From contig OY282373.1 in assembly GCA_958295805.1 (NCBI GenBank), positions 2,451,001 to 2,515,000 on the forward strand: a stretch of DNA of 64,000 nt, read 5' to 3'. The stretch's first letter is position 1; each line of letters begins with the position of its first letter. Source of the stretch: an uncultured Nitrospirales bacterium (GTDB lineage Bacteria; Nitrospirota; Nitrospiria; Nitrospirales; UBA8639). A program made the position numbers and the translations under genes. This document shows, in pieces, positions 1 through 64,000 of the stretch. Under the pieces are notes generated by a model. It ran no database searches and had not been told where the DNA came from. It worked only from the letters and a program-made list of their open reading frames with translations.

Positions 1-647
1 GGGCCCATGGTGCTCGACATCGTGGCCCCCTTCATATATTTTCCCTTACTCGTGGAGGGTTTGGCTTTCAACACCGACGTAAAGACGGCCTGAGCATTCT
101 CGGTAATTTGTGCGACGGTAAACGACACTTTCCCGATCAACACGTGCACGATGCCGGCCTTATCGACTTTGTATTCGACGCGACCTTTTCGGATTTCCTC
201 AATCGCCTTCTTCACCTCAAACGTGACGGTTCCCGTCTTGGGATTGGGCATCAGACCACGAGGGCCCAACACTTTCCCCAATTTTCCAACGGACGCCATC
301 ATATCCGGCGTGGCGATGGCTTGATCAAAATCCAACCAGCCGCCTTTGATTTTTTCCAACACGTCATCGGCTCCCACGAAATCGGCTCCGGCCTCCCTGG
401 CTTCTTTCTCTTTTTCACCTTTCGCAAACGCCACAATCCTGACTTTTTTCCCCGTGCCGTGAGGCAAGAGCGTCGTACCCCGAACCATCTGATCCGCACG
501 TTTTGGATCAACGCCCAGCCGAATGGTTAATTCCACGGTCTCATCAAATTTGGCGTAGGCCGTTTGCTTGACCAATGCACTCGCCTCCTGAAGGTCGTAC
601 AGCTTAGACTCAATTTGTGCCGCAGCGTTCTGTAATTTCTTTCCCAC
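1..647 (-). CDS. rplA: 50S ribosomal protein L1, 3' end cut by window edge
   Basis: L1 binds 23S rRNA at the L1 stalk, helps release deacylated tRNA and can repress its own operon. The minus-strand frame starts with GTG at 645-647 ([16 protein letters not shown]), preceded by an AGGAG Shine-Dalgarno at 656-660. It stays open for 215 codons to the window edge. The last visible residues, including SSTMGP, match the conserved end of L1, so only about 10-20 residues are missing. It lies 33 nt downstream of rplK, as in the usual secE-nusG-rplK-rplA order. The identification is secure; only the C-terminus is unseen. Confidence 0.96.
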
Positions 648-680
648 GACTCTTACTCCTCTTTGCAACCCGCCAACGAT

Positions 681-1106
681 CTAATCGGATACCGTGATTC
701 CCATGCTTCTAGCGGTTCCTTCGATAACGTGCATCGCTCCTTCAAGACTCACCGCGTTCAAATCCTGCATCTTCTGCTTGGAGATCTCCTGGAGTTGCGT
801 CCGGGAGATCGTGCCAACCTTTTCCTTCTGCGGAACTCCGGATCCTTTAATGATTCCTGCCGCCTTTTTTAAGAGGTCAGCAGCCGGCGGGGTTTTTGTG
901 ATAAAGGTAAAGCTCCGATCTTTATAGACGGTCAGCACCACGGGAATGACGCTGCCTTCCTGCTTTTGTGTCTTCGCGTTAAATTGCTTGCAAAAGTCCA
1001 TGATATTCACGCCATGCTGACCCAATGACGGGCCGACGGGCGGAGCAGGATTCGCTTTGCCAGCGGGAATCTGCAATTTAATTTGCGTCACGACCTCCTT
1101 TGCCAT
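681..1106 (-). CDS. rplK: 50S ribosomal protein L11
   Basis: L11 forms the base of the GTPase-associated stalk on 23S rRNA and is needed for RelA activation on starved ribosomes. The 141-residue product has the normal length. Its N-terminal domain carries the proline-rich [19 protein letters not shown] stretch, and its C-terminal RNA-binding domain ends in [10 protein letters not shown]. The ATG at 1106 gives the canonical [20 protein letters not shown] start. It lies 89 nt after nusG and 33 nt before rplA on the same strand and is presumably co-transcribed with them. Confidence 0.98.
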
Positions 1107-1195
1107 GTCTTTACCCTTTTTTCTGCAGAACGGTTAACGAATGAACACCTTGGAACTTCATCGCCCCTGAACCCTGCACGACGCCACGGGCGAGG

Positions 1196-1732
1196 CTATC
1201 CGGATTCGATCTGCGAAAAAGCCAATTCGACCGGGGTTGACCGACCCAAGATGCTGACCAACACTTTAGCTCGACTATGCTCGTCATCAACCTCATCAAT
1301 TAAGCCGTGAAATCCCATGAAGGGACCATCAATAATCCGGACGTTGTCGCTTTTGGAAAAGATGACTCGCTCTCGAGGAACCGACGCCCCCGATTCGATT
1401 TGTTGAAGGAGTACGTCTGCTTCCTCTTTCGGTAGAGGCATAGGCTTCGTCCCGCCCCCCACAAACCCCGTTACTTTCGGAGTTTCTTTGATCATAATCA
1501 CGGTTTCGTCTTTGACGGGATCTTCCAATTCCATAAGCACGTACCCGGGAAAAAATTTCCGTTTAGAGGCGCGACGTTTTCCATCTTTGATTTCGATGAT
1601 ATCCTGCGTCGGCACCAGAACCTGCCCGAGTTCTCCCTGAAGTCCCATTTGCATTGCCCGCTCGCCCAAGGAAATTCGGACTCGTCCCTCATAACCCGCG
1701 TAGGTGTGAATCACGTACCAATTTTTCGCCAT
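1196..1732 (-). CDS. nusG: Transcription termination/antitermination factor NusG
   Basis: NusG binds RNA polymerase through its N-terminal NGN domain and links it to Rho or to ribosomal S10 through its C-terminal KOW domain. The frame is open further upstream, but the family start is the ATG at 1730-1732 (MAKNWYVIHTYAGYE), giving 178 residues. The NGN core includes FFPGYVLMEL. The KOW domain includes VRIIDGPFMGFHGLIDEV and ends in LAFSQIESG. It lies 23 nt downstream of secE, the almost universal pairing. Confidence 0.97.
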   Translation of the reverse strand: MAKNWYVIHTYAGYEGRVRISLGERAMQMGLQGELGQVLVPTQDIIEIKDGKRRASKRKFFPGYVLMELEDPVKDETVIMIKETPKVTGFVGGGTKPMPLPKEEADVLLQQIESGASVPRERVIFSKSDNVRIIDGPFMGFHGLIDEVDDEHSRAKVLVSILGRSTPVELAFSQIESG

Positions 1733-1755
1733 AGAACGCGACCTCAGCGTTTCCC

Positions 1756-1950
1756 TTAAAAGATTTGACCGACCAACCAGACTAAAATGGAATCCACCAG
1801 TGAGAGATACAGGGACATAATCAAACAAAACACGACCACCACCGAGGTGGAGCCGATCGTTTCATCACGGGTAGGATAAGAAACCTTCTTCAACTCCCCT
1901 TTCACGTCAGTCAGAAATTCAAGAATGGTTGACCACAGTTTCTTCATCAC
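1756..1950 (-). CDS. secE: Preprotein translocase subunit SecE
   Basis: This is the small essential membrane subunit of the SecYEG translocon. The product is 63-64 residues, with an amphipathic cytoplasmic helix containing the SecE signature (LKKVSYPTRDET) followed by one membrane helix (VVVVFCLIMSLYLSLVDSIL). That is the short single-span form found in most bacteria. Translation starts at GTG (1950) or the adjacent ATG (1947). AGGA in the sequence AGGAACGTTC lies 6 and 9 nt upstream respectively, so both are feasible. It lies between tRNA-Trp and nusG on the same strand. Confidence 0.95.
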   Translation of the reverse strand: MMKKLWSTILEFLTDVKGELKKVSYPTRDETIGSTSVVVVFCLIMSLYLSLVDSILVWLVGQIF

Positions 1951-1995
1951 GAACGTTCCTTATTCCATCCCTCGTCAGACAACCTCATCAACTCG

Positions 1996-2071
1996 TGGCA
2001 GGGGCACCAGGACTCGAACCCGGACCTTCGGTTTTGGAGACCGACATGCTAGCCATTAACACCATGCCCCT
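1996..2071 (-). tRNA. tRNA-Trp (CCA anticodon)
   Basis: Read on the minus strand, the sequence folds as a 76-nt cloverleaf including an encoded 3' CCA. The acceptor stem is AGGGGCA/TGCCCCT with discriminator G. The anticodon stem CGGT/ACCG encloses a loop with anticodon CCA. The T-arm has the GGTTCGAGTCC pattern. It sits between rpmG and secE, a position common for trpT in several phyla. Confidence 0.96.
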
Positions 2072-2109
2072 TCACTCATTGCCTCAGTGCATCAGGAAGA
2101 CACTGACTA

Positions 2110-2259
2110 TCATTTCACTTCCTTATGAGGGACGTGTTTGCGGCAAAACCGACAATATTTTTTTATTTCCAATCGATCCGGATCGTTCTTTTTATTCTTC
2201 ATCGTCGAATAATTTCGCCTCTTACATTCCCCACAGGCTAAAGAAATAATCACCCGCAT
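2110..2259 (-). CDS. rpmG: 50S ribosomal protein L33
   Basis: This is a 49-codon frame, short enough to be missed by length cutoffs. It starts with ATG at 2257-2259 ([19 protein letters not shown]) and stops with TGA at 2110-2112. The cysteine pairs CGEC and CRFC form the zinc-ribbon arrangement of the zinc-binding L33 type, and the end [11 protein letters not shown] is typical. A strong AGGAGG Shine-Dalgarno lies just upstream. It sits between tuf and tRNA-Trp, as in many bacteria. Identification rests on direct translation. Confidence 0.95.
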
Positions 2260-2275
2260 AACCCCTCCTTCAGCA

Positions 2276-2308
2276 GGCGGGGGAGCCGTCTGGCTCGGCT
2301 GCCCCGCC
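2276..2308 (-). promoter_or_regulatory. GC-rich hairpin between tuf and rpmG
   Basis: Immediately after the tuf stop codon, the minus-strand RNA could form a stem of GGCGGGG with CCCCGCC, extended inward by AGCC/GGCT around a small loop. No U-run follows, and the rpmG Shine-Dalgarno begins a few bases later. It therefore does not look like a normal intrinsic terminator. An RNA-stability, processing or partial attenuation element that raises tuf expression over the downstream genes is more likely. Confidence 0.55.
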
Positions 2309-2312
2309 GTCC

Positions 2313-3518
<1,206 letters not shown>

Positions 3519-3636
3519 CGCCCCCTCCCTCAAAAACGTCGTCCGTTAAAGGGAACACCGGGTTCCCACACAAGACGAATCCGTAAAAAGTCCTCTTTGT
3601 CAAGAAACTATCAGTGATAAGGCAGTGATAAGATAA

Positions 3637-3713
3637 TGGAGCCCACGACGCGGATTGAACGCGTGACCTCGTCCTTACCAAGGACGTGCTCTACCAACTG
3701 AGCTACATGGGCC
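3637..3713 (-). tRNA. tRNA-Thr (GGT anticodon)
   Basis: On the minus strand a 77-nt cloverleaf can be drawn with CCA encoded at 3637-3639. The acceptor stem pairs GCCCATG with CGTGGGC. The anticodon stem CGTCC/GGACG encloses the loop TTGGTAA (anticodon GGT). The D-arm has the usual AGCTCAGTTGGTAGAGC. It is the tRNA closest to tuf, the position of thrT next to tufB in E. coli. Confidence 0.96.
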
Positions 3714-3865
3714 TTATCTCAAAACGGAAACCGTGAAGCATTTCGTGACCCTTTCCCGCTTTGGTCTTCACCCCGGTCTCTTCCCACGCCACCCTCCAAA
3801 GAGAGGGTTGTCTTCTTCGGACCTCACTCTTGCGGGTTCGCGTTCCAACGTGATGAACATAAAAC

Positions 3866-3940
3866 TGGAGCGGGCGACGGGATTTGAACCCGCGACAGCC
3901 AGCTTGGAAGGCTGGAACTCTACCACTGAGCTACGCCCGC
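3866..3940 (-). tRNA. tRNA-Gly (TCC anticodon)
   Basis: This is a 75-nt cloverleaf on the minus strand with encoded CCA at 3866-3868. The acceptor stem is GCGGGCG/CGCCCGC. The anticodon stem CCAGC/GCTGG encloses the loop CTTCCAA (anticodon TCC). The T-arm reads GCGGGTTCAAATCCCGT. It lies between tRNA-Tyr and tRNA-Thr in the tRNA-tuf cluster. The 150-bp spacers on either side show no further gene. Confidence 0.96.
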
Positions 3941-4054
3941 TACAGTTTTCTCAACGATGTTCACTGCTCGAAATCCAACTCGCTCTTTCTCATGCCCCAA
4001 AGAGGGGATGATCGAATACATGGCTCGTCATATCACGTCACAACAAACAATCTC

Positions 4055-4139
4055 TGGTGGGCAGGCAAGGATTCGAACCTTGGAAGCCGATGGCAGCAGA
4101 TTTACAGTCTGCCCCCTTTGTCCACTCGGGTACCTGCCC
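4055..4139 (-). tRNA. tRNA-Tyr (GTA anticodon)
   Basis: This is an 85-nt class II tRNA on the minus strand with a long variable arm and encoded CCA at 4055-4057. The acceptor stem is GGGCAGG/CCTGCCC with discriminator A. The anticodon stem GCAGA/TCTGC encloses the loop CTGTAAA (anticodon GTA). It is the first gene of the Tyr-Gly-Thr-tuf cluster. The cluster promoter should lie in 4140-4420, where I identify no gene and no convincing consensus promoter. Confidence 0.96.
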
Positions 4140-4463
4140 CGTCAGCAACCCAATGTTTTGACAGTCCACTCCTCAATAACGATAAGGAACAGGGAAAACG
4201 AAATGGTAGGATAGAATACCGACACACGCCCCTTTCTTCCTGCCGCGCCAGGGGAAAAGGGTATATCACGTTTTACCTTAAACGGTTATGGACCATTCCA
4301 AAAAACAGTAGATTATATAGTGACGTGAAGAAACAGTCAAGCAACGGCATGAGAAGAAAAACGATGGAACGTCCATTCGATTTGATCCATCGGTTGACAG
4401 ATTCCGGATGCCGGTTCTAGCATGACCTTCCCGTCAGTATCAGGATTCCATACGAGAAAAGAC

Positions 4464-4949
4464 ATGATGTATTTCATCACGTGGTGTCTGACGATCTGCT
4501 TGATTCTTGGAGGGAGTACATTTCCGTTTTCAACGTCGTCAGCTTTTTCGAGCCCTCAACCGTCCGGCTTAGCCACGGTGACGACACCAGACGGCTTTAC
4601 GATTTATTCCGAAATAGCCGATACGCCGGGAAAAAGAACCATAGGCCTGATGTATCGAACACACATGGCTCCTGACCACGGGATGTTGTTTCTTTTTACG
4701 GATTCGAAGCGTTGGACGTTCTGGATGAAAAACACAAAAATGGCTTTGGACATCTTATGGTTGGACGAGGAAGCGAAGATCGTTCACGTTGAAACTCACG
4801 TTCCGATTTGCCAAAGAACCGACAATCTCTGCCCACGCTATCGACCGAAAACCCCTGCCGTTCAGGTTCTCGAACTCCGAGCAGGACAAGCGGCCAAACT
4901 GAAGCTGACCCCTGGCGTCAAACTCACCATCGAAATGCCAACGTCATGA
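4464..4949 (+). CDS. Exported DUF192 protein
   Basis: DUF192 proteins are small single-domain proteins of unknown biochemical role, usually exported. The frame is open from 4422, but the ATG at 4464 (MMYFITWCLTICLILGGSTF) begins directly with a hydrophobic signal sequence and is preferred. The mature part shows the DUF192 signatures: TIGLMYRTHMAPDHGMLF, FWMKNTKMALDILWLD and VLELRAGQAAKLKLTPG. Two cysteines lie in the segment CQRTDNLCPRY. It is the only plus-strand gene in the first 49 kb. It converges with relA/spoT with about 21 nt between the stops. Confidence 0.88.
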   Translation: MMYFITWCLTICLILGGSTFPFSTSSAFSSPQPSGLATVTTPDGFTIYSEIADTPGKRTIGLMYRTHMAPDHGMLFLFTDSKRWTFWMKNTKMALDILWLDEEAKIVHVETHVPICQRTDNLCPRYRPKTPAVQVLELRAGQAAKLKLTPGVKLTIEMPTS

Positions 4950-4970
4950 GGCAGAATTCCCCGGTGGGGA

Positions 4971-7163
4971 TCACGAATCTTGCCAACTCCGCACGCGCTT
5001 AGCTGAAATAACCCCTTCCACTCGCCCTATGGCTTCGAGGGTGCGTTCAAGCTGAAGGGTATTGGAAATTTCAATCACAAAATCCTGAACGGCCTTCTGG
5101 TCTTCCCGGGTCGTAATTTCCGCTCGACTGATGTTAGCCTGAGAAGCTGAAATCGCCGAAGAGACGTTGGCCAACACCCCTGGCCGATCAATGGTCAACA
5201 CGCACACCTTGACCGAATGACTTCCTTCAATCGCTGCGTCCCATTCCACGTCCACGAAGCGATCCTTTTCATAATCCAACGCTTCAAGATTCGGACAGCC
5301 CTTCACGTGAATCGTCAACCCTCGGCCACGGGTGATGTATCCCAGAATGGGATCACCCGGCACCGGACCGCAACACTTTGACAACTGCATCAGAACGTCC
5401 CGTCGGCCCATCACCTTGACGGCTTTGACGGATCTCTGCGTCGGCCCTCTTGTTGGCAAAGCCTGGACGTCATTGTCGGCCTTCGCCGAATTCTCGCCGG
5501 GCGACGCCATCCAGGTAACCACTTGAGCCGCGGACAGCCGACCATAGCCGACCATCCTGGTCATGTCATCGACGGATTCATAGCCTTTCCCACTCGCAAC
5601 GGTGGACAACTGCCCCGATTTGAACAACTGCGCAGCCGGGAAATGATGTCGACGAAGTTCACGTTCGAGCAATCGGCGGCCCAATTCCAACCCTTGCCGT
5701 TGCTCTTCAACTTTCAAGAAGTGTTTGATTTTCGCTTTTGCACGGGACGTCCGAACAAACATCAACCACTCTTTTTTAGGCGCCTGGGTGGCCGACGTCA
5801 GAATCTCGACGGTATCGCCGTTGGTTAAGGGTTGACGAAGCGGAACAATCTTCCCGCTGACTTTCGCCCCCACGCAATGATCACCGACTTCCGTATGGAT
5901 CGCATAGGCAAAATCCACCGACGTGGAACCTTGAGGGAGTTCCTTGACCTCTCCCTTCGGCGTAAAGGCAAACACCACGTCTTGAAAGACGTCCAGATGA
6001 AAAAGATCCAACTTGACGGAATCCATGAACTGGCGATTATCAGAAAGGTCTTTGTGCCATTCCACCAGTTGCCGAAGCCAACTGAAGACGTGTTTATCGC
6101 GTTCGCCGACTTTTCCGTGTTCTTTATAGCGCCAATGCGCCGCGACCCCGTATTCCGCCAGACGGTGCATGTCTTCGGTGCGTATCTGAAATTCCACGTG
6201 GTCGCCTTGAGGACCCAACACCGTGGTGTGCAACGATTGGTACAGATTCGTTCGAGGCGTCGCGATGTAATCCTTAAACCGCCCGGGCACCGGCACCCAT
6301 AACGAATGCACGAGGCCGAGAATGGTATAACAGTTCATTGACCCGTCGGTAATGATACGAATGGCCGCCAGATCGTGAACTTCCTCAAACAGGATGTCCT
6401 GGCGCTCCATCTTTTGATGAATGGAATACAGATGTTTAGGCCGTCCTTCCACCTCGCCGGGCAACCCGGCTTTCGCTAAGGCCTTGACGGTTTCCCGAAT
6501 AAGCGACTGGACGTATTCCTGCCGTTCTTCATCTCGTTTCGCGACGCGGAGTTTCAATAAGGAATAGGCTTCCGGCTTGAGATATTCAAAACATAAATTT
6601 TCCAGTTCCTGCGTCATCCAACTCATTCCCAGACGATTGGCCAACGGCGCGTAAATTTCCAACGTTTCCTGGGCGATCTGTTTCTGTTTGTTCTCCGGTA
6701 AATGCCCCAACGTTCTCATGTTATGAAGACGGTCGGCCAATTTGATAAACACCACGCGGATATCATCGGCCATTGACAAAAGCATCTTCCGAAAATTTTC
6801 CGCCTGTTTTTCTTCATACGTTCGGAAAGAAATCTGGCCGATTTTCGTGACGCCTTCCACCAGGTGAGCCACCTCATGTCCGAAGTGCCTCCGCAGCTCG
6901 TCCTGCGTTGCCACGGTGTCTTCCAAGGTGTCGTGCAGCAGCCCCGCCATGATGGCGGTCACGTCCAGTTTAAGAAAAGCGAGAATCCCGGCCACGGCCA
7001 GAGGATGTTGCAAGTAAGGTTCACCGGACCGACGGGTTTGACCTTGATGCGCCTTCGCCGAAAAATCATACGCTCGACGGAGCAAGGCCTCATCAGCCTC
7101 CGGATGGAAGCCGTGAACTTGCTGAATGAGTTCATCAATCTCTATGACACGCGATAACGCCAT
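4971..7163 (-). CDS. Bifunctional (p)ppGpp synthetase/hydrolase, RelA/SpoT family
   Basis: The enzyme makes and degrades the alarmone (p)ppGpp in the stringent response. The 730-residue product has the full long-RSH architecture. An HD hydrolase domain carries HDTLED at residues 77-82. The synthetase domain carries RFKD at 295-298 and the conserved TNLYQSLHTTV. A TGS domain lies near 390-455, a conserved-cysteine region with SKCCGPVPGDPI near 610, and a C-terminal ACT domain ends at the C-terminus. HDxxED together with the RxKD-type (not ExDD) motif marks the bifunctional class, so this is probably the only long RSH. Its ATG at 7163 lies inside the last codons of recJ, a 29-nt overlap that suggests translational coupling. 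Confidence 0.96.
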   Translation of the reverse strand: MALSRVIEIDELIQQVHGFHPEADEALLRRAYDFSAKAHQGQTRRSGEPYLQHPLAVAGILAFLKLDVTAIMAGLLHDTLEDTVATQDELRRHFGHEVAHLVEGVTKIGQISFRTYEEKQAENFRKMLLSMADDIRVVFIKLADRLHNMRTLGHLPENKQKQIAQETLEIYAPLANRLGMSWMTQELENLCFEYLKPEAYSLLKLRVAKRDEERQEYVQSLIRETVKALAKAGLPGEVEGRPKHLYSIHQKMERQDILFEEVHDLAAIRIITDGSMNCYTILGLVHSLWVPVPGRFKDYIATPRTNLYQSLHTTVLGPQGDHVEFQIRTEDMHRLAEYGVAAHWRYKEHGKVGERDKHVFSWLRQLVEWHKDLSDNRQFMDSVKLDLFHLDVFQDVVFAFTPKGEVKELPQGSTSVDFAYAIHTEVGDHCVGAKVSGKIVPLRQPLTNGDTVEILTSATQAPKKEWLMFVRTSRAKAKIKHFLKVEEQRQGLELGRRLLERELRRHHFPAAQLFKSGQLSTVASGKGYESVDDMTRMVGYGRLSAAQVVTWMASPGENSAKADNDVQALPTRGPTQRSVKAVKVMGRRDVLMQLSKCCGPVPGDPILGYITRGRGLTIHVKGCPNLEALDYEKDRFVDVEWDAAIEGSHSVKVCVLTIDRPGVLANVSSAISASQANISRAEITTREDQKAVQDFVIEISNTLQLERTLEAIGRVEGVISAKRVRSWQDS

Positions 7164-8874
7164 CCTCTTCTTTCTCCACGTCGCTCATTCGCACGTCACA
7201 CAACCGCAGTTGGATGCGATGATATCCCTTCCAGTGGTTCAACTCCGGACTGAACACGGCATCAACCCGACCATGACCCGCATCAAGGGCGTCCGCGAAT
7301 CCTCCCATCCGAAACCCGATGCCGTCCAGGGGCATGGAGTGATCCTGACGAACCACCAATTTCAAATGATCGTCTCCCACGACCCTTTTCTCCAACACCG
7401 CCAGCCCTTTACTGAGAAAGGTAGGCTCAGGGTTGCCCATCCCAAAGGGCTGCAACCGTTCCAACTCCTGGAGCAGAGGCAACCGAATTTGAGAAAGCGA
7501 AACGTCAGCATCCACCTCCAACGTCGGCACCTTCATCTTCGCGTCAATCAATCTCTCGGCCACGTCAACAAATTTCTGACGAAAATCAGAAAACGCTGCT
7601 TTTCTCAAGGTGACGCCGGCCGCCATCGGATGTCCGCCGAAAGCCACGAGGAAGGAACGGCATTCGGCCAAGGCTTGACACACGTCGAAACCGGGAATCC
7701 CTCTTGCCGACCCTTTGCCTTGACCCCGTTGATCGAACGCGACCACGATCGCGGGACGGTGATAGCGTTCCACCAGCCGTGCAGCGACAATGCCCAGCAC
7801 GCCGACGTGCCACCCATCGGCGCCAACGACGATCGCGGGTGGGAGTTCGCCGGCGTCCACCTGCGTCACGGCCTCTCGAGTAATATCCTGTTCAATCCGT
7901 CGTCGTTGGAGATTCAATTCCGTGAGCCGTTGCACCAAGTCAAGGGCCACGGCTTCAGAATCCGTGGTGAGCAATTCCACGCCAAGCCCGGCATGAGCTA
8001 ATCGTCCAGCCGCATTGAGGAGGGGCGCCACACGAAACCCAACCGTGCTTGCCGACCACGGACCGTTGAGATCCAGGCACTGCTTCAACGCGCGAATGCC
8101 GCACCGCGTCCCCTGAGTCATCTGAGCCAGCCCATCTTTCACCAAGACCCGGTTTTCGTCTCGAAGCGGAACGACGTCGGCGATAGAGGACAGCGCAACG
8201 AGATCACGAAACGTCTCAATCGGCGCCCCGGGGGCACCGAACTTGCGTGCGTAGGCTTCGACCACCTTGTAGGCCAAGGCTCCCGAACACAAACCCTGGA
8301 AAGGGTAACGGGAATCCGGACGGTAGGGATTGATAAACGCCAACGGTCGCGGAACCGGTGATTGGATCTGATGATGATCGGTGACAATGACCTCAATGCC
8401 CAAGCGGCCGGCCAACTCGATTTCGTGATGGGAAGTCGTTCCACAATCCGCCGTGACCAAAACGGAAACGCCCTTCTCGGCTAATCGTCGAATGGCCGCT
8501 TCATTCAGACCATACCCTTCCTCTTGTCGATGAGGGATATAGCCTTCAGCCTTGGCCCCGACGCTTCTCCAGAAGAGCAGGTGAAGACTCGTGGCAGACA
8601 TACCGTCAACGTCATAGTCTCCGTAAAAGCAAACACGTTCACCGCGTTGGATGGCCAGATGAAGCCGGTCAATAGCCGGCTCCACGTCAGGCAAGAGAAA
8701 GGGGTCATGGGTCAAGCCGCCGGAAGGCGAGAGCCAGCCTCTGGCCTGCTCAGTCTCGACGGCACCTCTTCCCCATAACACCGTCGCCGTAAGGGGAGAG
8801 ACGGCCAAGACGCGAGCGAGGGCATCCACCTGCTCCTGATCAATCGAGCGGACCTTCCAAATCTTCTGAAGCAT
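7135..8874 (-). CDS. recJ: Single-stranded-DNA-specific exonuclease RecJ
   Basis: RecJ is a 5'-3' exonuclease on single-stranded DNA that acts in recombination and mismatch repair. The 579-residue protein shows the DHH-family motifs in order: GDYDVDG near residue 85, TADCGT, VTDHHQ, and the SSIADVVPL segment. The DHHA1 part follows with GWHVGVLGIVAARLVERY, SARGI and FGGHPMAAG, then the C-terminal OB domain (LQPFGMGNPEPTFLSKGL). Length is normal for the family. Its 3' end overlaps relA/spoT by 29 nt on the same strand. A Pup-like gene lies 216 nt upstream. Confidence 0.95.
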   Translation of the reverse strand: MLQKIWKVRSIDQEQVDALARVLAVSPLTATVLWGRGAVETEQARGWLSPSGGLTHDPFLLPDVEPAIDRLHLAIQRGERVCFYGDYDVDGMSATSLHLLFWRSVGAKAEGYIPHRQEEGYGLNEAAIRRLAEKGVSVLVTADCGTTSHHEIELAGRLGIEVIVTDHHQIQSPVPRPLAFINPYRPDSRYPFQGLCSGALAYKVVEAYARKFGAPGAPIETFRDLVALSSIADVVPLRDENRVLVKDGLAQMTQGTRCGIRALKQCLDLNGPWSASTVGFRVAPLLNAAGRLAHAGLGVELLTTDSEAVALDLVQRLTELNLQRRRIEQDITREAVTQVDAGELPPAIVVGADGWHVGVLGIVAARLVERYHRPAIVVAFDQRGQGKGSARGIPGFDVCQALAECRSFLVAFGGHPMAAGVTLRKAAFSDFRQKFVDVAERLIDAKMKVPTLEVDADVSLSQIRLPLLQELERLQPFGMGNPEPTFLSKGLAVLEKRVVGDDHLKLVVRQDHSMPLDGIGFRMGGFADALDAGHGRVDAVFSPELNHWKGYHRIQLRLCDVRMSDVEKEEDGVIACHRD

Positions 8875-9090
8875 CTCGTACCTGGAGAGCCCCCGATGGG
8901 CTTACGTATGGATCACCGCAAACGGAAAGGATCATAGAAACTGATCCGAAGAGTGTCAAACCGCAAGGCACAAACGATACCGCGTCCATCTGGACGATGG
9001 ACGTGATCGAACCTGATACGTTTCTGATACGGCTGGATGAAGACGAAAAAGGAATGAACGGCGAAACAAGCGAGATAAAAGAACGAGGAG

Positions 9091-9309
9091 TTACTCCCCT
9101 CCTTTTTGCACGTTATTCTTTACAAATTCGGCGGCATTTTCTTTCACGGCATTTTCTCCCAGGGCTTTATCGATCTCCTCAACTAAATGATCAATATCCT
9201 CTTGAAGTTTCTTTCCCGTTTCGATCACTTTTGGATTCGGCGTGACGTCCTGATGCTCAGAGGGGGAGGGACTTTTTGCTGATCTGGGCTTACGTTCCTG
9301 CCGTTCCAT
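9091..9309 (-). CDS. pup: Pup-like (prokaryotic ubiquitin-like) protein
   Basis: Pup is a small, largely disordered modifier ligated by PafA through its C-terminal glutamate to lysines of target proteins, which then go to the Mpa/ARC-proteasome. The 72-residue product is acidic and charged. Its C-terminal half is helix-forming (LVEEIDKALGENAVKENAAE) and it ends FVKNNVQKGGE, matching the Pup consensus end (EEFVxxxVQKGGQ/E). The final residue is already Glu, so deamidation by Dop would not be needed for ligation. The start is ATG 9307-9309, with AGAGAGG six nt upstream; a TTG six nt further upstream is less likely. No proteasome, PafA, Dop or ARC gene lies in the window. The alternative Ub-like UBact family ends differently (SGE/SGQ). 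Confidence 0.82.
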   Translation of the reverse strand: MERQERKPRSAKSPSPSEHQDVTPNPKVIETGKKLQEDIDHLVEEIDKALGENAVKENAAEFVKNNVQKGGE

Positions 9310-9443
9310 CGGCAACCTCTCTCATGTCCTCGCCATCGTCTAGAGACCTTGATACCTTGAATACCCGCCACAATAACGAACCCCCCTCAAACCGTCAACC
9401 GCCTCTCCCTTTTTCCCTTCCCCTGAAGGAAAACTTTGCAACA

Positions 9444-9483
9444 TGTCATTCTGAGCAAAGAAATGTCATTCTGAGCGAAGCAA
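9444..9483. repeat. Tandem pair of GTCATTCTGAGC-type 20-mers
   Basis: Two adjacent 20-bp copies begin TGTCATTCTGAGC at 9444 and 9464 and differ at a few positions. They continue into AGAATCT, the form of a dispersed intergenic repeat seen in many genomes. They lie between hppA and the Pup-like gene. A diverged inverted copy is found at 11742-11766. The rest of 9310-9556 holds no gene that I can support. Confidence 0.7.
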
Positions 9484-9556
9484 AGAATCTAAGCCCCAGC
9501 GACAGAGGGCCAGAGCCTGCCCTCCGAAAGGGGAGTGAGGGGACAAGTCAAAAACC

Positions 9557-11620
9557 TCACTGCACAAGCAGCGAAATAATCATCAACGCCACGATGTTAA
9601 TGACTTTAATCATCGGGTTAATCGCCGGACCAGCCGTATCCTTAAAAGGATCACCGACCGTATCACCGGTCACCGCCGCTTTGTGGGTTTCCGTCCCTTT
9701 GAGTCCCTGTTCCTCAATGTACTTTTTGGCATTATCCCAGGCCCCGCCGCCGCTGGTCATCGTAATCGCCAAAAACAAACCGGTCACAATACTGCCGACC
9801 AGCACGCCCCCCAAGGCAGCCGGTCCTAAAATCACTCCAACCAGAATGGGAGAGACCACGGGAATCATGCCGGGAATCAACATTTTTTGAAGGGCGGCTT
9901 GAGTCACGATGTCGACACACGTCCCGTATTCCGGTTTGCTCGTTCCCTCCATGATGCCGGGGATCTCACGGAATTGCCGACGCACTTCCTCCACAACCAA
10001 GCCTCCGGCCTGGCCGACGGCCTTCATACACAACGCCCCGAAGATAAACGGAAGCATACCGCCAAGAAACAACCCCACCAGGACGTTGGGATCGGACAGA
10101 TCAAAGCTCAGCGTCTGGTTTCCGGCGCGAGCCGCTCGCGCATATTCCGCAAACAACACCAACGCGGCCAACGCGGCCGACCCAATGGCATAGCCTTTGG
10201 TGACGGCCTTGGTCGTATTGCCGACCGCGTCAAGCGCATCCGTGATTTTTCGAACGTCCGGGCCCAATTGCGCCATTTCGGCAATGCCCCCTCCGTTATC
10301 AGTCACCGGACCAAACGCATCAATCGCCACCACGATGCCGGCCATGGACAACATGGATACCGCGGCAATCGCAACGCCGTACAGGCCCCCGGCGTCACTC
10401 CCCCCGCAAATCGCAAAACTCGAAAGAATCGCCGCCACAATGACGATCACCGGCCACGCGGTGGACTGCATACCCACGGCCAACCCGGCAATAATATTGG
10501 TCGCATGTCCCGTTTCACTGGCCTTGACCACCTCCTGAACCGGCGAATAATTGGTAGCCGTGAAATAATCGGTAATGAGCACGAGGGCCAGAGTCACCAC
10601 GAGGCCCAGCAAAGCTGCAATGAAATAATTGACTCCTGACACGCCCCCAATGCCGTCCATCATCATGGTCGTCACCGGGAAAAAAGCGACGGCGGCGAGT
10701 CCTCCGCTGACGAACAACCCTTTATACAACGCCGACATAATGCTCCCGTCACCGGCCTTCACAAAGAACGTCCCGATAATGGTCGCAAAGACGGTCATTC
10801 CTCCAAGTACCAAGGGATACAGCACGGGGGCAGAGGTTCCAGGGAAGAGACTCATGGCCAACACCATCGCGGCAACAATCGTCACGACGTAGGTCTCAAA
10901 CAGATCGGCCGCCATACCCGCACAGTCACCGACGTTATCACCGACGTTGTCCGCAATCACCGCGGGATTGCGTGGGTCATCTTCAGGGATCCCGGCTTCA
11001 ACCTTCCCGACGAGGTCGGCTCCCACGTCCGCGGCCTTGGTATAAATGCCGCCCCCGACCCTGGCAAAGACCGAAATAAGACTGCCGCCGAACCCGAGGC
11101 TGATCAAGGCATGGACCGCTTGTTCCCGTCCGGCGACCGCGGAACCGATTGCATAAAAACCGGCCAGGGCCACGAGTCCCAACCCGATTAACAGCAAGCC
11201 GGTGACCGCTCCACCCTTAAAGGCCACGTTCAGGGCCGGATCTAACCCGAGCGACGCAGCATGCGCCGTTCGAACGTTGGCGCGTACGGCGATAACCATA
11301 CCGACGTAGCCGGCAGTCGCGGAGGCCGTGGCACCCACAAGAAACCCGACCGCCGTCAAGAGTCCGAAATGGTCCGACCAGAACCCGGCAAGCCACAAAA
11401 TCAAGAACATGACGCCGGCCACAAGACCGACGGCCCGATATTGTCGGTTCAAGTAGGCGGATGCGCCTTCCTGAATGGCCAACGCAATGGATTGCATCGT
11501 TTCGTTTCCGGCCTCCTGCCGAAGCACCCAAAAGGTGAGATACAACCCATAGAGAATGCCGGCGACGCCGGACCCTAACGCAAAGATGATGACCGAAATC
11601 TCACTATTCACGGATGTCAC
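9557..11620 (-). CDS. hppA: K+-independent proton-translocating membrane pyrophosphatase
   Basis: The enzyme couples cytoplasmic PPi hydrolysis to proton export across the inner membrane. The 687-residue product is highly hydrophobic and of family length. Its PPi-binding motifs include [41 protein letters not shown], and the late [20 protein letters not shown]. The discriminating segment reads GNTTKA. Lysine at that position is known to replace the K+ requirement, and the K+-independent family consists of H+ pumps rather than Na+ pumps. The start is GTG 11620, with GGAGGAGG very close upstream; the next in-frame GTG (11611) would have better spacing. Confidence 0.95.
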
Positions 11621-11741
11621 CCCTCCTCCTTAAACAAAAAACACGCCCTCATGCACACACAAAAAAGTCACCCATGATAGCCGTCAGAATTCCAATTTTC
11701 AACAACCTGAATCAGTGAGACCCTCTGAGACCGTGAGATTC

Positions 11742-11766
11742 GATCCTTCATTTCGCTCAGGATGAC
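11742..11766. repeat. Diverged GTCATCCTGAGCGAA repeat in the hppA/giant-gene gap
   Basis: Read on the minus strand the site contains GTCATCCTGAGCGAAATG followed by AAGGATC, an inverted and diverged relative of the pair at 9444-9483. It lies in the 332-bp gap 11621-11952. A further degenerate palindromic stretch near 11813-11836 (CTCCCTTGACGGAAGAGGG) resembles the palindrome at 13200-13220. I see no gene and no convincing terminator in this gap. Confidence 0.55.
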
Positions 11767-11952
11767 CTTTTCGCAAAGGTCTCTTAACGGAAGAAATCTC
11801 TTGACTCTTTCCCGCTCCCTTGACGGAAGAGGGCAACGTGAAGGTAGGGTTCCAGGGGTTGCTTCTCGTACTCTTGATTCCAACAGAAAGAATGGACACC
11901 CCACTGGCTCCAGCAGCAAATGACTGAACGTTTACAGGAATGACGAAAACGG

Positions 11953-13095
11953 CTACTGCAGCCAGTCGAGGCGGAAGGTTATGCCGTGCGTGGCGGCTTG
12001 ACCGGCTTGCTTCGTTTGCTCGCCTTCCAGACTCAGGGTCAGGAAAGAGGTCAGCTCCAATCTGCCGCCGAGTCGGTACCGGGACGCGCCAGCCCCCTCA
12101 ATGGCCAAGCCGCCATACGGCGTCACCAAGCCCCGTCCTTCAGACAGCGCCAGCCCATACCCGACGTCCACCGCAAACTGCTGCGGCTGCCACCCAGGCG
12201 TCCCAGACCGTGGTCCACCGCCAACTCCCTCTACGATCGCGCTGGGGCTGCCCCAGATCTGTTCAACCCCGCTCGCCGCCTGGCCCCACACCGGCGCCAC
12301 CGTCAGATACGCCCCCTGACCCGCGACTCCGGGATCAAGCCGCACGTTCAGACTCGCTCCCCAGTCTTCAAAGGAGCCGTCTTCGTGCGCCATCAGATAC
12401 CGCCCCTGCGCCTCCACGCTCAGCCCCCACGTCGTCTGCGTATAGGCCAAGCCACCGCCGATTTCGGCCCCCAGCCCTTGTTCCGCAGTTCCGCTGTCCC
12501 ATCGCCCGCCAAGCTCAAGCCGAGGTTGCATCTGCGACTCCGCGGACAGCATCCATTCCGTCCGGCCTTCGACCAGCAACCGTACTCGCTCCGCATGTCC
12601 CCGCGCTCCCGGCAGGTTCGTCGTGCCCGCGGAACGCAGCGTCGTCAGGAACGCATCCGTCTTCGCTGCCAAGTCAATCCCCTGCCACGTGGTCAAAGCT
12701 TGCCGCCCCCCGACGGCACCCATCAGCGACGTCAGATCCGTCGTCCGCGTTCGGCCCGCGTCTCCGGCAAGCTTGACCGCCATTTTGCCCCAACCCGCGC
12801 CCAGCATGCTCCACACCCCCAGGTCGGGGCTCGGGTGCCAGTGCGCATACGGCAACACGCTCGTCAATTCTACGTCCACGCCGACCTTCTCGGACGCCTC
12901 GGTTCGCTCGTAGTTGACGGCGCCGGTGCTGTGGACCACCCCCAGCCCCATCAGCACCGTCGGCTTGGGTCGGTAATCCAGCCCCACGTAGCCGCTGTAG
13001 AGCGTCCCATCCATCTTGAAGTCGTCCACGGGCTGGCCGGAGAAGCCGCTAGCTGAGCCTCGGCCCCACAGGGTCCAAGCTGGGACACCGTCTTC
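11953..13095 (-). other. Autotransporter-like C-terminal beta-barrel domain
   Basis: The last ~380 residues begin PAWTLWGRGSASGFSG and show alternating aromatic/hydrophobic strands with polar turns: LYSGYVGLDYRPKPTVLMG, VLPYAHWHPSPDLGVW, LVEGRTEWMLSAESQM, and VTPYGGLAIEGAGASRYRLG. This is the pattern of the autotransporter beta-domain that forms an outer-membrane pore for a type V secreted passenger. The final strand reads HGITFRLDWLQ. The terminal Gln after Trp-Leu is unusual, because these barrels normally end in Phe or Trp. Confidence 0.78.
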
Positions 13096-16000
13096 TCCGG
13101 AGCGGGTCAACGGGAGTTCGAACGCGCTCCGGGCCAGCAGTTCTTTGCCGGAGACGGTCTGTACGCGCTCCGGCGACTGCCAGTTCCCCCTCACACTGGC
13201 CTCTCCCGTCAGGGGAGAGGGGTAAGAGGGCCCGTCCACGCTGGATTGGCCGGTTCCACCGTCAATGACCACCCCGAACGCCCGGGCCACGTCAAGGGCC
13301 AGCCCCGTCGCTCGCCGCCACGTGCCCGTCCCCGCCATGGCCGCACTCCCGGCCCCGTCCTCACTCACTGCGTCGGTCTCCGGGCCGCCCTCACCGTCTT
13401 CAGTCAGCCGCAGCACCTGCCCGCCCAAGGTCACCTGCACCCTGGACGCTGCAGGCCCCCCAAACCGCCCTCCAAGCACCTCCACCGCGTCCGTCGCCAG
13501 CGTCCGCCCCACCCCCGCCAGCACCAGCCCCAGATCCTGGGTGCGGACACTTGGCATCACCTCAATGGTGAACGTCAGAGAACCCTCGTCCTCGTGCTTG
13601 TCCCGCACCGTCCAGGTGTACATGGTCAGGGCCTGCACCGAGGTCGGCGTGCCGGAAAGCGTGCGCGTGATCGGGTTGACCGTCAGCCCGGCCGGCGGTG
13701 CCGGTGCTAAGGCATAGCTCAGTTCCCCGTCCCCGCCGCTGGCCTCCGGCAACGTCATCCTGACGGGTGTGCCCACTGAGTAGCGTTGCGGCTCCACCCT
13801 CTTCAGAAACCGCAAGTCGGGCACCACCTTGATGGTAAAGGATATCTCGGCCGTGGCCCCGGTCATGTCGGTGGCCGTCCAGGTGTAGGCGGTTTCTTCC
13901 TGATCAACCGTCGGGGTGCCGGTGACCGCGTGTGTCCCTGCGGCGCGGGTTCCCCCACCAGGCAGGCCCGGGCTCCGGGTCACCCCAGCGGGCAGGACCG
14001 GGCTCAGAGCGTAGGTCACCGTGCCGAAGCCTCCCGTCGCCGGCGGCAACGTGAAGGCTGAAATCTCCATATGCTGCGTCCACCTCTGATCGTCTATGAT
14101 CGCGTCGCCGAACGTCGGCCCCACCCAAGGCAGCACCGTGATGGTAAAGGTGAGGTCGGCCGTGACCCCGCTCCCGTCGGTGGCCCGCCAGGTGTAGGTC
14201 GTCGCCTCCTGCGCGACGGTCGGAGTACCGGCCACCTCGTGAGTCGCGGCGTCGCGGGTCACCCCAGCGGGCAGGACCGGGCTCAGAGCGTAGGTCACCG
14301 TCCCGTTGCCCCCCGTCGCCGTCGGCAACGTGAAGGCTGGAATCTCCATGTGCTGCGTCCACGTCTGATCGGCTATGACCGCGTCGCCGAACGTCGTCGG
14401 CACCACCCGAGGCAGCACCGTGATGGTAAAGGTGAGGTCGGCCGTGACCCCGCTCCCGTCGGTGGCCGTCCAAGTGTAGGTCGTCGCCCCCTGCGCGACG
14501 GTCGGAGTACCGGCCACCTCGTGCGTACCGGCGTCGCGGGTCACCCCGGCAGGCAGGGCCGGGCTCAGAGCGTAGGTCACCGTCCCGGTGCCCCCCGTCG
14601 CCGTCGGTAACGTGAAGGCCGGAATCTCCGTGTGCTGCGTCCATGTCTGATCGGCTATGACCGCGTCGCCGAACGTCGGCCCCGCTCCCCCGTACGAGCG
14701 AGGCCACACCGTGATGGTCACCGTGTCCGTGGCGCTGGCTCCGCCGGCCGTCACCGTCAACTCGAAGGTCAATGTCGTGATCGCCGTCAGGTTCGGGGCA
14801 GTAAACGACGGCGTCGCCGTGCTGGCGCTGGTCAGCGTCACCGTCGGCGTGCCCGCACTCTGCCGCCACGCATAGCTCAGCGGCTCGTCCTCCGGATCCG
14901 TCCCGCTCCCCGCCAGCGTGACCGCCGTGCCCTCCCTCACCGTCTGTTCCTCGCCCGCGTCCGCCGTCGGTCCGTCGTTGTCCGCCTGGATGCGCACCGC
15001 CACCGCGTCCGTCGCACTCGCCCCACCCGCCGTCACCGTCAACTCGAACGTCAGCGTCGTGCCCCCGGTCAACTCCGGCGCCGTGAACATCGGCGTGGCC
15101 GTGGTCGCCCCCGTCAACGTCACCATCGGCGTGCCCGCACTCTGCCGCCACGAGTAGCTCAACGTGTCGCCGTCCGGGTCCGAGGAGCCGCTGCCGTCCA
15201 GTCTCGCCAACGTGCCCTCCATCACCGTCTGTTCCTCGCCCGCGTCCGCCGTCGGGTCGTCCTCGGTGATCGTCAGCGTCACGTTCGTCGGGGCGGTCAC
15301 GCCGTTGGCGTTCTGCGCCGTTGCCGAAACGGTCACCTCCTTGTTCGCGGCGGTGACGGCGTTGTCAACCGCGTTGATGGCCACCTCGCCGGTGCTAGTG
15401 GTGGCGCCCGCGGCAATGGAGAGGGTCTTGTTCGTGCTCAGCGCGAAGTTGCCAGCGACGGCGTTGGTGCCCGCCACCGCCGCGACCGTGATCGTCGTCG
15501 CCGCGCTCGACGCATGCGAGAGCGTCGCCGTCACCGTCGCCTCGCCCCCGTTCTCCGAGATCGACGACGAAGACAACGCCAACGTCACCGCCGGCGCCCC
15601 GTCGTCGTCCGTGATGGTCCCCGTCCCGGTCGCCGTGCTTGACAGCGTCGCGTTCACCGGGCCGCTCAGCACCACCGTCACCGTCTCGTCCGGCTCGTCC
15701 GTGCCGTCCCCCGTCACCGTCACGTCGATGGTCTTGCTCGTCTCGCCCGCCGCAAACGTCAGCGTCCCCGCCGACGGCGCCGTGTAGTCCGTCCCCGCCG
15801 TGGCCGTGCCGCCCGTCCCCTCCGCGTAGGCCACCGTCACCTGCTTGCCGCTCACCGCGCTCAACGTCACCTCGAAGGTCAGCGTCGCCGTCGCACCCGA
15901 TGCCCCCTCCGTCACGCTCGGCGACGAAATCGACACCGCCGGCGCCCCGTCGTCGTCCGCGATGGTCAGGGTCACGGCGGCCGGGTTCGCCACCCCGCTG

Positions 16001-19000
16001 GCGCCCGACACCGTGGCCGTGACCGTCACCGACTTGTCCGGCCCGTCCTTCGCATCGTCCGCCGCCGTGACCGTCACCGTGCCCGTGCTCGCCGTCTGCC
16101 CCGCCGCGATAGTCAGCATCGTGCCGGTCTGCGTGAAGTCGCCGACCGCCGCGTTTGTCCCCGCCGTCGCCGTCACCGTCAGCGTCACCGCTTCGCTCGA
16201 CGCACGGTCCAGCGTCGCCGTCACCGTGCTCGCGTTACCCGCTCCGCTCTCGTCGATGGTGTCCGGCTTCGCCGCGTCCGGCTCCGACAGCGACAGCGTC
16301 ACCGTCGGCGTCGCCTCATCGTCCGTCAGCGTCAGTGCCGTCCCGGTCACCGTCACGGTCTGCGAATCGGCCGCCGCCTGACCGTTGGCCGCCGTGCCCG
16401 TCACCGTGACCCGCCGGTCGCCCACGTTGTCCACGTCGTCGTTCACCGCCGCCACCGTCGCCGCGTCCGTGGCGTTCGCCGTGCTCCCCGCCGCAATCAC
16501 GATCGTCGCGTCCAAACCCGCCGTGTAGAAGCCCGACACCCCCGTCACCGTCACCGTCGTCGCCGCGCTCGACGGATGGGAAAGCGTCGCACTCACCGCC
16601 GTCGTGCCACCGTCTTCGTCGATAGCCGTAGCCGCCAGTGCCAGCGTCACACTTGGCGCCCCGTCGTCATCCCTCAGCGTCAGCGTCGCCCCGGTCACGC
16701 TCCCCGTGCCCACGCCGTTGCCCACCGTCGCCGTCACCGTCGTCGTGCGATCCGGCTCGTCCGTCGTGTTGTCCACCGCCGCCACCGTCGCCACGTCCGT
16801 GGCGCTCGCCGTGCTCCCCGCCGCAATCACGATCACCGCGTCCGATCCCGCCGTGTAGAAGCCCGTCACCCCCGTCACCGTCACCGTCGTCGCCGCGCTC
16901 GATGCGTGCGAGAGCGTCGCCGTCACCGTCGCCTCGCCCCCGTTCTCCGAGATCGACGACGAAGACAACGCCAACGTCACCGACGGCGCCCCGTCGTCGT
17001 CCCTGATGGTCCCCGTCCCAGTCGCCGTGCTTGACAGCGTCGCGTTCACCGGACCGCTCAGCACCACCGTCACCGTCTCGTCCGGTTCGTCCGTGCCGTC
17101 CCCCGTCACCGTCACGTCCACCGTCCGGCTCGTCGCGCCCGCCGCAAACGTCAGCGTCCCCGCCGCCGGCGCCGTGTAGTCCGTCCCCGCCGTGGCCGTG
17201 CCGCCCGTCCCCTCCGCGTAGCCCACCGTCACCCGCTTGCCGCTCACCGCACTCAACGTCACCTCGAAGCTCAGCGTCGCCGTCGCACCCGCCGCCCCCT
17301 CCGTCACGCTCGGCGACGAAATCGACACCGCCGGCGCTCCGTCGTCGTCCGCGATGGTCAGGGTCACGGCGGCCGGGTTCGCCACTCCGCTGGCGCCCGA
17401 CACCGCGGCCGACACCGTCACCGACTTGTCCGGCTCGTCCTTCGCGTTGTCCGCCGCCATCACCGTCACCGTGCCCGTGCTCGCCGTCTGCCTCGCCGCG
17501 ATAGTCAGCATCGTGCCGGTCTGCGTGAAGTCGCCGACCGCCGCGTTTGTCCCCGCCGCTGCCGAGACCGTCAGCGTCACCGCTTCGCTCGACGCACGGG
17601 CCAGCGTCGCCGTCACCGTGCTCGCGTTACCCGCTCCGCTTTCGTTAATGGTGTCCGGCTTCGCCGCATCCGGCTCCGACAGCGCCAGCGTCACCGTCGG
17701 CGTCGCCTCGTCGTCCGTCAGCGTCAGCGCCGCCCCGCTCACGGCGCCGATGCCCTGGACGTTGGACGCCGCGCCCGTCACCATCACCCGGCGGTTGCCC
17801 ACGTTGTCCACGTCGTCGTTCACCGCCGCCACCGTCGCCGTATCCGTGGCGTTCGCCGTCGCACCCGCCGCAATCACAATCGTCGCATCTGAACCCACCG
17901 TGTAGAAGCCCGTCACCCCCGTCACCGTCACCGTCGTCGCCGCGCTCGACGCATGGGAAAGCGTCGCACTCACCGTCGTCGTGCCCCCATCCTCCGAAAT
18001 CGACGAGGCCGCCAGCGTCAGCGTCACACCTGGTGCCGCGTCGTCATCGGTGATCGTCAGCGTCTTGCTCGCCGGATCCGATACGCCGCCGCCGGACGCC
18101 GTGGCCGACACCGTCACCGCCTTGTCCGGCCCGTCCGTCGTGTCGCTCTCCGCCGCCACCGTCACCGTCCCGGCGCTCGCCGTCTGCCCCGCCGCAATGG
18201 TCAGCGTCGTCCCGGTCTGCGTGAAGTCGTCGTCCGCCGCGTTCGTCCCCGCCGCCGACGAGACCGTCAGCGTCACCGCCACACTCGACGCACGGTTCAA
18301 GTTCGCCGTCACCGTCGCCACCCCGCCGGTCTCCGAGATTGACGAAGACGACAGCGCCAGCGTCGCCGTCGGCGTGGCCTCGTCGTCCGTCAGCGTCAGC
18401 GCCGCCCCGCTCACGGCGCCGATGCCCTGGACATTGGACGCCGCGCCCGTCACCGTCACCGAGCGATGACCCACGTTGTCCACGTCGTCGTTCACCGCCG
18501 CCACCGTCGCCGTATCCGTGGCGTTCGCCGTCTGCCCCGCCGCAATCACGATCGTCGCGTCCGACCCCGCCGTGTAGAAGCCCGACACCCCCGTCACCCT
18601 CACCGTCGTCGCCGCGCTCGACGCATGGGAAAGCGTCGCACTCACCGTCGTCGTGCCCCCATCCTCCGAAATCGACGAGGCCGCCAGCGCCAGCGTCACA
18701 CCCGGTGCCGCGTCGTCATCGGTGATCGTCAGCGTCTTGCTCGCCGGATCCGATACGCCTCCGCCGGACGCCGTGGCCGACACCGTCACCGCCTTGTCCG
18801 GCCCGTCCGTCGTGTCGCTCTCCGCCGCCACCGTCACCGTCCCGGCGCTCGCCGTCTGCCCCGCCGCAATGGTCAGCGTCGCCCCGCTCTGCGTGAAGTC
18901 CCCGACCGCCGCGTTCGTCCCCGCCGCCGCCGAGACCGTCAGCATCACCGCCACGCTCGACGCCCGGTTCAAGCTCGCCGTCACCGTCGCCACCCCGCCC

Positions 19001-22000
19001 GACTCCGAAATCGACGAAGACGACAGCGCCAACGTCGCCGTCGGCGCGCCCTCGTCGTCCGTCAACGTCAGCGACGCGCCCGTCACCGTCAGCGAATCGG
19101 CCGCGGCCTGGGCGTTGGCCGCCGTGCCCGTCACCGTCACGCTCCGGTTGCCCACGTTGTCAATGGCGTCGTCCACCGCCGTAATGGTCGCCGTGTCCGT
19201 GGCGTTCGCCGTCTGCCCGGCCGCGATGACGACGGTCGCGTCCGAACCCACCGTGTAGAAGTCCGACACCGCCGTCACCGTCACCGTCGTCGCCGCGCTC
19301 GACGCATGGCTCAAGGTCGCCGTCACCGTCGCCTCGCCCCCGTTCTCCGAGATCGACGACGAAGACAACGCTAACGTCACCGCCGGCGCCCCGTCGTCGT
19401 CCGTGATGGTCCCCGTCCCGGTCGCCGTGCTTGACAGCGTCGCGTTCACCGGACCGCTCAGCACCACCGTCACCGTCTCGTCCGGCTCGTCCGTGCCGTC
19501 CCCCGTCACCGTCACGTCCACCGTCCGGCTCGTCGCGCCCGCCGCAAACGTCAGCGTCCCCGCCGCCGGCGCCGTGTAGTCCGTCCCCGCCGTGGCCGTG
19601 CCGCCCGTCCCCTCCGCGTAATCCACCGTCACCTGCTTGCCGCTCACTGCACTCAACGTCACCTCGAAGGTCAGCGTCGCCGTCGCCCCCGACGCCCCCT
19701 CCGTCACGCTCGGCGACGAAATCGACACCGCCGGCGCCCCGTCGTCGTCTGCGATGGTCAGGGTCACAGCGGCCGGGTTCGCCACTCCGCTGGCGCCCGA
19801 CACCGCGGCCGACACCGTCACCGACTTGTCCGGCTCGTCCTTCGCATCGTCCGCCGCCGTGACCGTCACCGTGCCCGTGCTCGCCGTCTGCCCCGCCGCG
19901 ATAGTCAGCATCGTGCCGGTCTGCGTGAAGTCGCCGGCCGCCGCGTCTGTCCCCGCCGTCGCCGTCACCGTCAGCGTCACCGCTTCGCTCGACGCACGGG
20001 CCAGCGTCGCCGTCACCGTGCTCGCGTTACCCGCTCCGCTTTCGTTGATGGTGTCCGGCTTCGCCGCATCCGGCTCCGACAGCGCCAGCGTCACCGTCGT
20101 CGTCGCCTCGTCGTCCGTCAGCGTCAGCGACGCGCCCGCCACGGACCCCACGCCCTGGCTGTTGGACGCCGTGCCCGTCACCGTCACCGTGCGGTCGCCC
20201 ACGTTGTCGATGTCGTCGTTCACCGCCGCGACTGTCGCCGTGGCCGTCGCGTTCGACGTCTGCCCCGCCGCGATCACGATCGTCGCGTCCGTCGGATCCA
20301 CCGTGTAGGCGCCGTCCACCGCCGTCACCGTCACCGTCGTCGCCGCGCTTGACGGGTGCGACAGCGTCGCCGTCACCGTCGTCGTCCCGCCGTCCTCCGC
20401 GATGGCGGCGTCCGCCACCGCCAGCTCCACGCCCGGCGCCGCGTCGTCGTCCTCGATCGTCAGCGTCACGCTCGCCGGCGCCGCAACGCCGCTGGCGCCG
20501 CTCACCGTCGCCGACACCGTCACCGCCTTGTCCGGCTCGTCCTTCGCGTTGTCCACTGCCGTCACGGTCACGACGCCGGTGCTCGCGGTCTGTCCCGCCG
20601 CGATGGTGAGCGTCTTCGCGTTCGACAGCGCGAAGTCGTCGTCCGCCGCGTTCGTCCCCGCCGCCGACGAGACCGTCAGCGTCACCGCCTCGCTCGACGC
20701 ACGGTTCAAGCTCGCCGTCACCGTCGCCGTGCCGCCGGTCTCCGCAATCGCCGAAGACGACAGCGTCACCGTCGCCGTTGGCGTGGCCTCGTCGTCCGTC
20801 AGCGTCAGCGCCGCCCCGCTCACGGCGCCGATGCCCTGGACGTTGGACGCCGTGCCCGTCACCGTCACCGTGCGGTCGCCCACGTTGTCGATGTCGTCGT
20901 TCACCGCCGCGACTGTCGCCGTGGCCGTCGCGTTCGACGTCTGCCCCGCCGCGATCACGATCGTCGCGTCCGTCGGATCCACCGTGTAGGCGCCTTCCAC
21001 CGCCGTCACCGTCACCGTCGTCGCCGCGCTCGACGCATGGGTCAGCGTCGCCGTCACCGTCGTCGTCCCGCCGTCCTCCGCGATGGCGCTGTCCGCCACC
21101 GCCAGCTCCACGCCCGGCGCATCGTCGTCATCGGTGATCGTCAGCGTCTTGCTCGCCGGATCCGATACGCCTCCGCCGGACGCCGTGGCCAACACCGTCA
21201 CCGCCTTGTCCGGCCCGTCCGTCGTGTCGCTCTCCGCCACCACCGTCACCGTCCCGGTGCTCGCCGTCTGTCCCGCCGCAAAGGTCAGCGTCTTCGCGCT
21301 CGAAAGCGTGAAGCCGACGCCGGTAGCCGACACCGTCAGCGTCACCGCCGCGCTCGACGCGCGGTTCAAGCTCGCCGTCACCGTCGCCACCCCGCCCGAC
21401 TCCGAGATTGACGAAGGCGACAGCGCCAACGTCGCCGTCGGCGCGCCCTCGTCGTCCGTCAGCGTCAGCGACGCGCCCGTCACCGTCAGCGAATCGGCCG
21501 CGGCCTGGGCGTTGGCCGCCGTGCCCGTCACCGTCACGCTCCGGTTGCCCACGTTGTCGATGGCGTCGTCCACCGCCATAATGGTCGCCGTGTCCGTGGC
21601 GTTCGCCGTCTGCCCGGCCGCGATGACGACGGTCGCGTCCGACCCCACCGTGTAGAAGTCCGACACCCCCGTCACCGTCACCGTCGTCGCCGCGCTCGAC
21701 GGATGCGAAAGCGTCGCGCTCACCGTCGAAACGCCGCCGTCCTCCGAAATCGACGACGGCGACAGCGCCAGCGCCACCGTCGGCGCATCGTCGTCGTCCC
21801 TCAGCGTCAGCGACACCCCGGTCACGCTCCCCGTGCCCACGTCGTTGGCTACCGTCGCCGTCACCGTCGTCGTGCGGTCCGGCTCGTCCGTCGTGTTGTT
21901 CACGGCGTCGATCGTCGCCGTATCCGACGCGTTCGACGTGCTCCCCGCCGCGATCGTGATGGTCGCGTCCGACCCCGCCGCGTAGAAGCCCGTCACCCCC

Positions 22001-25000
22001 GTCACCGTCACCGTCGTCGCCGCGCTGGACGGATGGGAGAGGGTCGCGGTTACCGTAGCCGCGCCGCCATTCTCCGAGATCGAGGAGTGCGACAGCGCCA
22101 ATTCCACCGTCGGCGCCGCGTCGTCGTCCGTAATCGTTCCCGTTGCCGTCGCGTCGCTGTTCAGGTACTGCGCGTTCACCGGCATGCTCATCTCTACCGT
22201 CACCGTCTCGTCCGGCTCGTCGATCCCGTCGCCGGTCACCGTCACCGAGATGGTCGCGCTCGTCACGCCGGGCGCCACGGTCAGCGTGCCGGGGGCCAGC
22301 GCCGTATAGTCGGTCCCCGCCGTCGCCGTGCCGGTGCCCGCGTCCGCGTAAGACACCATCACCGTCCTCGTGACCGCCTTGCTCAACGTCAGCGTGTAGG
22401 TCAGTGTCGCCGTCGAACCTGCCGCGCCCTCCGACACCCGCGGCGACGAGAGCAACAGGAGCGGTGGCTGGTTCACCGTCCTCCCGTCTCCGTTGGTCGA
22501 ATCCCCAGGCGGGAGGGCCTCGTTGGTCACCCGGATGGAGAACGTCAAGGAATCCTCGTCCCCATCCTCGTCCCGAACCGTCCAAGTGTAATCCACCTGC
22601 GCCACTTCCTCGTCCGGCGTCGTGCCCGTCACGAAGAAGCCGCTCCGCGACAACCACGACGGCACGGCCGGCGACAGCGTGTAGGTCAGCGTCCCGTCAC
22701 CCCCCGTCGCCTCCGGCAGTTCGAGGCGCGGGACCACGGTGGAGGTTGTCCAGCGCCGGTTGGCGATCGTGTCGTCGCCGAAGCTCGGCTTCAGGTCCAC
22801 GTCGTCGTCCGCAATCGTCAACGTCACCGACGCCGGGTTCCCCGCAATCCCCTGGCCGTTGGCGGCCGTCGCCGACACCCTCACCGACTTGTCGTGCGCC
22901 GCGTCCTCGTCGTTGTCCACCGCCGCGATGGTCACCGTTCCCGAACTCGCCGTCGAGCCTGCCGCCACCGTCAACGCCGTCCCCGTCTGCTTGAAGTCTG
23001 CCGCCACCGTGTGCGCCCCCGCCGACGCCGCTACCGTCACCGTCGTCGCCGCGCTCGACGGATGGGAGAGCGTCGCCGTCACCGTCGCCTCGCCTCCGTC
23101 CTCCGAGACCGACGACGAAGACAACGCCAACGTCACCGACGGCGCCCCGTCGTCGTCCGTGATGGTCCCCGTCCCAGTCGCCGTGCTTGACAGCGTCGCG
23201 TTCACCGGACCGCTCAGCACCACCGTCACCGTCTCGTCCGGTTCGTCCGTCCCGTCCCCCGTCACCGTCACGTCCACCGTCCGGCTCGTCGCGCCCGCCG
23301 CAAACGTCAGCGTCCCCGCCGACGGCGCCGTGTAGTCCGTCCCCGCCGTGGCCGTGCCGTCCGTCCCCTCCGCGTAGCCCACCGTCACCCGCTTGCCGCT
23401 CACCGCACTCAACGTCACCTCGAAGGTCAGCGTCGCCGTCGCACCCGCCGCCCCCTCCGTCACGCCCGGTGACGAAATCGACACCGCCGGCGCATCGTCG
23501 TCGTCCGCGATGGTCAGGGTCACGGCGGCCGGATCCGCCACCCCGCTGGCGCCCGACACCGTGGCCGAGACCGTCACCGCCTTGTCCGGCTCATCCTTCG
23601 CGTTGTCCGCCGCCGTCACCGTCACCGTCCCGGTACTCACGGTCTGCCCCGCCGCGATGGTCAGCGTCGCCGGGCTCGACAGCGTGAAGTCCCCCGCGCC
23701 CGCGTTCGTCCCCGCCGCTGCCGATACCGTCAGCGTCACCGCTTCGCTTGACGCCCGGTTCAGCGTCGCCGTCACCGTGCTCGAATTGCCCGCTCCGCTC
23801 TCGTCAATGGTGTCCGGCTTCGCCGCGTCCGGCTCCGACAGGGCCAGCGTCGCCGTCGGCGTCGCCTCGTCGTCGGTCAGCGTCAGCGCCGCGCCGGTCA
23901 CCGTCACGGTCTGCGAATCGGCCGCGGCCTGGGCATTGGCGGCCGTTCCCGACACCGTGACGCGCCGGTCGCCCACGTTGTCCACGTCGTCGTCCACCGC
24001 CGTCACCGTCGCCACGTCCGTGGCGTTCGCCGTCGCGCCCGCCGCGATGACGATAGTCGCGTCTGAACTCGCCGTGTAGAAGCCCGAGACCGCCGTCACC
24101 GTCACCGTCGTCGCCGCGCTTGACGGATGCGACAGTGTCGCGCTCACCGTCGTCGTACCTCCGTCCTCCGCTATCGAGGAATCCGCCACCGCCAGGGTCG
24201 CCGCCGGCGCCGCGTCGTCGTCGGCGATGGTCAGGGTCGCGGCGGCCGGGTCCGTCACCCCGCTGGCGCCGCTCACCGTCGCCGACACCGTCACCGCCTT
24301 GTCCGGCTCGTCCTTCGCGTTGTCCACTGCCGTCACGGTCACGACGCCGGTGCTCGCGGTCTGCCCCGCCGCGATGGTGAGCGTCTTCACGTTCGACAGC
24401 GTGAAGTCGTCGTCCGCCGCGTTCGTCCCCGCCGCCGCCGAGACCGTCAGCGTCACCGCCTCGCTCGACGCCCGGTTCAAGCTCGCCGTCACCGTCGTCG
24501 TGCCGCCGGCCTCCGAAATCGACGACGCCGACAGCGCCACCGTCGCCGTCGGCGTGGCCTCGTCGTCCGTCAGCGTCAGCGGCGCCCCGCTCACGGTGCC
24601 GACGCCCTGGTCGTTAGATGCCGTGCCCGTCACCATCACCGTGCGATCGCCCACGTTGTCCACGTCGTCGTTCACCGCCGCCACCGTCGCCGTATCCGTG
24701 GCGTTCGCCGTCTGCCCCGCCGCAATCACAATCGTCGCGTCAGACCCCACTGTGTAGAAGCCCGACGCCTCCGTCACCGTCACCGTCGTCGCCGCGCTCG
24801 ACGCATGGCTCAGCGTCGCGCTCACCGTCGTCGTGCCGCCGGCCTCGGCAATGGCCGGAACCGCCAACGCCAGCGTCACACCCGGCGCCGCGTCGTCATC
24901 GGTGATCGTCAGCGTCTTGCTCGCCGGATCCGATACCCCGCCGCCGGACGCCGTGCCCGACACCGTCACCGCCTTGTCCGGCCCGTCCGTCGTGTCGCTC

Positions 25001-28000
25001 TCCGCCGCAATCGTCACCGTCCCGGCGCTCGCCGTCTGCCCCGCCGCAATGGTCAGCGTCGTCCCGCTCTGCGTGAAGTCCCCGACCGCCGCGTTCGTCC
25101 CCGCCGCCGCCGAGACCGTCAGCGTCACCGCCTCGCTCGACGCCCGGTTCAAGCTCGCCGTCACCGTCGCAACCCCGCCAGTCTCCGAAATCGCCGACGA
25201 TGACAGCGTCACCGTCGCCGTTGGCGTGGCCTCGTCGTCCGTCAGCGTCAGCGGCGCCCCGCTCACGGTGCCGACGCCCTGGTCGTTGGACGCCGTGCCC
25301 GTCACCATCACCGTGCGATCGCCCACGTTGTCCACGTCGTCGTTCACCGCCGCCACCGTCGCCGTATCCGTGGCGTTCGCCGTCTGCCCCGCCGCAATCA
25401 CGATCGTCGCGTCCGAACCCGCCGTGTAGAAGCCCGTCACCCCCGTCACCGTCACCGTCGTCGCCGCGCTTGACGCATGGCTCAGCGTCGCGCTCACCGT
25501 CGTCGTGCCCCCATCCTCGGCAATGACCGAAGCCGCCAGCGTCAGCGTCACACCCGGCACCGCGTCGTCATCGGTAATGGCCAGCGTCACCGCAAGCGGG
25601 TCCGTCACCCCCTGGCCGTTGACCGCCGACCCCGACACCCTCACCGACTTGTCCGGGCCGTCCTTCGTGTCGCCCACCGCCGTGACCGTCACCGCACCCG
25701 TGCTTGTCGTCTCCCCGGCCGCGATGGTCAGCGTCGTCCCCGTCTGCGTGAAGTCCGACGCCACCGCGTTCGCACCCGCCGACGCCGTCACCGTCACCGT
25801 CGTCGCCGCGCTCGACGCACGGTTCAGCGTTGCCGTCACCGTCGCCTCGCCGCCAGTCTCCGAGACCGACCTGCTTGACAACGCCAGCGTCACCGTCGGC
25901 TTCCCGTCGTCATCCCGGATCGTCAGCGTCACCGCCCCAGGGTTCCCCGCGATCCCCTGGCTGTTGGCGGCCGTCCCCGTGACCCTCACCGACTTGTCCG
26001 GCTCGTCCTTCGTGTTGTCCGCCGCCGTCACCGTTACCGTACCCGTACTCACCGTCGCGCCCGCCGCAATGGTCAGCGTCGTCCCCGTCTGCGTGAAGTC
26101 CGACGCCACCGCGTTCGCACCCACCGCCGCCGATACCGTCACCGTCGTCGTCGCGCTCGACGGATGGGAAAGCGTCGCCGTCACCGTCGCCTGCGTCGTC
26201 GTCCCGCTCTCGTCGATCGTCGAAGGCGACAATGACAGCGTCACCGAAGGCGCCGCGTCATCGTCCGCGATGGTCAGGGTCACGGCGGCCGCGTCCGACA
26301 CCCCGCTGGCGCCCGACACCGTGCCCGACACCGTCACCGACTTATTCGGCGCGTCCTTCGCGTTGTCCGCCGCCGTCACCGTCACCGCGCCCGTGCTCGC
26401 CGTCGATCCCGCCGCGATGGTCAGCGTCGTCCCCGTTTGCCTGAAGTCCGACGCGACCGCGTTCGTCCCCGCCGCCGCCGAGACCGTCAGCGTCACCGCC
26501 TCGCTCGACTTGCCGCTCAAGCTGGCCGTCACCGTGCTCGCGTTACCCGCTCCGCTCTCGTCAATGGTGTCCGGCTTCGCCACATCCGGCTCCGACAGCG
26601 ACAGCGTGACCGTCGGCGTCGCCTCATCGTCCGTCAGCGTCAGTGCCGTCCCGGTCACGACCACGGTCTGCGAATCGGCAGCAGCCTGGCCGTTGGCCGC
26701 CGTGCCCGTCACCGTGACCCGCCGGTCGCCCACGTTGTCCACGTCGTCGTTCACCGCCGCCACCGTCGCCGCGTCCGAAGCGTTCGCCGTGCTCCCCGCC
26801 GCAATCACGATCACCGCGTCCGAACCCACCGTGTAGAAGCCCGTCACCCCCGTCACCGTCACCGTCGTCGCCGCACTTGACGGATGAGAGAGCCGCGCCG
26901 TCACCGTCGTCGTACCCCCGTCCTCCGCTATCGAGGAATCCGCCACCGTCAGCGTCACCGCCGGTGCCGCGTCGTCGTCCCTCAGCGTCAGCGTCGCCCC
27001 GGTCACGCTCCCCGTGCCCACGCCGTTGCCCACCGTCGCCGTCACCGTCGTCGTGCGATCCGGCTCGTCCGTCGTGTTGTCCACCGCCGTCACCGTCGCC
27101 ACGTCCGTGGCGTTCGCCGTGCTCCCCGCCGCAATCACGATCACCGCGTCCAAACCCGCCGTGTAGAAGCCCGTCATCCCCGTCACCGTCACCGTCGTCG
27201 CCGCGCTCGATGCGTGCGAGAGCGTCGCCGTCACCGTCGCCTCGCCCCCATTCTCCGAGATCGACGACGAAGACAACGCCAACGTCACCGACGGCGCCCC
27301 GTCGTCGTCCGTGATGGTCCCCGTCCCGGTCGCCGTGCCCAGCGTCGCGTTCACCTGGCCGCTCAGCACCACCGTCACCGTCTCGTCCGGCTCGTCCGTG
27401 CCGTCCCCCGTCACCGTCACGTCCACCGTCCGGCTCGTCGCGCCCGCCGCAAACGTCAGCGTCCCCGCCGACAGCGCCGTGTAGTCCGTCCCCGCCGTGG
27501 CCGTGCCGCCCGTCCCCTCCGCGTAGCCCACCGTCACCTGCTTGCCGCTCACCGCGCTCAACGTCACCTCGAAGCTCAGCGTCGCCGTCGCACCCGCCGC
27601 CCCCTCCGTCACGCTCGGCGACGAAATCGACACCGCCGGCGCCCCGTCGTCGTCCGTGATGGTCAGGGTCACGGCGGCCGGGTTCGCCACCCCGCTGGTG
27701 CCCGACACCGTGCCCGACACCGTCACCGACTTGTCCGGCCCGTCCTTCGCGTTGTCCGCCGCCGTCACCGTCACCGTGCCCGTGCTCGCCGTCTGCCTCG
27801 CCGCGATAGTCAGCATCGTGCCGGTCTGCGTGAAGTCGCCGACCGCCGCGTTTGTCCCCGCCGCTGCCGAGACCGTCAGCGTCACCGCTTCGCTCGACGC
27901 ACGGGCCAGCGTCGCCGTCACCGTGCTCGCGTTACCCGCTCCGCTTTCGTTGATGGTGTCCGGCTTCGCCGCATCCGGCTCCGACAGCGCCAGCGTCACC

Positions 28001-31000
28001 GTCGGCGTCGCCTCGTCGTCCGTCAGCGTCAGCGCCGCCCCGGTCACGGCGCCGATGCCCTGGACGTTGGACGCCGCGCCCGTCACCATCACCCGGCGGT
28101 TGCCCACGTTGTCCACGTCGTCGTTCACCGCCGCCACCGTCGCCGTATCCGTGGCGTTCGCCGTCGCACCCGCCGCAATCACGATCGTCGCGTCCGAGCC
28201 CACCGTGTAGAAGCCCGTCACCCCCGTCACCGTCACCGTCGTCGCCGCACTTGACGGATGAGAGAGCCGCGCCGTCACCGTCGTCGTACCCCCGTCCTCC
28301 GCTATCAAGGAATCCGCCACCGTCAGCGTCACCGCCGGTGCCGCGTCGTCATCGGTGATCGTCAGCGCCGCCCCGCTCACGCTCCCCGTGCCCACGCCGT
28401 TGCCTACCGTCGCAGTCACCGTCGTCGTGCGATCCGGCTCGTCCGTCGTGTTGTCCACCGCCGCCACCGTCGCCACGTCCGTGGCGCTCGCCGTGGCACC
28501 CGCCGCAATCACGATCACCGCATCCGAACCCGCCGTATAGAAGCCCGTCACACCCGTCACCGTCACCGTCGTCGCCGCGCCCGACGGATGCGAGAGCGTC
28601 GCCGTCACCGTCGCCTCGCCCCCGTTCTCCGCAATCGACGACGAAGACAACGCCAACGTCACCGCAGGCGCCCCGTCGTCGTCCGCGATGGTCAGGGTCA
28701 CGGCGGCCGGGTTTGCCACTCCGCTGGCGCCCGACACCGTGCCCGACACCGTCACCGACTTGTCCGGCTCGTCCTTCGCGTTGTCCGCCGCCGTCACCGT
28801 CACCGTGCCCGTGCTCGCCGTCGATCCCGCCGCGATAGTCAGCATCGTGCCGGTCTGCGTGAAGTCGCCGGCCGCCGCGTTCGTCCCCGCCGCCGCCGTC
28901 ACCGTCAGCGTCACTGCTTCGCTCGACGCACGGTCCAGCGTCGCCGTCACCGTGCTCGCGTTGCCCGCTCCGCTCTCGTCGATGGTGTCCGGCTTCGCCG
29001 CGTCCGGCTCCGACAGCGACAGCGTCACCGTCGGCGTCGCCTCATCGTCCGTCAGCGTCAGCGCCGCCCCGCTCACCGTCACGGTCTGCGAATCGGCCGC
29101 CGCCTGACCGTTGGCCGCCGTGCCCGTCACCGTGACCCGCCGGTCGCCCACGTTGTCCACGTCGTCGTTCACCGCCGCCACCATCGCCGTATCCGTGGCG
29201 TTCGCCGTCGCACCCGCCGCAATCACGATCGTCGCGTCCGAGCCCACCGTGTAGAAGCCCGTCACCCCCGTCACCGTCACCGTCGTCGCCGCACTTGACG
29301 GATGAGAGAGCCGCGCCGTCACCGTCGTCGTACCCCCGTCCTCCGCTATCGAGGAATCCGCCACCGTCAGCGTCACCGCCGGTGCCGCGTCATCATCGGT
29401 GAGCGTCAGCGCCGCTCCGCTCACCGAACCCGTGCCCACGCCGTTGCCCACCGTCGCCGTCACCGTCGTCGTGCGATCCGGCTCGTCCGTCGTGTTGTCC
29501 ACCGCCGTCACCGTCGCCACGTCCGTGGCGCTCGCCGTGCTCCCCGCCGCAATCACGATCACCGCGTCCAAACCCGCCGTGTAGAAGCCCGTCACCCCCG
29601 TCACCGTCACCGTCGTCGCCGCGCTCGACGCATGCGAGAGCGTCGCCGTCACCGTCGCCTCGCCCCCGTTCTCCGAGATCGACGACGAAGACAACGCTAA
29701 CGTCACCGCCGGCGCCCCGTCGTCGTCCGTGATGGTCCCCGTCCCGGTCGCCGTGCTTGACAGCGTCGCGTTCACCGGGCCGCTCAGCACCACCGTCACC
29801 GTCTCGTCCGGCTCGTCCGTGCCGTCCCCCGTCACCGTCACGTCCACCGTCCGGCTCGTCTCCCCCGCCGCAAACGTCAGCGTCCCCGCCGCCGGCGCCG
29901 TGTAGTCCGTCCCCGCCGTGGCCGTGCCGCCCGTCCCCTCCGCGTAGCCCACCGTCACCTGCTTGCCGCTCACCGCGCTCAACGTCACCTCGAAGCTCAG
30001 CGTCGCCGTCGCACCCGCCGCCCCCTCCGTCACGCTCGGCGACGAAATCGACACCGCCGGCGCCCCGTCGTCGTCCGCGATGGTCAGGGTCACGGCGGCC
30101 GGGTTCGCCACCCCGCTGCCGCCCGACACCGTGGCCGAGACTGTCACCGCCTTGTCCGGCGCGTCCTTCGCATCGTCCGCCGCCGTCACCGTCACCGTGC
30201 CCGTGCTCGCCGTCTGCCCCGCCGCGATAGTCAGCATCGTGCCGGTCTGCGTGAAGTCGCCGACCGCCGCGTCTGTCCCCGCCGCCGCCGTCACCGTCAG
30301 CGTCACCGCTTCGCTTGACTTGCCGCTCAAGCTGGCCGTCACCGTGCTCGCGTTGCCCGCTCCGCTTTCGTTGATGGTGTCCGGCTTCGCCGCATCCGGC
30401 TCCGACAACGACAGCGTGACCGTCGGCGTCGCCTCGTCGTCCGTCAGCGTCAGCACCGCGCCGGTCACGACCACGGTCTGCGACTCGGCGGCAGCCTGGC
30501 CGTTGGACGCCCTTCCCGTCACCGTCACCGAGCGGTCGCCCACGTTGTCGATGACGTCGTTCACCGCCGCCACCGTCGCCGTATCCGTGGCGTTCGCCGT
30601 GCTCCCCGCCGCAATCACGATCACCGCGTCCGAACCCGCCGTGTAGAGGCCCGAGACCGCCGTCACGGTGATCGTGGTATCCGCGCTCGATGCGTGGGAG
30701 AGCGTCGCGTTCACCGTCGTCGTGCCGCCGTCCTCCGCTATTGAAGAATCCGCCAGCGTCAGCGTCGCCGTCGGCGCGACGTCGTCGTCTTCCAGAGTCA
30801 GCGCCGCTCCGCTCACCGAACCCGTGCCCACGCCGTTGCCCACCGTCGCCGTCACCGTCGTCGTGCGATCCGGCTCGTCCGTCGTGTTGTCCACCGCCGT
30901 CACCGTCGCCACGTCCGTGGCGCTCGCCGTGCTCCCCGCCGCAATCACGATCACCGCGTCCGAACCCGCCGTGTAGAAGCCCGTCACCCCCGTCACCGTC

Positions 31001-34000
31001 ACCGTCGTCGCCGCGCTCGATGCGTGCGAGAGCGTCGCCGTCACCGTCGCCTCGCCCCCGTTCTCCGAAATCGACGACGAAGACAACGCCAACGTCACCG
31101 ACGGCGCCCCGTCGTCGTCCGTGATGGTCCCCGTCCCAGTCGCCGTGCTTGACAGCGTCGCGTTCACCGGGCCGCTCAGCACCACCGTCACCGTCTCGTC
31201 CGGTTCGTCCGTGCCGTCCCCCGTCACCGTCACGTCCACCGTCCGGCTCGTCGCGCCCGCCGCAAACGTCAGCGTCCCCGCCGCCGGCGCCGTGTAGTCC
31301 GTCCCCGCCGTGGCCGTGCCGCCCGTCCCCTCCGCGTAGCCCACCGTCACCTGCTTGCCGCTCACCGCACTCAACGTCACCTCGAAGGTCAGCGTCGCCG
31401 TCGCCCCCGCCGCCCCCTCCGTCACGCTCGGCGACGAAATCGACACCGCCGGCGTCGCGTCGTCGTCCGCAATGGTCAGCGTTATGGTGGCCGGGTTCGC
31501 CACCCCGCTGGCGCCCGACACCGCGGCCGACACCGTCACCGACTTGTCCGCCTCGTCCTTCGCGTTGTCCACTGCCGTCACCGTCACCGTGCCGGTGCTC
31601 GCCGTCTCCCCGGCCTCAATAGTCAGCATCGTGCCGGTCTGCGTGAAGTCGCCGGCCGCCGCGTTCGTCCCCGCCGTGGCCGCCACCGTCAGCGTCACCG
31701 CTTCGCTTGACGCCCGGTTCAGCGTCGCCGTCACCGTGCTCGAATTGCCCGCTCCGCTCTCGTCAATGGTGTCCGGCTTCGCCGCGTCCGGCTCCGACAG
31801 GGCCAGCGTCGCCGTCGGCGTCGCCTCGTCGTCGGTCAGCGTCAGCGCCGCGCCGGTCACCGTCACGGTCTGCGAATCGGCCGCGGCCTGGGCATTGGCG
31901 GCCGTGCCCGACACCGTGACGCGCCGGTCGCCCACGTTGTCCACGTCGTCGTTCACCGCCGTGACCGTCGCCACGTCCGTGGCGTTCGCCGTCGCGCCCG
32001 CCGCGATGACGATAGTCGCGTCTGAACTCGCCGTGTAGAAGCCCGAGACCGCCGTCACCGTCACCGTCGTCGCCGCGCTTGACGGATGCGACAGTGTCGC
32101 GCTCACCGTCGTCGTACCTCCGTCCTCCGCTATCGAGGAATCCGCCACCGTCAGCGTCACCGCCGGCGCATCGTCGTCGTCCGCGATGGTCAGCATTGCG
32201 GCGGTCGGGGCCGCCATCCCGCTGGCGCCGCTCACCGTGGCCGACACCGTCACCGCCTTGTCCGGCTCGTCCTTCGCGTTGTCCGACGCCGTCACCGTCA
32301 CCACGCCGATGCTCGCGGTCTGCCCCGCCGCGATGGTCAGCATCTTCGCGTCCGACAACGTGAAGTCCCCCGCGCCCGCGTTCGTCCCCGCCGTTGCCGC
32401 CACCGTCAGCGTCAGCGCCTCGCTTGACGCCCGGTTCAGCGTCGCCGTCACCGTGCTCGTATTGCCCGCTCCGCTCTCGTCGATGGTGTCCGGCTTCGCC
32501 GCGTCCGGCTCCGACAACGCCAGCGTCACCACCGGCGTCGCTTCGTCGTCGGTCAGCGTCAGCGACGCGCCGGTCACCGCCACGGTCTCCGAATCGGCCG
32601 CCGCCCGAGCATTGGCCGCCGTGCCCGTCACCGTGCCCGAGCGATTGCCCACGTTGTCGATGGCGTCATCCACCGCCGTGACCGTCACGCCGTCCGAAGC
32701 GTTCGCCGTCTCCCCCGCCGCAATCACGATGGTCGCGCCGGCGCCCACCGTGTAGAAGCCCGAGATCGCCGTCACCGTCACCGTCGTCGCCGCGCTTGAC
32801 GGATACGAGAGCGTCGCGGTCACCGTCGTCGTGCCGCCGTTCTCGTTGATGGCGGCATCCGCCACCGCCAGCGTCACCGCCGGGGCACCGTCGTCATCGG
32901 CGATGGTCAGCGTCACGTCCGCCGGGTTCGCCACCCCGCTGACGCCGCTCACCGTCGCCGCCACCGCCACCGACTTGTCCGCCGAGTTCTCGACGTCATC
33001 CACCGCCGTCACCGTCACCGTCCCGGTGCTCGCCGTCGAACCCGCTGCGATGGTCAGCGTCGTGCCGGTCTGCCTGAAGTCCGTGTCGGCCGCGTTCGTC
33101 CCCGCCGTCGCCGCCACCGTCAGCGTCACCGCCTCGCTTGACGCCCGGTCCAGCACCGCCGTCACCGTGCTCGCATTGCCCGCCCCGCTCTCGTTGATCG
33201 TGTCCGGCTTCGACGAGTCCGGCTCCGACAGCGCCAGCGTTGCCACCGGCGTCGCTTCGTCGTCGGTCAGCGTCAGCGACGCGCCGGTCACCGTCACGGT
33301 CTCCGAATCGGCCGCGACCTGAGCATTGGCCGCCGTGCCCGTTACCGTGACGCGCCGGTCGCCCACGTTGTCCACGTCGTCGTTCACCGCGGTAATCGCC
33401 GCCGTGTCGGAGACATTCGACGTGCTGCCCGCCGCGATGACGATCTCCGCGTCGTTGCCCACCGTGTAGGCGCCGGCCAGCGCCGTCACCGTCACCGTCG
33501 TCGCCGCGCTCGACGCATGGGAAAGCGTCGCGCTCACCGTCGTCGTGCCGCCGTTCTCCGAGATTGAGGAATCCGCCACCTTCAACGCCACCGTCGGCGC
33601 GGCGTCGTCGTCCGCGATGGTCAGCGTCGCGGCGGTCGGGTCTGCAACCCCGCTGCCACCCGACACCGTGGCCGACACCGTCACCGACTTATCCGGCTCG
33701 TCCTTCGCGTTGTCGTTCGCCGTCACGGTCACGACGCCGGTGCTCGCCGTCTCTCCCGCCGCGATGGTCAGCGTCGCCTGGCTTGACAGCGTGAAGTCCC
33801 CCGCGCCCGCGTTCGTCCCCGCGGTTGCCGCCACCGTCAGCGTCACCGCCTCGCTTGACGCCCGGTCCAGCGTCGCCGTCACCGTGCTCGCGTTGCCCGC
33901 TCCGCTCTCGGCAATCGTGTCCGGCTTCAAGGGGTCCGGCTCCGACAACGCCAGCGTCACCACCGGCGTCGCTTCGTCGTCGGTCAGCGTCAGCGACGCC

Positions 34001-37000
34001 CCGTTCACCGTCAGGGTCTGCGAATCGGCCGTGGCCTGGGCGTTGGCCGCCGTGCCCGTCACCGTCACCGAGCGGTCGCCCACGTTGTCGATGGCGTCGT
34101 CCACCGCCGTGATCGTCGCCGTGTCCGACGCGTTCGCCGTCTCACCCGCCGCGATCACGATGGTCGCGCCGGCGCCCACCGTGTAGAAGCCCGAGACTGC
34201 CGTCACCGTCACCGTCGTCTCCGCGCTCGACGGATGCGAGAGCGCCGCCGTCACCGTCGTCGCGCCGCCGTTTTCGTTGATGGCGGTATCCGCCAGGGCC
34301 AGCGTCACCGCCGGGGCCCCATCGTCGTCGGCGATGGTCAGCGTCACGACGGCCGGGTCCGACACTCCGCTGTCGCCCGTCGCCGTGGCGGACACCGTCA
34401 CCGACTTGTCCGGCGCATCGACCGTGTTGTCGTTCGCCGTCACGGTCACGACACCGGTGCTCGCCGTCTCCCCGGCCGCGATGGTCAGCGTCGCGTCGGA
34501 GTTCAGCGCGAAGTCGCCGGCCGCGGCGTTCGTTCCCGCCACCGCCGAGACGGTCAGCGTCACCGCTTCGCTCGACGCCCGGTCCAGCACCGCCGTCACC
34601 GTGCTCGCGTTGCCCGTCCCGCTCTCGTTGATCGTGTCCGGCTTCGAGGGGTCCGGCTCCGACAGCGCCAGCGTCGCCGTCGGCGTGTCTTCGTCGTCGG
34701 TCAGCGTCAGCGCCGCGCCGGTCACCGTCACGGTCTCCGAATCGGCCGTGGCCTGAGCATTGACCGCCGTGCCCGTCACCGTCACCGAGCGGTCGCCCAC
34801 GTTGTCCACGTCGTCGTCCACCGCCGAAATCGACGCCGAGTCCGAGGCGTTCGACGTGCTCCCCGCCGCGATCACGATGACCGCGTCCGAACCCACCGCG
34901 TAGAAGCCCGGGACCGCCGTCACCGTCACCGTCGTCTCCGCGCTCGACGGATGCGAGAGCGTCGCGGTCACCGTGGTCGTGCCGCCGGCCTCCGCGATGG
35001 CACCGTCCGCCAGCGCCAGCGTCACCGTGGGCGCGTCGTCGTCGTCCGCGATGGTCAGCGTTGCGGCGGTCGGGTCAGCCACTCCGCTGGCGCCCGACAC
35101 CGTGGCCGAAACCGTCACCGACTTGTCCGGCGCATCGACCGTGTCGTCGTTCGCCGTCACCGTCACGACGCCGGTGCTCGCGGTCTGTCCCGCCGCGATG
35201 GTGAGCGTCCTCGCGCTCGACAGCGTGAAGTCCCCCGCGCCCGCGTTCGTTCCCGCCACTGCCGACACCGTCAGCGTCACCGCCGCGCTCGACGCCCGGT
35301 TCAGCACCGCCGTCACCGTGCTCGCGTTGCCCGCCCCGCTCTCATTGATCGTGTCCGGCTTCGCCGCGTCAGGCTCCGACAGCGCCAAGGTCACCGTCGG
35401 CGCGTCGTCGTCGTCGGTCAGCGTCAGCGCCGCGCCGGTCACCGTCACGGTCTCCGAATCGGCCGCGGCCTGGTCGTTGGACGCAGTTCCCGACACCGTG
35501 ACGTCCCGGTCGCCCACGTTGTCGACGTCATCGTCCACCGCCGTAATGGTCGCCGTGTCCGTCGCGTTCGCCGTGCTCCCCGCCGCGATGACGATGGTCG
35601 CGTCCGTCGAATCCACCGTGTAGAAGCCCAAGACCTCCGTCACCGTCACCGTCGTCGCCGCGCTTGACGCATGGCTCAACGTCGCGGTCACCGTGGTCGC
35701 GCCGCCGTTCTCCGCAATCGAGGTATCCGCCAGCGCCAGGGTCACCGCCGGCGCGTCGTCGTCGTCCGTGATCGTGCCCGTCCCGCTCGCCGCCTCGGCC
35801 GCGAGCGTCGCGTTCGACGGGGCGCTCAGCGTCACGATCACCGTCTCGTCCGGCTCGTCCGCGTCGTCGCCCGTCACCGTCACCGAGACCGTCCCGCTCG
35901 TCGCGCCCGCCGCGATGGTCAGCGTGCCGGCGGCCAGCGCCGTGTAGTCCGTGCCTGCCGTCGCCGTGCCGCCCGTGCCCTCCGCGTAGGCGACCGTGAC
36001 TTCCTTGCCGCTTTCCGCGCTCAGCGTCACCGCCCAGTCCAGGGCCGCGGTCGTGCCGGCCGCGCCTTCTGCAACGCTGGGCGCGGAGATCGAGAGCGCC
36101 GGCGGATCGTCGTCGTCGGTAATCGTCAGCGTCAGGTCAGCGGGGTCGGTCACCAGAACGTCGTTGGCCGCGCTCCCGGACACGGTGACGCTCTTGTCCG
36201 CCTCGTCCTTCGCGTTGTTCACCGCGGTGACCGTCACCGTGCCGGTGCTGGTCGTCTCCCCCGCCGCGATGGTCAGCGTCACGTCGGCACTCAGCGCGAA
36301 GTCGCCGTCCGCGGCGTTCGTCCCGGCCGTCGCGGTCACCGTCACCGTCGTGTCGGCGCTCGACGCCTTGTCCAGCGTCGCGGTCACCGTCGCCGAGCCA
36401 GGGTTGGTCCCGTCGTGCTCGTCAATGGTCGAGGCCGAGAGGGCCAGCGTCACCGCAGGCGGCTCGACCACGGTCGAGAAGAAGCTCAGCGACGCCTCGT
36501 CGCCGTCCGTGTCCGTCGCCGTCCAGGTGTATTCGGCCCGCGACCTGGTCGCGGTGGGCGTGCCGGAGACCAGGCGCGTCGTCGCGTCGTGGCTCACCCC
36601 GGCCGGCAGCGCCGTGTGCGGCGCGGCCGCGGACAGCGCGTACGTCACCCGGCCGTCGCCGCCCGTTGCCTCGGGCAGGGTGAAGGACTCGATCTCCTTG
36701 CCCTTCAGCCACGTCGCGTCAGTGATGGTCTCGTCGCCGAAGGTGGGGATGCCGTCCACCGCGGCGGTGAAGGTCAACTCCGCCTCGTCGCCGTCGGCGT
36801 CCGTCGCCGTCCAGGTATAGGCGGTCGCGGCCATTGCCGCGGTCGGCGTGCCCGAGACCTCGCGCGTGGCCGCGTCGCGGCTCACGCCGGCGGGCAGGGC
36901 CGGGGCGAGCGCGTAGGTCAGGTCGCCGTTGCCGCCGGTGGCCGCCGGCAGGGTGAAGGCCGTGATCGCCTGGCGCTGGGTCCACGCCCGGTCGGCGAGC

Positions 37001-40000
37001 GTCGCCTCGCCGAAGCTCGGCATCAGGTTCGTGGTGACCTCCAGGTCGAAGGTGAGTTGCGCCGTGTCGCCGTCCTGGTCGGTGGCCTGCCATGCGTATT
37101 CGAGCGACTCCCAGACCACGCTCGGCGTGCCCTTCAGCACGCGCCCGTCGAGCTCGACCCCGGCGGGCAGCGCCTGCTGCTGTCTGGTGCTGGAAGGCAC
37201 GTAGAACCCGTAGGTCAGCGGGCCGTTGCCGCCGGTCGCAGCCGGCAGGGTGACCTCGGCGATGGGCTGGCTCTGCATCCAGGACAGGTCGGCGATGGTC
37301 TGGTCGCCGAAGCTCGGCGCGGTGTCCTCGGCCACGGTGGCGTGGAAGGTGAGCGAGGCCTGGTCGCCGTCGGCGTCCGTCACCGTCCAGGTGTATTGCG
37401 TCCGCGCCGCGGCCGCGGTCGGCGTGCCGCTCACCCGGTGGTCCGCCCGCGATATCCCGCCCGGCAGCGCCGGCGAGAGCGTGTAGGTGAACGGCTCGTT
37501 GCGGCCGGCCACCGCCGGCTTGTTCAAGGCCTCCGGCAGGTCGAAGGCGTCGATCGCGCCGTTCTGGGTCCACTCCTGGTCGTCGATGGTCGCGTCGCCG
37601 AAGCTCGGCGCATAGTCGGGCCAGACCTCGAGGGTGAAGTCCAGCGTGGCCGTGTCGCCGTCGGCGTCCGTCGCCGTCAGCCGGTGGGTGTACCCCCACC
37701 CTTGCGTCGGCGTGCCGCTGATCTTGCCGCCGTTGAAGGTGCCGGCCGACGAGGTGGAGTAGCTCACTCCCGCCGGCAGGCGCAGCGTGGTCGCCGACGT
37801 GCCCGGCCCGGTCAGCGAGTAGGTCAGCGTCCCGTCGCCGTCGGTCGCCGGCGGCAGCGTCAGTTCCCACGGCGAGTTCACCACCCAGACCTGCTTCGGC
37901 ACCACCGCCGCGCCGAAGGTCGGCGTCGGCATCGCTGCGCCGCCGACCTTGAAACTGGCGTTGTTCGTGATGCCGTAGCGGAAGCGGAGCCGCGCCGCCT
38001 TGCCGCCCGGCCCGACGATGCTGCCGCCCTCCAGGCTCAGCGCGTCGGCGGCGATGCTGACGCCGTCCGGATCCCGGTCACCGTGCCGCACCGTGTACCG
38101 GAACTCAAAACGTTTGTTGTTTAAATCCCGGGCGGACAGCGGCACGCGGCGCGTGACGCTGCCGACCTGCATCGCGACCGTCGGCGTGCCCGTGAGCGTC
38201 ACCGGCCTGGTGTAATCGACGACGATAATGAAGTTCCCGTTCGTGAGGAAGATATTGTGGGGCGCCGAGCCTTCGAGTCTCACGAAGGGTTCCGCCACCG
38301 GGTTGAGGCTGCCGTCCACCTTGCGCGTCCCGTCGTTGACGATCGCGGTCAGGCCGAGCGCCGCGTCCACCCCGACCGCGCTGCGCAGGGTTCCGTTACC
38401 GGGAAGCGTCAAGGCGTCGGCGGCGATGGAGATGCCGTCCGTGTCCCGGTCGGATGCCCCCACCGTGTGCCGGAACTCGATCTTGGACGAGGGACTGCCC
38501 CACGAATTGGCGTTCAGCCGGTGCGTGGTGCCGCCGATGTCGAGCGCCAATTGTGGCCGTGTGCTTGCTACGACCGGGACGTTGAAATCGAGCCGCACCT
38601 GGATAGTGTCCCCGAGTTCGAAGGTGTGGCCGGCGCGCGGGATGGGGATCCGGACTCCGGTCACGCGGGGCGTCACGGCGGCGCCGGTCACCTTGTGCGA
38701 CGCCTGGTTGCCCAGCGCGTGGCTGCCCAAGGCGAGAATCATCGGGTTGCCGTCCTTCCGGCGCAAGGAGCCGGTCAGCGCGTTCGCCGCGATGGAGATG
38801 CCGTCCGTGTCCCGATCCGTCGTCTGGACCGTGTATCGGTATGACAGGCTCCTGTAGTTCCACCGGCTGGTGAGGTACGGCGCCTTGAGCGGGGCGTAGC
38901 GCGTGTTGTCGCCGATGGTCAGCGCCAGTTTGGAGGCGGTCTGCGCCAGCCGGGGGCCTTGCGTGCTGGCGACGTTGTCGCTGAAAGATACTTCCAGATC
39001 GATGGTCTCGCCCGCGCCGTAGCCGGCGCTGTTCTCCGGGCTCGACGTGATGGAGACGCCCGTCACGCGGCCGACGCGGCCGTCCACCTTGTGCGACGCC
39101 TGCGCGCCCAGCGCGTGGCTGCCCAGGCCGAGCGCCGCGGCGACGCCGCCGTGGGAGATCGCCCCGCCGTTGAGCGTCAGCGCGCCGGCGGCGATGGAGA
39201 GGCCGTCGGTGTCGTGGTCGGGGTCCGCCACCGTGTAGCGGAAGTCCACGCTGGCGCCGCCGGCGGCGCGGTATGCCGCCTGCCGGGTCGTGCTGCCGAT
39301 GGCGAGCGCCAGTCTCGGGCTGCCCGTTACCGTCACCACCTTGTTGAAGGTGACCCGCACGTCGATGGTCTCGCCGTGGTCGTACCAACCGTCGCTCTGG
39401 AAGGAGCGGATGGAGACTCCCGTCACCATCGCCGCCGCGTTGCTCGCGCCGTTCACCTTGTGCGACGCCTGGTTGCCGAGCGCGTGGCTGCCGAGACCGA
39501 GCCCCGCGTCCCCGCCCCGGACGTTGCGGATCGTCCCGCCGTTCAGGGTCAGCGCGCCGGCGGCGATGGAGAGGCCGTCGGTGTCACGGTTCGCCGCCGC
39601 CACCACGTGGCGGAAGACCTGCGTCGTCGGGCTGGCCCCGGCGCGGCTCCAGGCCGCCTGCGCGGTGGCCGAGCCCAGGGTAAGGGCCAGGTTGGGCGTC
39701 CCCGAGACGCCCACCGCCTGGTCGAAGCGCAGCTCCACCTCAATAATCTCGCCCCGCGTGTAGGTGTCGCCGCTCGCGGGCGCCGAGATCACCGAGACCC
39801 CGGCCACGGCCGGGGCGCGCCCGGTGCTGCCGTCCACCTTGTGCGACGCCTGGGCGCCGAGCGCATGGCTCCCCAGATTCAGGATCGCGTTGTTTCCCGC
39901 CGCGTCGCGGATCAGCCCGCCGTTCAGGTCCAGCGCGTCCGCGGCGACGGCGATGCCGTCGGTATCCCGATCCTCCGCCTGCGCGGTGTAGCGGAAGCGC

Positions 40001-43000
40001 AGCGTCCCGCCGGAGACGGAAAGGAACGACGCCAGGCGCGTCGCGCTGCCGACCTTGAGCGCCAGCCGGGGGCGGCCGCGCACCATCATCGCGCCCGTGC
40101 CCACGCGCGCGAAGGCCACGTCCACCCGGATCTCCTCGCTGGCCCCGTAAGTGTCCCCCGACAGCGGCGTAGAGGCGACGGCGACCCCGCTCACCACCGG
40201 GCGGGTGCCCGTGACCTTGAGATGGAAGGACAGCGTCGCGGCGTCGCCGTTGGCATCGGTCGCGGTCAGCGTGTAGGCGGTGCGCGGGCTCTCCATCCCC
40301 GGCGTGCCGGACAGCACGCCGGTGGAGGCGTTCACGCTCAACCCGGCGGGCAGGGCCGACGAGACGGCGTAGCGCAGCGGCGTATCGCCGCCGGTCGCGG
40401 TGGGCAGCGCGTGGGTGGCCGCCGTCCCCACGGTCAGGGCGAGGTCGGGGCCGGCTGCCGAGCCGAAGCCCGGCCAGAGGCCGGTCCTGCCGCCGTCCAC
40501 CTTGGCGTTGGCGAAGGCGGCGCGCGCGTGGCTCCCCAGGGCAAGCACCGCGTCCTGGCCGTCGGCGTCGCGGATGGTCCCGCCGTCGAGGGTCAGGGCC
40601 CCGGCGGCGACGCCGAGCCCGTCGGCGTCCGCATCCGCCGCCACCACCGGGTAGGAAAAGCGGACGTAGGCGTTGCCCGTGCCGGCGACGGCCGCGGCCT
40701 GGCGGGTTTGGCCGCCGATCGTCAGCGCCAGTTTCGGCGTGCCGGTCACCGTCACCGTCTGGTCGAAATCGACCTGGACGGTGATCGTCGCGCCCTTGGT
40801 GTAGGTGCCCGCCTGCTGCGGCGTGGAGTGGAAGCCGACGCCGCTGACCCGCGGCGGGCTGCCCACCTGGTGGCCGGCGGCATCGACGATGGCGTGGGAG
40901 CCGAGCCCCAGCGCCGCCCGGACCGAGGCGTCGGTCGCGTCGACGATGCCGCCGCTGCCGCTGGCGGGGAGCGCGAGCGCGCCCGAGCCGATGCTCACGC
41001 CGTCGGTGTCGTAGTCCGCCTGCAGGACGGTGTGGGAGAACACCAGGTAGCCGTTCCGCGTGGCGCTGTAGCCCGCCTTGCGCGTCGTGCCGCCGACGTC
41101 GAGGGCGAGGGTCGGGGTGCCGGTCACGGTCACCCCCCGGTCGAACTTGACCCCGACCTCAATGGCGCTGCCCGGCGCGTACATCCGGTGCGCCGCCGGG
41201 GTGGAGAGGAACTTGACCTCCGAGACCTTCGGCGCGTTGGCCGCGGCCACGGTGAGGGTGAAGGCCAGCGCCGTCGCATCGTCGTCGCCGTCGGTCGCCG
41301 TCCAGGTATAGGTCGCTGCGGCCGCGGCCGCCGAGGGCGTGCCGGACAGCACGCGGGTCGCGCCGTCGAAGGCCAGCCAGGACGGCCGCTGCGCCGGCGT
41401 GAGCGCGTGGGAGACGGAGCCGTCCCCGGTCGCCGCCGGCAGGGTGAGCGAGGACGCGGTCCCGGCCACCCAGTGCTGCGGCTGGATCGTGGCGGTGCCG
41501 AAGGCGGGCGCGGTGTCCGCTATCCGGTAGTCCGGGTCGTTGGTGATAGCGTGGGTGCCGAGGCCGAGCAGGGCGGTCTCGCCCTCCGCGTCGCGCAAGG
41601 TCGTGCCGGCGGGCAGGGTCAGCGCGCCGGCGGCGATGGAGAGGCCGTCGCCGTCGAAGTCCGAGGGCTGGAGGGTGTAATGGAACCCGAATACCTGGGA
41701 GGCGCTCCTGCCGCGGACCATTGCAAACAACCGGCTCAGGTAACCGCTGTAGGCCGCCTGCCGGGTCCGGCCGCCGATGGTCAGCGCGAGGCTCGGCCAG
41801 CCGCTGCCGTTGACGGCGAAATCCTGGTCGAAGGCCACCATCGCGACCACGACCGCGGGAGCGAAGCGGTTGGTCGCGGTCTGCCGCGGGTCCGCCCAGC
41901 CGGACGGGTGAGTGTCCCAGCTATCCCCGGACCTGGGGAACAGCTCCGTCGTGTCGAGCCTCACCTCCACGACGCGGGGCGGCGCCGACACCTTGTGGCC
42001 GGCGGCGCCGACGACGGCGTGGGAGCCGAGGCCCAGCCGCGCGTCCTCGCCCTTGGCGTTGCGGATGGTGGCGCCGTTCGGGGTCAGGGCGCCGGCGGCG
42101 ATGGAGATACCGTCGGTGTCCCGGTCGCTCGTCGCCACCGTGTAGCTGAACGTGATCTTGCTCTGCCCCGAAACGTGGCTCCCCGTCGCCTGCCGGGCCG
42201 TGCTGCCGATGGTGAGCGCGAGGTTCGGCGCGCCCGTCACCGTGACCGTCTGGTCGAAGGTCACGTCCACCGTGATCGTCTCGCCGGCGGCGTAGGCGTC
42301 GCCCGACGCCGGGCTGGACGTGATGCTAAGGCCGCTCACCAGCGGGTCGGTCACCACCGAGAGGTCGAAGGTCAGCGTCGCCGCGTCGCCGTCGGCGTCG
42401 GTGGCGGCCAGCGTGTAGGAGGCCGCCGCCGTCGCGCTCGTGGGCGTGCCGGAGATCGTGCGCGTGGCGGCGTTCCAGGAGAGGCCGGCGGGCAGCGCCG
42501 GCGAGAGGCTGTAGGTCAGCGCGCCGTCGCCGCCGGTCGCCGCCGGGAGCTGGTCGCTCACCCGAAGGTTCGGCAGGTAGCGCCGGGCTTCCAGCGTCGC
42601 CGCGAAGGAGGGCGCCGCGTCCGCCACTCGCAAGGTCGCGTCGTTGGCGACGGCGTGGGAGCCGAGGCCGAGCACGGCGTTCTCGCCCTCGGCGTCGCGG
42701 ATCGTGCCGCCGTTCAGCGCCAGCGCGTTGGCGACGACGGAGATGCCGTCGCCGTCGAAGTCCGACGCCTGCAGGCTGTAGTAGAACGGCGCCACGGCGC
42801 GGTTGTCGTTGAAACCGGCGGAGTACGTCGCCTGGCGGGTATGAGCGCCGATGGTGAGCGCGAGCCGCGGCGTTCCCGAGATCGTCACCGGCTGGTCGAA
42901 GACGACGTTGACGAGCGCAATGCTCGGCGGGAAGCGGTTGGTCGCGGTCTGCCGCGGGTCCCTGTCCACCGAACTCAGCGCCACGAAGGGACTCTCGCCG

Positions 43001-46000
43001 TCATTCCCGACCCGCAGGTCGGGCTTCATGACGACCACGTCCGCCACCCGCGGCGGCGTCGAGACCTTGTGGCCGGTCTGCGCGGCGAGGGCGTGGGAGC
43101 CGAGGCCCAACCGCGCGTCCTCGCCCCTGGCGTTGCGGACGGTGGCGCCGTTCAGGGTCAGGGCGCCGGCGGCGACGGCGATGCCGTCGGCGTCCCTGTC
43201 GGCCGTCGCCACCGTGTAGCTGAACGCGATCTTGCTCTCGCCGGAGGTATGGCTCCCCGCCGCCTGCCGCGTGGTGGTGCCGACGGCGATGGCCAGTTGC
43301 GGCGCGCCGGTGACGGTCAGCACCTGGTCGAAGGTCACGTCGGCCGTGATCGTCTCGCCGGCGGCGTAGGCGTCGCCTGAGGCCGGGCTGGAGGTGATGG
43401 CGACGCCGGTGACCACCGGGTCCGACACCACCGAGAGGTCGAAGGACGCCGCCGCCACGTCGCCGTCGGTGTCGGTGGCGGTCAGCGTGTAGGAGGCCGC
43501 GGCCGTCGCGCTCGTCGGCGTGCCCGAGATCGTGCGCGTGTCGGCGTCCCAGGAAAGGCCGGCGGGGAGCGAGAGCGTCGTCGCCGTTCCCGGCCCAGTG
43601 AGGGTGTAGGTCACCGGCGCGTCGCCGCCGGCCGCCGGCAGCGCGTCGCTGACCGCTGCGTCCAGCAGATAGGGCCGGGCCGCCACGGTCAGAGCCGGCT
43701 TCGAGTCTCGCACCGTGTGGCCGGAGTCGTCGACGATGGCGTGGGTCCCGAGCGAGAGGACCGCTTCCACGCCGCCGTTGCCCGTCATGCGGAATCCGCC
43801 CGGAAGGGTCAGCGCGTCCGCGCCGACGCTGATGCCGTCGCCGTCCCAGTCGCTGGCCGTCACCGTGTAGCTGTAGCGGTACCAGTGCCCGAGGGCAACG
43901 GCCGCGGCGTCCCGCTCCGCCTGACGCGTGTTCGACCCGATGGTCAACGCGACCCGGGGCGTCCCGCCGCTGATGACGACCCGCTGCGACCAGGACAGCT
44001 CCACCGTGACGGTCTCGCCCGCGTCGTAGGTGCCGTTCGCGCCGGGGCTGGAGATGATCGACGCGCCCGTGATCCGCGCCGGCGTATAGACCTTGTGCGC
44101 CGAGGCGTCGGCGATGGCGTGGGTCCCGAGGCCGAGCGCCGCCGCGGCCGAGCGGTCGCCGGCCTCGACGATACTGCCGCCGTTCAGCGTCAGCGCGCCG
44201 GCCGCGATGCCGATCCCGTTCGAGTCCCGGTCGTTCGCGGTAACGGTCCAGGCGAACACGAGGGCGTAATCGCTCGTCCCCCGCTCGAACGCCGCCTGCC
44301 GCGTGTTTGATCCGATGGTCAGCGCCAGTCGCGGCGCCCCGGTGACACTGACCCGCTTGGAGAAGGCGACCGCGACCTTGATCGACTCGCCCACGTCGTA
44401 GCCGTCGCTGCTGGCCGGGGAGCTGACGATGCTCACCGACTTCACGACCAGGGGCGTGTTCACCGAGCCGTCCACCTTGTGCGCCGCCGCGTTGGCGACG
44501 GCGTGGGTCCCGATGACCGTCACCGCGGCGACCCCGGTCTCCAGGTCGGTCAGCGTCCCCGTGCCGAGGGTAAGCGCGTCGGAGCCGATGCCGATGCCGT
44601 CGGCGTCGCGGTCCGCCGCGCTGACCACGCGCTCGAACAACAGGTTGTTGCCGCTGTATCCGCCGGAATACTGAAAGCGGCGGATCGTCCCGCCCATGTC
44701 GACCTCAAGCTCCGCCTGGCCCCCCAGCCAGTACCTCCTTACCTGCTTGTCGAAGTCGACCAGTATCTGGATGACCTCGCCCAGCCCGTAGGTGGCGTTG
44801 GCGTAGGGCGTGGAGACGATGGTCACGGCGGACACGACCGGCGCGCCGTCCGCCACCGTGACGGTGAACGGGCCGAGCGTCGTCCGGTCGCCGTCGGCGT
44901 CGGTCGCGGTCAGCGTGTGCGTGGTCGCGCCCGCGGCCGTGGGCGTCCCGGTGATGGTCGGGCGTGCGCTCGCCAGCGTCAGGCCGGCGGGCAGCGCCGG
45001 CGAGATGCTGTAGGTCAGCGTGCCGTCGCCCGTGGCCAGGGGCAACGTCGTGGAGGTCGCCGCGTCCTTGGCCAGCGACCGGTTGGCGGCGCTGGCGGCC
45101 TGGGAGAAGACGGGCCGTGTGTCCCGCACCGTATGCCCGGCGGCGTCGACGATGGCGTAGGCGTCGATGGCGAGCGACGCCGCCACCGAGGCGTCGCTCG
45201 CGTCGACGATGCTGCCGCCGTTCAGCTTCAGCGCCCCCGCGCGGATGCTGATGCCGTCGCCGTCGAAGTCCGACGCCGTCACGGTGTAGTGGAACGCGAG
45301 GTCGTCCGCGTCGCTGCTGCCGCTCGCGTAGGCCGCCTGGCGGGTGTTCGACCCGATGGTCAGCGCCAAGCGCGGCGTGCCGGTCACGGTGACGTTCTTG
45401 TTAAACGAGACGATCGCCCGGACCACCTCGCCCGCGGCGTAGTCGCCGTCGAATCCCGTCGGCGTGGACAGCGCCAGAGCCGTCGGCTTGGGCGCGTTGG
45501 CCGCGGCCACCGTGACGGCGAACGAAAGCTGCGCGGTGTCGCCGTCGCCGTCGGTCGCCGTCCAGGTGTAGGTGGCCGCCGCCGCGGCCGCCGCCGGCGT
45601 GCCCGAGATCGTGCGCGTGGCGGCGTTCCAGGAGAGGCCCTGCGGCAGGCTCAGCGTCGTCACCGCGCCCGGCCCGGTCAGCGCGTGGCTCACCGTGGCG
45701 TCGCCGCCGCTGGCCGCGGGCAGTTGCAGGCTCGCGGCCGCGCCGGCCACATAGTGCTGGTTCGCCACCGCCGTCCCGAAGGAGGGCCGGAGATCGTTCA
45801 CTTGGTGGCCGGCGGCGGTCGCAATCGCATGGCTGCCGAGACCGAGGGCGACGGCGACGTTCGACGCCTCGATGCTGCCGCCGTTCAGCGTCAGCGCCCC
45901 TGCGGCGATGCCGATGCCGTTGCGGTCGACGTCCGCCGCGACCACCTGATAGCGGAAGCTCGCCGTCGAGCCGCTGTGCGTCCGGTAGGCCGCCTGCCGC

Positions 46001-49000
46001 GTGGCGGAGCCGATGCCGAGCGCCAGCCGCGGCGTGCCCGTCACCGTCACCGGATAGTTGAACGTCACCTCCACGTCGATGTTCTCGCCCGTCGCGTAGT
46101 TGGAACCGCTCGCCGGGGAGGAGGCGATGGAAACCCCGCTCACCGCCGGAACCGCCCCGGACACCGTGACGGTGAACGTCAGCGAGTCCGCGAGCTCGGT
46201 GCGTGCCCTGCCGTCGCGGCCGGCGACTAGGTGGTTGACGTTGAGCGTGTAGGTGGTCGTCGCCATCCCCACCTCCGGCGTGCCGGAGAGGATGCGGGTC
46301 GCCGCATCGAAGGACAGGTCACCGGGCAGCGCCGGCGTCACCGCCAGCGCGTAGGTGCTGAATACCGTCGCCGAACCCGCCGCCGGCAGCGTGAAACTTC
46401 CCTGCGCGCCGCGCGTGAGGGCGTAGGCCGGCCCCGCCACGCCGTCGAAGGTCGGCCCCTCGCCCGCCACCCGGTGGTCGGACTGGTTGCCCAGCGCGTG
46501 GCCGCCGAGGCCGAGGGCGGCGGCCACGCTCCCCGCCTTGATGCCGCCGCCATCGAGCGTCAGCGCGTCCGCGGCGATGGAGATGCCGTCGCTGTCCCGG
46601 TCGCCCCCCACGACCGTGTAGCGGAAGTTGACGGTGGAGCCCGACGCCGACCGGAAGGCCGCTTGGCGCGCGCGCGAGCCCACGGTCAGCGCCAGCCGCG
46701 GCGACCCGGTGACCGTCACCGCCTGGCTGAAGGTGACCGCCACGTCGATGTCGCGGCCCCGGTCGTAGGGCCAGTACACGTTCGGATTCGAGCTCCTCAG
46801 GCTCGGACGCGACGTGATGGAGACCCCGGTCACCTTGGGCACGACCACCACCGTGACGGTGAACGGGCCGAGCGTCGCCCGGTCGCCGTCGGCGTCAGTC
46901 GCGGTCAGCGTGTGCGTGGTCGCGCCCTCGGCCGTGGGCGTCCCGGTGATGGTCGGACGCGCGCTCGCCAGCGTCAGGCCGGCGGGCAGCGCCGGTGAGA
47001 TGCTGTAGGTCACCGTGCCGTCGCCGCCCGTGGCCAGAGGCAGCGTCGTGGAGGTCGCCGCGTCCTTCTCCAGCAACCGGTTGGCGGCGCTGGCGGCCTG
47101 GGAGAAGACGGGCCGGGTGTCGCGCACCGTGCGCCCGGAGGGGCCACCTACGGCAAGGCCGCCGAGGCCGAGCGACGCCGCGACCGAGGCGTTGCCGGCG
47201 TCGACGATGCTGCCGCCGTTGAGCGTCAGCGCGTCCGAGCCGATGTCCAGCCCGTCGCCGTCGAAGTCCGACGCGGTCACCGTGTACTGGAACGCGAGGT
47301 CGTCCGCGTCGCTGCTGCCGCTCGCGTAGGCCGCTTGGCGGGTGACGCCGCCGACGTCGAGCGCCAGCCGCGGTGTGCCGGTCACGGTGACGTTCTTGTC
47401 GAACGAGACGATCGCCCGGATGACCTCCCCCGCGGCGTAGTCGCCGTCGAATCCCGTGGGCGCGGACAGCGCCAGACTCGTCGGCTTCGGCGCGTTGGCC
47501 GCGGCCACCGTGATGGCGAACGAAAGCTGCGCGGCGTCGCCGTCGCCGTCGGTCACCGTCCAGGTGTAGGTGGCCGCTGCCGCGGCGGCGCCGGGCGTGC
47601 CCGAGATCGTGCGCGTGGCGGCGGTCCAGGAGAGGCCCTGCGGCAGGCTCAGCGTCGTCACCGCACCCGGCCCGGTCAGCGCGTAGCTCACCGTGGCGTC
47701 GCCGCCGCTGGCCGCGGGCAGTTGCAGGCTCGCGGCCGTGCCGGCGATCCAGTGCCGGTTCACCACCGTCGCCCCGAAGGAGGGCCGGAGATCGTTCACC
47801 GTGTGGTCGGCGGCGGTCGCGATCGCATGGCTGCCGAGACCGAGGGCGACGGCGACGTTCGAGGCCGTGACGCGGGACGGGAGGGCGGCCGTCAGGGCCC
47901 CCGCGGCGATGCTGATGCCGTCGCCGTCGAAATCCGACGCCGTCACCCGGTAGCGGAATCGCTGCCGGCTGCGATCACCGCTGCCGCTCAGAATGTGTTC
48001 CGCCTGCCGCGTGGCGGCACCGATGCCGAGCGCCAGCTCCGGGACGCCGGTCACCGCCACCGGGTAGTTGAACGTCACGTGCACCTCAATGTACTCGCCG
48101 GTGGCGTAGCTGGAGCCGTCCGCCGGGCTGGAGGCGATCTCCACCCCGCTCACCGCCGGCACCGCCCCGGACACCGCGACGGTGAAGGCGAGCGTGTCGG
48201 CGAGCTGTTCATAGAACACGCCCTCTTCGCCCGGGAACGGGACCAGGCGATAGGCGTTGAGCGTGTAGGTCGTCTTCGCCATCCCCACCTCCGGCGTGCC
48301 CGACAGGGTGCGCGTCCCGAAGTTGAAGGCCAGGCCGGCCGGCAGCGCCGGCGTCGCCGCCAGCGCGTAGGTGGCGGACCCCGTCGTCGCCGCCGGCAGC
48401 GTGAAACTTCCCTGCGTGCCGCGCGTGAAGCTCAACGCCGGCGACGCCACGCCGTCAAAGGTCGGCCCGCCGCCGTCCACCCGATGGTCGGACTGGTCGC
48501 CCAGCGCATGGCTGCCGAGGCCGAGGGCGGCGTCCGCGCTCCCCGCCCCGATGCCGCCGCCGTTCAGCGTCAGCGCGTCCGCGGCGATGGAGATGCCGTT
48601 GGCGTCCCGGTCGCCCCCCACGACCGTGTAGCGGAAGTTGACGGTGGAGCCCGACGCCGACCGGAAAGCCGCCTGGCGCGTGCGGGAGCCGACGGTCAGC
48701 GCCAACCGCGGCGACCCGGTGACCGTCATCGCCCGGCTGAAGGCGACCGCCACGTCGACGTTCTCGCCCGTCGCGTAGCTGGAGCCGCTGGCCGGGGAGG
48801 AGGTGACGGAGACCCCGGTCACAGCGGGCGCACCGCTCTGGGCCGCGGCAGTGACAGGAGAAAGCAGGCTGGTTGAAATGAAGAAGCCGAACCAGACTAT
48901 GGGGGACAGGAAGATGCCGATTCGGTGAGTCAATGGACGCCGAGAGGATATCAGTATCCGGCGACGCGCCGGTGAATGCCGGAAGGAAAAAAACCGGCTC

Positions 49001-49035
49001 ACCCAGGACTGTGATTGCTTACGTGGGACTCTCAA
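11953..49035 (-). CDS. Giant Calx-beta/Ig-repeat autotransporter-type surface protein (12,360 aa)
   Basis: One uninterrupted minus-strand frame of 37,083 nt encodes a predicted protein of roughly 1.2 MDa. From N to C it has a signal peptide (residues 1-65), about 4,100 residues of Ig-like and He_PIG repeats, about 7,000 residues of Calx-beta-like repeats, two PKD-like domains, four He_PIG repeats, a linker, and a C-terminal autotransporter-like barrel of about 380 residues. I noticed no cysteine while reading it. Acidic DDD/DDE turns and DxDxDG loops recur through the passenger and suggest calcium-stiffened rods. The probable role is a very long surface fibre for adhesion, aggregation or contact with another cell; that is inference. 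The start is TTG 49033-49035, six nt after a poly-G tract, and an in-frame TAA precedes it directly. Codon use is much more GC-rich than the neighbours. The protein ends in FRLDWLQ rather than the usual aromatic last residue. Confidence 0.9.
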   Translation of the reverse strand: MRVPRKQSQSWVSRFFSFRHSPARRRILISSRRPLTHRIGIFLSPIVWFGFFISTSLLSPVTAAAQSGAPAVTGVSVTSSPASGSSYATGENVDVAVAFSRAMTVTGSPRLALTVGSRTRQAAFRSASGSTVNFRYTVVGGDRDANGISIAADALTLNGGGIGAGSADAALGLGSHALGDQSDHRVDGGGPTFDGVASPALSFTRGTQGSFTLPAATTGSATYALAATPALPAGLAFNFGTRTLSGTPEVGMAKTTYTLNAYRLVPFPGEEGVFYEQLADTLAFTVAVSGAVPAVSGVEIASSPADGSSYATGEYIEVHVTFNYPVAVTGVPELALGIGAATRQAEHILSGSGDRSRQRFRYRVTASDFDGDGISIAAGALTAALPSRVTASNVAVALGLGSHAIATAADHTVNDLRPSFGATVVNRHWIAGTAASLQLPAASGGDATVSYALTGPGAVTTLSLPQGLSWTAATRTISGTPGAAAAAATYTWTVTDGDGDAAQLSFAITVAAANAPKPTSLALSAPTGFDGDYAAGEVIRAIVSFDKNVTVTGTPRLALDVGGVTRQAAYASGSSDADDLAFQYTVTASDFDGDGLDIGSDALTLNGGSIVDAGNASVAASLGLGGLAVGGPSGRTVRDTRPVFSQAASAANRLLEKDAATSTTLPLATGGDGTVTYSISPALPAGLTLASARPTITGTPTAEGATTHTLTATDADGDRATLGPFTVTVVVVPKVTGVSITSRPSLRSSNPNVYWPYDRGRDIDVAVTFSQAVTVTGSPRLALTVGSRARQAAFRSASGSTVNFRYTVVGGDRDSDGISIAADALTLDGGGIKAGSVAAALGLGGHALGNQSDHRVAGEGPTFDGVAGPAYALTRGAQGSFTLPAAGSATVFSTYALAVTPALPGDLSFDAATRILSGTPEVGMATTTYTLNVNHLVAGRDGRARTELADSLTFTVTVSGAVPAVSGVSIASSPASGSNYATGENIDVEVTFNYPVTVTGTPRLALGIGSATRQAAYRTHSGSTASFRYQVVAADVDRNGIGIAAGALTLNGGSIEASNVAVALGLGSHAIATAAGHQVNDLRPSFGTAVANQHYVAGAAASLQLPAASGGDATVSHALTGPGAVTTLSLPQGLSWNAATRTISGTPAAAAAAATYTWTATDGDGDTAQLSFAVTVAAANAPKPTALALSTPTGFDGDYAAGEVVRAIVSFNKNVTVTGTPRLALTIGSNTRQAAYASGSSDADDLAFHYTVTASDFDGDGISIRAGALKLNGGSIVDASDASVAASLAIDAYAIVDAAGHTVRDTRPVFSQAASAANRSLAKDAATSTTLPLATGDGTLTYSISPALPAGLTLASARPTITGTPTAAGATTHTLTATDADGDRTTLGPFTVTVADGAPVVSAVTIVSTPYANATYGLGEVIQILVDFDKQVRRYWLGGQAELEVDMGGTIRRFQYSGGYSGNNLLFERVVSAADRDADGIGIGSDALTLGTGTLTDLETGVAAVTVIGTHAVANAAAHKVDGSVNTPLVVKSVSIVSSPASSDGYDVGESIKVAVAFSKRVSVTGAPRLALTIGSNTRQAAFERGTSDYALVFAWTVTANDRDSNGIGIAAGALTLNGGSIVEAGDRSAAAALGLGTHAIADASAHKVYTPARITGASIISSPGANGTYDAGETVTVELSWSQRVVISGGTPRVALTIGSNTRQAERDAAAVALGHWYRYSYTVTASDWDGDGISVGADALTLPGGFRMTGNGGVEAVLSLGTHAIVDDSGHTVRDSKPALTVAARPYLLDAAVSDALPAAGGDAPVTYTLTGPGTATTLSLPAGLSWDADTRTISGTPTSATAAASYTLTATDTDGDVAAASFDLSVVSDPVVTGVAITSSPASGDAYAAGETITADVTFDQVLTVTGAPQLAIAVGTTTRQAAGSHTSGESKIAFSYTVATADRDADGIAVAAGALTLNGATVRNARGEDARLGLGSHALAAQTGHKVSTPPRVADVVVMKPDLRVGNDGESPFVALSSVDRDPRQTATNRFPPSIALVNVVFDQPVTISGTPRLALTIGAHTRQATYSAGFNDNRAVAPFYYSLQASDFDGDGISVVANALALNGGTIRDAEGENAVLGLGSHAVANDATLRVADAAPSFAATLEARRYLPNLRVSDQLPAATGGDGALTYSLSPALPAGLSWNAATRTISGTPTSATAAASYTLAATDADGDAATLTFDLSVVTDPLVSGLSITSSPASGDAYAAGETITVDVTFDQTVTVTGAPNLALTIGSTARQATGSHVSGQSKITFSYTVATSDRDTDGISIAAGALTPNGATIRNAKGEDARLGLGSHAVVGAAGHKVSAPPRVVEVRLDTTELFPRSGDSWDTHPSGWADPRQTATNRFAPAVVVAMVAFDQDFAVNGSGWPSLALTIGGRTRQAAYSGYLSRLFAMVRGRSASQVFGFHYTLQPSDFDGDGLSIAAGALTLPAGTTLRDAEGETALLGLGTHAITNDPDYRIADTAPAFGTATIQPQHWVAGTASSLTLPAATGDGSVSHALTPAQRPSWLAFDGATRVLSGTPSAAAAAATYTWTATDGDDDATALAFTLTVAAANAPKVSEVKFLSTPAAHRMYAPGSAIEVGVKFDRGVTVTGTPTLALDVGGTTRKAGYSATRNGYLVFSHTVLQADYDTDGVSIGSGALALPASGSGGIVDATDASVRAALGLGSHAIVDAAGHQVGSPPRVSGVGFHSTPQQAGTYTKGATITVQVDFDQTVTVTGTPKLALTIGGQTRQAAAVAGTGNAYVRFSYPVVAADADADGLGVAAGALTLDGGTIRDADGQDAVLALGSHARAAFANAKVDGGRTGLWPGFGSAAGPDLALTVGTAATHALPTATGGDTPLRYAVSSALPAGLSVNASTGVLSGTPGMESPRTAYTLTATDANGDAATLSFHLKVTGTRPVVSGVAVASTPLSGDTYGASEEIRVDVAFARVGTGAMMVRGRPRLALKVGSATRLASFLSVSGGTLRFRYTAQAEDRDTDGIAVAADALDLNGGLIRDAAGNNAILNLGSHALGAQASHKVDGSTGRAPAVAGVSVISAPASGDTYTRGEIIEVELRFDQAVGVSGTPNLALTLGSATAQAAWSRAGASPTTQVFRHVVAAANRDTDGLSIAAGALTLNGGTIRNVRGGDAGLGLGSHALGNQASHKVNGASNAAAMVTGVSIRSFQSDGWYDHGETIDVRVTFNKVVTVTGSPRLALAIGSTTRQAAYRAAGGASVDFRYTVADPDHDTDGLSIAAGALTLNGGAISHGGVAAALGLGSHALGAQASHKVDGRVGRVTGVSITSSPENSAGYGAGETIDLEVSFSDNVASTQGPRLAQTASKLALTIGDNTRYAPLKAPYLTSRWNYRSLSYRYTVQTTDRDTDGISIAANALTGSLRRKDGNPMILALGSHALGNQASHKVTGAAVTPRVTGVRIPIPRAGHTFELGDTIQVRLDFNVPVVASTRPQLALDIGGTTHRLNANSWGSPSSKIEFRHTVGASDRDTDGISIAADALTLPGNGTLRSAVGVDAALGLTAIVNDGTRKVDGSLNPVAEPFVRLEGSAPHNIFLTNGNFIIVVDYTRPVTLTGTPTVAMQVGSVTRRVPLSARDLNNKRFEFRYTVRHGDRDPDGVSIAADALSLEGGSIVGPGGKAARLRFRYGITNNASFKVGGAAMPTPTFGAAVVPKQVWVVNSPWELTLPPATDGDGTLTYSLTGPGTSATTLRLPAGVSYSTSSAGTFNGGKISGTPTQGWGYTHRLTATDADGDTATLDFTLEVWPDYAPSFGDATIDDQEWTQNGAIDAFDLPEALNKPAVAGRNEPFTYTLSPALPGGISRADHRVSGTPTAAAARTQYTWTVTDADGDQASLTFHATVAEDTAPSFGDQTIADLSWMQSQPIAEVTLPAATGGNGPLTYGFYVPSSTRQQQALPAGVELDGRVLKGTPSVVWESLEYAWQATDQDGDTAQLTFDLEVTTNLMPSFGEATLADRAWTQRQAITAFTLPAATGGNGDLTYALAPALPAGVSRDAATREVSGTPTAAMAATAYTWTATDADGDEAELTFTAAVDGIPTFGDETITDATWLKGKEIESFTLPEATGGDGRVTYALSAAAPHTALPAGVSHDATTRLVSGTPTATRSRAEYTWTATDTDGDEASLSFFSTVVEPPAVTLALSASTIDEHDGTNPGSATVTATLDKASSADTTVTVTATAGTNAADGDFALSADVTLTIAAGETTSTGTVTVTAVNNAKDEADKSVTVSGSAANDVLVTDPADLTLTITDDDDPPALSISAPSVAEGAAGTTAALDWAVTLSAESGKEVTVAYAEGTGGTATAGTDYTALAAGTLTIAAGATSGTVSVTVTGDDADEPDETVIVTLSAPSNATLAAEAASGTGTITDDDDAPAVTLALADTSIAENGGATTVTATLSHASSAATTVTVTEVLGFYTVDSTDATIVIAAGSTANATDTATITAVDDDVDNVGDRDVTVSGTASNDQAAADSETVTVTGAALTLTDDDDAPTVTLALSEPDAAKPDTINESGAGNASTVTAVLNRASSAAVTLTVSAVAGTNAGAGDFTLSSARTLTIAAGQTASTGVVTVTANDDTVDAPDKSVTVSATVSGASGVADPTAATLTIADDDDAPTVTLALADGAIAEAGGTTTVTATLSHPSSAETTVTVTAVPGFYAVGSDAVIVIAAGSTSNASDSASISAVDDDVDNVGDRSVTVTGTAVNAQATADSETVTVTGAALTLTDDEDTPTATLALSEPDPSKPDTINESGTGNASTVTAVLDRASSEAVTLTVSAVAGTNAAAGDFALNSDATLTIAAGETASTGVVTVTANDNTVDAPDKSVTVSATATGDSGVSDPAVVTLTIADDDGAPAVTLALADTAINENGGATTVTAALSHPSSAETTVTVTAVSGFYTVGAGATIVIAAGETANASDTATITAVDDAIDNVGDRSVTVTGTAANAQATADSQTLTVNGASLTLTDDEATPVVTLALSEPDPLKPDTIAESGAGNASTVTATLDRASSEAVTLTVAATAGTNAGAGDFTLSSQATLTIAAGETASTGVVTVTANDNAKDEPDKSVTVSATVSGGSGVADPTAATLTIADDDAAPTVALKVADSSISENGGTTTVSATLSHASSAATTVTVTALAGAYTVGNDAEIVIAAGSTSNVSDTAAITAVNDDVDNVGDRRVTVTGTAANAQVAADSETVTVTGASLTLTDDEATPVATLALSEPDSSKPDTINESGAGNASTVTAVLDRASSEAVTLTVAATAGTNAADTDFRQTGTTLTIAAGSTASTGTVTVTAVDDVENSADKSVAVAATVSGVSGVANPADVTLTIADDDGAPAVTLAVADAAINENGGTTTVTATLSYPSSAATTVTVTAISGFYTVGAGATIVIAAGETANASDGVTVTAVDDAIDNVGNRSGTVTGTAANARAAADSETVAVTGASLTLTDDEATPVVTLALSEPDAAKPDTIDESGAGNTSTVTATLNRASSEALTLTVAATAGTNAGAGDFTLSDAKMLTIAAGQTASIGVVTVTASDNAKDEPDKAVTVSATVSGASGMAAPTAAMLTIADDDDAPAVTLTVADSSIAEDGGTTTVSATLSHPSSAATTVTVTAVSGFYTASSDATIVIAAGATANATDVATVTAVNDDVDNVGDRRVTVSGTAANAQAAADSQTVTVTGAALTLTDDEATPTATLALSEPDAAKPDTIDESGAGNSSTVTATLNRASSEAVTLTVAATAGTNAAAGDFTQTGTMLTIEAGETASTGTVTVTAVDNAKDEADKSVTVSAAVSGASGVANPATITLTIADDDATPAVSISSPSVTEGAAGATATLTFEVTLSAVSGKQVTVGYAEGTGGTATAGTDYTAPAAGTLTFAAGATSRTVDVTVTGDGTDEPDETVTVVLSGPVNATLSSTATGTGTITDDDGAPSVTLALSSSSISENGGEATVTATLSHASSAATTVTVTGVTGFYTAGSDAVIVIAAGSTASATDVATVTAVDNTTDEPDRTTTVTATVGNGVGTGSVSGAALTLEDDDVAPTATLTLADSSIAEDGGTTTVNATLSHASSADTTITVTAVSGLYTAGSDAVIVIAAGSTANATDTATVAAVNDVIDNVGDRSVTVTGRASNGQAAAESQTVVVTGAVLTLTDDEATPTVTLSLSEPDAAKPDTINESGAGNASTVTASLSGKSSEAVTLTVTAAAGTDAAVGDFTQTGTMLTIAAGQTASTGTVTVTAADDAKDAPDKAVTVSATVSGGSGVANPAAVTLTIADDDGAPAVSISSPSVTEGAAGATATLSFEVTLSAVSGKQVTVGYAEGTGGTATAGTDYTAPAAGTLTFAAGETSRTVDVTVTGDGTDEPDETVTVVLSGPVNATLSSTATGTGTITDDDGAPAVTLALSSSSISENGGEATVTATLSHASSAATTVTVTGVTGFYTAGLDAVIVIAAGSTASATDVATVTAVDNTTDEPDRTTTVTATVGNGVGTGSVSGAALTLTDDDAAPAVTLTVADSSIAEDGGTTTVTARLSHPSSAATTVTVTGVTGFYTVGSDATIVIAAGATANATDTAMVAAVNDDVDNVGDRRVTVTGTAANGQAAADSQTVTVSGAALTLTDDEATPTVTLSLSEPDAAKPDTIDESGAGNASTVTATLDRASSEAVTLTVTAAAGTNAAAGDFTQTGTMLTIAAGSTASTGTVTVTAADNAKDEPDKSVTVSGTVSGASGVANPAAVTLTIADDDGAPAVTLALSSSSIAENGGEATVTATLSHPSGAATTVTVTGVTGFYTAGSDAVIVIAAGATASATDVATVAAVDNTTDEPDRTTTVTATVGNGVGTGSVSGAALTITDDDAAPAVTLTVADSLIAEDGGTTTVTARLSHPSSAATTVTVTGVTGFYTVGSDATIVIAAGATANATDTATVAAVNDDVDNVGNRRVMVTGAASNVQGIGAVTGAALTLTDDEATPTVTLALSEPDAAKPDTINESGAGNASTVTATLARASSEAVTLTVSAAAGTNAAVGDFTQTGTMLTIAARQTASTGTVTVTAADNAKDGPDKSVTVSGTVSGTSGVANPAAVTLTITDDDGAPAVSISSPSVTEGAAGATATLSFEVTLSAVSGKQVTVGYAEGTGGTATAGTDYTALSAGTLTFAAGATSRTVDVTVTGDGTDEPDETVTVVLSGQVNATLGTATGTGTITDDDGAPSVTLALSSSSISENGGEATVTATLSHASSAATTVTVTGMTGFYTAGLDAVIVIAAGSTANATDVATVTAVDNTTDEPDRTTTVTATVGNGVGTGSVTGATLTLRDDDAAPAVTLTVADSSIAEDGGTTTVTARLSHPSSAATTVTVTGVTGFYTVGSDAVIVIAAGSTANASDAATVAAVNDDVDNVGDRRVTVTGTAANGQAAADSQTVVVTGTALTLTDDEATPTVTLSLSEPDVAKPDTIDESGAGNASTVTASLSGKSSEAVTLTVSAAAGTNAVASDFRQTGTTLTIAAGSTASTGAVTVTAADNAKDAPNKSVTVSGTVSGASGVSDAAAVTLTIADDDAAPSVTLSLSPSTIDESGTTTQATVTATLSHPSSATTTVTVSAAVGANAVASDFTQTGTTLTIAAGATVSTGTVTVTAADNTKDEPDKSVRVTGTAANSQGIAGNPGAVTLTIRDDDGKPTVTLALSSRSVSETGGEATVTATLNRASSAATTVTVTASAGANAVASDFTQTGTTLTIAAGETTSTGAVTVTAVGDTKDGPDKSVRVSGSAVNGQGVTDPLAVTLAITDDDAVPGVTLTLAASVIAEDGGTTTVSATLSHASSAATTVTVTGVTGFYTAGSDATIVIAAGQTANATDTATVAAVNDDVDNVGDRTVMVTGTASNDQGVGTVSGAPLTLTDDEATPTATVTLSSSAISETGGVATVTASLNRASSEAVTLTVSAAAGTNAAVGDFTQSGTTLTIAAGQTASAGTVTIAAESDTTDGPDKAVTVSGTASGGGVSDPASKTLTITDDDAAPGVTLALAVPAIAEAGGTTTVSATLSHASSAATTVTVTEASGFYTVGSDATIVIAAGQTANATDTATVAAVNDDVDNVGDRTVMVTGTASNDQGVGTVSGAPLTLTDDEATPTATVALSASSISEAGGTTTVTASLNRASSEAVTLTVSAAAGTNAADDDFTLSNVKTLTIAAGQTASTGVVTVTAVDNAKDEPDKAVTVSATVSGASGVTDPAAATLTIADDDAAPAATLAVADSSIAEDGGTTTVSATLSHPSSAATTVTVTAVSGFYTASSDATIVIAAGATANATDVATVTAVDDDVDNVGDRRVTVSGTAANAQAAADSQTVTVTGAALTLTDDEATPTATLALSEPDAAKPDTIDESGAGNSSTVTATLNRASSEAVTLTVSAAAGTNAGAGDFTLSSPATLTIAAGQTVSTGTVTVTAADNAKDEPDKAVTVSATVSGASGVADPAAVTLTIADDDDAPAVSISSPGVTEGAAGATATLTFEVTLSAVSGKRVTVGYAEGTDGTATAGTDYTAPSAGTLTFAAGATSRTVDVTVTGDGTDEPDETVTVVLSGPVNATLSSTATGTGTITDDDGAPSVTLALSSSSVSEDGGEATVTATLSHPSSAATTVTVAASAGAHTVAADFKQTGTALTVAAGSTASSGTVTIAAVDNDEDAAHDKSVRVSATAANGQGIAGNPASVTLTIADDDVDLKPSFGDDTIANRRWTTSTVVPRLELPEATGGDGTLTYTLSPAVPSWLSRSGFFVTGTTPDEEVAQVDYTWTVRDEDGDEDSLTFSIRVTNEALPPGDSTNGDGRTVNQPPLLLLSSPRVSEGAAGSTATLTYTLTLSKAVTRTVMVSYADAGTGTATAGTDYTALAPGTLTVAPGVTSATISVTVTGDGIDEPDETVTVEMSMPVNAQYLNSDATATGTITDDDAAPTVELALSHSSISENGGAATVTATLSHPSSAATTVTVTGVTGFYAAGSDATITIAAGSTSNASDTATIDAVNNTTDEPDRTTTVTATVANDVGTGSVTGVSLTLRDDDDAPTVALALSPSSISEDGGVSTVSATLSHPSSAATTVTVTGVSDFYTVGSDATVVIAAGQTANATDTATIMAVDDAIDNVGNRSVTVTGTAANAQAAADSLTVTGASLTLTDDEGAPTATLALSPSSISESGGVATVTASLNRASSAAVTLTVSATGVGFTLSSAKTLTFAAGQTASTGTVTVVAESDTTDGPDKAVTVLATASGGGVSDPASKTLTITDDDDAPGVELAVADSAIAEDGGTTTVTATLTHASSAATTVTVTAVEGAYTVDPTDATIVIAAGQTSNATATATVAAVNDDIDNVGDRTVTVTGTASNVQGIGAVSGAALTLTDDEATPTATVTLSSSAIAETGGTATVTASLNRASSEAVTLTVSSAAGTNAADDDFALSNAKTLTIAAGQTASTGVVTVTAVDNAKDEPDKAVTVSATVSGASGVAAPASVTLTIEDDDAAPGVELAVADAAIAEDGGTTTVTATLSHPSSAATTVTVTAVDGAYTVDPTDATIVIAAGQTSNATATATVAAVNDDIDNVGDRTVTVTGTASNSQGVGSVAGASLTLTDDEATTTVTLALSEPDAAKPDTINESGAGNASTVTATLARASSEAVTLTVTATAGTDAAAGDFTQTGTMLTIAAGQTASTGTVTVTAADDAKDEPDKSVTVSAAVSGASGVANPAAVTLTIADDDGAPAVSISSPSVTEGASGATATLTFEVTLSAVSGKQVTVDYAEGTGGTATAGTDYTAPAAGTLTFAAGATSRTVDVTVTGDGTDEPDETVTVVLSGPVNATLSSTATGTGTITDDDGAPAVTLALSSSSISENGGEATVTATLSHASSAATTVTVTAVSDFYTVGSDATVVIAAGQTANATDTATITAVDDAIDNVGNRSVTVTGTAANAQAAADSLTVTGASLTLTDDEGAPTATLALSSSSISESGGVATVTASLNRASSVAVMLTVSAAAGTNAAVGDFTQSGATLTIAAGQTASAGTVTVAAESDTTDGPDKAVTVSATASGGGVSDPASKTLTITDDDAAPGVTLALAASSISEDGGTTTVSATLSHASSAATTVRVTGVSGFYTAGSDATIVIAAGQTANATDTATVAAVNDDVDNVGHRSVTVTGAASNVQGIGAVSGAALTLTDDEATPTATLALSSSSISETGGVATVTANLNRASSVAVTLTVSSAAGTNAADDDFTQTGTTLTIAAGQTASAGTVTVAAESDTTDGPDKAVTVSATASGGGVSDPASKTLTITDDDAAPGVTLTLAASSISEDGGTTTVSATLSHASSAATTVTVTGVTGFYTVGSDATIVIAAGATANATDTATVAAVNDDVDNVGNRRVMVTGAASNVQGIGAVSGAALTLTDDEATPTVTLALSEPDAAKPDTINESGAGNASTVTATLARASSEAVTLTVSAAAGTNAAVGDFTQTGTMLTIAARQTASTGTVTVMAADNAKDEPDKSVTVSAAVSGASGVANPAAVTLTIADDDGAPAVSISSPSVTEGAAGATATLSFEVTLSAVSGKRVTVGYAEGTGGTATAGTDYTAPAAGTLTFAAGATSRTVDVTVTGDGTDEPDETVTVVLSGPVNATLSSTATGTGTIRDDDGAPSVTLALSSSSISENGGEATVTATLSHASSAATTVTVTGVTGFYTAGSDAVIVIAAGSTASATDVATVAAVDNTTDEPDRTTTVTATVGNGVGTGSVTGATLTLRDDDGAPSVTLALAATAIDEDGGTTAVSATLSHPSSAATTVTVTGVSGFYTAGLDATIVIAAGSTANATDAATVAAVNDDVDNVGDRRVTVTGTAANGQAAADSQTVTVTGTALTLTDDEATPTVTLSLSEPDAAKPDTIDESGAGNASTVTATLDRASSEAVTLTVTATAGTNAAVGDFTQTGTMLTIAAGQTASTGTVTVTAADDAKDGPDKSVTVTATVSGASGVANPAAVTLTIADDDGAPAVSISSPSVTEGASGATATLTFEVTLSAVSGKQVTVAYAEGTGGTATAGTDYTAPSAGTLTFAAGETSKTIDVTVTGDGTDEPDETVTVVLSGPVNATLSSTATGTGTITDDDGAPAVTLALSSSSISENGGEATVTATLSHASSAATTITVAAVAGTNAVAGNFALSTNKTLSIAAGATTSTGEVAINAVDNAVTAANKEVTVSATAQNANGVTAPTNVTLTITEDDPTADAGEEQTVMEGTLARLDGSGSSDPDGDTLSYSWRQSAGTPMVTLTGATTATPMFTAPELTGGTTLTFELTVTAGGASATDAVAVRIQADNDGPTADAGEEQTVREGTAVTLAGSGTDPEDEPLSYAWRQSAGTPTVTLTSASTATPSFTAPNLTAITTLTFELTVTAGGASATDTVTITVWPRSYGGAGPTFGDAVIADQTWTQHTEIPAFTLPTATGGTGTVTYALSPALPAGVTRDAGTHEVAGTPTVAQGATTYTWTATDGSGVTADLTFTITVLPRVVPTTFGDAVIADQTWTQHMEIPAFTLPTATGGNGTVTYALSPVLPAGVTRDAATHEVAGTPTVAQEATTYTWRATDGSGVTADLTFTITVLPWVGPTFGDAIIDDQRWTQHMEISAFTLPPATGGFGTVTYALSPVLPAGVTRSPGLPGGGTRAAGTHAVTGTPTVDQEETAYTWTATDMTGATAEISFTIKVVPDLRFLKRVEPQRYSVGTPVRMTLPEASGGDGELSYALAPAPPAGLTVNPITRTLSGTPTSVQALTMYTWTVRDKHEDEGSLTFTIEVMPSVRTQDLGLVLAGVGRTLATDAVEVLGGRFGGPAASRVQVTLGGQVLRLTEDGEGGPETDAVSEDGAGSAAMAGTGTWRRATGLALDVARAFGVVIDGGTGQSSVDGPSYPSPLTGEASVRGNWQSPERVQTVSGKELLARSAFELPLTRSGEDGVPAWTLWGRGSASGFSGQPVDDFKMDGTLYSGYVGLDYRPKPTVLMGLGVVHSTGAVNYERTEASEKVGVDVELTSVLPYAHWHPSPDLGVWSMLGAGWGKMAVKLAGDAGRTRTTDLTSLMGAVGGRQALTTWQGIDLAAKTDAFLTTLRSAGTTNLPGARGHAERVRLLVEGRTEWMLSAESQMQPRLELGGRWDSGTAEQGLGAEIGGGLAYTQTTWGLSVEAQGRYLMAHEDGSFEDWGASLNVRLDPGVAGQGAYLTVAPVWGQAASGVEQIWGSPSAIVEGVGGGPRSGTPGWQPQQFAVDVGYGLALSEGRGLVTPYGGLAIEGAGASRYRLGGRLELTSFLTLSLEGEQTKQAGQAATHGITFRLDWLQ
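13200..13220. repeat. REP-like palindrome inside the giant reading frame
   Basis: CCTCTCCC (13200-13207) pairs with GGGAGAGG (13213-13220) around GTCAG. On the coding strand it is read as part of YPSPLTGEASV in the linker before the barrel. The sequence has the form of a widespread intergenic palindrome (CTCTCCCxTxAxGGGAGAG). It appears to be an insertion that kept the frame. Confidence 0.65.
13560..14685 (-). repeat. Four He_PIG repeats before the barrel
   Basis: Three close copies begin PTFGDAVIADQTWTQHxEIP, or a variant of it, and run through FTLPTATGG and ALSPALPAGVTRD to TPTV and TYTWTATDGSG. They lie at roughly 14415-14685, 14130-14395 and 13820-14118. A fourth, diverged copy begins with PDLRFLKRVEPQRYSVG and ends near 13560. 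The third copy carries an insertion that repeats a TRSPGLPGGGTRA segment. They probably form the membrane-proximal stalk. Confidence 0.75.
14690..15262 (-). other. Two PKD/REJ-like domains in the giant protein
   Basis: Two consecutive copies of about 90 residues begin PTADAGEEQTVMEGT and PTADAGEEQTVREGT. They contain LSYSWRQSAGTP and a TFELTVTAGGASATD segment. This is the pattern of PKD-type Ig folds (leading xADAGxxQTVxEG, then SYxW, then LTV). They mark the end of the Calx-beta array and the start of the C-terminal stalk. Confidence 0.75.
22476..22800 (-). other. He_PIG-type interlude inside the Calx-beta block
   Basis: The segment reads PSFGDDTIANRRW, then a strand-rich ELPEATGGDGTLTYTLSP, then TYTW-like VDYTWTVRDEDGDEDSLTF, and ends in a short polar spacer containing STNGDGRTVNQPP. 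It matches the He_PIG modules found near both ends of the protein, not the Calx-beta units around it. It divides the Calx-beta array into two blocks, of about 21 units (15.3-22.5 kb) and 39 units (22.8-36.5 kb). Confidence 0.7.
23731..24191 (-). repeat. Near-identical 461-bp duplication, copy 1
   Basis: This segment aligns without gaps to 31690-32150, at an offset of 7,959 bp. By eye I found three mismatches. It covers the end of one SEPDAAKPDTIDESG-type Calx-beta unit and most of the next. Such identity inside a repeat array points to recent duplication or gene conversion between copies. It also means assembly across the array needs long reads. Confidence 0.75.
31690..32150 (-). repeat. Near-identical 461-bp duplication, copy 2
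   Basis: This is the partner of 23731-24191. The mismatches I see are a G for T in the GCC GTx CCC context, a T for C in the GTCGTx CACC context, and a G for C in GTxACCGTCGCC. The frame is kept across the whole block in both copies. Confidence 0.75.
36475..48830 (-). repeat. N-terminal passenger: 21 Ig-like repeats with interspersed He_PIG domains
   Basis: The repeated unit is about 110-130 residues. It opens with a segment like VTGVSITSSPASG, continues through VDVTFDQTVTVTGTPxLAL and TRQA, then a DxDxDGISIAAGALTLNGG segment, and closes with LGLGSHA. By eye I count 21 DxDxDG-type segments. Between them lie He_PIG-type domains recognised by PALPAGL and SGTP followed by TYTWTATDxDGD. Copies here are clearly diverged from each other at the DNA level, unlike the Calx-beta block, so this part looks older. 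Some units carry insertions, for example the two with PRQTATNRF. Confidence 0.8.
48841..49035 (-). other. Extended signal peptide of the giant protein
   Basis: The first 65 residues have a long basic N-region (many Arg/Lys, about 38 residues), then a hydrophobic core (IGIFLSPIVWFGFFISTSLL) and a small-residue cleavage site (VTAAA, then QSG). Long N-regions are common in large autotransporters. A TTG codon at the Leu after RRP could instead give a conventional short signal peptide, but it has no Shine-Dalgarno sequence. Confidence 0.75.
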
Positions 49036-49094
49036 TTTTTACCCCCCCCCCCCCCCCCCACAAAATCTGGGGCTAGAAGAGAGGGAAATAGCAT
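49032..49094 (-). CDS. Possible 20-codon upstream ORF through the poly-G tract
   Basis: ATG 49092-49094 is preceded by GAGGG four nt upstream. It opens a frame MLFPSLLAPDFV, then six glycines from the tract, then KN and TGA at 49032-49034. With 18 G residues the stop overlaps the giant gene start as TTGA, the arrangement of translationally coupled genes. With 19 G the frame would stop at the TAA before the start. With 17 G it would run 15 nt past the start to another TAA. Expression is unproven; I give it as a candidate leader ORF. Confidence 0.4.
   Translation of the reverse strand: MLFPSLLAPDFVGGGGGGKN
49042..49059 (-). promoter_or_regulatory. Poly-G18 tract 6 nt before the giant gene start
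   Basis: Eighteen consecutive C on the plus strand read as G on the coding strand. They are followed by TAAAAA and then the TTG start. The tract could serve as a Shine-Dalgarno-like sequence, since poly-G can pair with the CCUCC of 16S rRNA. Its length is expected to slip during replication, as in phase-variable genes. An in-frame TAA between tract and start means length changes cannot fuse upstream codons to the giant frame. Confidence 0.85.
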
Positions 49095-49145
49095 GAACCC
49101 TCGTATGAACCCTTTACCTTTTACAAAATTATTCCCATCTGGTTT

Positions 49146-49181
49146 GGTGGTTCTTGGTTCACTGGTGGTCCTTGGTTCATT
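49146..49181. repeat. Tandem pair of 18-bp repeats
   Basis: Two 18-bp units (GGTGGTTCTTGGTTCACT and a copy with two changes) lie head to tail in the 474-bp gap between the giant gene and the LysR gene. Around them, 49095-49350 holds further short direct repeats (GGGTTCAT twice near 49097-49118) and no gene that I can support. A 78-codon minus-strand frame here lacks any family likeness. Confidence 0.6.
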
Positions 49182-49359
49182 GATGCGTTTCGCTCATTGC
49201 TCTCCTCTCTCCACTTGCCTGCCCTTACAAAGGGGAGGGACGGTTTCCCTTTTGTAAAAGTTCCGCTCGGAGAGTGTCGGGATACGGTCATTCTTGCGTT
49301 CTGTTCGCCAGACATCCGGCCATCCAGCCAACCAGTTGTGCAGATCTTTTTATTCACAA

Positions 49360-49440
49360 TTACAAATTGGAAGTAACTAATTAATATGCATTTACAAATT
49401 GGAAGTAATTATTCGGTATCTATTTACAAACTGTAAGCAA
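49360..49440. promoter_or_regulatory. Three 17-bp dyads at exact 32-bp spacing (operator array)
   Basis: TTACAAATTGGAAGTAA occurs at 49360-49376 and 49392-49408. A variant TTACAAACTGTAAGCAA occurs at 49424-49440. Each has TTAC/GTAA (or GCAA) ends, a dyad of the kind LysR-type regulators bind. The 32-bp period is close to three DNA turns, so the sites face the same side of the helix. The block is strikingly AT-rich against its GC-rich surroundings. It lies 70 bp before the LysR start and about 325 bp before the giant gene start, so either or both could be controlled from it. Confidence 0.75.
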
Positions 49441-49509
49441 TTATGTATTATTCAGAAAAATCTGAGTAACTCAAGAGGAAGTTTCAAAATTTAACATGAT
49501 TTTATCGTC

Positions 49510-50496
49510 ATGAAAGTTTCCAAAAACTCAACGATAAAGAAAATGTCCATGCCGTCGCTTAATGCCCTTTACGCCTTCGCCACCGTCGCGCGACTCGGAT
49601 CCATTTCGGCGGCAGCGGACTTGCTCTTCGTCACTCCCAGCGCAGTCAGCCGGCAAATCAAACACCTTGAGCAGGAAATCGACGGCACGCTCATTGAGCG
49701 CAACGGCCGCGGTATGCGCATCACCGCCCTTGGCAAGAAGCTATGGCATGGCATTGATCCCGCGTTCGATATCATTTCCGAGACCGTCAAGCAAACGTTC
49801 CAGCATCCGGACCACAACGTCATCACGCTCCGCGTCCCGCCTATCTTCGGGATGAAGTGGCTGATTCCCCGCCTGAACCACTTCAGGCAGTTGACGGCAC
49901 CCAACGTCACGATCATGGTCCACGACCTGCCCGCGACACTCTCCCGCAGGGTGTTCCCACAGAGGGAGTTTGACACCAAGCTGGTAATCGACTGGGGACG
50001 GTTCGAAGACAACCCGAACGCTGAAAAGCTGCTTGACGAGGAGATGTTTCCGGTGTGCAGTCCGAAGACCGCCGTCAACGGCGGCCTCGCCGGCCTCACC
50101 TTGCTGCACCATGAACGATTACCGTACTCCTGGCATTGGCCGATAGATTGGTCCACCTTCGTGGCGGTCACCGGTCTCGACGACATTGACACCACCCAAG
50201 GCCCTCGTTTCAGCGAGCGGTTGATTCTCGACGCCGCGCGCGAAGGCCTTGGCGTGGCTATCGCCAACACCTCGCTCGTCCATGACGACCTGGTTGCCGG
50301 ACACCTCATGCGCCCCATCGCCGAGAGCGTGAAGATCAACCATGCCTACTGGCTGCTGACACCCAGAGCCTGGCGCGACATGCCGGTCGTCGCGGCCTTT
50401 CGCGCTTGGCTGCTGGACGAGATTGCCAAGTGCTTCCACCCTTCCCCCTTCCCCTCGTCACGCGATGAGAAAGGGGAGAGCACGGTCAGGGAATAG
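49510..50496 (+). CDS. LysR-family regulator, GcvA-like
   Basis: LysR-type regulators bind DNA through an N-terminal winged helix-turn-helix and sense a small ligand through a periplasmic-binding-like domain. In this 328-residue product residues 16-75 form the HTH (LNALYAFATVARLGSISAAA, then TPSAVSRQIKHLEQEI). The effector domain follows (LRVPPIFGMKWLIPRLNHF, ..., ILDAAREGLGVAIA), as in GcvA-like proteins. The ATG at 49510 gives a short extra N-terminus; ATG 49543 (MSMPSLNAL) is an alternative. The last 20 residues (HPSPFPSSRDEKGESTVRE) look like translation of an inserted palindromic repeat at about 50443-50483. It is divergent from the giant gene and 9 nt upstream of the ROK gene. Confidence 0.88.
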   Translation: MKVSKNSTIKKMSMPSLNALYAFATVARLGSISAAADLLFVTPSAVSRQIKHLEQEIDGTLIERNGRGMRITALGKKLWHGIDPAFDIISETVKQTFQHPDHNVITLRVPPIFGMKWLIPRLNHFRQLTAPNVTIMVHDLPATLSRRVFPQREFDTKLVIDWGRFEDNPNAEKLLDEEMFPVCSPKTAVNGGLAGLTLLHHERLPYSWHWPIDWSTFVAVTGLDDIDTTQGPRFSERLILDAAREGLGVAIANTSLVHDDLVAGHLMRPIAESVKINHAYWLLTPRAWRDMPVVAAFRAWLLDEIAKCFHPSPFPSSRDEKGESTVRE

Positions 50497-50505
50497 AAGA
50501 AAGCG

Positions 50506-51696
50506 ATGAAGGCCAGGACCCACCACAGCATGGGCTATGATAACCGGATGGCCGTCCTCCGGGAGATCGTTCTGAGCGACCCACTGTCGCGGGGACAGAT
50601 CGCCCAGCGGCTCGGCCTGACCGACGCGACGGTGTCGCGCATCACGCGCCAACTGCTTGACGCGGGCTGGGTGCGGGAACTGCCGCCAGATCAGGACGAC
50701 CATCACGCCGGGCCCGGCCGCTACGCCGTGAACCTCGACGTCAATCCCAGGGGCGGATGCGTGCTCGGAATCGGCCTCGGCCTGACCATTCAGACGGTCA
50801 CCCTGACTGACCTCAAGAACCAAGTTATTGAGGGGACCGAGATGAAATTTTCCACGCTTGACGATCCGGAGGTCGTCATCAACAGCCTTGTCAAGGAAAG
50901 CATGCGCCTCATCAACGCGCACGTCCCGGATCGCCGCTCCCTGCTCGGCGGCTTCACCATGGTCGCCGGGTTAGTCGACCCGATAGAGGGAATCGTCAGG
51001 TCCTCCCCTTATTTTGGATGGGAAAACGTCCCATTGCGGTCGAAACTCGTTGACCGCCTCGGCATCCCGATGAGAATCGAGTCCCTGTCCAACAGCATCG
51101 CGATCTTCGAGACGCGGTTCGGCACGGCGCGAGGACGGGAGAACGTGCTGGTGACCACCTGCGGGATCGGAATCGGCACGGGGGTCATCCTCAACGGACG
51201 CCTGGTGCCGGGACACAACTTCAACGCCGGCATGGTCGGCATCATGGATGTGCCCACTAAGGACGGCGGATTCACGACGCTGAACAGGGTCGCGGGCGGG
51301 CACGCCGTGTTGCAGCACCTGCACGGCTACGACGTCGAACGTTCGGGATTGCCGGCATACAAGATGGCAACCGATCTGTTCGACGCCATCAAGCGCGACC
51401 AGGAGGGCGATCCCGCCATCATCCCGGTCATGAACCAAACGGGCTACGCACTCGGACTCATTACCATCCAGGCCGTGCGTTTCGTCGCGCCTGAAATGTT
51501 CGTGATCGCCGGTCCTCTCGCCATGTCGCCGAGTTACGTGGCCGCGGCCAAGGTGGCCGTCGCGCAGGGGGTGAAAACGATCCCCGTTGAGGTCACCGCC
51601 AGCAACGTCACCGGGCCCGTCAGCGATCAGTCGGCCACCTGCGGGCTGGCCATCTGCGAATACCTCTACGAACAACCGGAGCCTTCCCCGGCATGA
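50506..51696 (+). CDS. ROK-family transcriptional regulator lacking the zinc motif
   Basis: ROK repressors (NagC, Mlc, XylR types) join a winged HTH to a sugar-kinase-like fold. In this 396-residue protein, residues 15-70 form the HTH (LSRGQIAQRLGLTDATVSRI). The ROK part includes LVTTCGIGIGTGVILNGRLV. The usual CxCGxxGCxE zinc cluster and the preceding EIGH histidine are replaced by MVGIMDVPTKDGGFTTLNRV, so metal binding is probably lost. It follows the LysR gene by 9 nt and is probably co-transcribed. The effector is unknown; sugars or amino sugars would be usual. Confidence 0.85.
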   Translation: MKARTHHSMGYDNRMAVLREIVLSDPLSRGQIAQRLGLTDATVSRITRQLLDAGWVRELPPDQDDHHAGPGRYAVNLDVNPRGGCVLGIGLGLTIQTVTLTDLKNQVIEGTEMKFSTLDDPEVVINSLVKESMRLINAHVPDRRSLLGGFTMVAGLVDPIEGIVRSSPYFGWENVPLRSKLVDRLGIPMRIESLSNSIAIFETRFGTARGRENVLVTTCGIGIGTGVILNGRLVPGHNFNAGMVGIMDVPTKDGGFTTLNRVAGGHAVLQHLHGYDVERSGLPAYKMATDLFDAIKRDQEGDPAIIPVMNQTGYALGLITIQAVRFVAPEMFVIAGPLAMSPSYVAAAKVAVAQGVKTIPVEVTASNVTGPVSDQSATCGLAICEYLYEQPEPSPA

Positions 51697-51861
51697 GGTC
51701 CGGACGGGTCTGCCCAGGTATTCCCTCCCGCCTCTTCTTGCATCGAAGGCCGTAGGTGGTGGACCACCCTCCGTTGTCTTGCAGATACACGTGTGGTTTT
51801 TTTAGAATGAATCCTTGACAGCGTCTCATTCCAGTTGCCCTTTTTCTAAACCAGAGAAGTC

Positions 51862-52944
51862 ATGACCATGAAAGAACCTCTCAATAATCGAAACGTCATA
51901 GAAATCAAAGCACTGCCCACCCCTCGTCAAGTCAGAGAACTCTTGCCGATGACCGCGGCCGCGGAAGCCACGGTGCTCCAGACCCGCCAAGCCATCCGGG
52001 ACGTGCTCTACGGTCGAGACCAGCATCGGCTGCTCGTTATTATCGGGCCTTGCTCCATTCATGACCCGGAAGCCGCCCGCGTGTACGGGGAATCCCTCAA
52101 AAAGGTGCGTGACGCCACGAACGACCATTTGCTGATCATCATGCGGACGTACTTTGAAAAACCGCGCACCACGGTGGGGTGGAAGGGTCTGATTAATGAT
52201 CCGCACCTGGACGGCAGTTGCGACATTGCCGAAGGGATGAAACGGGCCCGAACCATTCTCCTGAACCTGAACGACCGAGGCGTGCCGTGCGCCACTGAAT
52301 GGCTGGATCCGGTCACTCCGCAGTATCTTTCCGATCTCATCAGTTGGTCGGCCATCGGCGCCCGTACCACCGAGAGTCAAACTCATCGGGAAATGGCCAG
52401 CGGCCTGTCCATGCCGGTCGGCTTCAAAAACGGAACGGACGGCAGTTTGCAAATCGCCCTCAACGCCATGGTCGCCGCACGACAGCCGCACAGTTTTGTG
52501 GGCATTAACAACGAGGGCGTGACGTCCATTATCAAGACCAACGGCAACCCGGACCGGCACATTGTCTTGCGCGGCGGCGGCGGCAAAACCAACTACAGCC
52601 GCGAGCACGTCCTTCAGGCCCTTGACGGATTGGTTGATGAGGAAATCTCACGACCCATTATGGTGGACTGTTCCCACGGCAATTCGGACAAAAATCACAC
52701 GCGACAAATTGCCGTCGCTCAATCGGTCTTGAAACAATATTGCGAGGGGCAACCGGGTATTTTAGGACTGTTGCTGGAAAGCAATCTCAAACCTGGAAAA
52801 CAGTCCTGGGGCATCGGCCAAACCTTGGAGTACGGCGTGTCAATCACCGACGCCTGCATCGGGTGGGACGAGACCGAAACCTTGTTACATGACTTGGCGA
52901 ATACGTTGGCCCGACGATCACCGGAACACGTCGGCATCCGCTGA
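51862..52944 (+). CDS. 3-deoxy-7-phosphoheptulonate (DAHP) synthase, class I AroFGH type
   Basis: The enzyme condenses phosphoenolpyruvate and erythrose 4-phosphate in the first step of aromatic amino acid synthesis. The 360-residue product closely follows E. coli AroG. It has IIGPCSIHDPEAA, MRTYFEKPRTTVGWKGLIND, ARTTESQTHREMASG, GFKNGTDGS, VDCSHGNS and SITDACIGWDET. The PCS cysteine and CSH histidine are metal ligands. ATG 51862 or the ATG six nt later could be the start. Codon use returns to the less GC-rich core style. Which of F, G or H it matches in feedback control cannot be read reliably. Confidence 0.95.
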   Translation: MTMKEPLNNRNVIEIKALPTPRQVRELLPMTAAAEATVLQTRQAIRDVLYGRDQHRLLVIIGPCSIHDPEAARVYGESLKKVRDATNDHLLIIMRTYFEKPRTTVGWKGLINDPHLDGSCDIAEGMKRARTILLNLNDRGVPCATEWLDPVTPQYLSDLISWSAIGARTTESQTHREMASGLSMPVGFKNGTDGSLQIALNAMVAARQPHSFVGINNEGVTSIIKTNGNPDRHIVLRGGGGKTNYSREHVLQALDGLVDEEISRPIMVDCSHGNSDKNHTRQIAVAQSVLKQYCEGQPGILGLLLESNLKPGKQSWGIGQTLEYGVSITDACIGWDETETLLHDLANTLARRSPEHVGIR

Positions 52945-53000
52945 AGAACGGCCCATGAGAGTGAAGAACGGCCCATGAGAGTGAAGAGCGGCCCATGAGA
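52941..53000. repeat. Three tandem 20-bp repeats over the DAHP synthase stop
   Basis: GTGAAGAACGGCCCATGAGA is repeated three times at 52941, 52961 and 52981 with one change per outer copy. The first copy contains the TGA stop of the DAHP synthase, so the array may have arisen by duplication of the gene's last bases plus flank. No stem-loop terminator is visible there. Confidence 0.8.
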
Positions 53001-53020
53001 GATGTGCGTTACCTTTCTGG

Positions 53021-53040
53021 ATTCCCGCTTTCGCGGGAAT
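53021..53040. repeat. 20-bp palindrome of the ATTCCC-N8-GGGAAT type
   Basis: ATTCCCGCTTTCGCGGGAAT is a palindrome of the same form as the Neisseria dRS3 repeat (ATTCCC-N8-GGGAAT). It is preceded by CTGG and followed directly by GACAG, the start of a G-rich tandem array. Two relatives lie at 58145-58164 and 59426-59445. Confidence 0.8.
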
Positions 53041-53211
53041 GACAGTGGGGAAAAAGCGGGCAGGACAGTGGGGAAATGGCGGGCAGGACGGTGGGGAAAT
53101 GGTGGGCAGGACGGTTGGAAAATGGCGGGCAGGACGGTTGGAAAATGGTGGGCAGGACGGTGGGGAAATGGTGGGCAGGACGGTTGGGAAATGGCGGGTA
53201 GGACGGTTGTG
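53039..53211. repeat. 23-bp minisatellite, seven copies plus part
   Basis: The unit AGGACGGTGGGGAAATGGC followed by GGGC repeats with an exact 23-bp period. Copies begin at 53039 (diverged), 53062, 53085, 53108, 53131, 53154 and 53177, and a partial copy starts at 53200. Open frames through it on both strands are artefacts of the repeat. With 53212-53309 it fills the gap between the DAHP synthase and the metal cluster. Confidence 0.85.
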
Positions 53212-53309
53212 TCACGGGCTGCTGGGAGAAGAAGGGCCGGGGTTGGGCTGAATGGGGAACACGGCTTTGGAGAAGGACTGAAGGAAAAAGACTGACTCCC
53301 AGGTGTGAT

Positions 53310-53465
53310 CTAACGATGGGATCGATACTGCCGCCAAATGGGAACGATCATCGAGAGAAGCAAGCTCGTCAGGTAAATCGAAAGGACCACGATCGCCCCC
53401 AGTACGAACAACGCAAGGCCTTGGCCCGCCTCAACCTGCTCCACCACCCACGCGACGACCGTCAC
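53310..53465 (-). CDS. Possible 51-residue membrane peptide after merC
   Basis: A GTG at 53463-53465 opens MTVVAWVVEQVEAGQGLALF, continuing through a strongly hydrophobic segment (VLGAIVVLSIYLTSLLLSMI) and ending in a basic tail RQYRSHR. One membrane helix with the basic end inside is the likely topology. It starts 20 nt after the merC-like stop, on the same strand, so it would be the last gene of the fur-merC unit. The Shine-Dalgarno sequence is weak (GGATGGT) and I recognise no family, so it remains a candidate. Confidence 0.4.
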   Translation of the reverse strand: MTVVAWVVEQVEAGQGLALFVLGAIVVLSIYLTSLLLSMIVPIWRQYRSHR

Positions 53466-53485
53466 AATTCACCATCCATCAGGGA

Positions 53486-53953
53486 TCACGAACCCGCTGA
53501 GGCCGGGATGGGACTGGGTTCTCCACCTGCTGCACCATCCTCATGACAGCCTCGACAGCGGCACAACGACCGGTTGAGAAATCCACCCCAGGCAATCATC
53601 GAAGCGCCAAGTAAATCTCCCGTTATTTCCAACGTCGAGCCTTGCTCAACCAACAGGCGAACCGACAACAAGGTCATAAAGCCGATCACCGTCAACGTGG
53701 CCGGACGACCGTCTCCATGCACCGGATAGGTGGCAAGAACGCCGAACCCGGCAATGACGACGATGACGCCTAAAAACACCCATTCAAACGAATGCGAAAA
53801 CATCACGCCGAACACGACGTCCATTGCCCCGCCGTATTGCACGGCCAGTAACGGTAACACCAGCACGACCAAAGGGGTCAGCGCACAATGGACCGCACAC
53901 ACCAGCGAAATGATTGAACCCGCGTTGGAAAAGCGACCTCCTACGACCGTCAC
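53486..53953 (-). CDS. MerC-domain inner-membrane protein
   Basis: MerC-type proteins are four-helix membrane proteins; the named member carries Hg2+ inward, while relatives in other contexts are of unknown substrate. The product has a first helix with CAVHCALTPLVVLVLPLL (Cys19 and Cys23), three further hydrophobic segments, and a Cys/His tail CRCRGCHEDG. The preferred start is GTG 53951-53953 (MTVVGGRFSNAG), just after the fur stop and preceded by AAGGGGG. An upstream TTG would overlap fur by 56 nt. Next to a Fur-family gene and a metal-type receptor, it is probably concerned with zinc or another divalent metal rather than mercury, as no mer genes are present. Confidence 0.75.
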   Translation of the reverse strand: MTVVGGRFSNAGSIISLVCAVHCALTPLVVLVLPLLAVQYGGAMDVVFGVMFSHSFEWVFLGVIVVIAGFGVLATYPVHGDGRPATLTVIGFMTLLSVRLLVEQGSTLEITGDLLGASMIAWGGFLNRSLCRCRGCHEDGAAGGEPSPIPASAGS

Positions 53954-53975
53954 GCGAACCCCCTTTTTCTCGTCC

Positions 53976-54395
53976 TTACTGACACCGAGGACACCATCCG
54001 CTGAATTCCAACGAATGGTCACCCACCACAAACCGCGTTTCTTTTTCGATGACCGCGGTCAACTTTTTCAGCGGACACAACAACAAGTCCACAATGCGGC
54101 CGCAACTCTTACACCGAATGTGGTGATGATGTTGACGACCTTCTCTCATTTCATACCGGACTTGCCCCTCCTGATGCAGTTCAAGCTGCGTCACCAGCCC
54201 CAATTCTTTTAACGTCACCAGATTGCGATACACGGTCACCAGGTCGATCGCGACCTTGTGTTTCTTTAATTGCGCATAGAGTTCCGTGGGACTTAACGGA
54301 TATTGCGATTGTTCAAGAACGGACAACACGGCCCGTCTGGTCCGCGTCATTCGTTTCCCCGACGCTCGAATTTCATCGTTCACATCCATCTTCAC
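53976..54395 (-). CDS. Fur-family metal-responsive regulator
   Basis: The 139-residue product has the Fur layout. It has a winged HTH (RTRRAVLSVLEQ, SPTELYAQLKK, VTVYRNLVTLKELGLV), a histidine cluster HHHH at 89-92, and two structural zinc pairs, CKSC (95-98) and CPRC (135-138). Start: GTG 54395, or ATG 54389, with AAGGAGG upstream. Whether it senses Fe, Zn or another metal cannot be read from the sequence. Its neighbours (receptor with His/Asp/Glu loop, MerC-like protein) favour a Zur-like role. A palindrome at 54443-54461 in its own promoter region suggests autoregulation. Confidence 0.88.
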   Translation of the reverse strand: MKMDVNDEIRASGKRMTRTRRAVLSVLEQSQYPLSPTELYAQLKKHKVAIDLVTVYRNLVTLKELGLVTQLELHQEGQVRYEMREGRQHHHHIRCKSCGRIVDLLLCPLKKLTAVIEKETRFVVGDHSLEFSGWCPRCQ

Positions 54396-54442
54396 CGTCC
54401 CTCCTTGCGAAACAGGCGACCACGCCGTGATGCCATCTCGTT

Positions 54443-54487
54443 ACTGCAAGTGGATTGCACTTACCATAACGACTCAGACGATGTCAA
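54443..54487 (-). promoter_or_regulatory. Candidate fur promoter with TGCAA palindrome
   Basis: On the minus strand a perfect -35 TTGACA (54482-54487) is followed about 18 nt later by TAAGTG as a weak -10. The -10 is overlapped by a 19-bp site (54443-54461, read on the plus strand as ACTGCAAGTGGATTGCACT) with arms TGCAA/TTGCA. The site resembles the one at 58087-58105, which also has TGCAA next to a TTGACA promoter. Overlap with the -10 would suit repression. Confidence 0.5.
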
Positions 54488-54524
54488 TTGCGACGCGATC
54501 AGGCAGATCCGATACGGGTTCTCT

Positions 54525-54953
54525 TCACCGCGTCCGGAAATGAATCCTCACGGTTAATTCACCATCGACCGGCTCATCGTCCTTCATCTGCGGATCGAAC
54601 GTCCATTGGTTAAGAGCGCGCAGTCCGGCGAGATTGAGAAGACGATCTTGGGCGGGTTCGAGGACCATCACCCGAGTCGTTGCCGTTTTGTCGACGCGGA
54701 TATGCACTTTCATCCAGTCGTCGATGGCTTTTTCCCGTAAGGCCGCCGGTATCGTGGGCCAGGGCGTGACTTTCGGGACTGGACCACGTTGCCGGTCCTT
54801 GTTGAGTCTGAGTCCATGGACGTGGACGGTTTCAAGCATTTGGACGTCTTCATCCTCCATGTGGTCGGACTCGTGGGTTGAGTGATCCCCTGCCGCCGGC
54901 AACGCGACCATCAACAGACCGGCCAGCAATACGGTCATCCACGTCTTTTGCAT
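54525..54953 (-). CDS. Periplasmic TonB-C-like protein
   Basis: The product has a signal peptide (MQKTWMTVLLAGLLMVALPA), a short His/Asp/Glu segment (DHSTHESDHMEDEDVQ), and then a domain with the TonB/TolA C-terminal pattern: PWPTIPAALREKAIDDWMKV, ..., LRALNQWTFDPQ, ..., LTVRIHF. ATG 54951-54953 follows GGAGGAAAGGTG and is preferred to an upstream start. It lacks the membrane anchor and proline-rich span of true TonB, so it may be a periplasmic accessory that touches the receptor's TonB box. It starts 88 nt after the receptor stop, on the same strand. Confidence 0.75.
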   Translation of the reverse strand: MQKTWMTVLLAGLLMVALPAAGDHSTHESDHMEDEDVQMLETVHVHGLRLNKDRQRGPVPKVTPWPTIPAALREKAIDDWMKVHIRVDKTATTRVMVLEPAQDRLLNLAGLRALNQWTFDPQMKDDEPVDGELTVRIHFRTR

Positions 54954-55040
54954 CACCTTTCCTCCTTGTTTCCTTTCTCCCTTCACCCGTGTCCCTTCAC
55001 CCTGACCCTCTCCCGCCAAAGGAAAGGGAAGAATCAGGAA

Positions 55041-57602
55041 TTAGAAGAACCATTGGGCACGGAAGAAAAAGGATCGGGGCGTATTGGCATGAGAGACACC
55101 CAAGCCGATACTTTGCTCTCCAACGTTTAAGAACTCCCGTTGATCGAAGATATTGACCACGTCAAATCCGACCAACAGTTTTTGCTTGGTCGATACGGGA
55201 AATACGCGGGTCATGGACACGTTGTACGTCGTATGTGAATCCGCGTGTCCCGAATTGGTTTTGGCACCGTTCGGGGTTTTCCGGAGACCGGAGCCGTACA
55301 GCATTTGTCCGGTGATCGTGGTCCGTTGCCAAGGACGATAGGTGAGCACGGCCGAACTGGTCATGGTTTGACTGTGATCGCAAAAGACGCCTTCACTCGT
55401 TCGAATATCGTCCAATTCATGCTCGTGTAACAAGAAGTGTCCCGATTGCAACCCGTACCCTTTGCATTGCCCCCACGCCACGTTGGCACGGGCAGCGAGC
55501 ACGTCCGTCAGTCTTGCTTTCAGACTGCCTTCGATTCCGCGTTGCCAGCCGCGTTCAAACGCAAAATAATTCAGCATCGGCGTGGTATTGAATTGATGGG
55601 CGTCAGCCTGGTTGGTGCTGAACTTGTAATACCCGGTCACTTGGAGAGTCGCCCGGTCACCAATCGCGTGTTTCGATCCCAGTTCAACGTAATGCGACCG
55701 CTCTGCTTTGGTTTTGACATTGGTCCGGTTCTCGGCCGCAGCCGTGGTGTCCTCGGTATTGAGGGCTTGAAATGGAATGCTCTCCAGATTGGGAGGCGTA
55801 AATAATCGTCCATAAAACGCATGAAACGCATGATGGTCGTTAGGCGTATAGGTGACGCCCACGCGAGGACTGACCTGCATGGCGTTGATGTACCCGTGAA
55901 CATGATCCAGACGGAGGCCCACGTTCAGCGTCCAATGCTCATGAGGTTTGAATTGATCCTGAATCCAGAATTCTTCCCGATATCCAGTAATCCGGCGATC
56001 GGCATTGCGGGTCAGGACCCCGCCCGTCGGCTCACGATGTCCATGTTCGTGGGATGCACCTTCATCCTCGTCGTGCCCTTCCTCGTCGTGCTCATCCTCG
56101 TCGTGCTCATCCTCGTCGTGCTCATCCTCGTCGTGCTCTTCCTCGTCGTACCCTTCCTCCCCCTCTTCTTCACGGGCAAACGCAAACAATCGGGTTTTAT
56201 TCTTTGCCGATGTCCGATCAAGCTGGAAACCGATTTTGATCATGTGTCGGGGATTCAGCACGTGGGTGTAATCCATCCGCACGCCACCGGCAATTCCCCA
56301 CCGGTCCTGATGTCCCGCAGAAAACGGTTCTCCTTCGTCCCGGGTATAGGCCAACACGTGATAGGGATCGGTCGTAAACGTCGCCCGACTGTGCCGGAAG
56401 TAGCCGGCCAGGCTGAAAAACCGATTCGCATCCACGTCGTGTCGCCACACCAGATGGGAGTATTGGTTATGTTCTTGCTGGTTTTCATCAACGCCTTCGG
56501 AGGGCTTCGGTACAAACTGTGGGTCGGTGTGGTCCCGGATCAATTCTTCAATCTCTTCGTTCGGCGACAGACCCGGTTGAGTGGGAATCTGATAGTCCGC
56601 CACGCTGTTCAAGATCAACCACGTGACGTTGTTGCGGTTGTTGAGTTGGTAGTCACCACGCAGGTAGGTCTGGTTCCGCTCGCCGTCGCCGTGAAAGATG
56701 GATTGTCCCAACGTGGGCGGATCAATCCCCCGATTGGTCTTCAGGTAATTATTCATCACGTAAAACCGGAACCGATCCCCCATTGTCCCGCCGTATTCAA
56801 ACGACGGCAACACCGATTCATTTGACCCGCCGAAGACCTGGAGCGACCCGAAGCCCGGCTTCGTTCCGCTTTTGCTGGTGACGTCGATCACCGCGGCGGT
56901 CCGGTTCCCGTATTGCGCCTCCATGCCGCCGAGAATGATGTCCGCTCGCTCCCAGACTCGTGGATGAATCAGGTCCGTAAACTGCGCCGTGATGGTGTCC
57001 GGAATGGGCACACCGTCGATCCGCAATTGGAGATTCGCATGGTCCTGTCGAATGTGGACTTGTCCGAGGCTGCCGTTGACCGCGCCTGGAATGGTGAGTA
57101 AGACGTCGGCAACGTCCAGATTGTTTCCTCGCGGCAGCGATGCAATGTCTTTTCGGCTGACGGCGTAGGTTTCACTTGAGGAATCGGGTTGAATCGGCAA
57201 GAACGGCGCCGTCACCTCCAAGGCAATCTCCCGGGTCTCCGTCAGGGTCAACACCACGGGAGTCGGCAACGCCGTCCCGCTTTCGATGATGACGTGCTCG
57301 CTGCGATACGTTTCCTGGATCGCGCTTATGGAAAACGCGCCTGCTTGAGGAGCCACAAGCATAAACTCCCCGGCGTCGTTGGTTGATTCAGTGGTTACCA
57401 ACGTTCCTTCCTGATCGCGCAACTCCACCACGGCTTGGCTCACGCGCCGCAAATCGGCAGTTTGAACGTATCCGGTAATGGTCTGGTTCTCAAGGTCGGC
57501 CAAAACGTCTTCGGTGCCACAGACCATGAGAACACAAGCTAAACAACTTACGAGTAAGAGAACGCGTCCAACGTTTGTCCCGTCTTGCTCTCTATTCGAC
57601 AT
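55041..57602 (-). CDS. TonB-dependent outer-membrane receptor with Asp/Glu/His-rich loop
   Basis: The 853-residue protein is a TonB-gated importer. It has a signal peptide (VGRVLLLVSCLACVLMVCG) and an N-terminal carboxypeptidase-regulatory-like fold (ITGYVQTADLRRVSQAVVEL). A plug domain follows (YAVSRKDIASLPRGNNLDVA, ..., LRIDGVPIPDTI, ..., GNRTAAVIDVTSKSGT), then a large barrel ending in RAQWFF. Around residues 475-525 a long loop is almost all Asp, Glu, His and Gly (DEDEH repeats, then HEHGH), well suited to capture divalent metal, as in ZnuD-type zinc receptors. ATG 57600-57602 follows GGAGG and is preferred to longer starts. It lies downstream of a His-rich exported protein and upstream of the TonB-C-like gene. 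Confidence 0.9.
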   Translation of the reverse strand: MSNREQDGTNVGRVLLLVSCLACVLMVCGTEDVLADLENQTITGYVQTADLRRVSQAVVELRDQEGTLVTTESTNDAGEFMLVAPQAGAFSISAIQETYRSEHVIIESGTALPTPVVLTLTETREIALEVTAPFLPIQPDSSSETYAVSRKDIASLPRGNNLDVADVLLTIPGAVNGSLGQVHIRQDHANLQLRIDGVPIPDTITAQFTDLIHPRVWERADIILGGMEAQYGNRTAAVIDVTSKSGTKPGFGSLQVFGGSNESVLPSFEYGGTMGDRFRFYVMNNYLKTNRGIDPPTLGQSIFHGDGERNQTYLRGDYQLNNRNNVTWLILNSVADYQIPTQPGLSPNEEIEELIRDHTDPQFVPKPSEGVDENQQEHNQYSHLVWRHDVDANRFFSLAGYFRHSRATFTTDPYHVLAYTRDEGEPFSAGHQDRWGIAGGVRMDYTHVLNPRHMIKIGFQLDRTSAKNKTRLFAFAREEEGEEGYDEEEHDEDEHDEDEHDEDEHDEEGHDEDEGASHEHGHREPTGGVLTRNADRRITGYREEFWIQDQFKPHEHWTLNVGLRLDHVHGYINAMQVSPRVGVTYTPNDHHAFHAFYGRLFTPPNLESIPFQALNTEDTTAAAENRTNVKTKAERSHYVELGSKHAIGDRATLQVTGYYKFSTNQADAHQFNTTPMLNYFAFERGWQRGIEGSLKARLTDVLAARANVAWGQCKGYGLQSGHFLLHEHELDDIRTSEGVFCDHSQTMTSSAVLTYRPWQRTTITGQMLYGSGLRKTPNGAKTNSGHADSHTTYNVSMTRVFPVSTKQKLLVGFDVVNIFDQREFLNVGEQSIGLGVSHANTPRSFFFRAQWFF
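56062..56151 (-). repeat. Six 15-bp units encoding the DEDEH loop
   Basis: A 15-bp unit (CTCGTCGTGCTCATC on the plus strand) recurs at 56062, 56077 (variant), 56092, 56107, 56122 and 56137. It translates on the minus strand as repeats of HDEDE. Slippage would change the loop by five residues at a time without breaking the frame, so metal capacity of the receptor could vary between strains. Confidence 0.85.
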
Positions 57603-57699
57603 ATCAAATCCTCCCCTGCGTCTGAATCCAGAATGATTAAACGTCTCCATCAGCGAAACTCCACCGGCAAACCTGATGGGGAAACAGCCTGTGACTGGA

Positions 57700-58032
57700 T
57701 TAGAGGAATAGAGGAGGACCGCGAGATTCGTGGAAGGCACGGTCTAGAGAAGAAACAACAACATTCGGGGAGTGCCATCGACCATGATGGACGCAAAGTG
57801 GCGTCGCTATTTTTTGATGGCCGAAATCGACTGATCCATTCCCGTGAGCCTGCACCCACTGACAGAGGTCAAAATCCGAATGCTCATGCCCGTCATGATC
57901 GAGGTTGCCAAAGATATGGTGGACTTCCAAAGCCCCGGCAAAGGGGAGAAGACAGAGAAACGCGGCCACGACCATGGCAGCCGTGAGGGAAACCCCGCGT
58001 GAATGAGGGCAACAACGTCGAGAGTGCAACAT
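57700..58032 (-). CDS. Small exported His-rich protein ahead of the receptor
   Basis: The 110-residue product has a signal-like N-terminus (VSLTAAMVVAAFLCLLPFAG). The mature region is rich in His, Asp and Cys: VHHIFGNLDHDGHEHSDFDL, then CQWVQAHG, then CVHHGRWHSP. Small proteins of this type, DUF2946-like, often precede metal receptors. The family assignment is tentative. ATG 58030-58032 is chosen because the upstream ATG at 58056 falls inside the predicted -10 box; ATG 58041 is also possible. No clear Shine-Dalgarno sequence is present. It precedes the receptor gene by about 97 nt. Confidence 0.6.
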   Translation of the reverse strand: MLHSRRCCPHSRGVSLTAAMVVAAFLCLLPFAGALEVHHIFGNLDHDGHEHSDFDLCQWVQAHGNGSVDFGHQKIATPLCVHHGRWHSPNVVVSSLDRAFHESRGPPLFL

Positions 58033-58054
58033 GATTAACATGATTCGGAGCAGC

Positions 58055-58105
58055 ATCCTAGCAACTGAACCGACGGGCTGTCAACTATTGCAAATGATTG
58101 GCAAT
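58055..58105 (-). promoter_or_regulatory. Promoter with 19-bp Fur/Zur-like box before the metal operon
   Basis: On the minus strand, TTGACA (58079-58084) and TAGGAT (58055-58060) are separated by 18 nt. Two bases upstream of the -35 lies ATTGCAAATGATTGGCAAT (58087-58105), a palindrome with only two mismatched pairs. Its core TGCAAAT-G-ATTGGCA has the 7-1-7 form of Fur-family boxes. It should control the exported protein, receptor and TonB-C-like genes. Confidence 0.65.
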
Positions 58106-58144
58106 TACCGTTTCGGCCGTAATGAGGAATCCTTAAAAACCTGG

Positions 58145-58204
58145 CTTCCCGTTCGCACGAGAATGACAAGAGGGGGGACGGGCATGACAATGGGGGGCGG
58201 GAAT
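58145..58204. repeat. Degenerate ATTCCC-type palindrome with G-rich units
   Basis: CTTCCCGTTCGCACGAGAAT (58145-58164) is a decayed form of the palindrome at 59426-59445. It is followed by two units of the type GACAAGAGGGGGGACGGGCAT, as found there. It lies left of the IS30-type element. Confidence 0.75.
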
Positions 58205-58278
58205 GTATGCAAACGGTAAAGGATCGATGCTCAGTGCGAACCCGATGCCCCTCCTCTTCTCACCCTCACCTCCGTAGC

Positions 58279-58297
58279 GGCGCCATCTCATGGCGCC
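58279..58297. repeat. Perfect 8-bp inverted repeat, 3-nt loop
   Basis: GGCGCCAT and ATGGCGCC are separated by CTC, giving a compact hairpin on either strand. No U-run follows, so it is not a clear terminator. It lies in 58205-58400, a stretch without a gene between the repeat cluster and the IS left end. Confidence 0.6.
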
Positions 58298-58400
58298 TCC
58301 TCATAGGATGCGAACGATCGTCTGTGGGCGTTCATGAATTCATCCACAGCCATCGTTTCTTGGTTTTGAGGATTCTTGGCAAACACCCTGGATTCTCTAA

Positions 58401-59421
58401 ATTCACAAACGAAGTGCAACACCTTGCTAAGGTGTTGTCATGGGCACCCACTATCACCACCTCACCCTGGAAGACCGATGTGACATGGCCCGACTATACG
58501 CCGCCGGGCGCTCGCTCCGGCAAATCGCGGCAGCTTTGGATCGCCCGCCATCAACCGTGGCTCGCGAAATGAAGCGCAATCGCTCCCGCACCGAGGGCTA
58601 CCAGCCCCGCTATGCCGAGCAGCAGGCCCGCGCCCGCCGGTGGCGCGGGGCCAAGCTGGATCGCGATGCCCCCCTCCGCACCACAGTCCTCACCCACCTC
58701 CAACAGGGCTGGACCCCCGAGCAAGTCGCAGGCCGCCTCGCCCGCGACGCCGGGCGCCCCGTCCTCTCGCACGAAACCATCTACCGCTTCCTCTACGCTC
58801 AGATCACCCGGACGAAAACCTATGCCTGGCGCCACTATCTCCCTCACGCCAAAGCCACCCGCGGCCGCCGACGCACACGTCGCAGCCCCGCCGCCTTGAT
58901 GGCTCACCGCCGCCCCCTCGCCGACCGCCCCGCCGCCGCCGCTGACCGCCAGACCCCGGGCCACTGGGAAGCCGATCTGATGCTCTTCCGCACCTACGGC
59001 CAAGCCGTCCTCACTCTCCACGAACGCACCTCCCGCCTTCTCCTCGCCGTGCGCCCCCCGGGCAAAGCCGCCGCTCCCATCGCCCATGCCCTCACCCACC
59101 TCCTCACGCCCGTGCCCCCTCACGGCCGCCAGACCGTCACCTTCGACAATGGGACGGAATTCGCCTATCATCACCGCCTCCATGCTCTCGGCATCGAGAC
59201 CTTCTTCTGTGACCTTTACGCCCCCTGGCAGAAAGGCGGCGTCGAGAACGCCATCGGCCGCCTGCGTCGCACCCTGCCCCGTAAAACCGACTTGGCGACT
59301 CTGTCCGACCAGCGGTTTCATCACCTAGTCCACGCTTACAACCACACCCCGCGGAAATGCCTCGGGTATGCCACCCCCGCGGAGATTTTTATCCACCAAG
59401 TGTTGCACTTGAAATGTGAAT
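58401..59421 (+). mobile_element. IS30-family insertion sequence
   Basis: The ends are imperfect inverted repeats. The left end is ATTCACA, four variable bases, then AAGTGCAACAC (58401-58422). The right end carries the same elements inverted at about 59400-59421. They enclose one transposase gene, and the ~1,020-bp length suits the family. I see no clear target-site duplication. The right end lies 4 bp from a 20-bp palindrome, in keeping with the known preference of IS30-type elements for palindromic targets. Confidence 0.82.
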
Positions 59422-59447
59422 CCACATTCCCGTTTGCACGGGAATGA
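58440..59447 (+). CDS. IS30-family transposase
   Basis: The 335-residue enzyme begins MGTHYHHLTLEDRCDMARLY with an N-terminal HTH (SLRQIAAALDRPPSTVAREM). It has a second helical DNA-binding part (LQQGWTPEQVAGRLARDAG) and an rve-type catalytic core. The DDE triad is visible at Asp179 (HWEADLM), Asp236 (VTFDNGTEF) and Glu269 (KGGVENAIGRLRRTLPRKTD). No frameshift is present, so it may be active. The last residues (LKCESTFPFARE) are encoded by the right terminal repeat and the palindrome next to it, so the stop codon lies outside the element, an odd readthrough end. Confidence 0.93.
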   Translation: MGTHYHHLTLEDRCDMARLYAAGRSLRQIAAALDRPPSTVAREMKRNRSRTEGYQPRYAEQQARARRWRGAKLDRDAPLRTTVLTHLQQGWTPEQVAGRLARDAGRPVLSHETIYRFLYAQITRTKTYAWRHYLPHAKATRGRRRTRRSPAALMAHRRPLADRPAAAADRQTPGHWEADLMLFRTYGQAVLTLHERTSRLLLAVRPPGKAAAPIAHALTHLLTPVPPHGRQTVTFDNGTEFAYHHRLHALGIETFFCDLYAPWQKGGVENAIGRLRRTLPRKTDLATLSDQRFHHLVHAYNHTPRKCLGYATPAEIFIHQVLHLKCESTFPFARE

Positions 59448-59579
59448 CAAGAGGGGGGACGGGAATGACAAAGGGGGGCGGGAGTGACAGAGGGGGGCGG
59501 GAGTGACGAAGGGGAGCGGGCATGACAATGGGGGCGGGCATGACAATGGGGGACGGGAGTGACAAAGAAGGGCGGGAAC
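59426..59579. repeat. 20-bp palindrome followed by seven G-rich units
   Basis: ATTCCCGTTTGCACGGGAAT (59426-59445) has perfect 8-bp arms. It is followed by seven units of 18-21 bp, each GACA or GACG plus a G-run and GGGxxT (for example GACAAAGGGGGGCGGGAGT). Each unit ends in a partial copy of the palindrome's right arm (GGGAAT or GGGAGT), so the array appears to have grown from the palindrome edge. It fills most of the gap between the transposase and the HIT gene; 59580-59671 shows nothing further. Confidence 0.8.
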
Positions 59580-59671
59580 GTGTTTCATGTGCCACCCTTT
59601 CTTTATTCACGCGAGGGATACTGGCACAAAACAATGCACCATCGGAGAATCGGAAATTCCTTTTCAACCGA

Positions 59672-60079
59672 TTATCGTTCGAGACATCCGGCGATGGTCG
59701 CCGCCAAGTCAGCGCCGTTTTCCATGGTCGTGACTTTCCATCCTATCCCTAAACCGGACCCATCCTCTGCTTTCGGGATGATGTGGAAATGTACGTGCCC
59801 CACGGCTTGGTGAGCAGGGGCCCCATTATTCTGAAGCACGTTGAAATGTCGGGTTTCCGTGGCTTTGAGCACCGCTCGACACAGCCGCGGCAGGACGCGC
59901 CCGATGGCCGCGGCAGATTCATCCGACAGCCGATCCAGCGTTTCAGCCGGTTCTTTCGGAATCACCAGCGTATGGCCTCTAGATAGCGGATTGATATCCA
60001 GGAAAGCCAGAACGTGCTCATCTTCGTACACGCGGTGGCAGGGGATCTCGCCGTTCAGGACTTTTTGAAAGATCGTCAT
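59672..60079 (-). CDS. HIT-family nucleotide hydrolase
   Basis: HIT proteins hydrolyse nucleoside phosphoramidates and related nucleotides. The 135-residue product has the HIT fold with RVYEDEHVLAFLDINPLSRGHTLVIPK. The histidine triad HVHFHI lies at 95-100, with the catalytic histidine in its middle. One N-terminal cysteine (EIPCHRV) corresponds to a zinc-site position in HinT-like proteins, but the other ligands are not evident. It is transcribed alone, divergently from the Cys-cluster gene 147 nt away. Confidence 0.92.
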   Translation of the reverse strand: MTIFQKVLNGEIPCHRVYEDEHVLAFLDINPLSRGHTLVIPKEPAETLDRLSDESAAAIGRVLPRLCRAVLKATETRHFNVLQNNGAPAHQAVGHVHFHIIPKAEDGSGLGIGWKVTTMENGADLAATIAGCLER

Positions 60080-60226
60080 CGAATGCAGAATAAGCCAAAT
60101 TCGCTACACGGAGCAAGGCAGAAATTTTCAATCTTTCCAATGGCGGACTTTCCTGCCGTGCTCCAAGTAATTGACGTTGGGACGATCTCGTATCAAAAGT
60201 CTTGCGGCTGACCGGAAGATTTCCCT

Positions 60227-61051
60227 ATGGTGGAACATCCGACTCTGTTGTCTCCCATGCTGGACACGTGCTTCATGCGTTCGTCGAACACTCACGAGAC
60301 CTTTCGCCTTTCTCTCCCGACCCCTGCCGGGGACCTCCGCGCCGAGATTTCCGTGCCGACCGGGTTTATTCCGATCTCCGACATTGTGCCCCTCATGCGG
60401 TCCCTGGGTGAACAAGCCCTCCAACTCGAAGAAGCGAACACGCAACGGGCAGGGCACACGGTGTCCTGCAGAAAAGGGTGTGCGGCCTGTTGCCGCATGT
60501 TGGTTCCGGTTTCTCCACCGGAAGCATTCAGACTCAAGAACCAGGTTGAGCAATTACCTGGACCCGAACGAGATCGTCTGCTTGAGCGCCTGTCCACGAC
60601 GAAGCACGCCTTGAACGAGGCAGGACTTCTTGGCCGACTGATGCAATTATCCGAAACCCGCACGCAGTTGACCGACGAAGACGTGGAGCCCATGAACCAA
60701 GCCTATTATGCCCAACGCCTGCCGTGCCCCTTTCTTGAGGATGAAGCGTGCAGTATTTATGACTTTCGGCCGGCGGCGTGTCGGGAACTCCTTGTGACCT
60801 CCCCGGCTGAGTTGTGTCTGGACATGGCACGGAATCCCGTCCAACCCTTATCCGTCCCGTTTCGCGTCGCGACGATCTTAAGCCTGACGTGGGCGAAGTT
60901 GACCGGAGGCCCGGCACGATTGATTCCCCTCCCCGTTGCCCTGGATTGGGCGGACCGGCACGCCGATGAAAACAGACCGCACGAAACGGGGAAAACGTTA
61001 CTCGAAATGGGGGTGGAAAAGATTTTAGAATTTCTGCGTCAACGTTCCTAG
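60227..61051 (+). CDS. YkgJ-like Cys-cluster protein (putative zinc/iron chelate domain)
   Basis: The 274-residue product carries the cluster CRKGCAACC (Cys81, 85, 88, 89) and a later CPFLEDEACSIYDFRPAACR near 165-190. This is the pattern of the YkgJ/CxxCxxCC family thought to bind a metal or Fe-S centre; its biochemical role is not established. The N-terminal 75 residues resemble no domain I know. ATG 60227 is the first reasonable start; ATG 60257 is an alternative. It is divergent from the HIT gene. Confidence 0.75.
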   Translation: MVEHPTLLSPMLDTCFMRSSNTHETFRLSLPTPAGDLRAEISVPTGFIPISDIVPLMRSLGEQALQLEEANTQRAGHTVSCRKGCAACCRMLVPVSPPEAFRLKNQVEQLPGPERDRLLERLSTTKHALNEAGLLGRLMQLSETRTQLTDEDVEPMNQAYYAQRLPCPFLEDEACSIYDFRPAACRELLVTSPAELCLDMARNPVQPLSVPFRVATILSLTWAKLTGGPARLIPLPVALDWADRHADENRPHETGKTLLEMGVEKILEFLRQRS

Positions 61052-61174
61052 CACCTGCACTTCGCTTCCACCGGCCGTGTCCCGATGGATCGCCATCTTG
61101 ACAAGCCGACAAGCCGTTGTGATAGAAGAGTGTGTCCGTGACCGTAATCCCGTCGAAGACGAGGCTGATTCCCC

Positions 61175-61621
61175 ATGCGAGTTTTTCTATACGCCGACAA
61201 TCTGAATCCCTCTCAACTGAAGAGACGAGCCCCGGAGCACAAGTTTTTATTCAAAGCGTACCTGCCGGACCACACCATTCACTTTTGTCGGTTTTCGTCG
61301 CAATGGCGATGCGGCCTGGCCAGCATTACGCCTTCACAAGGCGAGCGCGTGTGGGGCGTCGTGTTTGAACTCACCGACGAAGATTTGAAGATTCTGGACA
61401 CCTTTGAGGGAGAAGTCCCCGAAGGCGCGTTCCGGCACCTTGAAGCCACGGTGGTCACGGAAGACGATCACAAAGAACTGGTCACCACTCACGCGGCCAC
61501 TCCCATCGGCAAATTTCGCGTCAAGGATCACTACCTCGATTTTGTCATCAAAGGAGCCACGCACTGGGAATTGCCGGAAGAATGTCTTGACACGTGGGAA
61601 CTGTTTCGCCCCCGGACGTAG
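61175..61621 (+). CDS. Gamma-glutamylcyclotransferase-like protein
   Basis: The 148-residue product has the AIG2/GGCT fold pattern: an N-terminal FLYADNLNPSQLKRR in place of the usual YGSNL loop, then WGVVFELTDEDLKILDTFEG. These enzymes cyclise gamma-glutamyl groups to 5-oxoproline. The glycine and serine of the binding loop are replaced here (YADNL), so substrate and even activity are uncertain. It starts at ATG 61154-61177 region's clear initiator, ATG 61175. It reads in the same direction as the ferredoxin and MoaB genes that follow. Confidence 0.75.
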   Translation: MRVFLYADNLNPSQLKRRAPEHKFLFKAYLPDHTIHFCRFSSQWRCGLASITPSQGERVWGVVFELTDEDLKILDTFEGEVPEGAFRHLEATVVTEDDHKELVTTHAATPIGKFRVKDHYLDFVIKGATHWELPEECLDTWELFRPRT

Positions 61622-61675
61622 TTCACCACGCACCACGGTCCACGCCCTCACGTTCACTCAGCGAAAGGAGTGGTC

Positions 61676-62002
61676 ATGCCTAAGCCGAAATATCACATCG
61701 TCGTATGTACCAACACCAGACCGCCGGGCCATCCTAAACCCTCGTGCGGAGGGTCGGGATCTCAGAATATTCTCATGAATCTCAACATGGGGCTCATGGA
61801 ACGCGGGATTCAGCCCGGAGAGGTGATCGTAACCGGCAGTTCCTGCCTTGGGCCCTGTGAACAAGGCCCCACCGTGGTGGTGTATCCGGACGGCACGTGG
61901 TACACGCAGGTCAAAGAAGAGCACGTGTCCTTGATCCTTGATGAACACATCAAGAAGGGAACACCCGTCGCGCAATTACACCCCGATTCAATTTGGTCCT
62001 GA
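61676..62002 (+). CDS. Thioredoxin-like [2Fe-2S] ferredoxin
   Basis: The 108-residue product has four cysteines at 11, 24, 57 and 61 in the spacing of thioredoxin-like 2Fe-2S ferredoxins (C-x12-C ... C-x3-C, here SSCLGPCEQGP). It also has GVTVYPDGxWY-like VVVYPDGTWYTQ. It is a soluble electron carrier of undetermined partner. ATG 61676 is chosen because AAGGAG lies five nt upstream; an upstream GTG is less likely. moaB follows 19 nt later, so they form a likely operon, which hints at a link with molybdoenzyme metabolism. Confidence 0.88.
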   Translation: MPKPKYHIVVCTNTRPPGHPKPSCGGSGSQNILMNLNMGLMERGIQPGEVIVTGSSCLGPCEQGPTVVVYPDGTWYTQVKEEHVSLILDEHIKKGTPVAQLHPDSIWS

Positions 62003-62021
62003 GAATTATCAAGGTCTCACC

Positions 62022-62564
62022 ATGGCCGACCAGCACGACTCCCCGACTCGCGCAGCGGAATCGCCGTCCGCCGACCACAAAGCGCATGGTCCCGCGTCCG
62101 TGGCGTGTCGCGTTATTACCTGTAGCGATACCCGGACGCCGGAAACCGATACAAGCGGGCAACTCATTCGAGCTTTGCTCGAAGAAGCCGGGCATCGAAT
62201 CCATGCGTATCACGTCGTAAAAGATGAGCCGACCCACGTGCGGTCGCTCATCCGACAATCCGGCGTGGATGACACGTTGGACGCGCTCATCATCAACGGC
62301 GGCACCGGCATGTCGCAACGGGATTCCACGTTTGAAGCCGTCAACGCGCTGCTGGAAAAACACATCCCCGGCTTCGGCGAACTCTTCCGATCGTTATCCT
62401 ACAAAGACATTGGGTCATCAGCCATGCTAAGCAGAGCACTAGCCGGCCTTTATCGAGGGAAAGTGATTTTTTCGATTCCCGGATCAAGCGGCGCGGTTCG
62501 ATTGGCCATGGAAGCCCTCATTCTTCCCGAACTTTCCCATCTTGTCGGGGAAATACGGAAATAA
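62022..62564 (+). CDS. moaB: Molybdenum cofactor biosynthesis protein MoaB
   Basis: MoaB/MogA-type proteins adenylylate molybdopterin before metal insertion. The 180-residue product has the MoCF-binding pattern: VITCSDTRTPETDTSGQLIR, the INGGTGMSQRDST motif, and the late FSIPGSSGAVRLAMEALILP. ATG 62022-62024 has AAGG upstream; the ~30-residue N-terminus is polar and probably disordered. No other moa gene is in the window. Confidence 0.92.
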   Translation: MADQHDSPTRAAESPSADHKAHGPASVACRVITCSDTRTPETDTSGQLIRALLEEAGHRIHAYHVVKDEPTHVRSLIRQSGVDDTLDALIINGGTGMSQRDSTFEAVNALLEKHIPGFGELFRSLSYKDIGSSAMLSRALAGLYRGKVIFSIPGSSGAVRLAMEALILPELSHLVGEIRK

Positions 62565-62631
62565 CGTCCCCCCACTTACGTGTTCCTAACAGACACTTGC
62601 CCGACTGTATCTTTTGGGATACGATTGGCTG

Positions 62632-62922
62632 ATGATTGAGGTTCGCCAAACCGATGTCTATGCTCGATGGTTCAGGCGGCTTCGGGACAGACAGGTAAGA
62701 GCGCGTATCAACGCTCGTATCAGGCGGCTGTCGTTGGGCAATCCCGGAAATGTTCGAGCGGTCGGGGAGGGCGTCTCGGAACTTCGCATCGACTATGGCC
62801 CTGGCTATCGCGTTTACTTCATACAGCGAGGGCAATTTTTGGCGCTCTTGCTAGCTGGTGGCGATAAGAGTACCCAGGATCAGGATATTGAAAAGGCGCG
62901 CAATCTGGCGCGAGAGCTATAA
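62632..62922 (+). CDS. RelE/HigB-type toxin (addiction-module killer protein)
   Basis: The 96-residue product has the ParE/RelE-superfamily pattern of the COG3657 group: VYARWFRRLRDRQVRARINA, GNVRAVGEGVSELRIDYGPG, YRVYFIQRGQFLALLLAGG, then KSTQDQDIEKARNLA. Toxins of this group are usually ribosome-dependent RNases. ATG 62632 is taken as the start; TTG 62614 is in frame. The partner antitoxin begins only at 63129, although toxin and antitoxin in this group normally lie a few bases apart. Confidence 0.87.
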   Translation: MIEVRQTDVYARWFRRLRDRQVRARINARIRRLSLGNPGNVRAVGEGVSELRIDYGPGYRVYFIQRGQFLALLLAGGDKSTQDQDIEKARNLAREL

Positions 62923-63128
62923 CGGAAGCATTGCCTTATCCTCCCCGGGAGAAAGAGAGCAATACGCGCCTCGACCTTGCTCTTGGGGGAATAACGGACA
63001 GGAACGGCACGGAGAACGGTATACAGTATTGTCCCAATTTCGGGAAGCAGGTGTGTTTCTGTGAAGAAGGGTCTTGAGGCGATAAACAAGAAATATCCCT
63101 GTTCGTAAAAATTCTAATGGAGGCGGCA
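62923..63128. other. 206-bp insert between toxin and antitoxin
   Basis: The stretch separates two genes that are normally contiguous. It contains an inverted repeat AGAGCAA/TTGCTCT (14-nt loop) near 62956-62983 and a TATACAGTAT sequence near 63021 that could serve in a promoter for the antitoxin. No coding frame with a recognisable product and no clear terminal repeats are visible. Confidence 0.5.
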
Positions 63129-63425
63129 ATGGCAAAGATGCAGACCCAGCCGTGGGACGCGGCAAATTACCTGGAGACGAAGGAGGACATCGTTCTCTAC
63201 CTTGAAGCGGCTTTTGAAGACGGCGACCCGGGACTGATAGCGGCTGCGTTGGGCGACATCGCGAGGGCCAAGGGGATGATGAAGATCGCCGCCAAAGCCG
63301 GTTTGGGTAGGGAGAGCCTGTACAAGGCACTGTCACCCGACGGCAACCCGGAGTTCGCCACCGTGCTCAAGGTCATGCGAGCCCTGGGCCTCCGGCTTCA
63401 CGCGTCCGCTTCGACTTCCCGATAA
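63129..63425 (+). CDS. HTH antitoxin of the RelE-type toxin module
   Basis: The 98-residue product matches the COG3636-type antitoxins: an N-terminal QPWDAANYLETKEDIVLYLE, then LIAAALGDIARAKGMMKIAA and a C-terminal HTH (GLGRESLYKALSPDGNPEF, then VLKVMRALGLRL). It would neutralise the upstream toxin and repress the module. ATG 63129 follows GGAGG at five nt and is preferred to an upstream start 12 nt earlier. Confidence 0.88.
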   Translation: MAKMQTQPWDAANYLETKEDIVLYLEAAFEDGDPGLIAAALGDIARAKGMMKIAAKAGLGRESLYKALSPDGNPEFATVLKVMRALGLRLHASASTSR

Positions 63426-63468
63426 CGAGTGATGGGGGAATCGGTTAGTGGAAACAGGAGGATTTTTG

Positions 63469-63900
63469 ATGCGCTACCTGTATCCATGTGTTCTGACACC
63501 AGAAGAAGAAGGCGGGTTCTTTGTGGCCTTTCCCGACGTGCCTGGGGCGCTTACCAGTAGCATAAACCGGGCGGAAGCCTTGACGCTGGCCGAAGACGCT
63601 CTTGGTGCCGCTCTGGCTGGTTACGTTCACGAACGTTGGGATATTCCGACCCCGAGCCCCGTCGCCAAGGGTCAAGTGCTCATTGCCGTTCCTCCTGTTG
63701 TCGCCGCCAAGCTGGCCCTCTATACGGCAATGCGTGAACAGGGAATCACGAACGTTATGCTTGCTGCTAGAGTGGGTTTGAGCGAATCGGTCGTCCGCCG
63801 CCTTCTGAATCCCGATCACCGCTCGCACATCAGCCGAATCGAAAAGGCGCTCCGTGCCGTGGGCCGCAGCCTGGTGGTCGGAGACAGGAACGCGGCCTAG
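63469..63900 (+). CDS. HicB-like antitoxin with C-terminal HTH
   Basis: The 143-residue product has a HicB-type N-terminal fold (MRYLYPCVLTPEEEGGFFVA, FPDVPGALTSS, ALTLAEDALGAALAGYV) and a C-terminal DNA-binding region (LAARVGLSESVVRRLLNPDH). HicB neutralises the RNase HicA and represses its operon. ATG 63469 follows AGGAGG. No hicA precedes it; whether one follows past 64000 cannot be seen. It may be an orphan that regulates the adjacent toxin-antitoxin pair 43 nt upstream. Confidence 0.82.
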   Translation: MRYLYPCVLTPEEEGGFFVAFPDVPGALTSSINRAEALTLAEDALGAALAGYVHERWDIPTPSPVAKGQVLIAVPPVVAAKLALYTAMREQGITNVMLAARVGLSESVVRRLLNPDHRSHISRIEKALRAVGRSLVVGDRNAA

Positions 63901-64000
63901 TGCTCTCGCGTCACGCCGTGCCTGATGAGCCGCTTGATTCAGGGGCTTGGGACAAGGATGATTTTGCCGAAGGACTTTCTGGCGAGCATTCGTTCTTGGG
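63901..64000 (+). other. Window end: no gene that can be supported
   Basis: The last 100 bases contain two short plus-strand frames open to the edge (from GTG 63918 and from ATG 63924), but neither has a Shine-Dalgarno sequence or a recognisable start. A gene may begin here and continue past the window. Confidence 0.3.

Follow-up and report, generated by a model that had tools for sequence, protein, structure and literature searches.

Bacterial proteins destined for the proteasome are marked with Pup, a small tag. In the genome of an uncultured Nitrospirales bacterium, a gene for such a tag stands between recJ and the gene of a membrane proton pyrophosphatase, away from the proteasome genes, an arrangement which the first-pass annotation had pointed out and which the ORF and Pfam calls bear out. 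The locus raises the questions of whether the gene encodes a genuine Pup, which enzymes it serves and how it came to lie where it does. The window, that is, the whole stretch of 64,000 nucleotides analysed, corresponds to positions 2451001–2515000 of the source contig, a single contig of 2,904,372 bases (2.90 Mb) that represents a 99.85% complete genome. The organism is one of the relatives of Nitrospira, and its family is probably UBA8639 (lineage IV), judging in part by the account of the order Nitrospirales in PMC12342949.

A genuine Pup gene and its surroundings

The pup ORF encodes a real Pup (Table 1). The complete product, MERQERKPRSAKSPSPSEHQDVTPNPKVIETGKKLQEDIDHLVEEIDKALGENAVKENAAEFVKNNVQKGGE, begins with MERQERK and ends with FVKNNVQKGGE, and with its 72 residues and terminal KGGE it carries the Pup signature of 50–90 residues and a C-terminal G[EQ] (PMC2588565). 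A ribosome-binding site, GAGAGAGG, is found a few bases 5' of the ATG. The product matches the Pfam profile PF05639 with 46.6 bits against a cut-off of 27 (E = 6.9e-12), and its best PDB matches are solved Pup structures or chains, in agreement with the earlier proposal of a Pup-like modifier with a terminal Glu. As for the profile thresholds on which that proposal had been made to depend, the one of Pfam was passed, but the one of the NCBIfam C-terminal equivalog domain TIGR03687 was missed (30.3 bits against a cut-off of 41.45, compared with 54.5 and 59.9 for two congener Pups), owing to an insertion and changes in the C-terminal core described below.

Table 1. Coordinates of pup and nearby features in the window.
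Feature	Position	Strand	Remarks
relA/spoT	4971..7163	(-)	conserved neighbour beyond recJ
recJ	7135..8874	(-)	conserved downstream neighbour of pup
candidate recJ promoter	8931..8959	(-)	TTGACA-17-TATGAT (11 of 12); downstream of pup
terminator-like hairpin	9085..9103	(-)	weak; end of pup
pup	9091..9309	(-)	ORF, 72 aa (72 codons, ATG at 9309, TAA ending at 9091); terminal GGE; Pfam PF05639; only Pup gene of the genome
codon AAC (Asn)	9109..9111	(-)	in FVKNNVQKGGE; counted back from stop codon 9091–9093
15-bp tandem duplication in pup	9132..9161	(-)	two copies, 87% identical; encodes ENAVK-ENAAE
candidate sigma-70 promoter of pup	9370..9398	(-)	TTGACG-17-TATTGT; place and spacing match congener sites
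hppA, membrane H+-pyrophosphatase	9557..11620	(-)	conserved upstream neighbour of pup

Most members of the genus that were read, including G027, carry TTGACC-17-TATCCT or TATTCT about 50–60 bases 5' of the pup ATG, the spacing from promoter to ATG being short and variable among congeners. These promoter sites are matches to a consensus, but as the one before pup recurs in most of the genus, it speaks for a transcription unit of its own, and pup is probably transcribed alone in the window's genus. A terminator-like hairpin also follows hppA. No RNA element was found near pup in an Rfam search of positions 4800–12000. In two congeners (L090 and L027), imperfect GATTGTGGATTGC / CAGCAATCCACAATTCC repeat runs lie directly 5' of the pup start, at the place which the conserved promoter takes in other congeners. 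Between pup and hppA, window positions 9440–9530 contain repeated TGTCATTCTGAGC(A/G)AAG(A/C) motifs resembling a dispersed intergenic repeat. Over half of the window is taken up by a single open frame that runs for 12,360 codons (11953–49035, minus strand, 37 kb). Putative Ig (He_PIG), Calx-beta and PKD-like domains recur in it and suggest a giant surface or adhesin-like protein, the final residues of which, by eye, resemble an outer-membrane barrel.

One Pup and a complete pathway encoded elsewhere

To account for the isolated gene, the first-pass annotation had offered two possibilities, namely, that the pupylation genes lie elsewhere in the genome or that this is a second, separated copy. 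The former proved correct: the genome search for pafA, dop, mpa/arc and prcA/prcB found all of these, so that the ligase is not missing, and PafA, Dop, Mpa/ARC and a 20S proteasome are all encoded. The two Pup-ligase family genes cluster with prcA and prcB in the order thiS-thiG-thiE-mpa-dop-prcB-prcA-pafA, with no pup inside (region 2342258–2350027 of the source contig, locus L007), and the near end of this cluster is about 112 kb from pup. Every product scores above its NCBIfam equivalog cut-off: PafA with 560.8 bits (cut-off 551.3), Dop with 540.0 (492.3), Mpa with 734.3 (504.75), PrcA with 290.9 (139.05) and PrcB with 295.3 (191.9). By eye, the DxGxHPEY/DGAHPEY segment is retained in PafA and Dop, and the last residues of Mpa are GHYV, in which Tyr is the penultimate one. 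A third proteasome-fold match, considered as an extra proteasome subunit, was ruled out, being HslV adjoining HslU. The cluster directly follows thiS-thiG-thiE on the same strand, and elsewhere in the family, too, thiG-thiE stand ahead of mpa.

The possibility of a second copy was not borne out. Both the search with the Pup HMM and that with the normal Pup of a congener as the query returned a single gene, which rules out another Pup in this genome, and dop ends only 36 bases ahead of the prcB ORF, so that pup is missing from its usual place between the two.

Some relatives possess another small modifier, for which UBact is the NCBIfam name (NF033388). It is present as a second system in 29 of the 49 genomes of the family: its gene is flanked by another pair of Dop-like and PafA-like enzyme genes, and separate PrcA/PrcB-like subunits and an ATPase resembling Mpa complete this proteasome-type system (for example, at L081, G028:C1:3575000-3590000, and at L088, G020). 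Leptospirillum ferrooxidans is a known case of a Nitrospirae member with two systems (PMC3511204). Like Pup, UBact is a small modifier that accompanies enzymes of the PafA/Dop type and a proteasome, but its gene, unlike the displaced pup, adjoins its own enzymes. The window Pup matched only TIGR03687 and not NF033388, and neither UBact nor, as far as found, a second enzyme pair was present in the source genome and 13 sampled congeners. Replacement or accompaniment of Pup by UBact in the source genome was accordingly rejected, given that there is no match to a model which works in 29 members of the family.

Probable displacement of pup at the base of the order

According to a 2008 survey, pup is invariably adjacent to a PafA gene (PMC2588565); here the two are separated, as they are throughout the order. 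Mycobacterium tuberculosis (pup-prcB-prcA-pafA, with dop and mpa) shares with the present genome a Pup family protein with C-terminal GG[E/Q] and the presence of PafA, Dop, Mpa and PrcA/PrcB, but its pup lies upstream of prcB rather than at a distance of about 112 kb, and encodes a terminal Gln instead of Glu. Other Nitrospirota, including Leptospirillum (mpa-dop-pup-prcB-prcA-pafA; PMC3511204), have the same gene order apart from pup, as well as homologous Dop, PafA and PrcAB; their pup sits between dop and prcB, in the gap that is empty in Nitrospirales.

The displaced position is not peculiar to the source genome but is common to the whole order. Exactly one Pup match was obtained in 47 of the 49 genomes of the window's family, all of which encode ligases, and by coordinates no Pup of the family is close to a ligase. 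In the tally of neighbours, pup stands beside recJ or spoT at 36 of 41 family loci and beside a ligase at none, the remaining five loci having no query-gene match in the stretch examined. The other families of the order have hppA upstream and recJ or spoT downstream of pup at all 37 loci. Outside the order but within the phylum, by contrast, pup lies beside dop, prcB/prcA or pafA at 41 of 42 loci (at the 42nd, the query was short and missed Pup itself), and the nearest outgroups, that is, other families of the same class, retain the operon position. In complete genomes of the order, the distance between pup and the nearest ligase, calculated manually from the coordinates, ranges from tens of kb to over 1 Mb. 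It amounts to 45–50 kb in G156, G190, G192 and G228, to 84 kb in G013 and to 129–214 kb in several others, and in G028 and G029 it exceeds 1 Mb.

Since the arrangement hppA>pup>recJ/spoT is order-wide and the operon position prevails outside, the separation is ancestral, and a single departure of pup from the operon, in the Nitrospirales ancestor, is the simplest history. Alternatively, the gene between hppA and recJ might have been acquired independently, by transfer or as an old duplicate, and have replaced the operon copy rather than being that copy moved. In its favour, the shortness of Pup does not permit a reliable tree, and no intermediate with both copies was seen; nevertheless, the Pups of the order and those of the class outgroups are alike, and almost throughout there is one Pup per genome, which makes this course of events unlikely. 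A limited search of open-access papers found no description of pup displacement in Nitrospira: a 2012 review describes the operon position of pup and the Leptospirillum loci (PMC3511204), whereas a 2025 comparative study of Nitrospirales mentions neither the proteasome nor pupylation (PMC12342949).

An altered enzyme-binding end

Alignment of 70 distinct Pups yielded a nearly fixed core, VLExNAxEFVKNYVQKGGE, in which the window Pup alone reads KALGENAVKENAAEFVKNNVQKGGE. The pattern VL..NA..FV..YVQ[KR]GG[EQ] describes 104 of 106 sequences; the window Pup departs from it by an insertion, a V to A change and a Y to N change, and an E to G change also lies, like the V to A change, near the duplication listed in Table 1. 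The duplication adds five residues at the H1-H2 hinge, an insertion absent from every aligned relative and found in none of 11 relatives from the genome collection. The Tyr seven residues from the end, present in 105 of the 106 sequences, is Asn in the window Pup. Together, the hinge insertion and the Tyr to Asn change set the Pup of this species apart from that of M. tuberculosis. The label 'ligation-ready' given in the first-pass annotation accordingly calls for a caveat: the GGE end is in place, but the hinge and the Tyr are altered.

In the PDB alignment to Mycobacterium Pup, the insertion falls right after residue 47. The helices of Pup in complex with PafA span residues 38–47 and 51–58 (PMC5286830), so that the insertion comes to lie at the hinge and the Asn falls where the second helix ends; Pup adopts the same two-helix shape in complex with Dop (PMC8599861), and both changes fall in the PafA/Dop-binding region. 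Pairing with Mpa involves the N-terminal helix, about residues 21–51 (PMC8755798), the C-terminal edge of which is thus touched as well. A different internal repeat, KVVEAGKKL twice, occurs in the Mpa-binding part of another Nitrospirales Pup (L102, G259), indicating that Pup tolerates tandem duplications elsewhere too.

A probably working but derived tag

All the alterations lie in the enzyme-binding end, at positions otherwise fixed across the phylum, and the genome-search profile score of the window Pup (43.1 bits) is the lowest of all genomes searched, the others scoring about 67 to 83. These features would be expected if the altered Pup were losing its function, with pupylation weakened or lost in the species and the ligase and proteasome genes not yet decayed. 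Such a loss is nonetheless improbable. The frame is open, the start, ribosome-binding site and promoter are intact, and F, VQKGGE and the acidic first helix are retained. Comparison with the congener G008 gave a dN of 0.12 and a dS of 1.13, a low ratio that shows no sign of decay and is not the pattern of a pseudogene, bearing in mind that dN/dS averages over the shared history and is blind to very recent loss, and that dS is near saturation. PafA, Dop, Mpa, PrcA and PrcB of the source genome are intact and not accelerated, without any excess of unusual changes. The idea that PafA, Dop or Mpa carries compensating changes was rejected on the same counts, which give no signal of coevolution, and no change in PafA or Dop matching the alterations of Pup was identified.

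Since ligase, depupylase and proteasome all remain intact, the altered Pup most likely continues to be used, and we favour the reading that it is working but derived. An artefactual origin of the duplication and of the Tyr to Asn change by sequencing or assembly error, with an ordinary displaced Pup in the organism, is highly improbable even though both are found in a single genome, the only one available for the species, since there are two differences between the 15-bp copies, the reading frame is preserved and V to A and E to G changes lie nearby, which is not the pattern of simple base-call errors. Overall, we are confident that the gene is the only Pup of its genome and belongs to a complete Pup-proteasome system, that its enzyme-binding end is derived, and that it was displaced in the ancestor of the order and altered in this species.

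Proposed mechanism and implications

By analogy with actinobacteria, PafA would attach the C-terminal glutamate of Pup to lysines in target proteins, Dop would take Pup off again, and Mpa/ARC would bind it through a coiled coil and thread the tagged protein into PrcAB; with Glu encoded in the gene itself, deamidation by Dop is not needed. As a Pup, the protein would also be expected to be disordered in the free state. In the Nitrospirales ancestor, pup would have moved out of the gap between dop and prcB to its present place next to hppA and recJ, where it probably forms a transcription unit of its own. In the present species, slippage would then have duplicated 15 bp and so extended the hinge that joins the two enzyme-bound helices, and Asn would have replaced the conserved Tyr with which the second helix ends. 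A more doubtful suggestion, which we put forward tentatively, is that the Nitrospirales modifier has been permanently uncoupled from its enzymes for an independent supply of the tag, and that the longer hinge and changed second helix in this species alter the sharing of Pup among PafA, Dop and Mpa. If so, the altered Pup could, for instance, shift the balance between ligation, removal and degradation.

A whole order of ecologically central nitrifiers, which are nitrite-oxidising bacteria, breaks the stated rule of adjacency between pup and the PafA gene, and searches for pup that are confined to the proteasome operon would consequently miss that of Nitrospirales. The genomes of the order represent a natural test of whether co-transcription of the tag with its enzymes matters, and the Pup of this species provides natural variation at two sites, namely, in the hinge bound by PafA and Dop and at a Tyr which every relative read has conserved.
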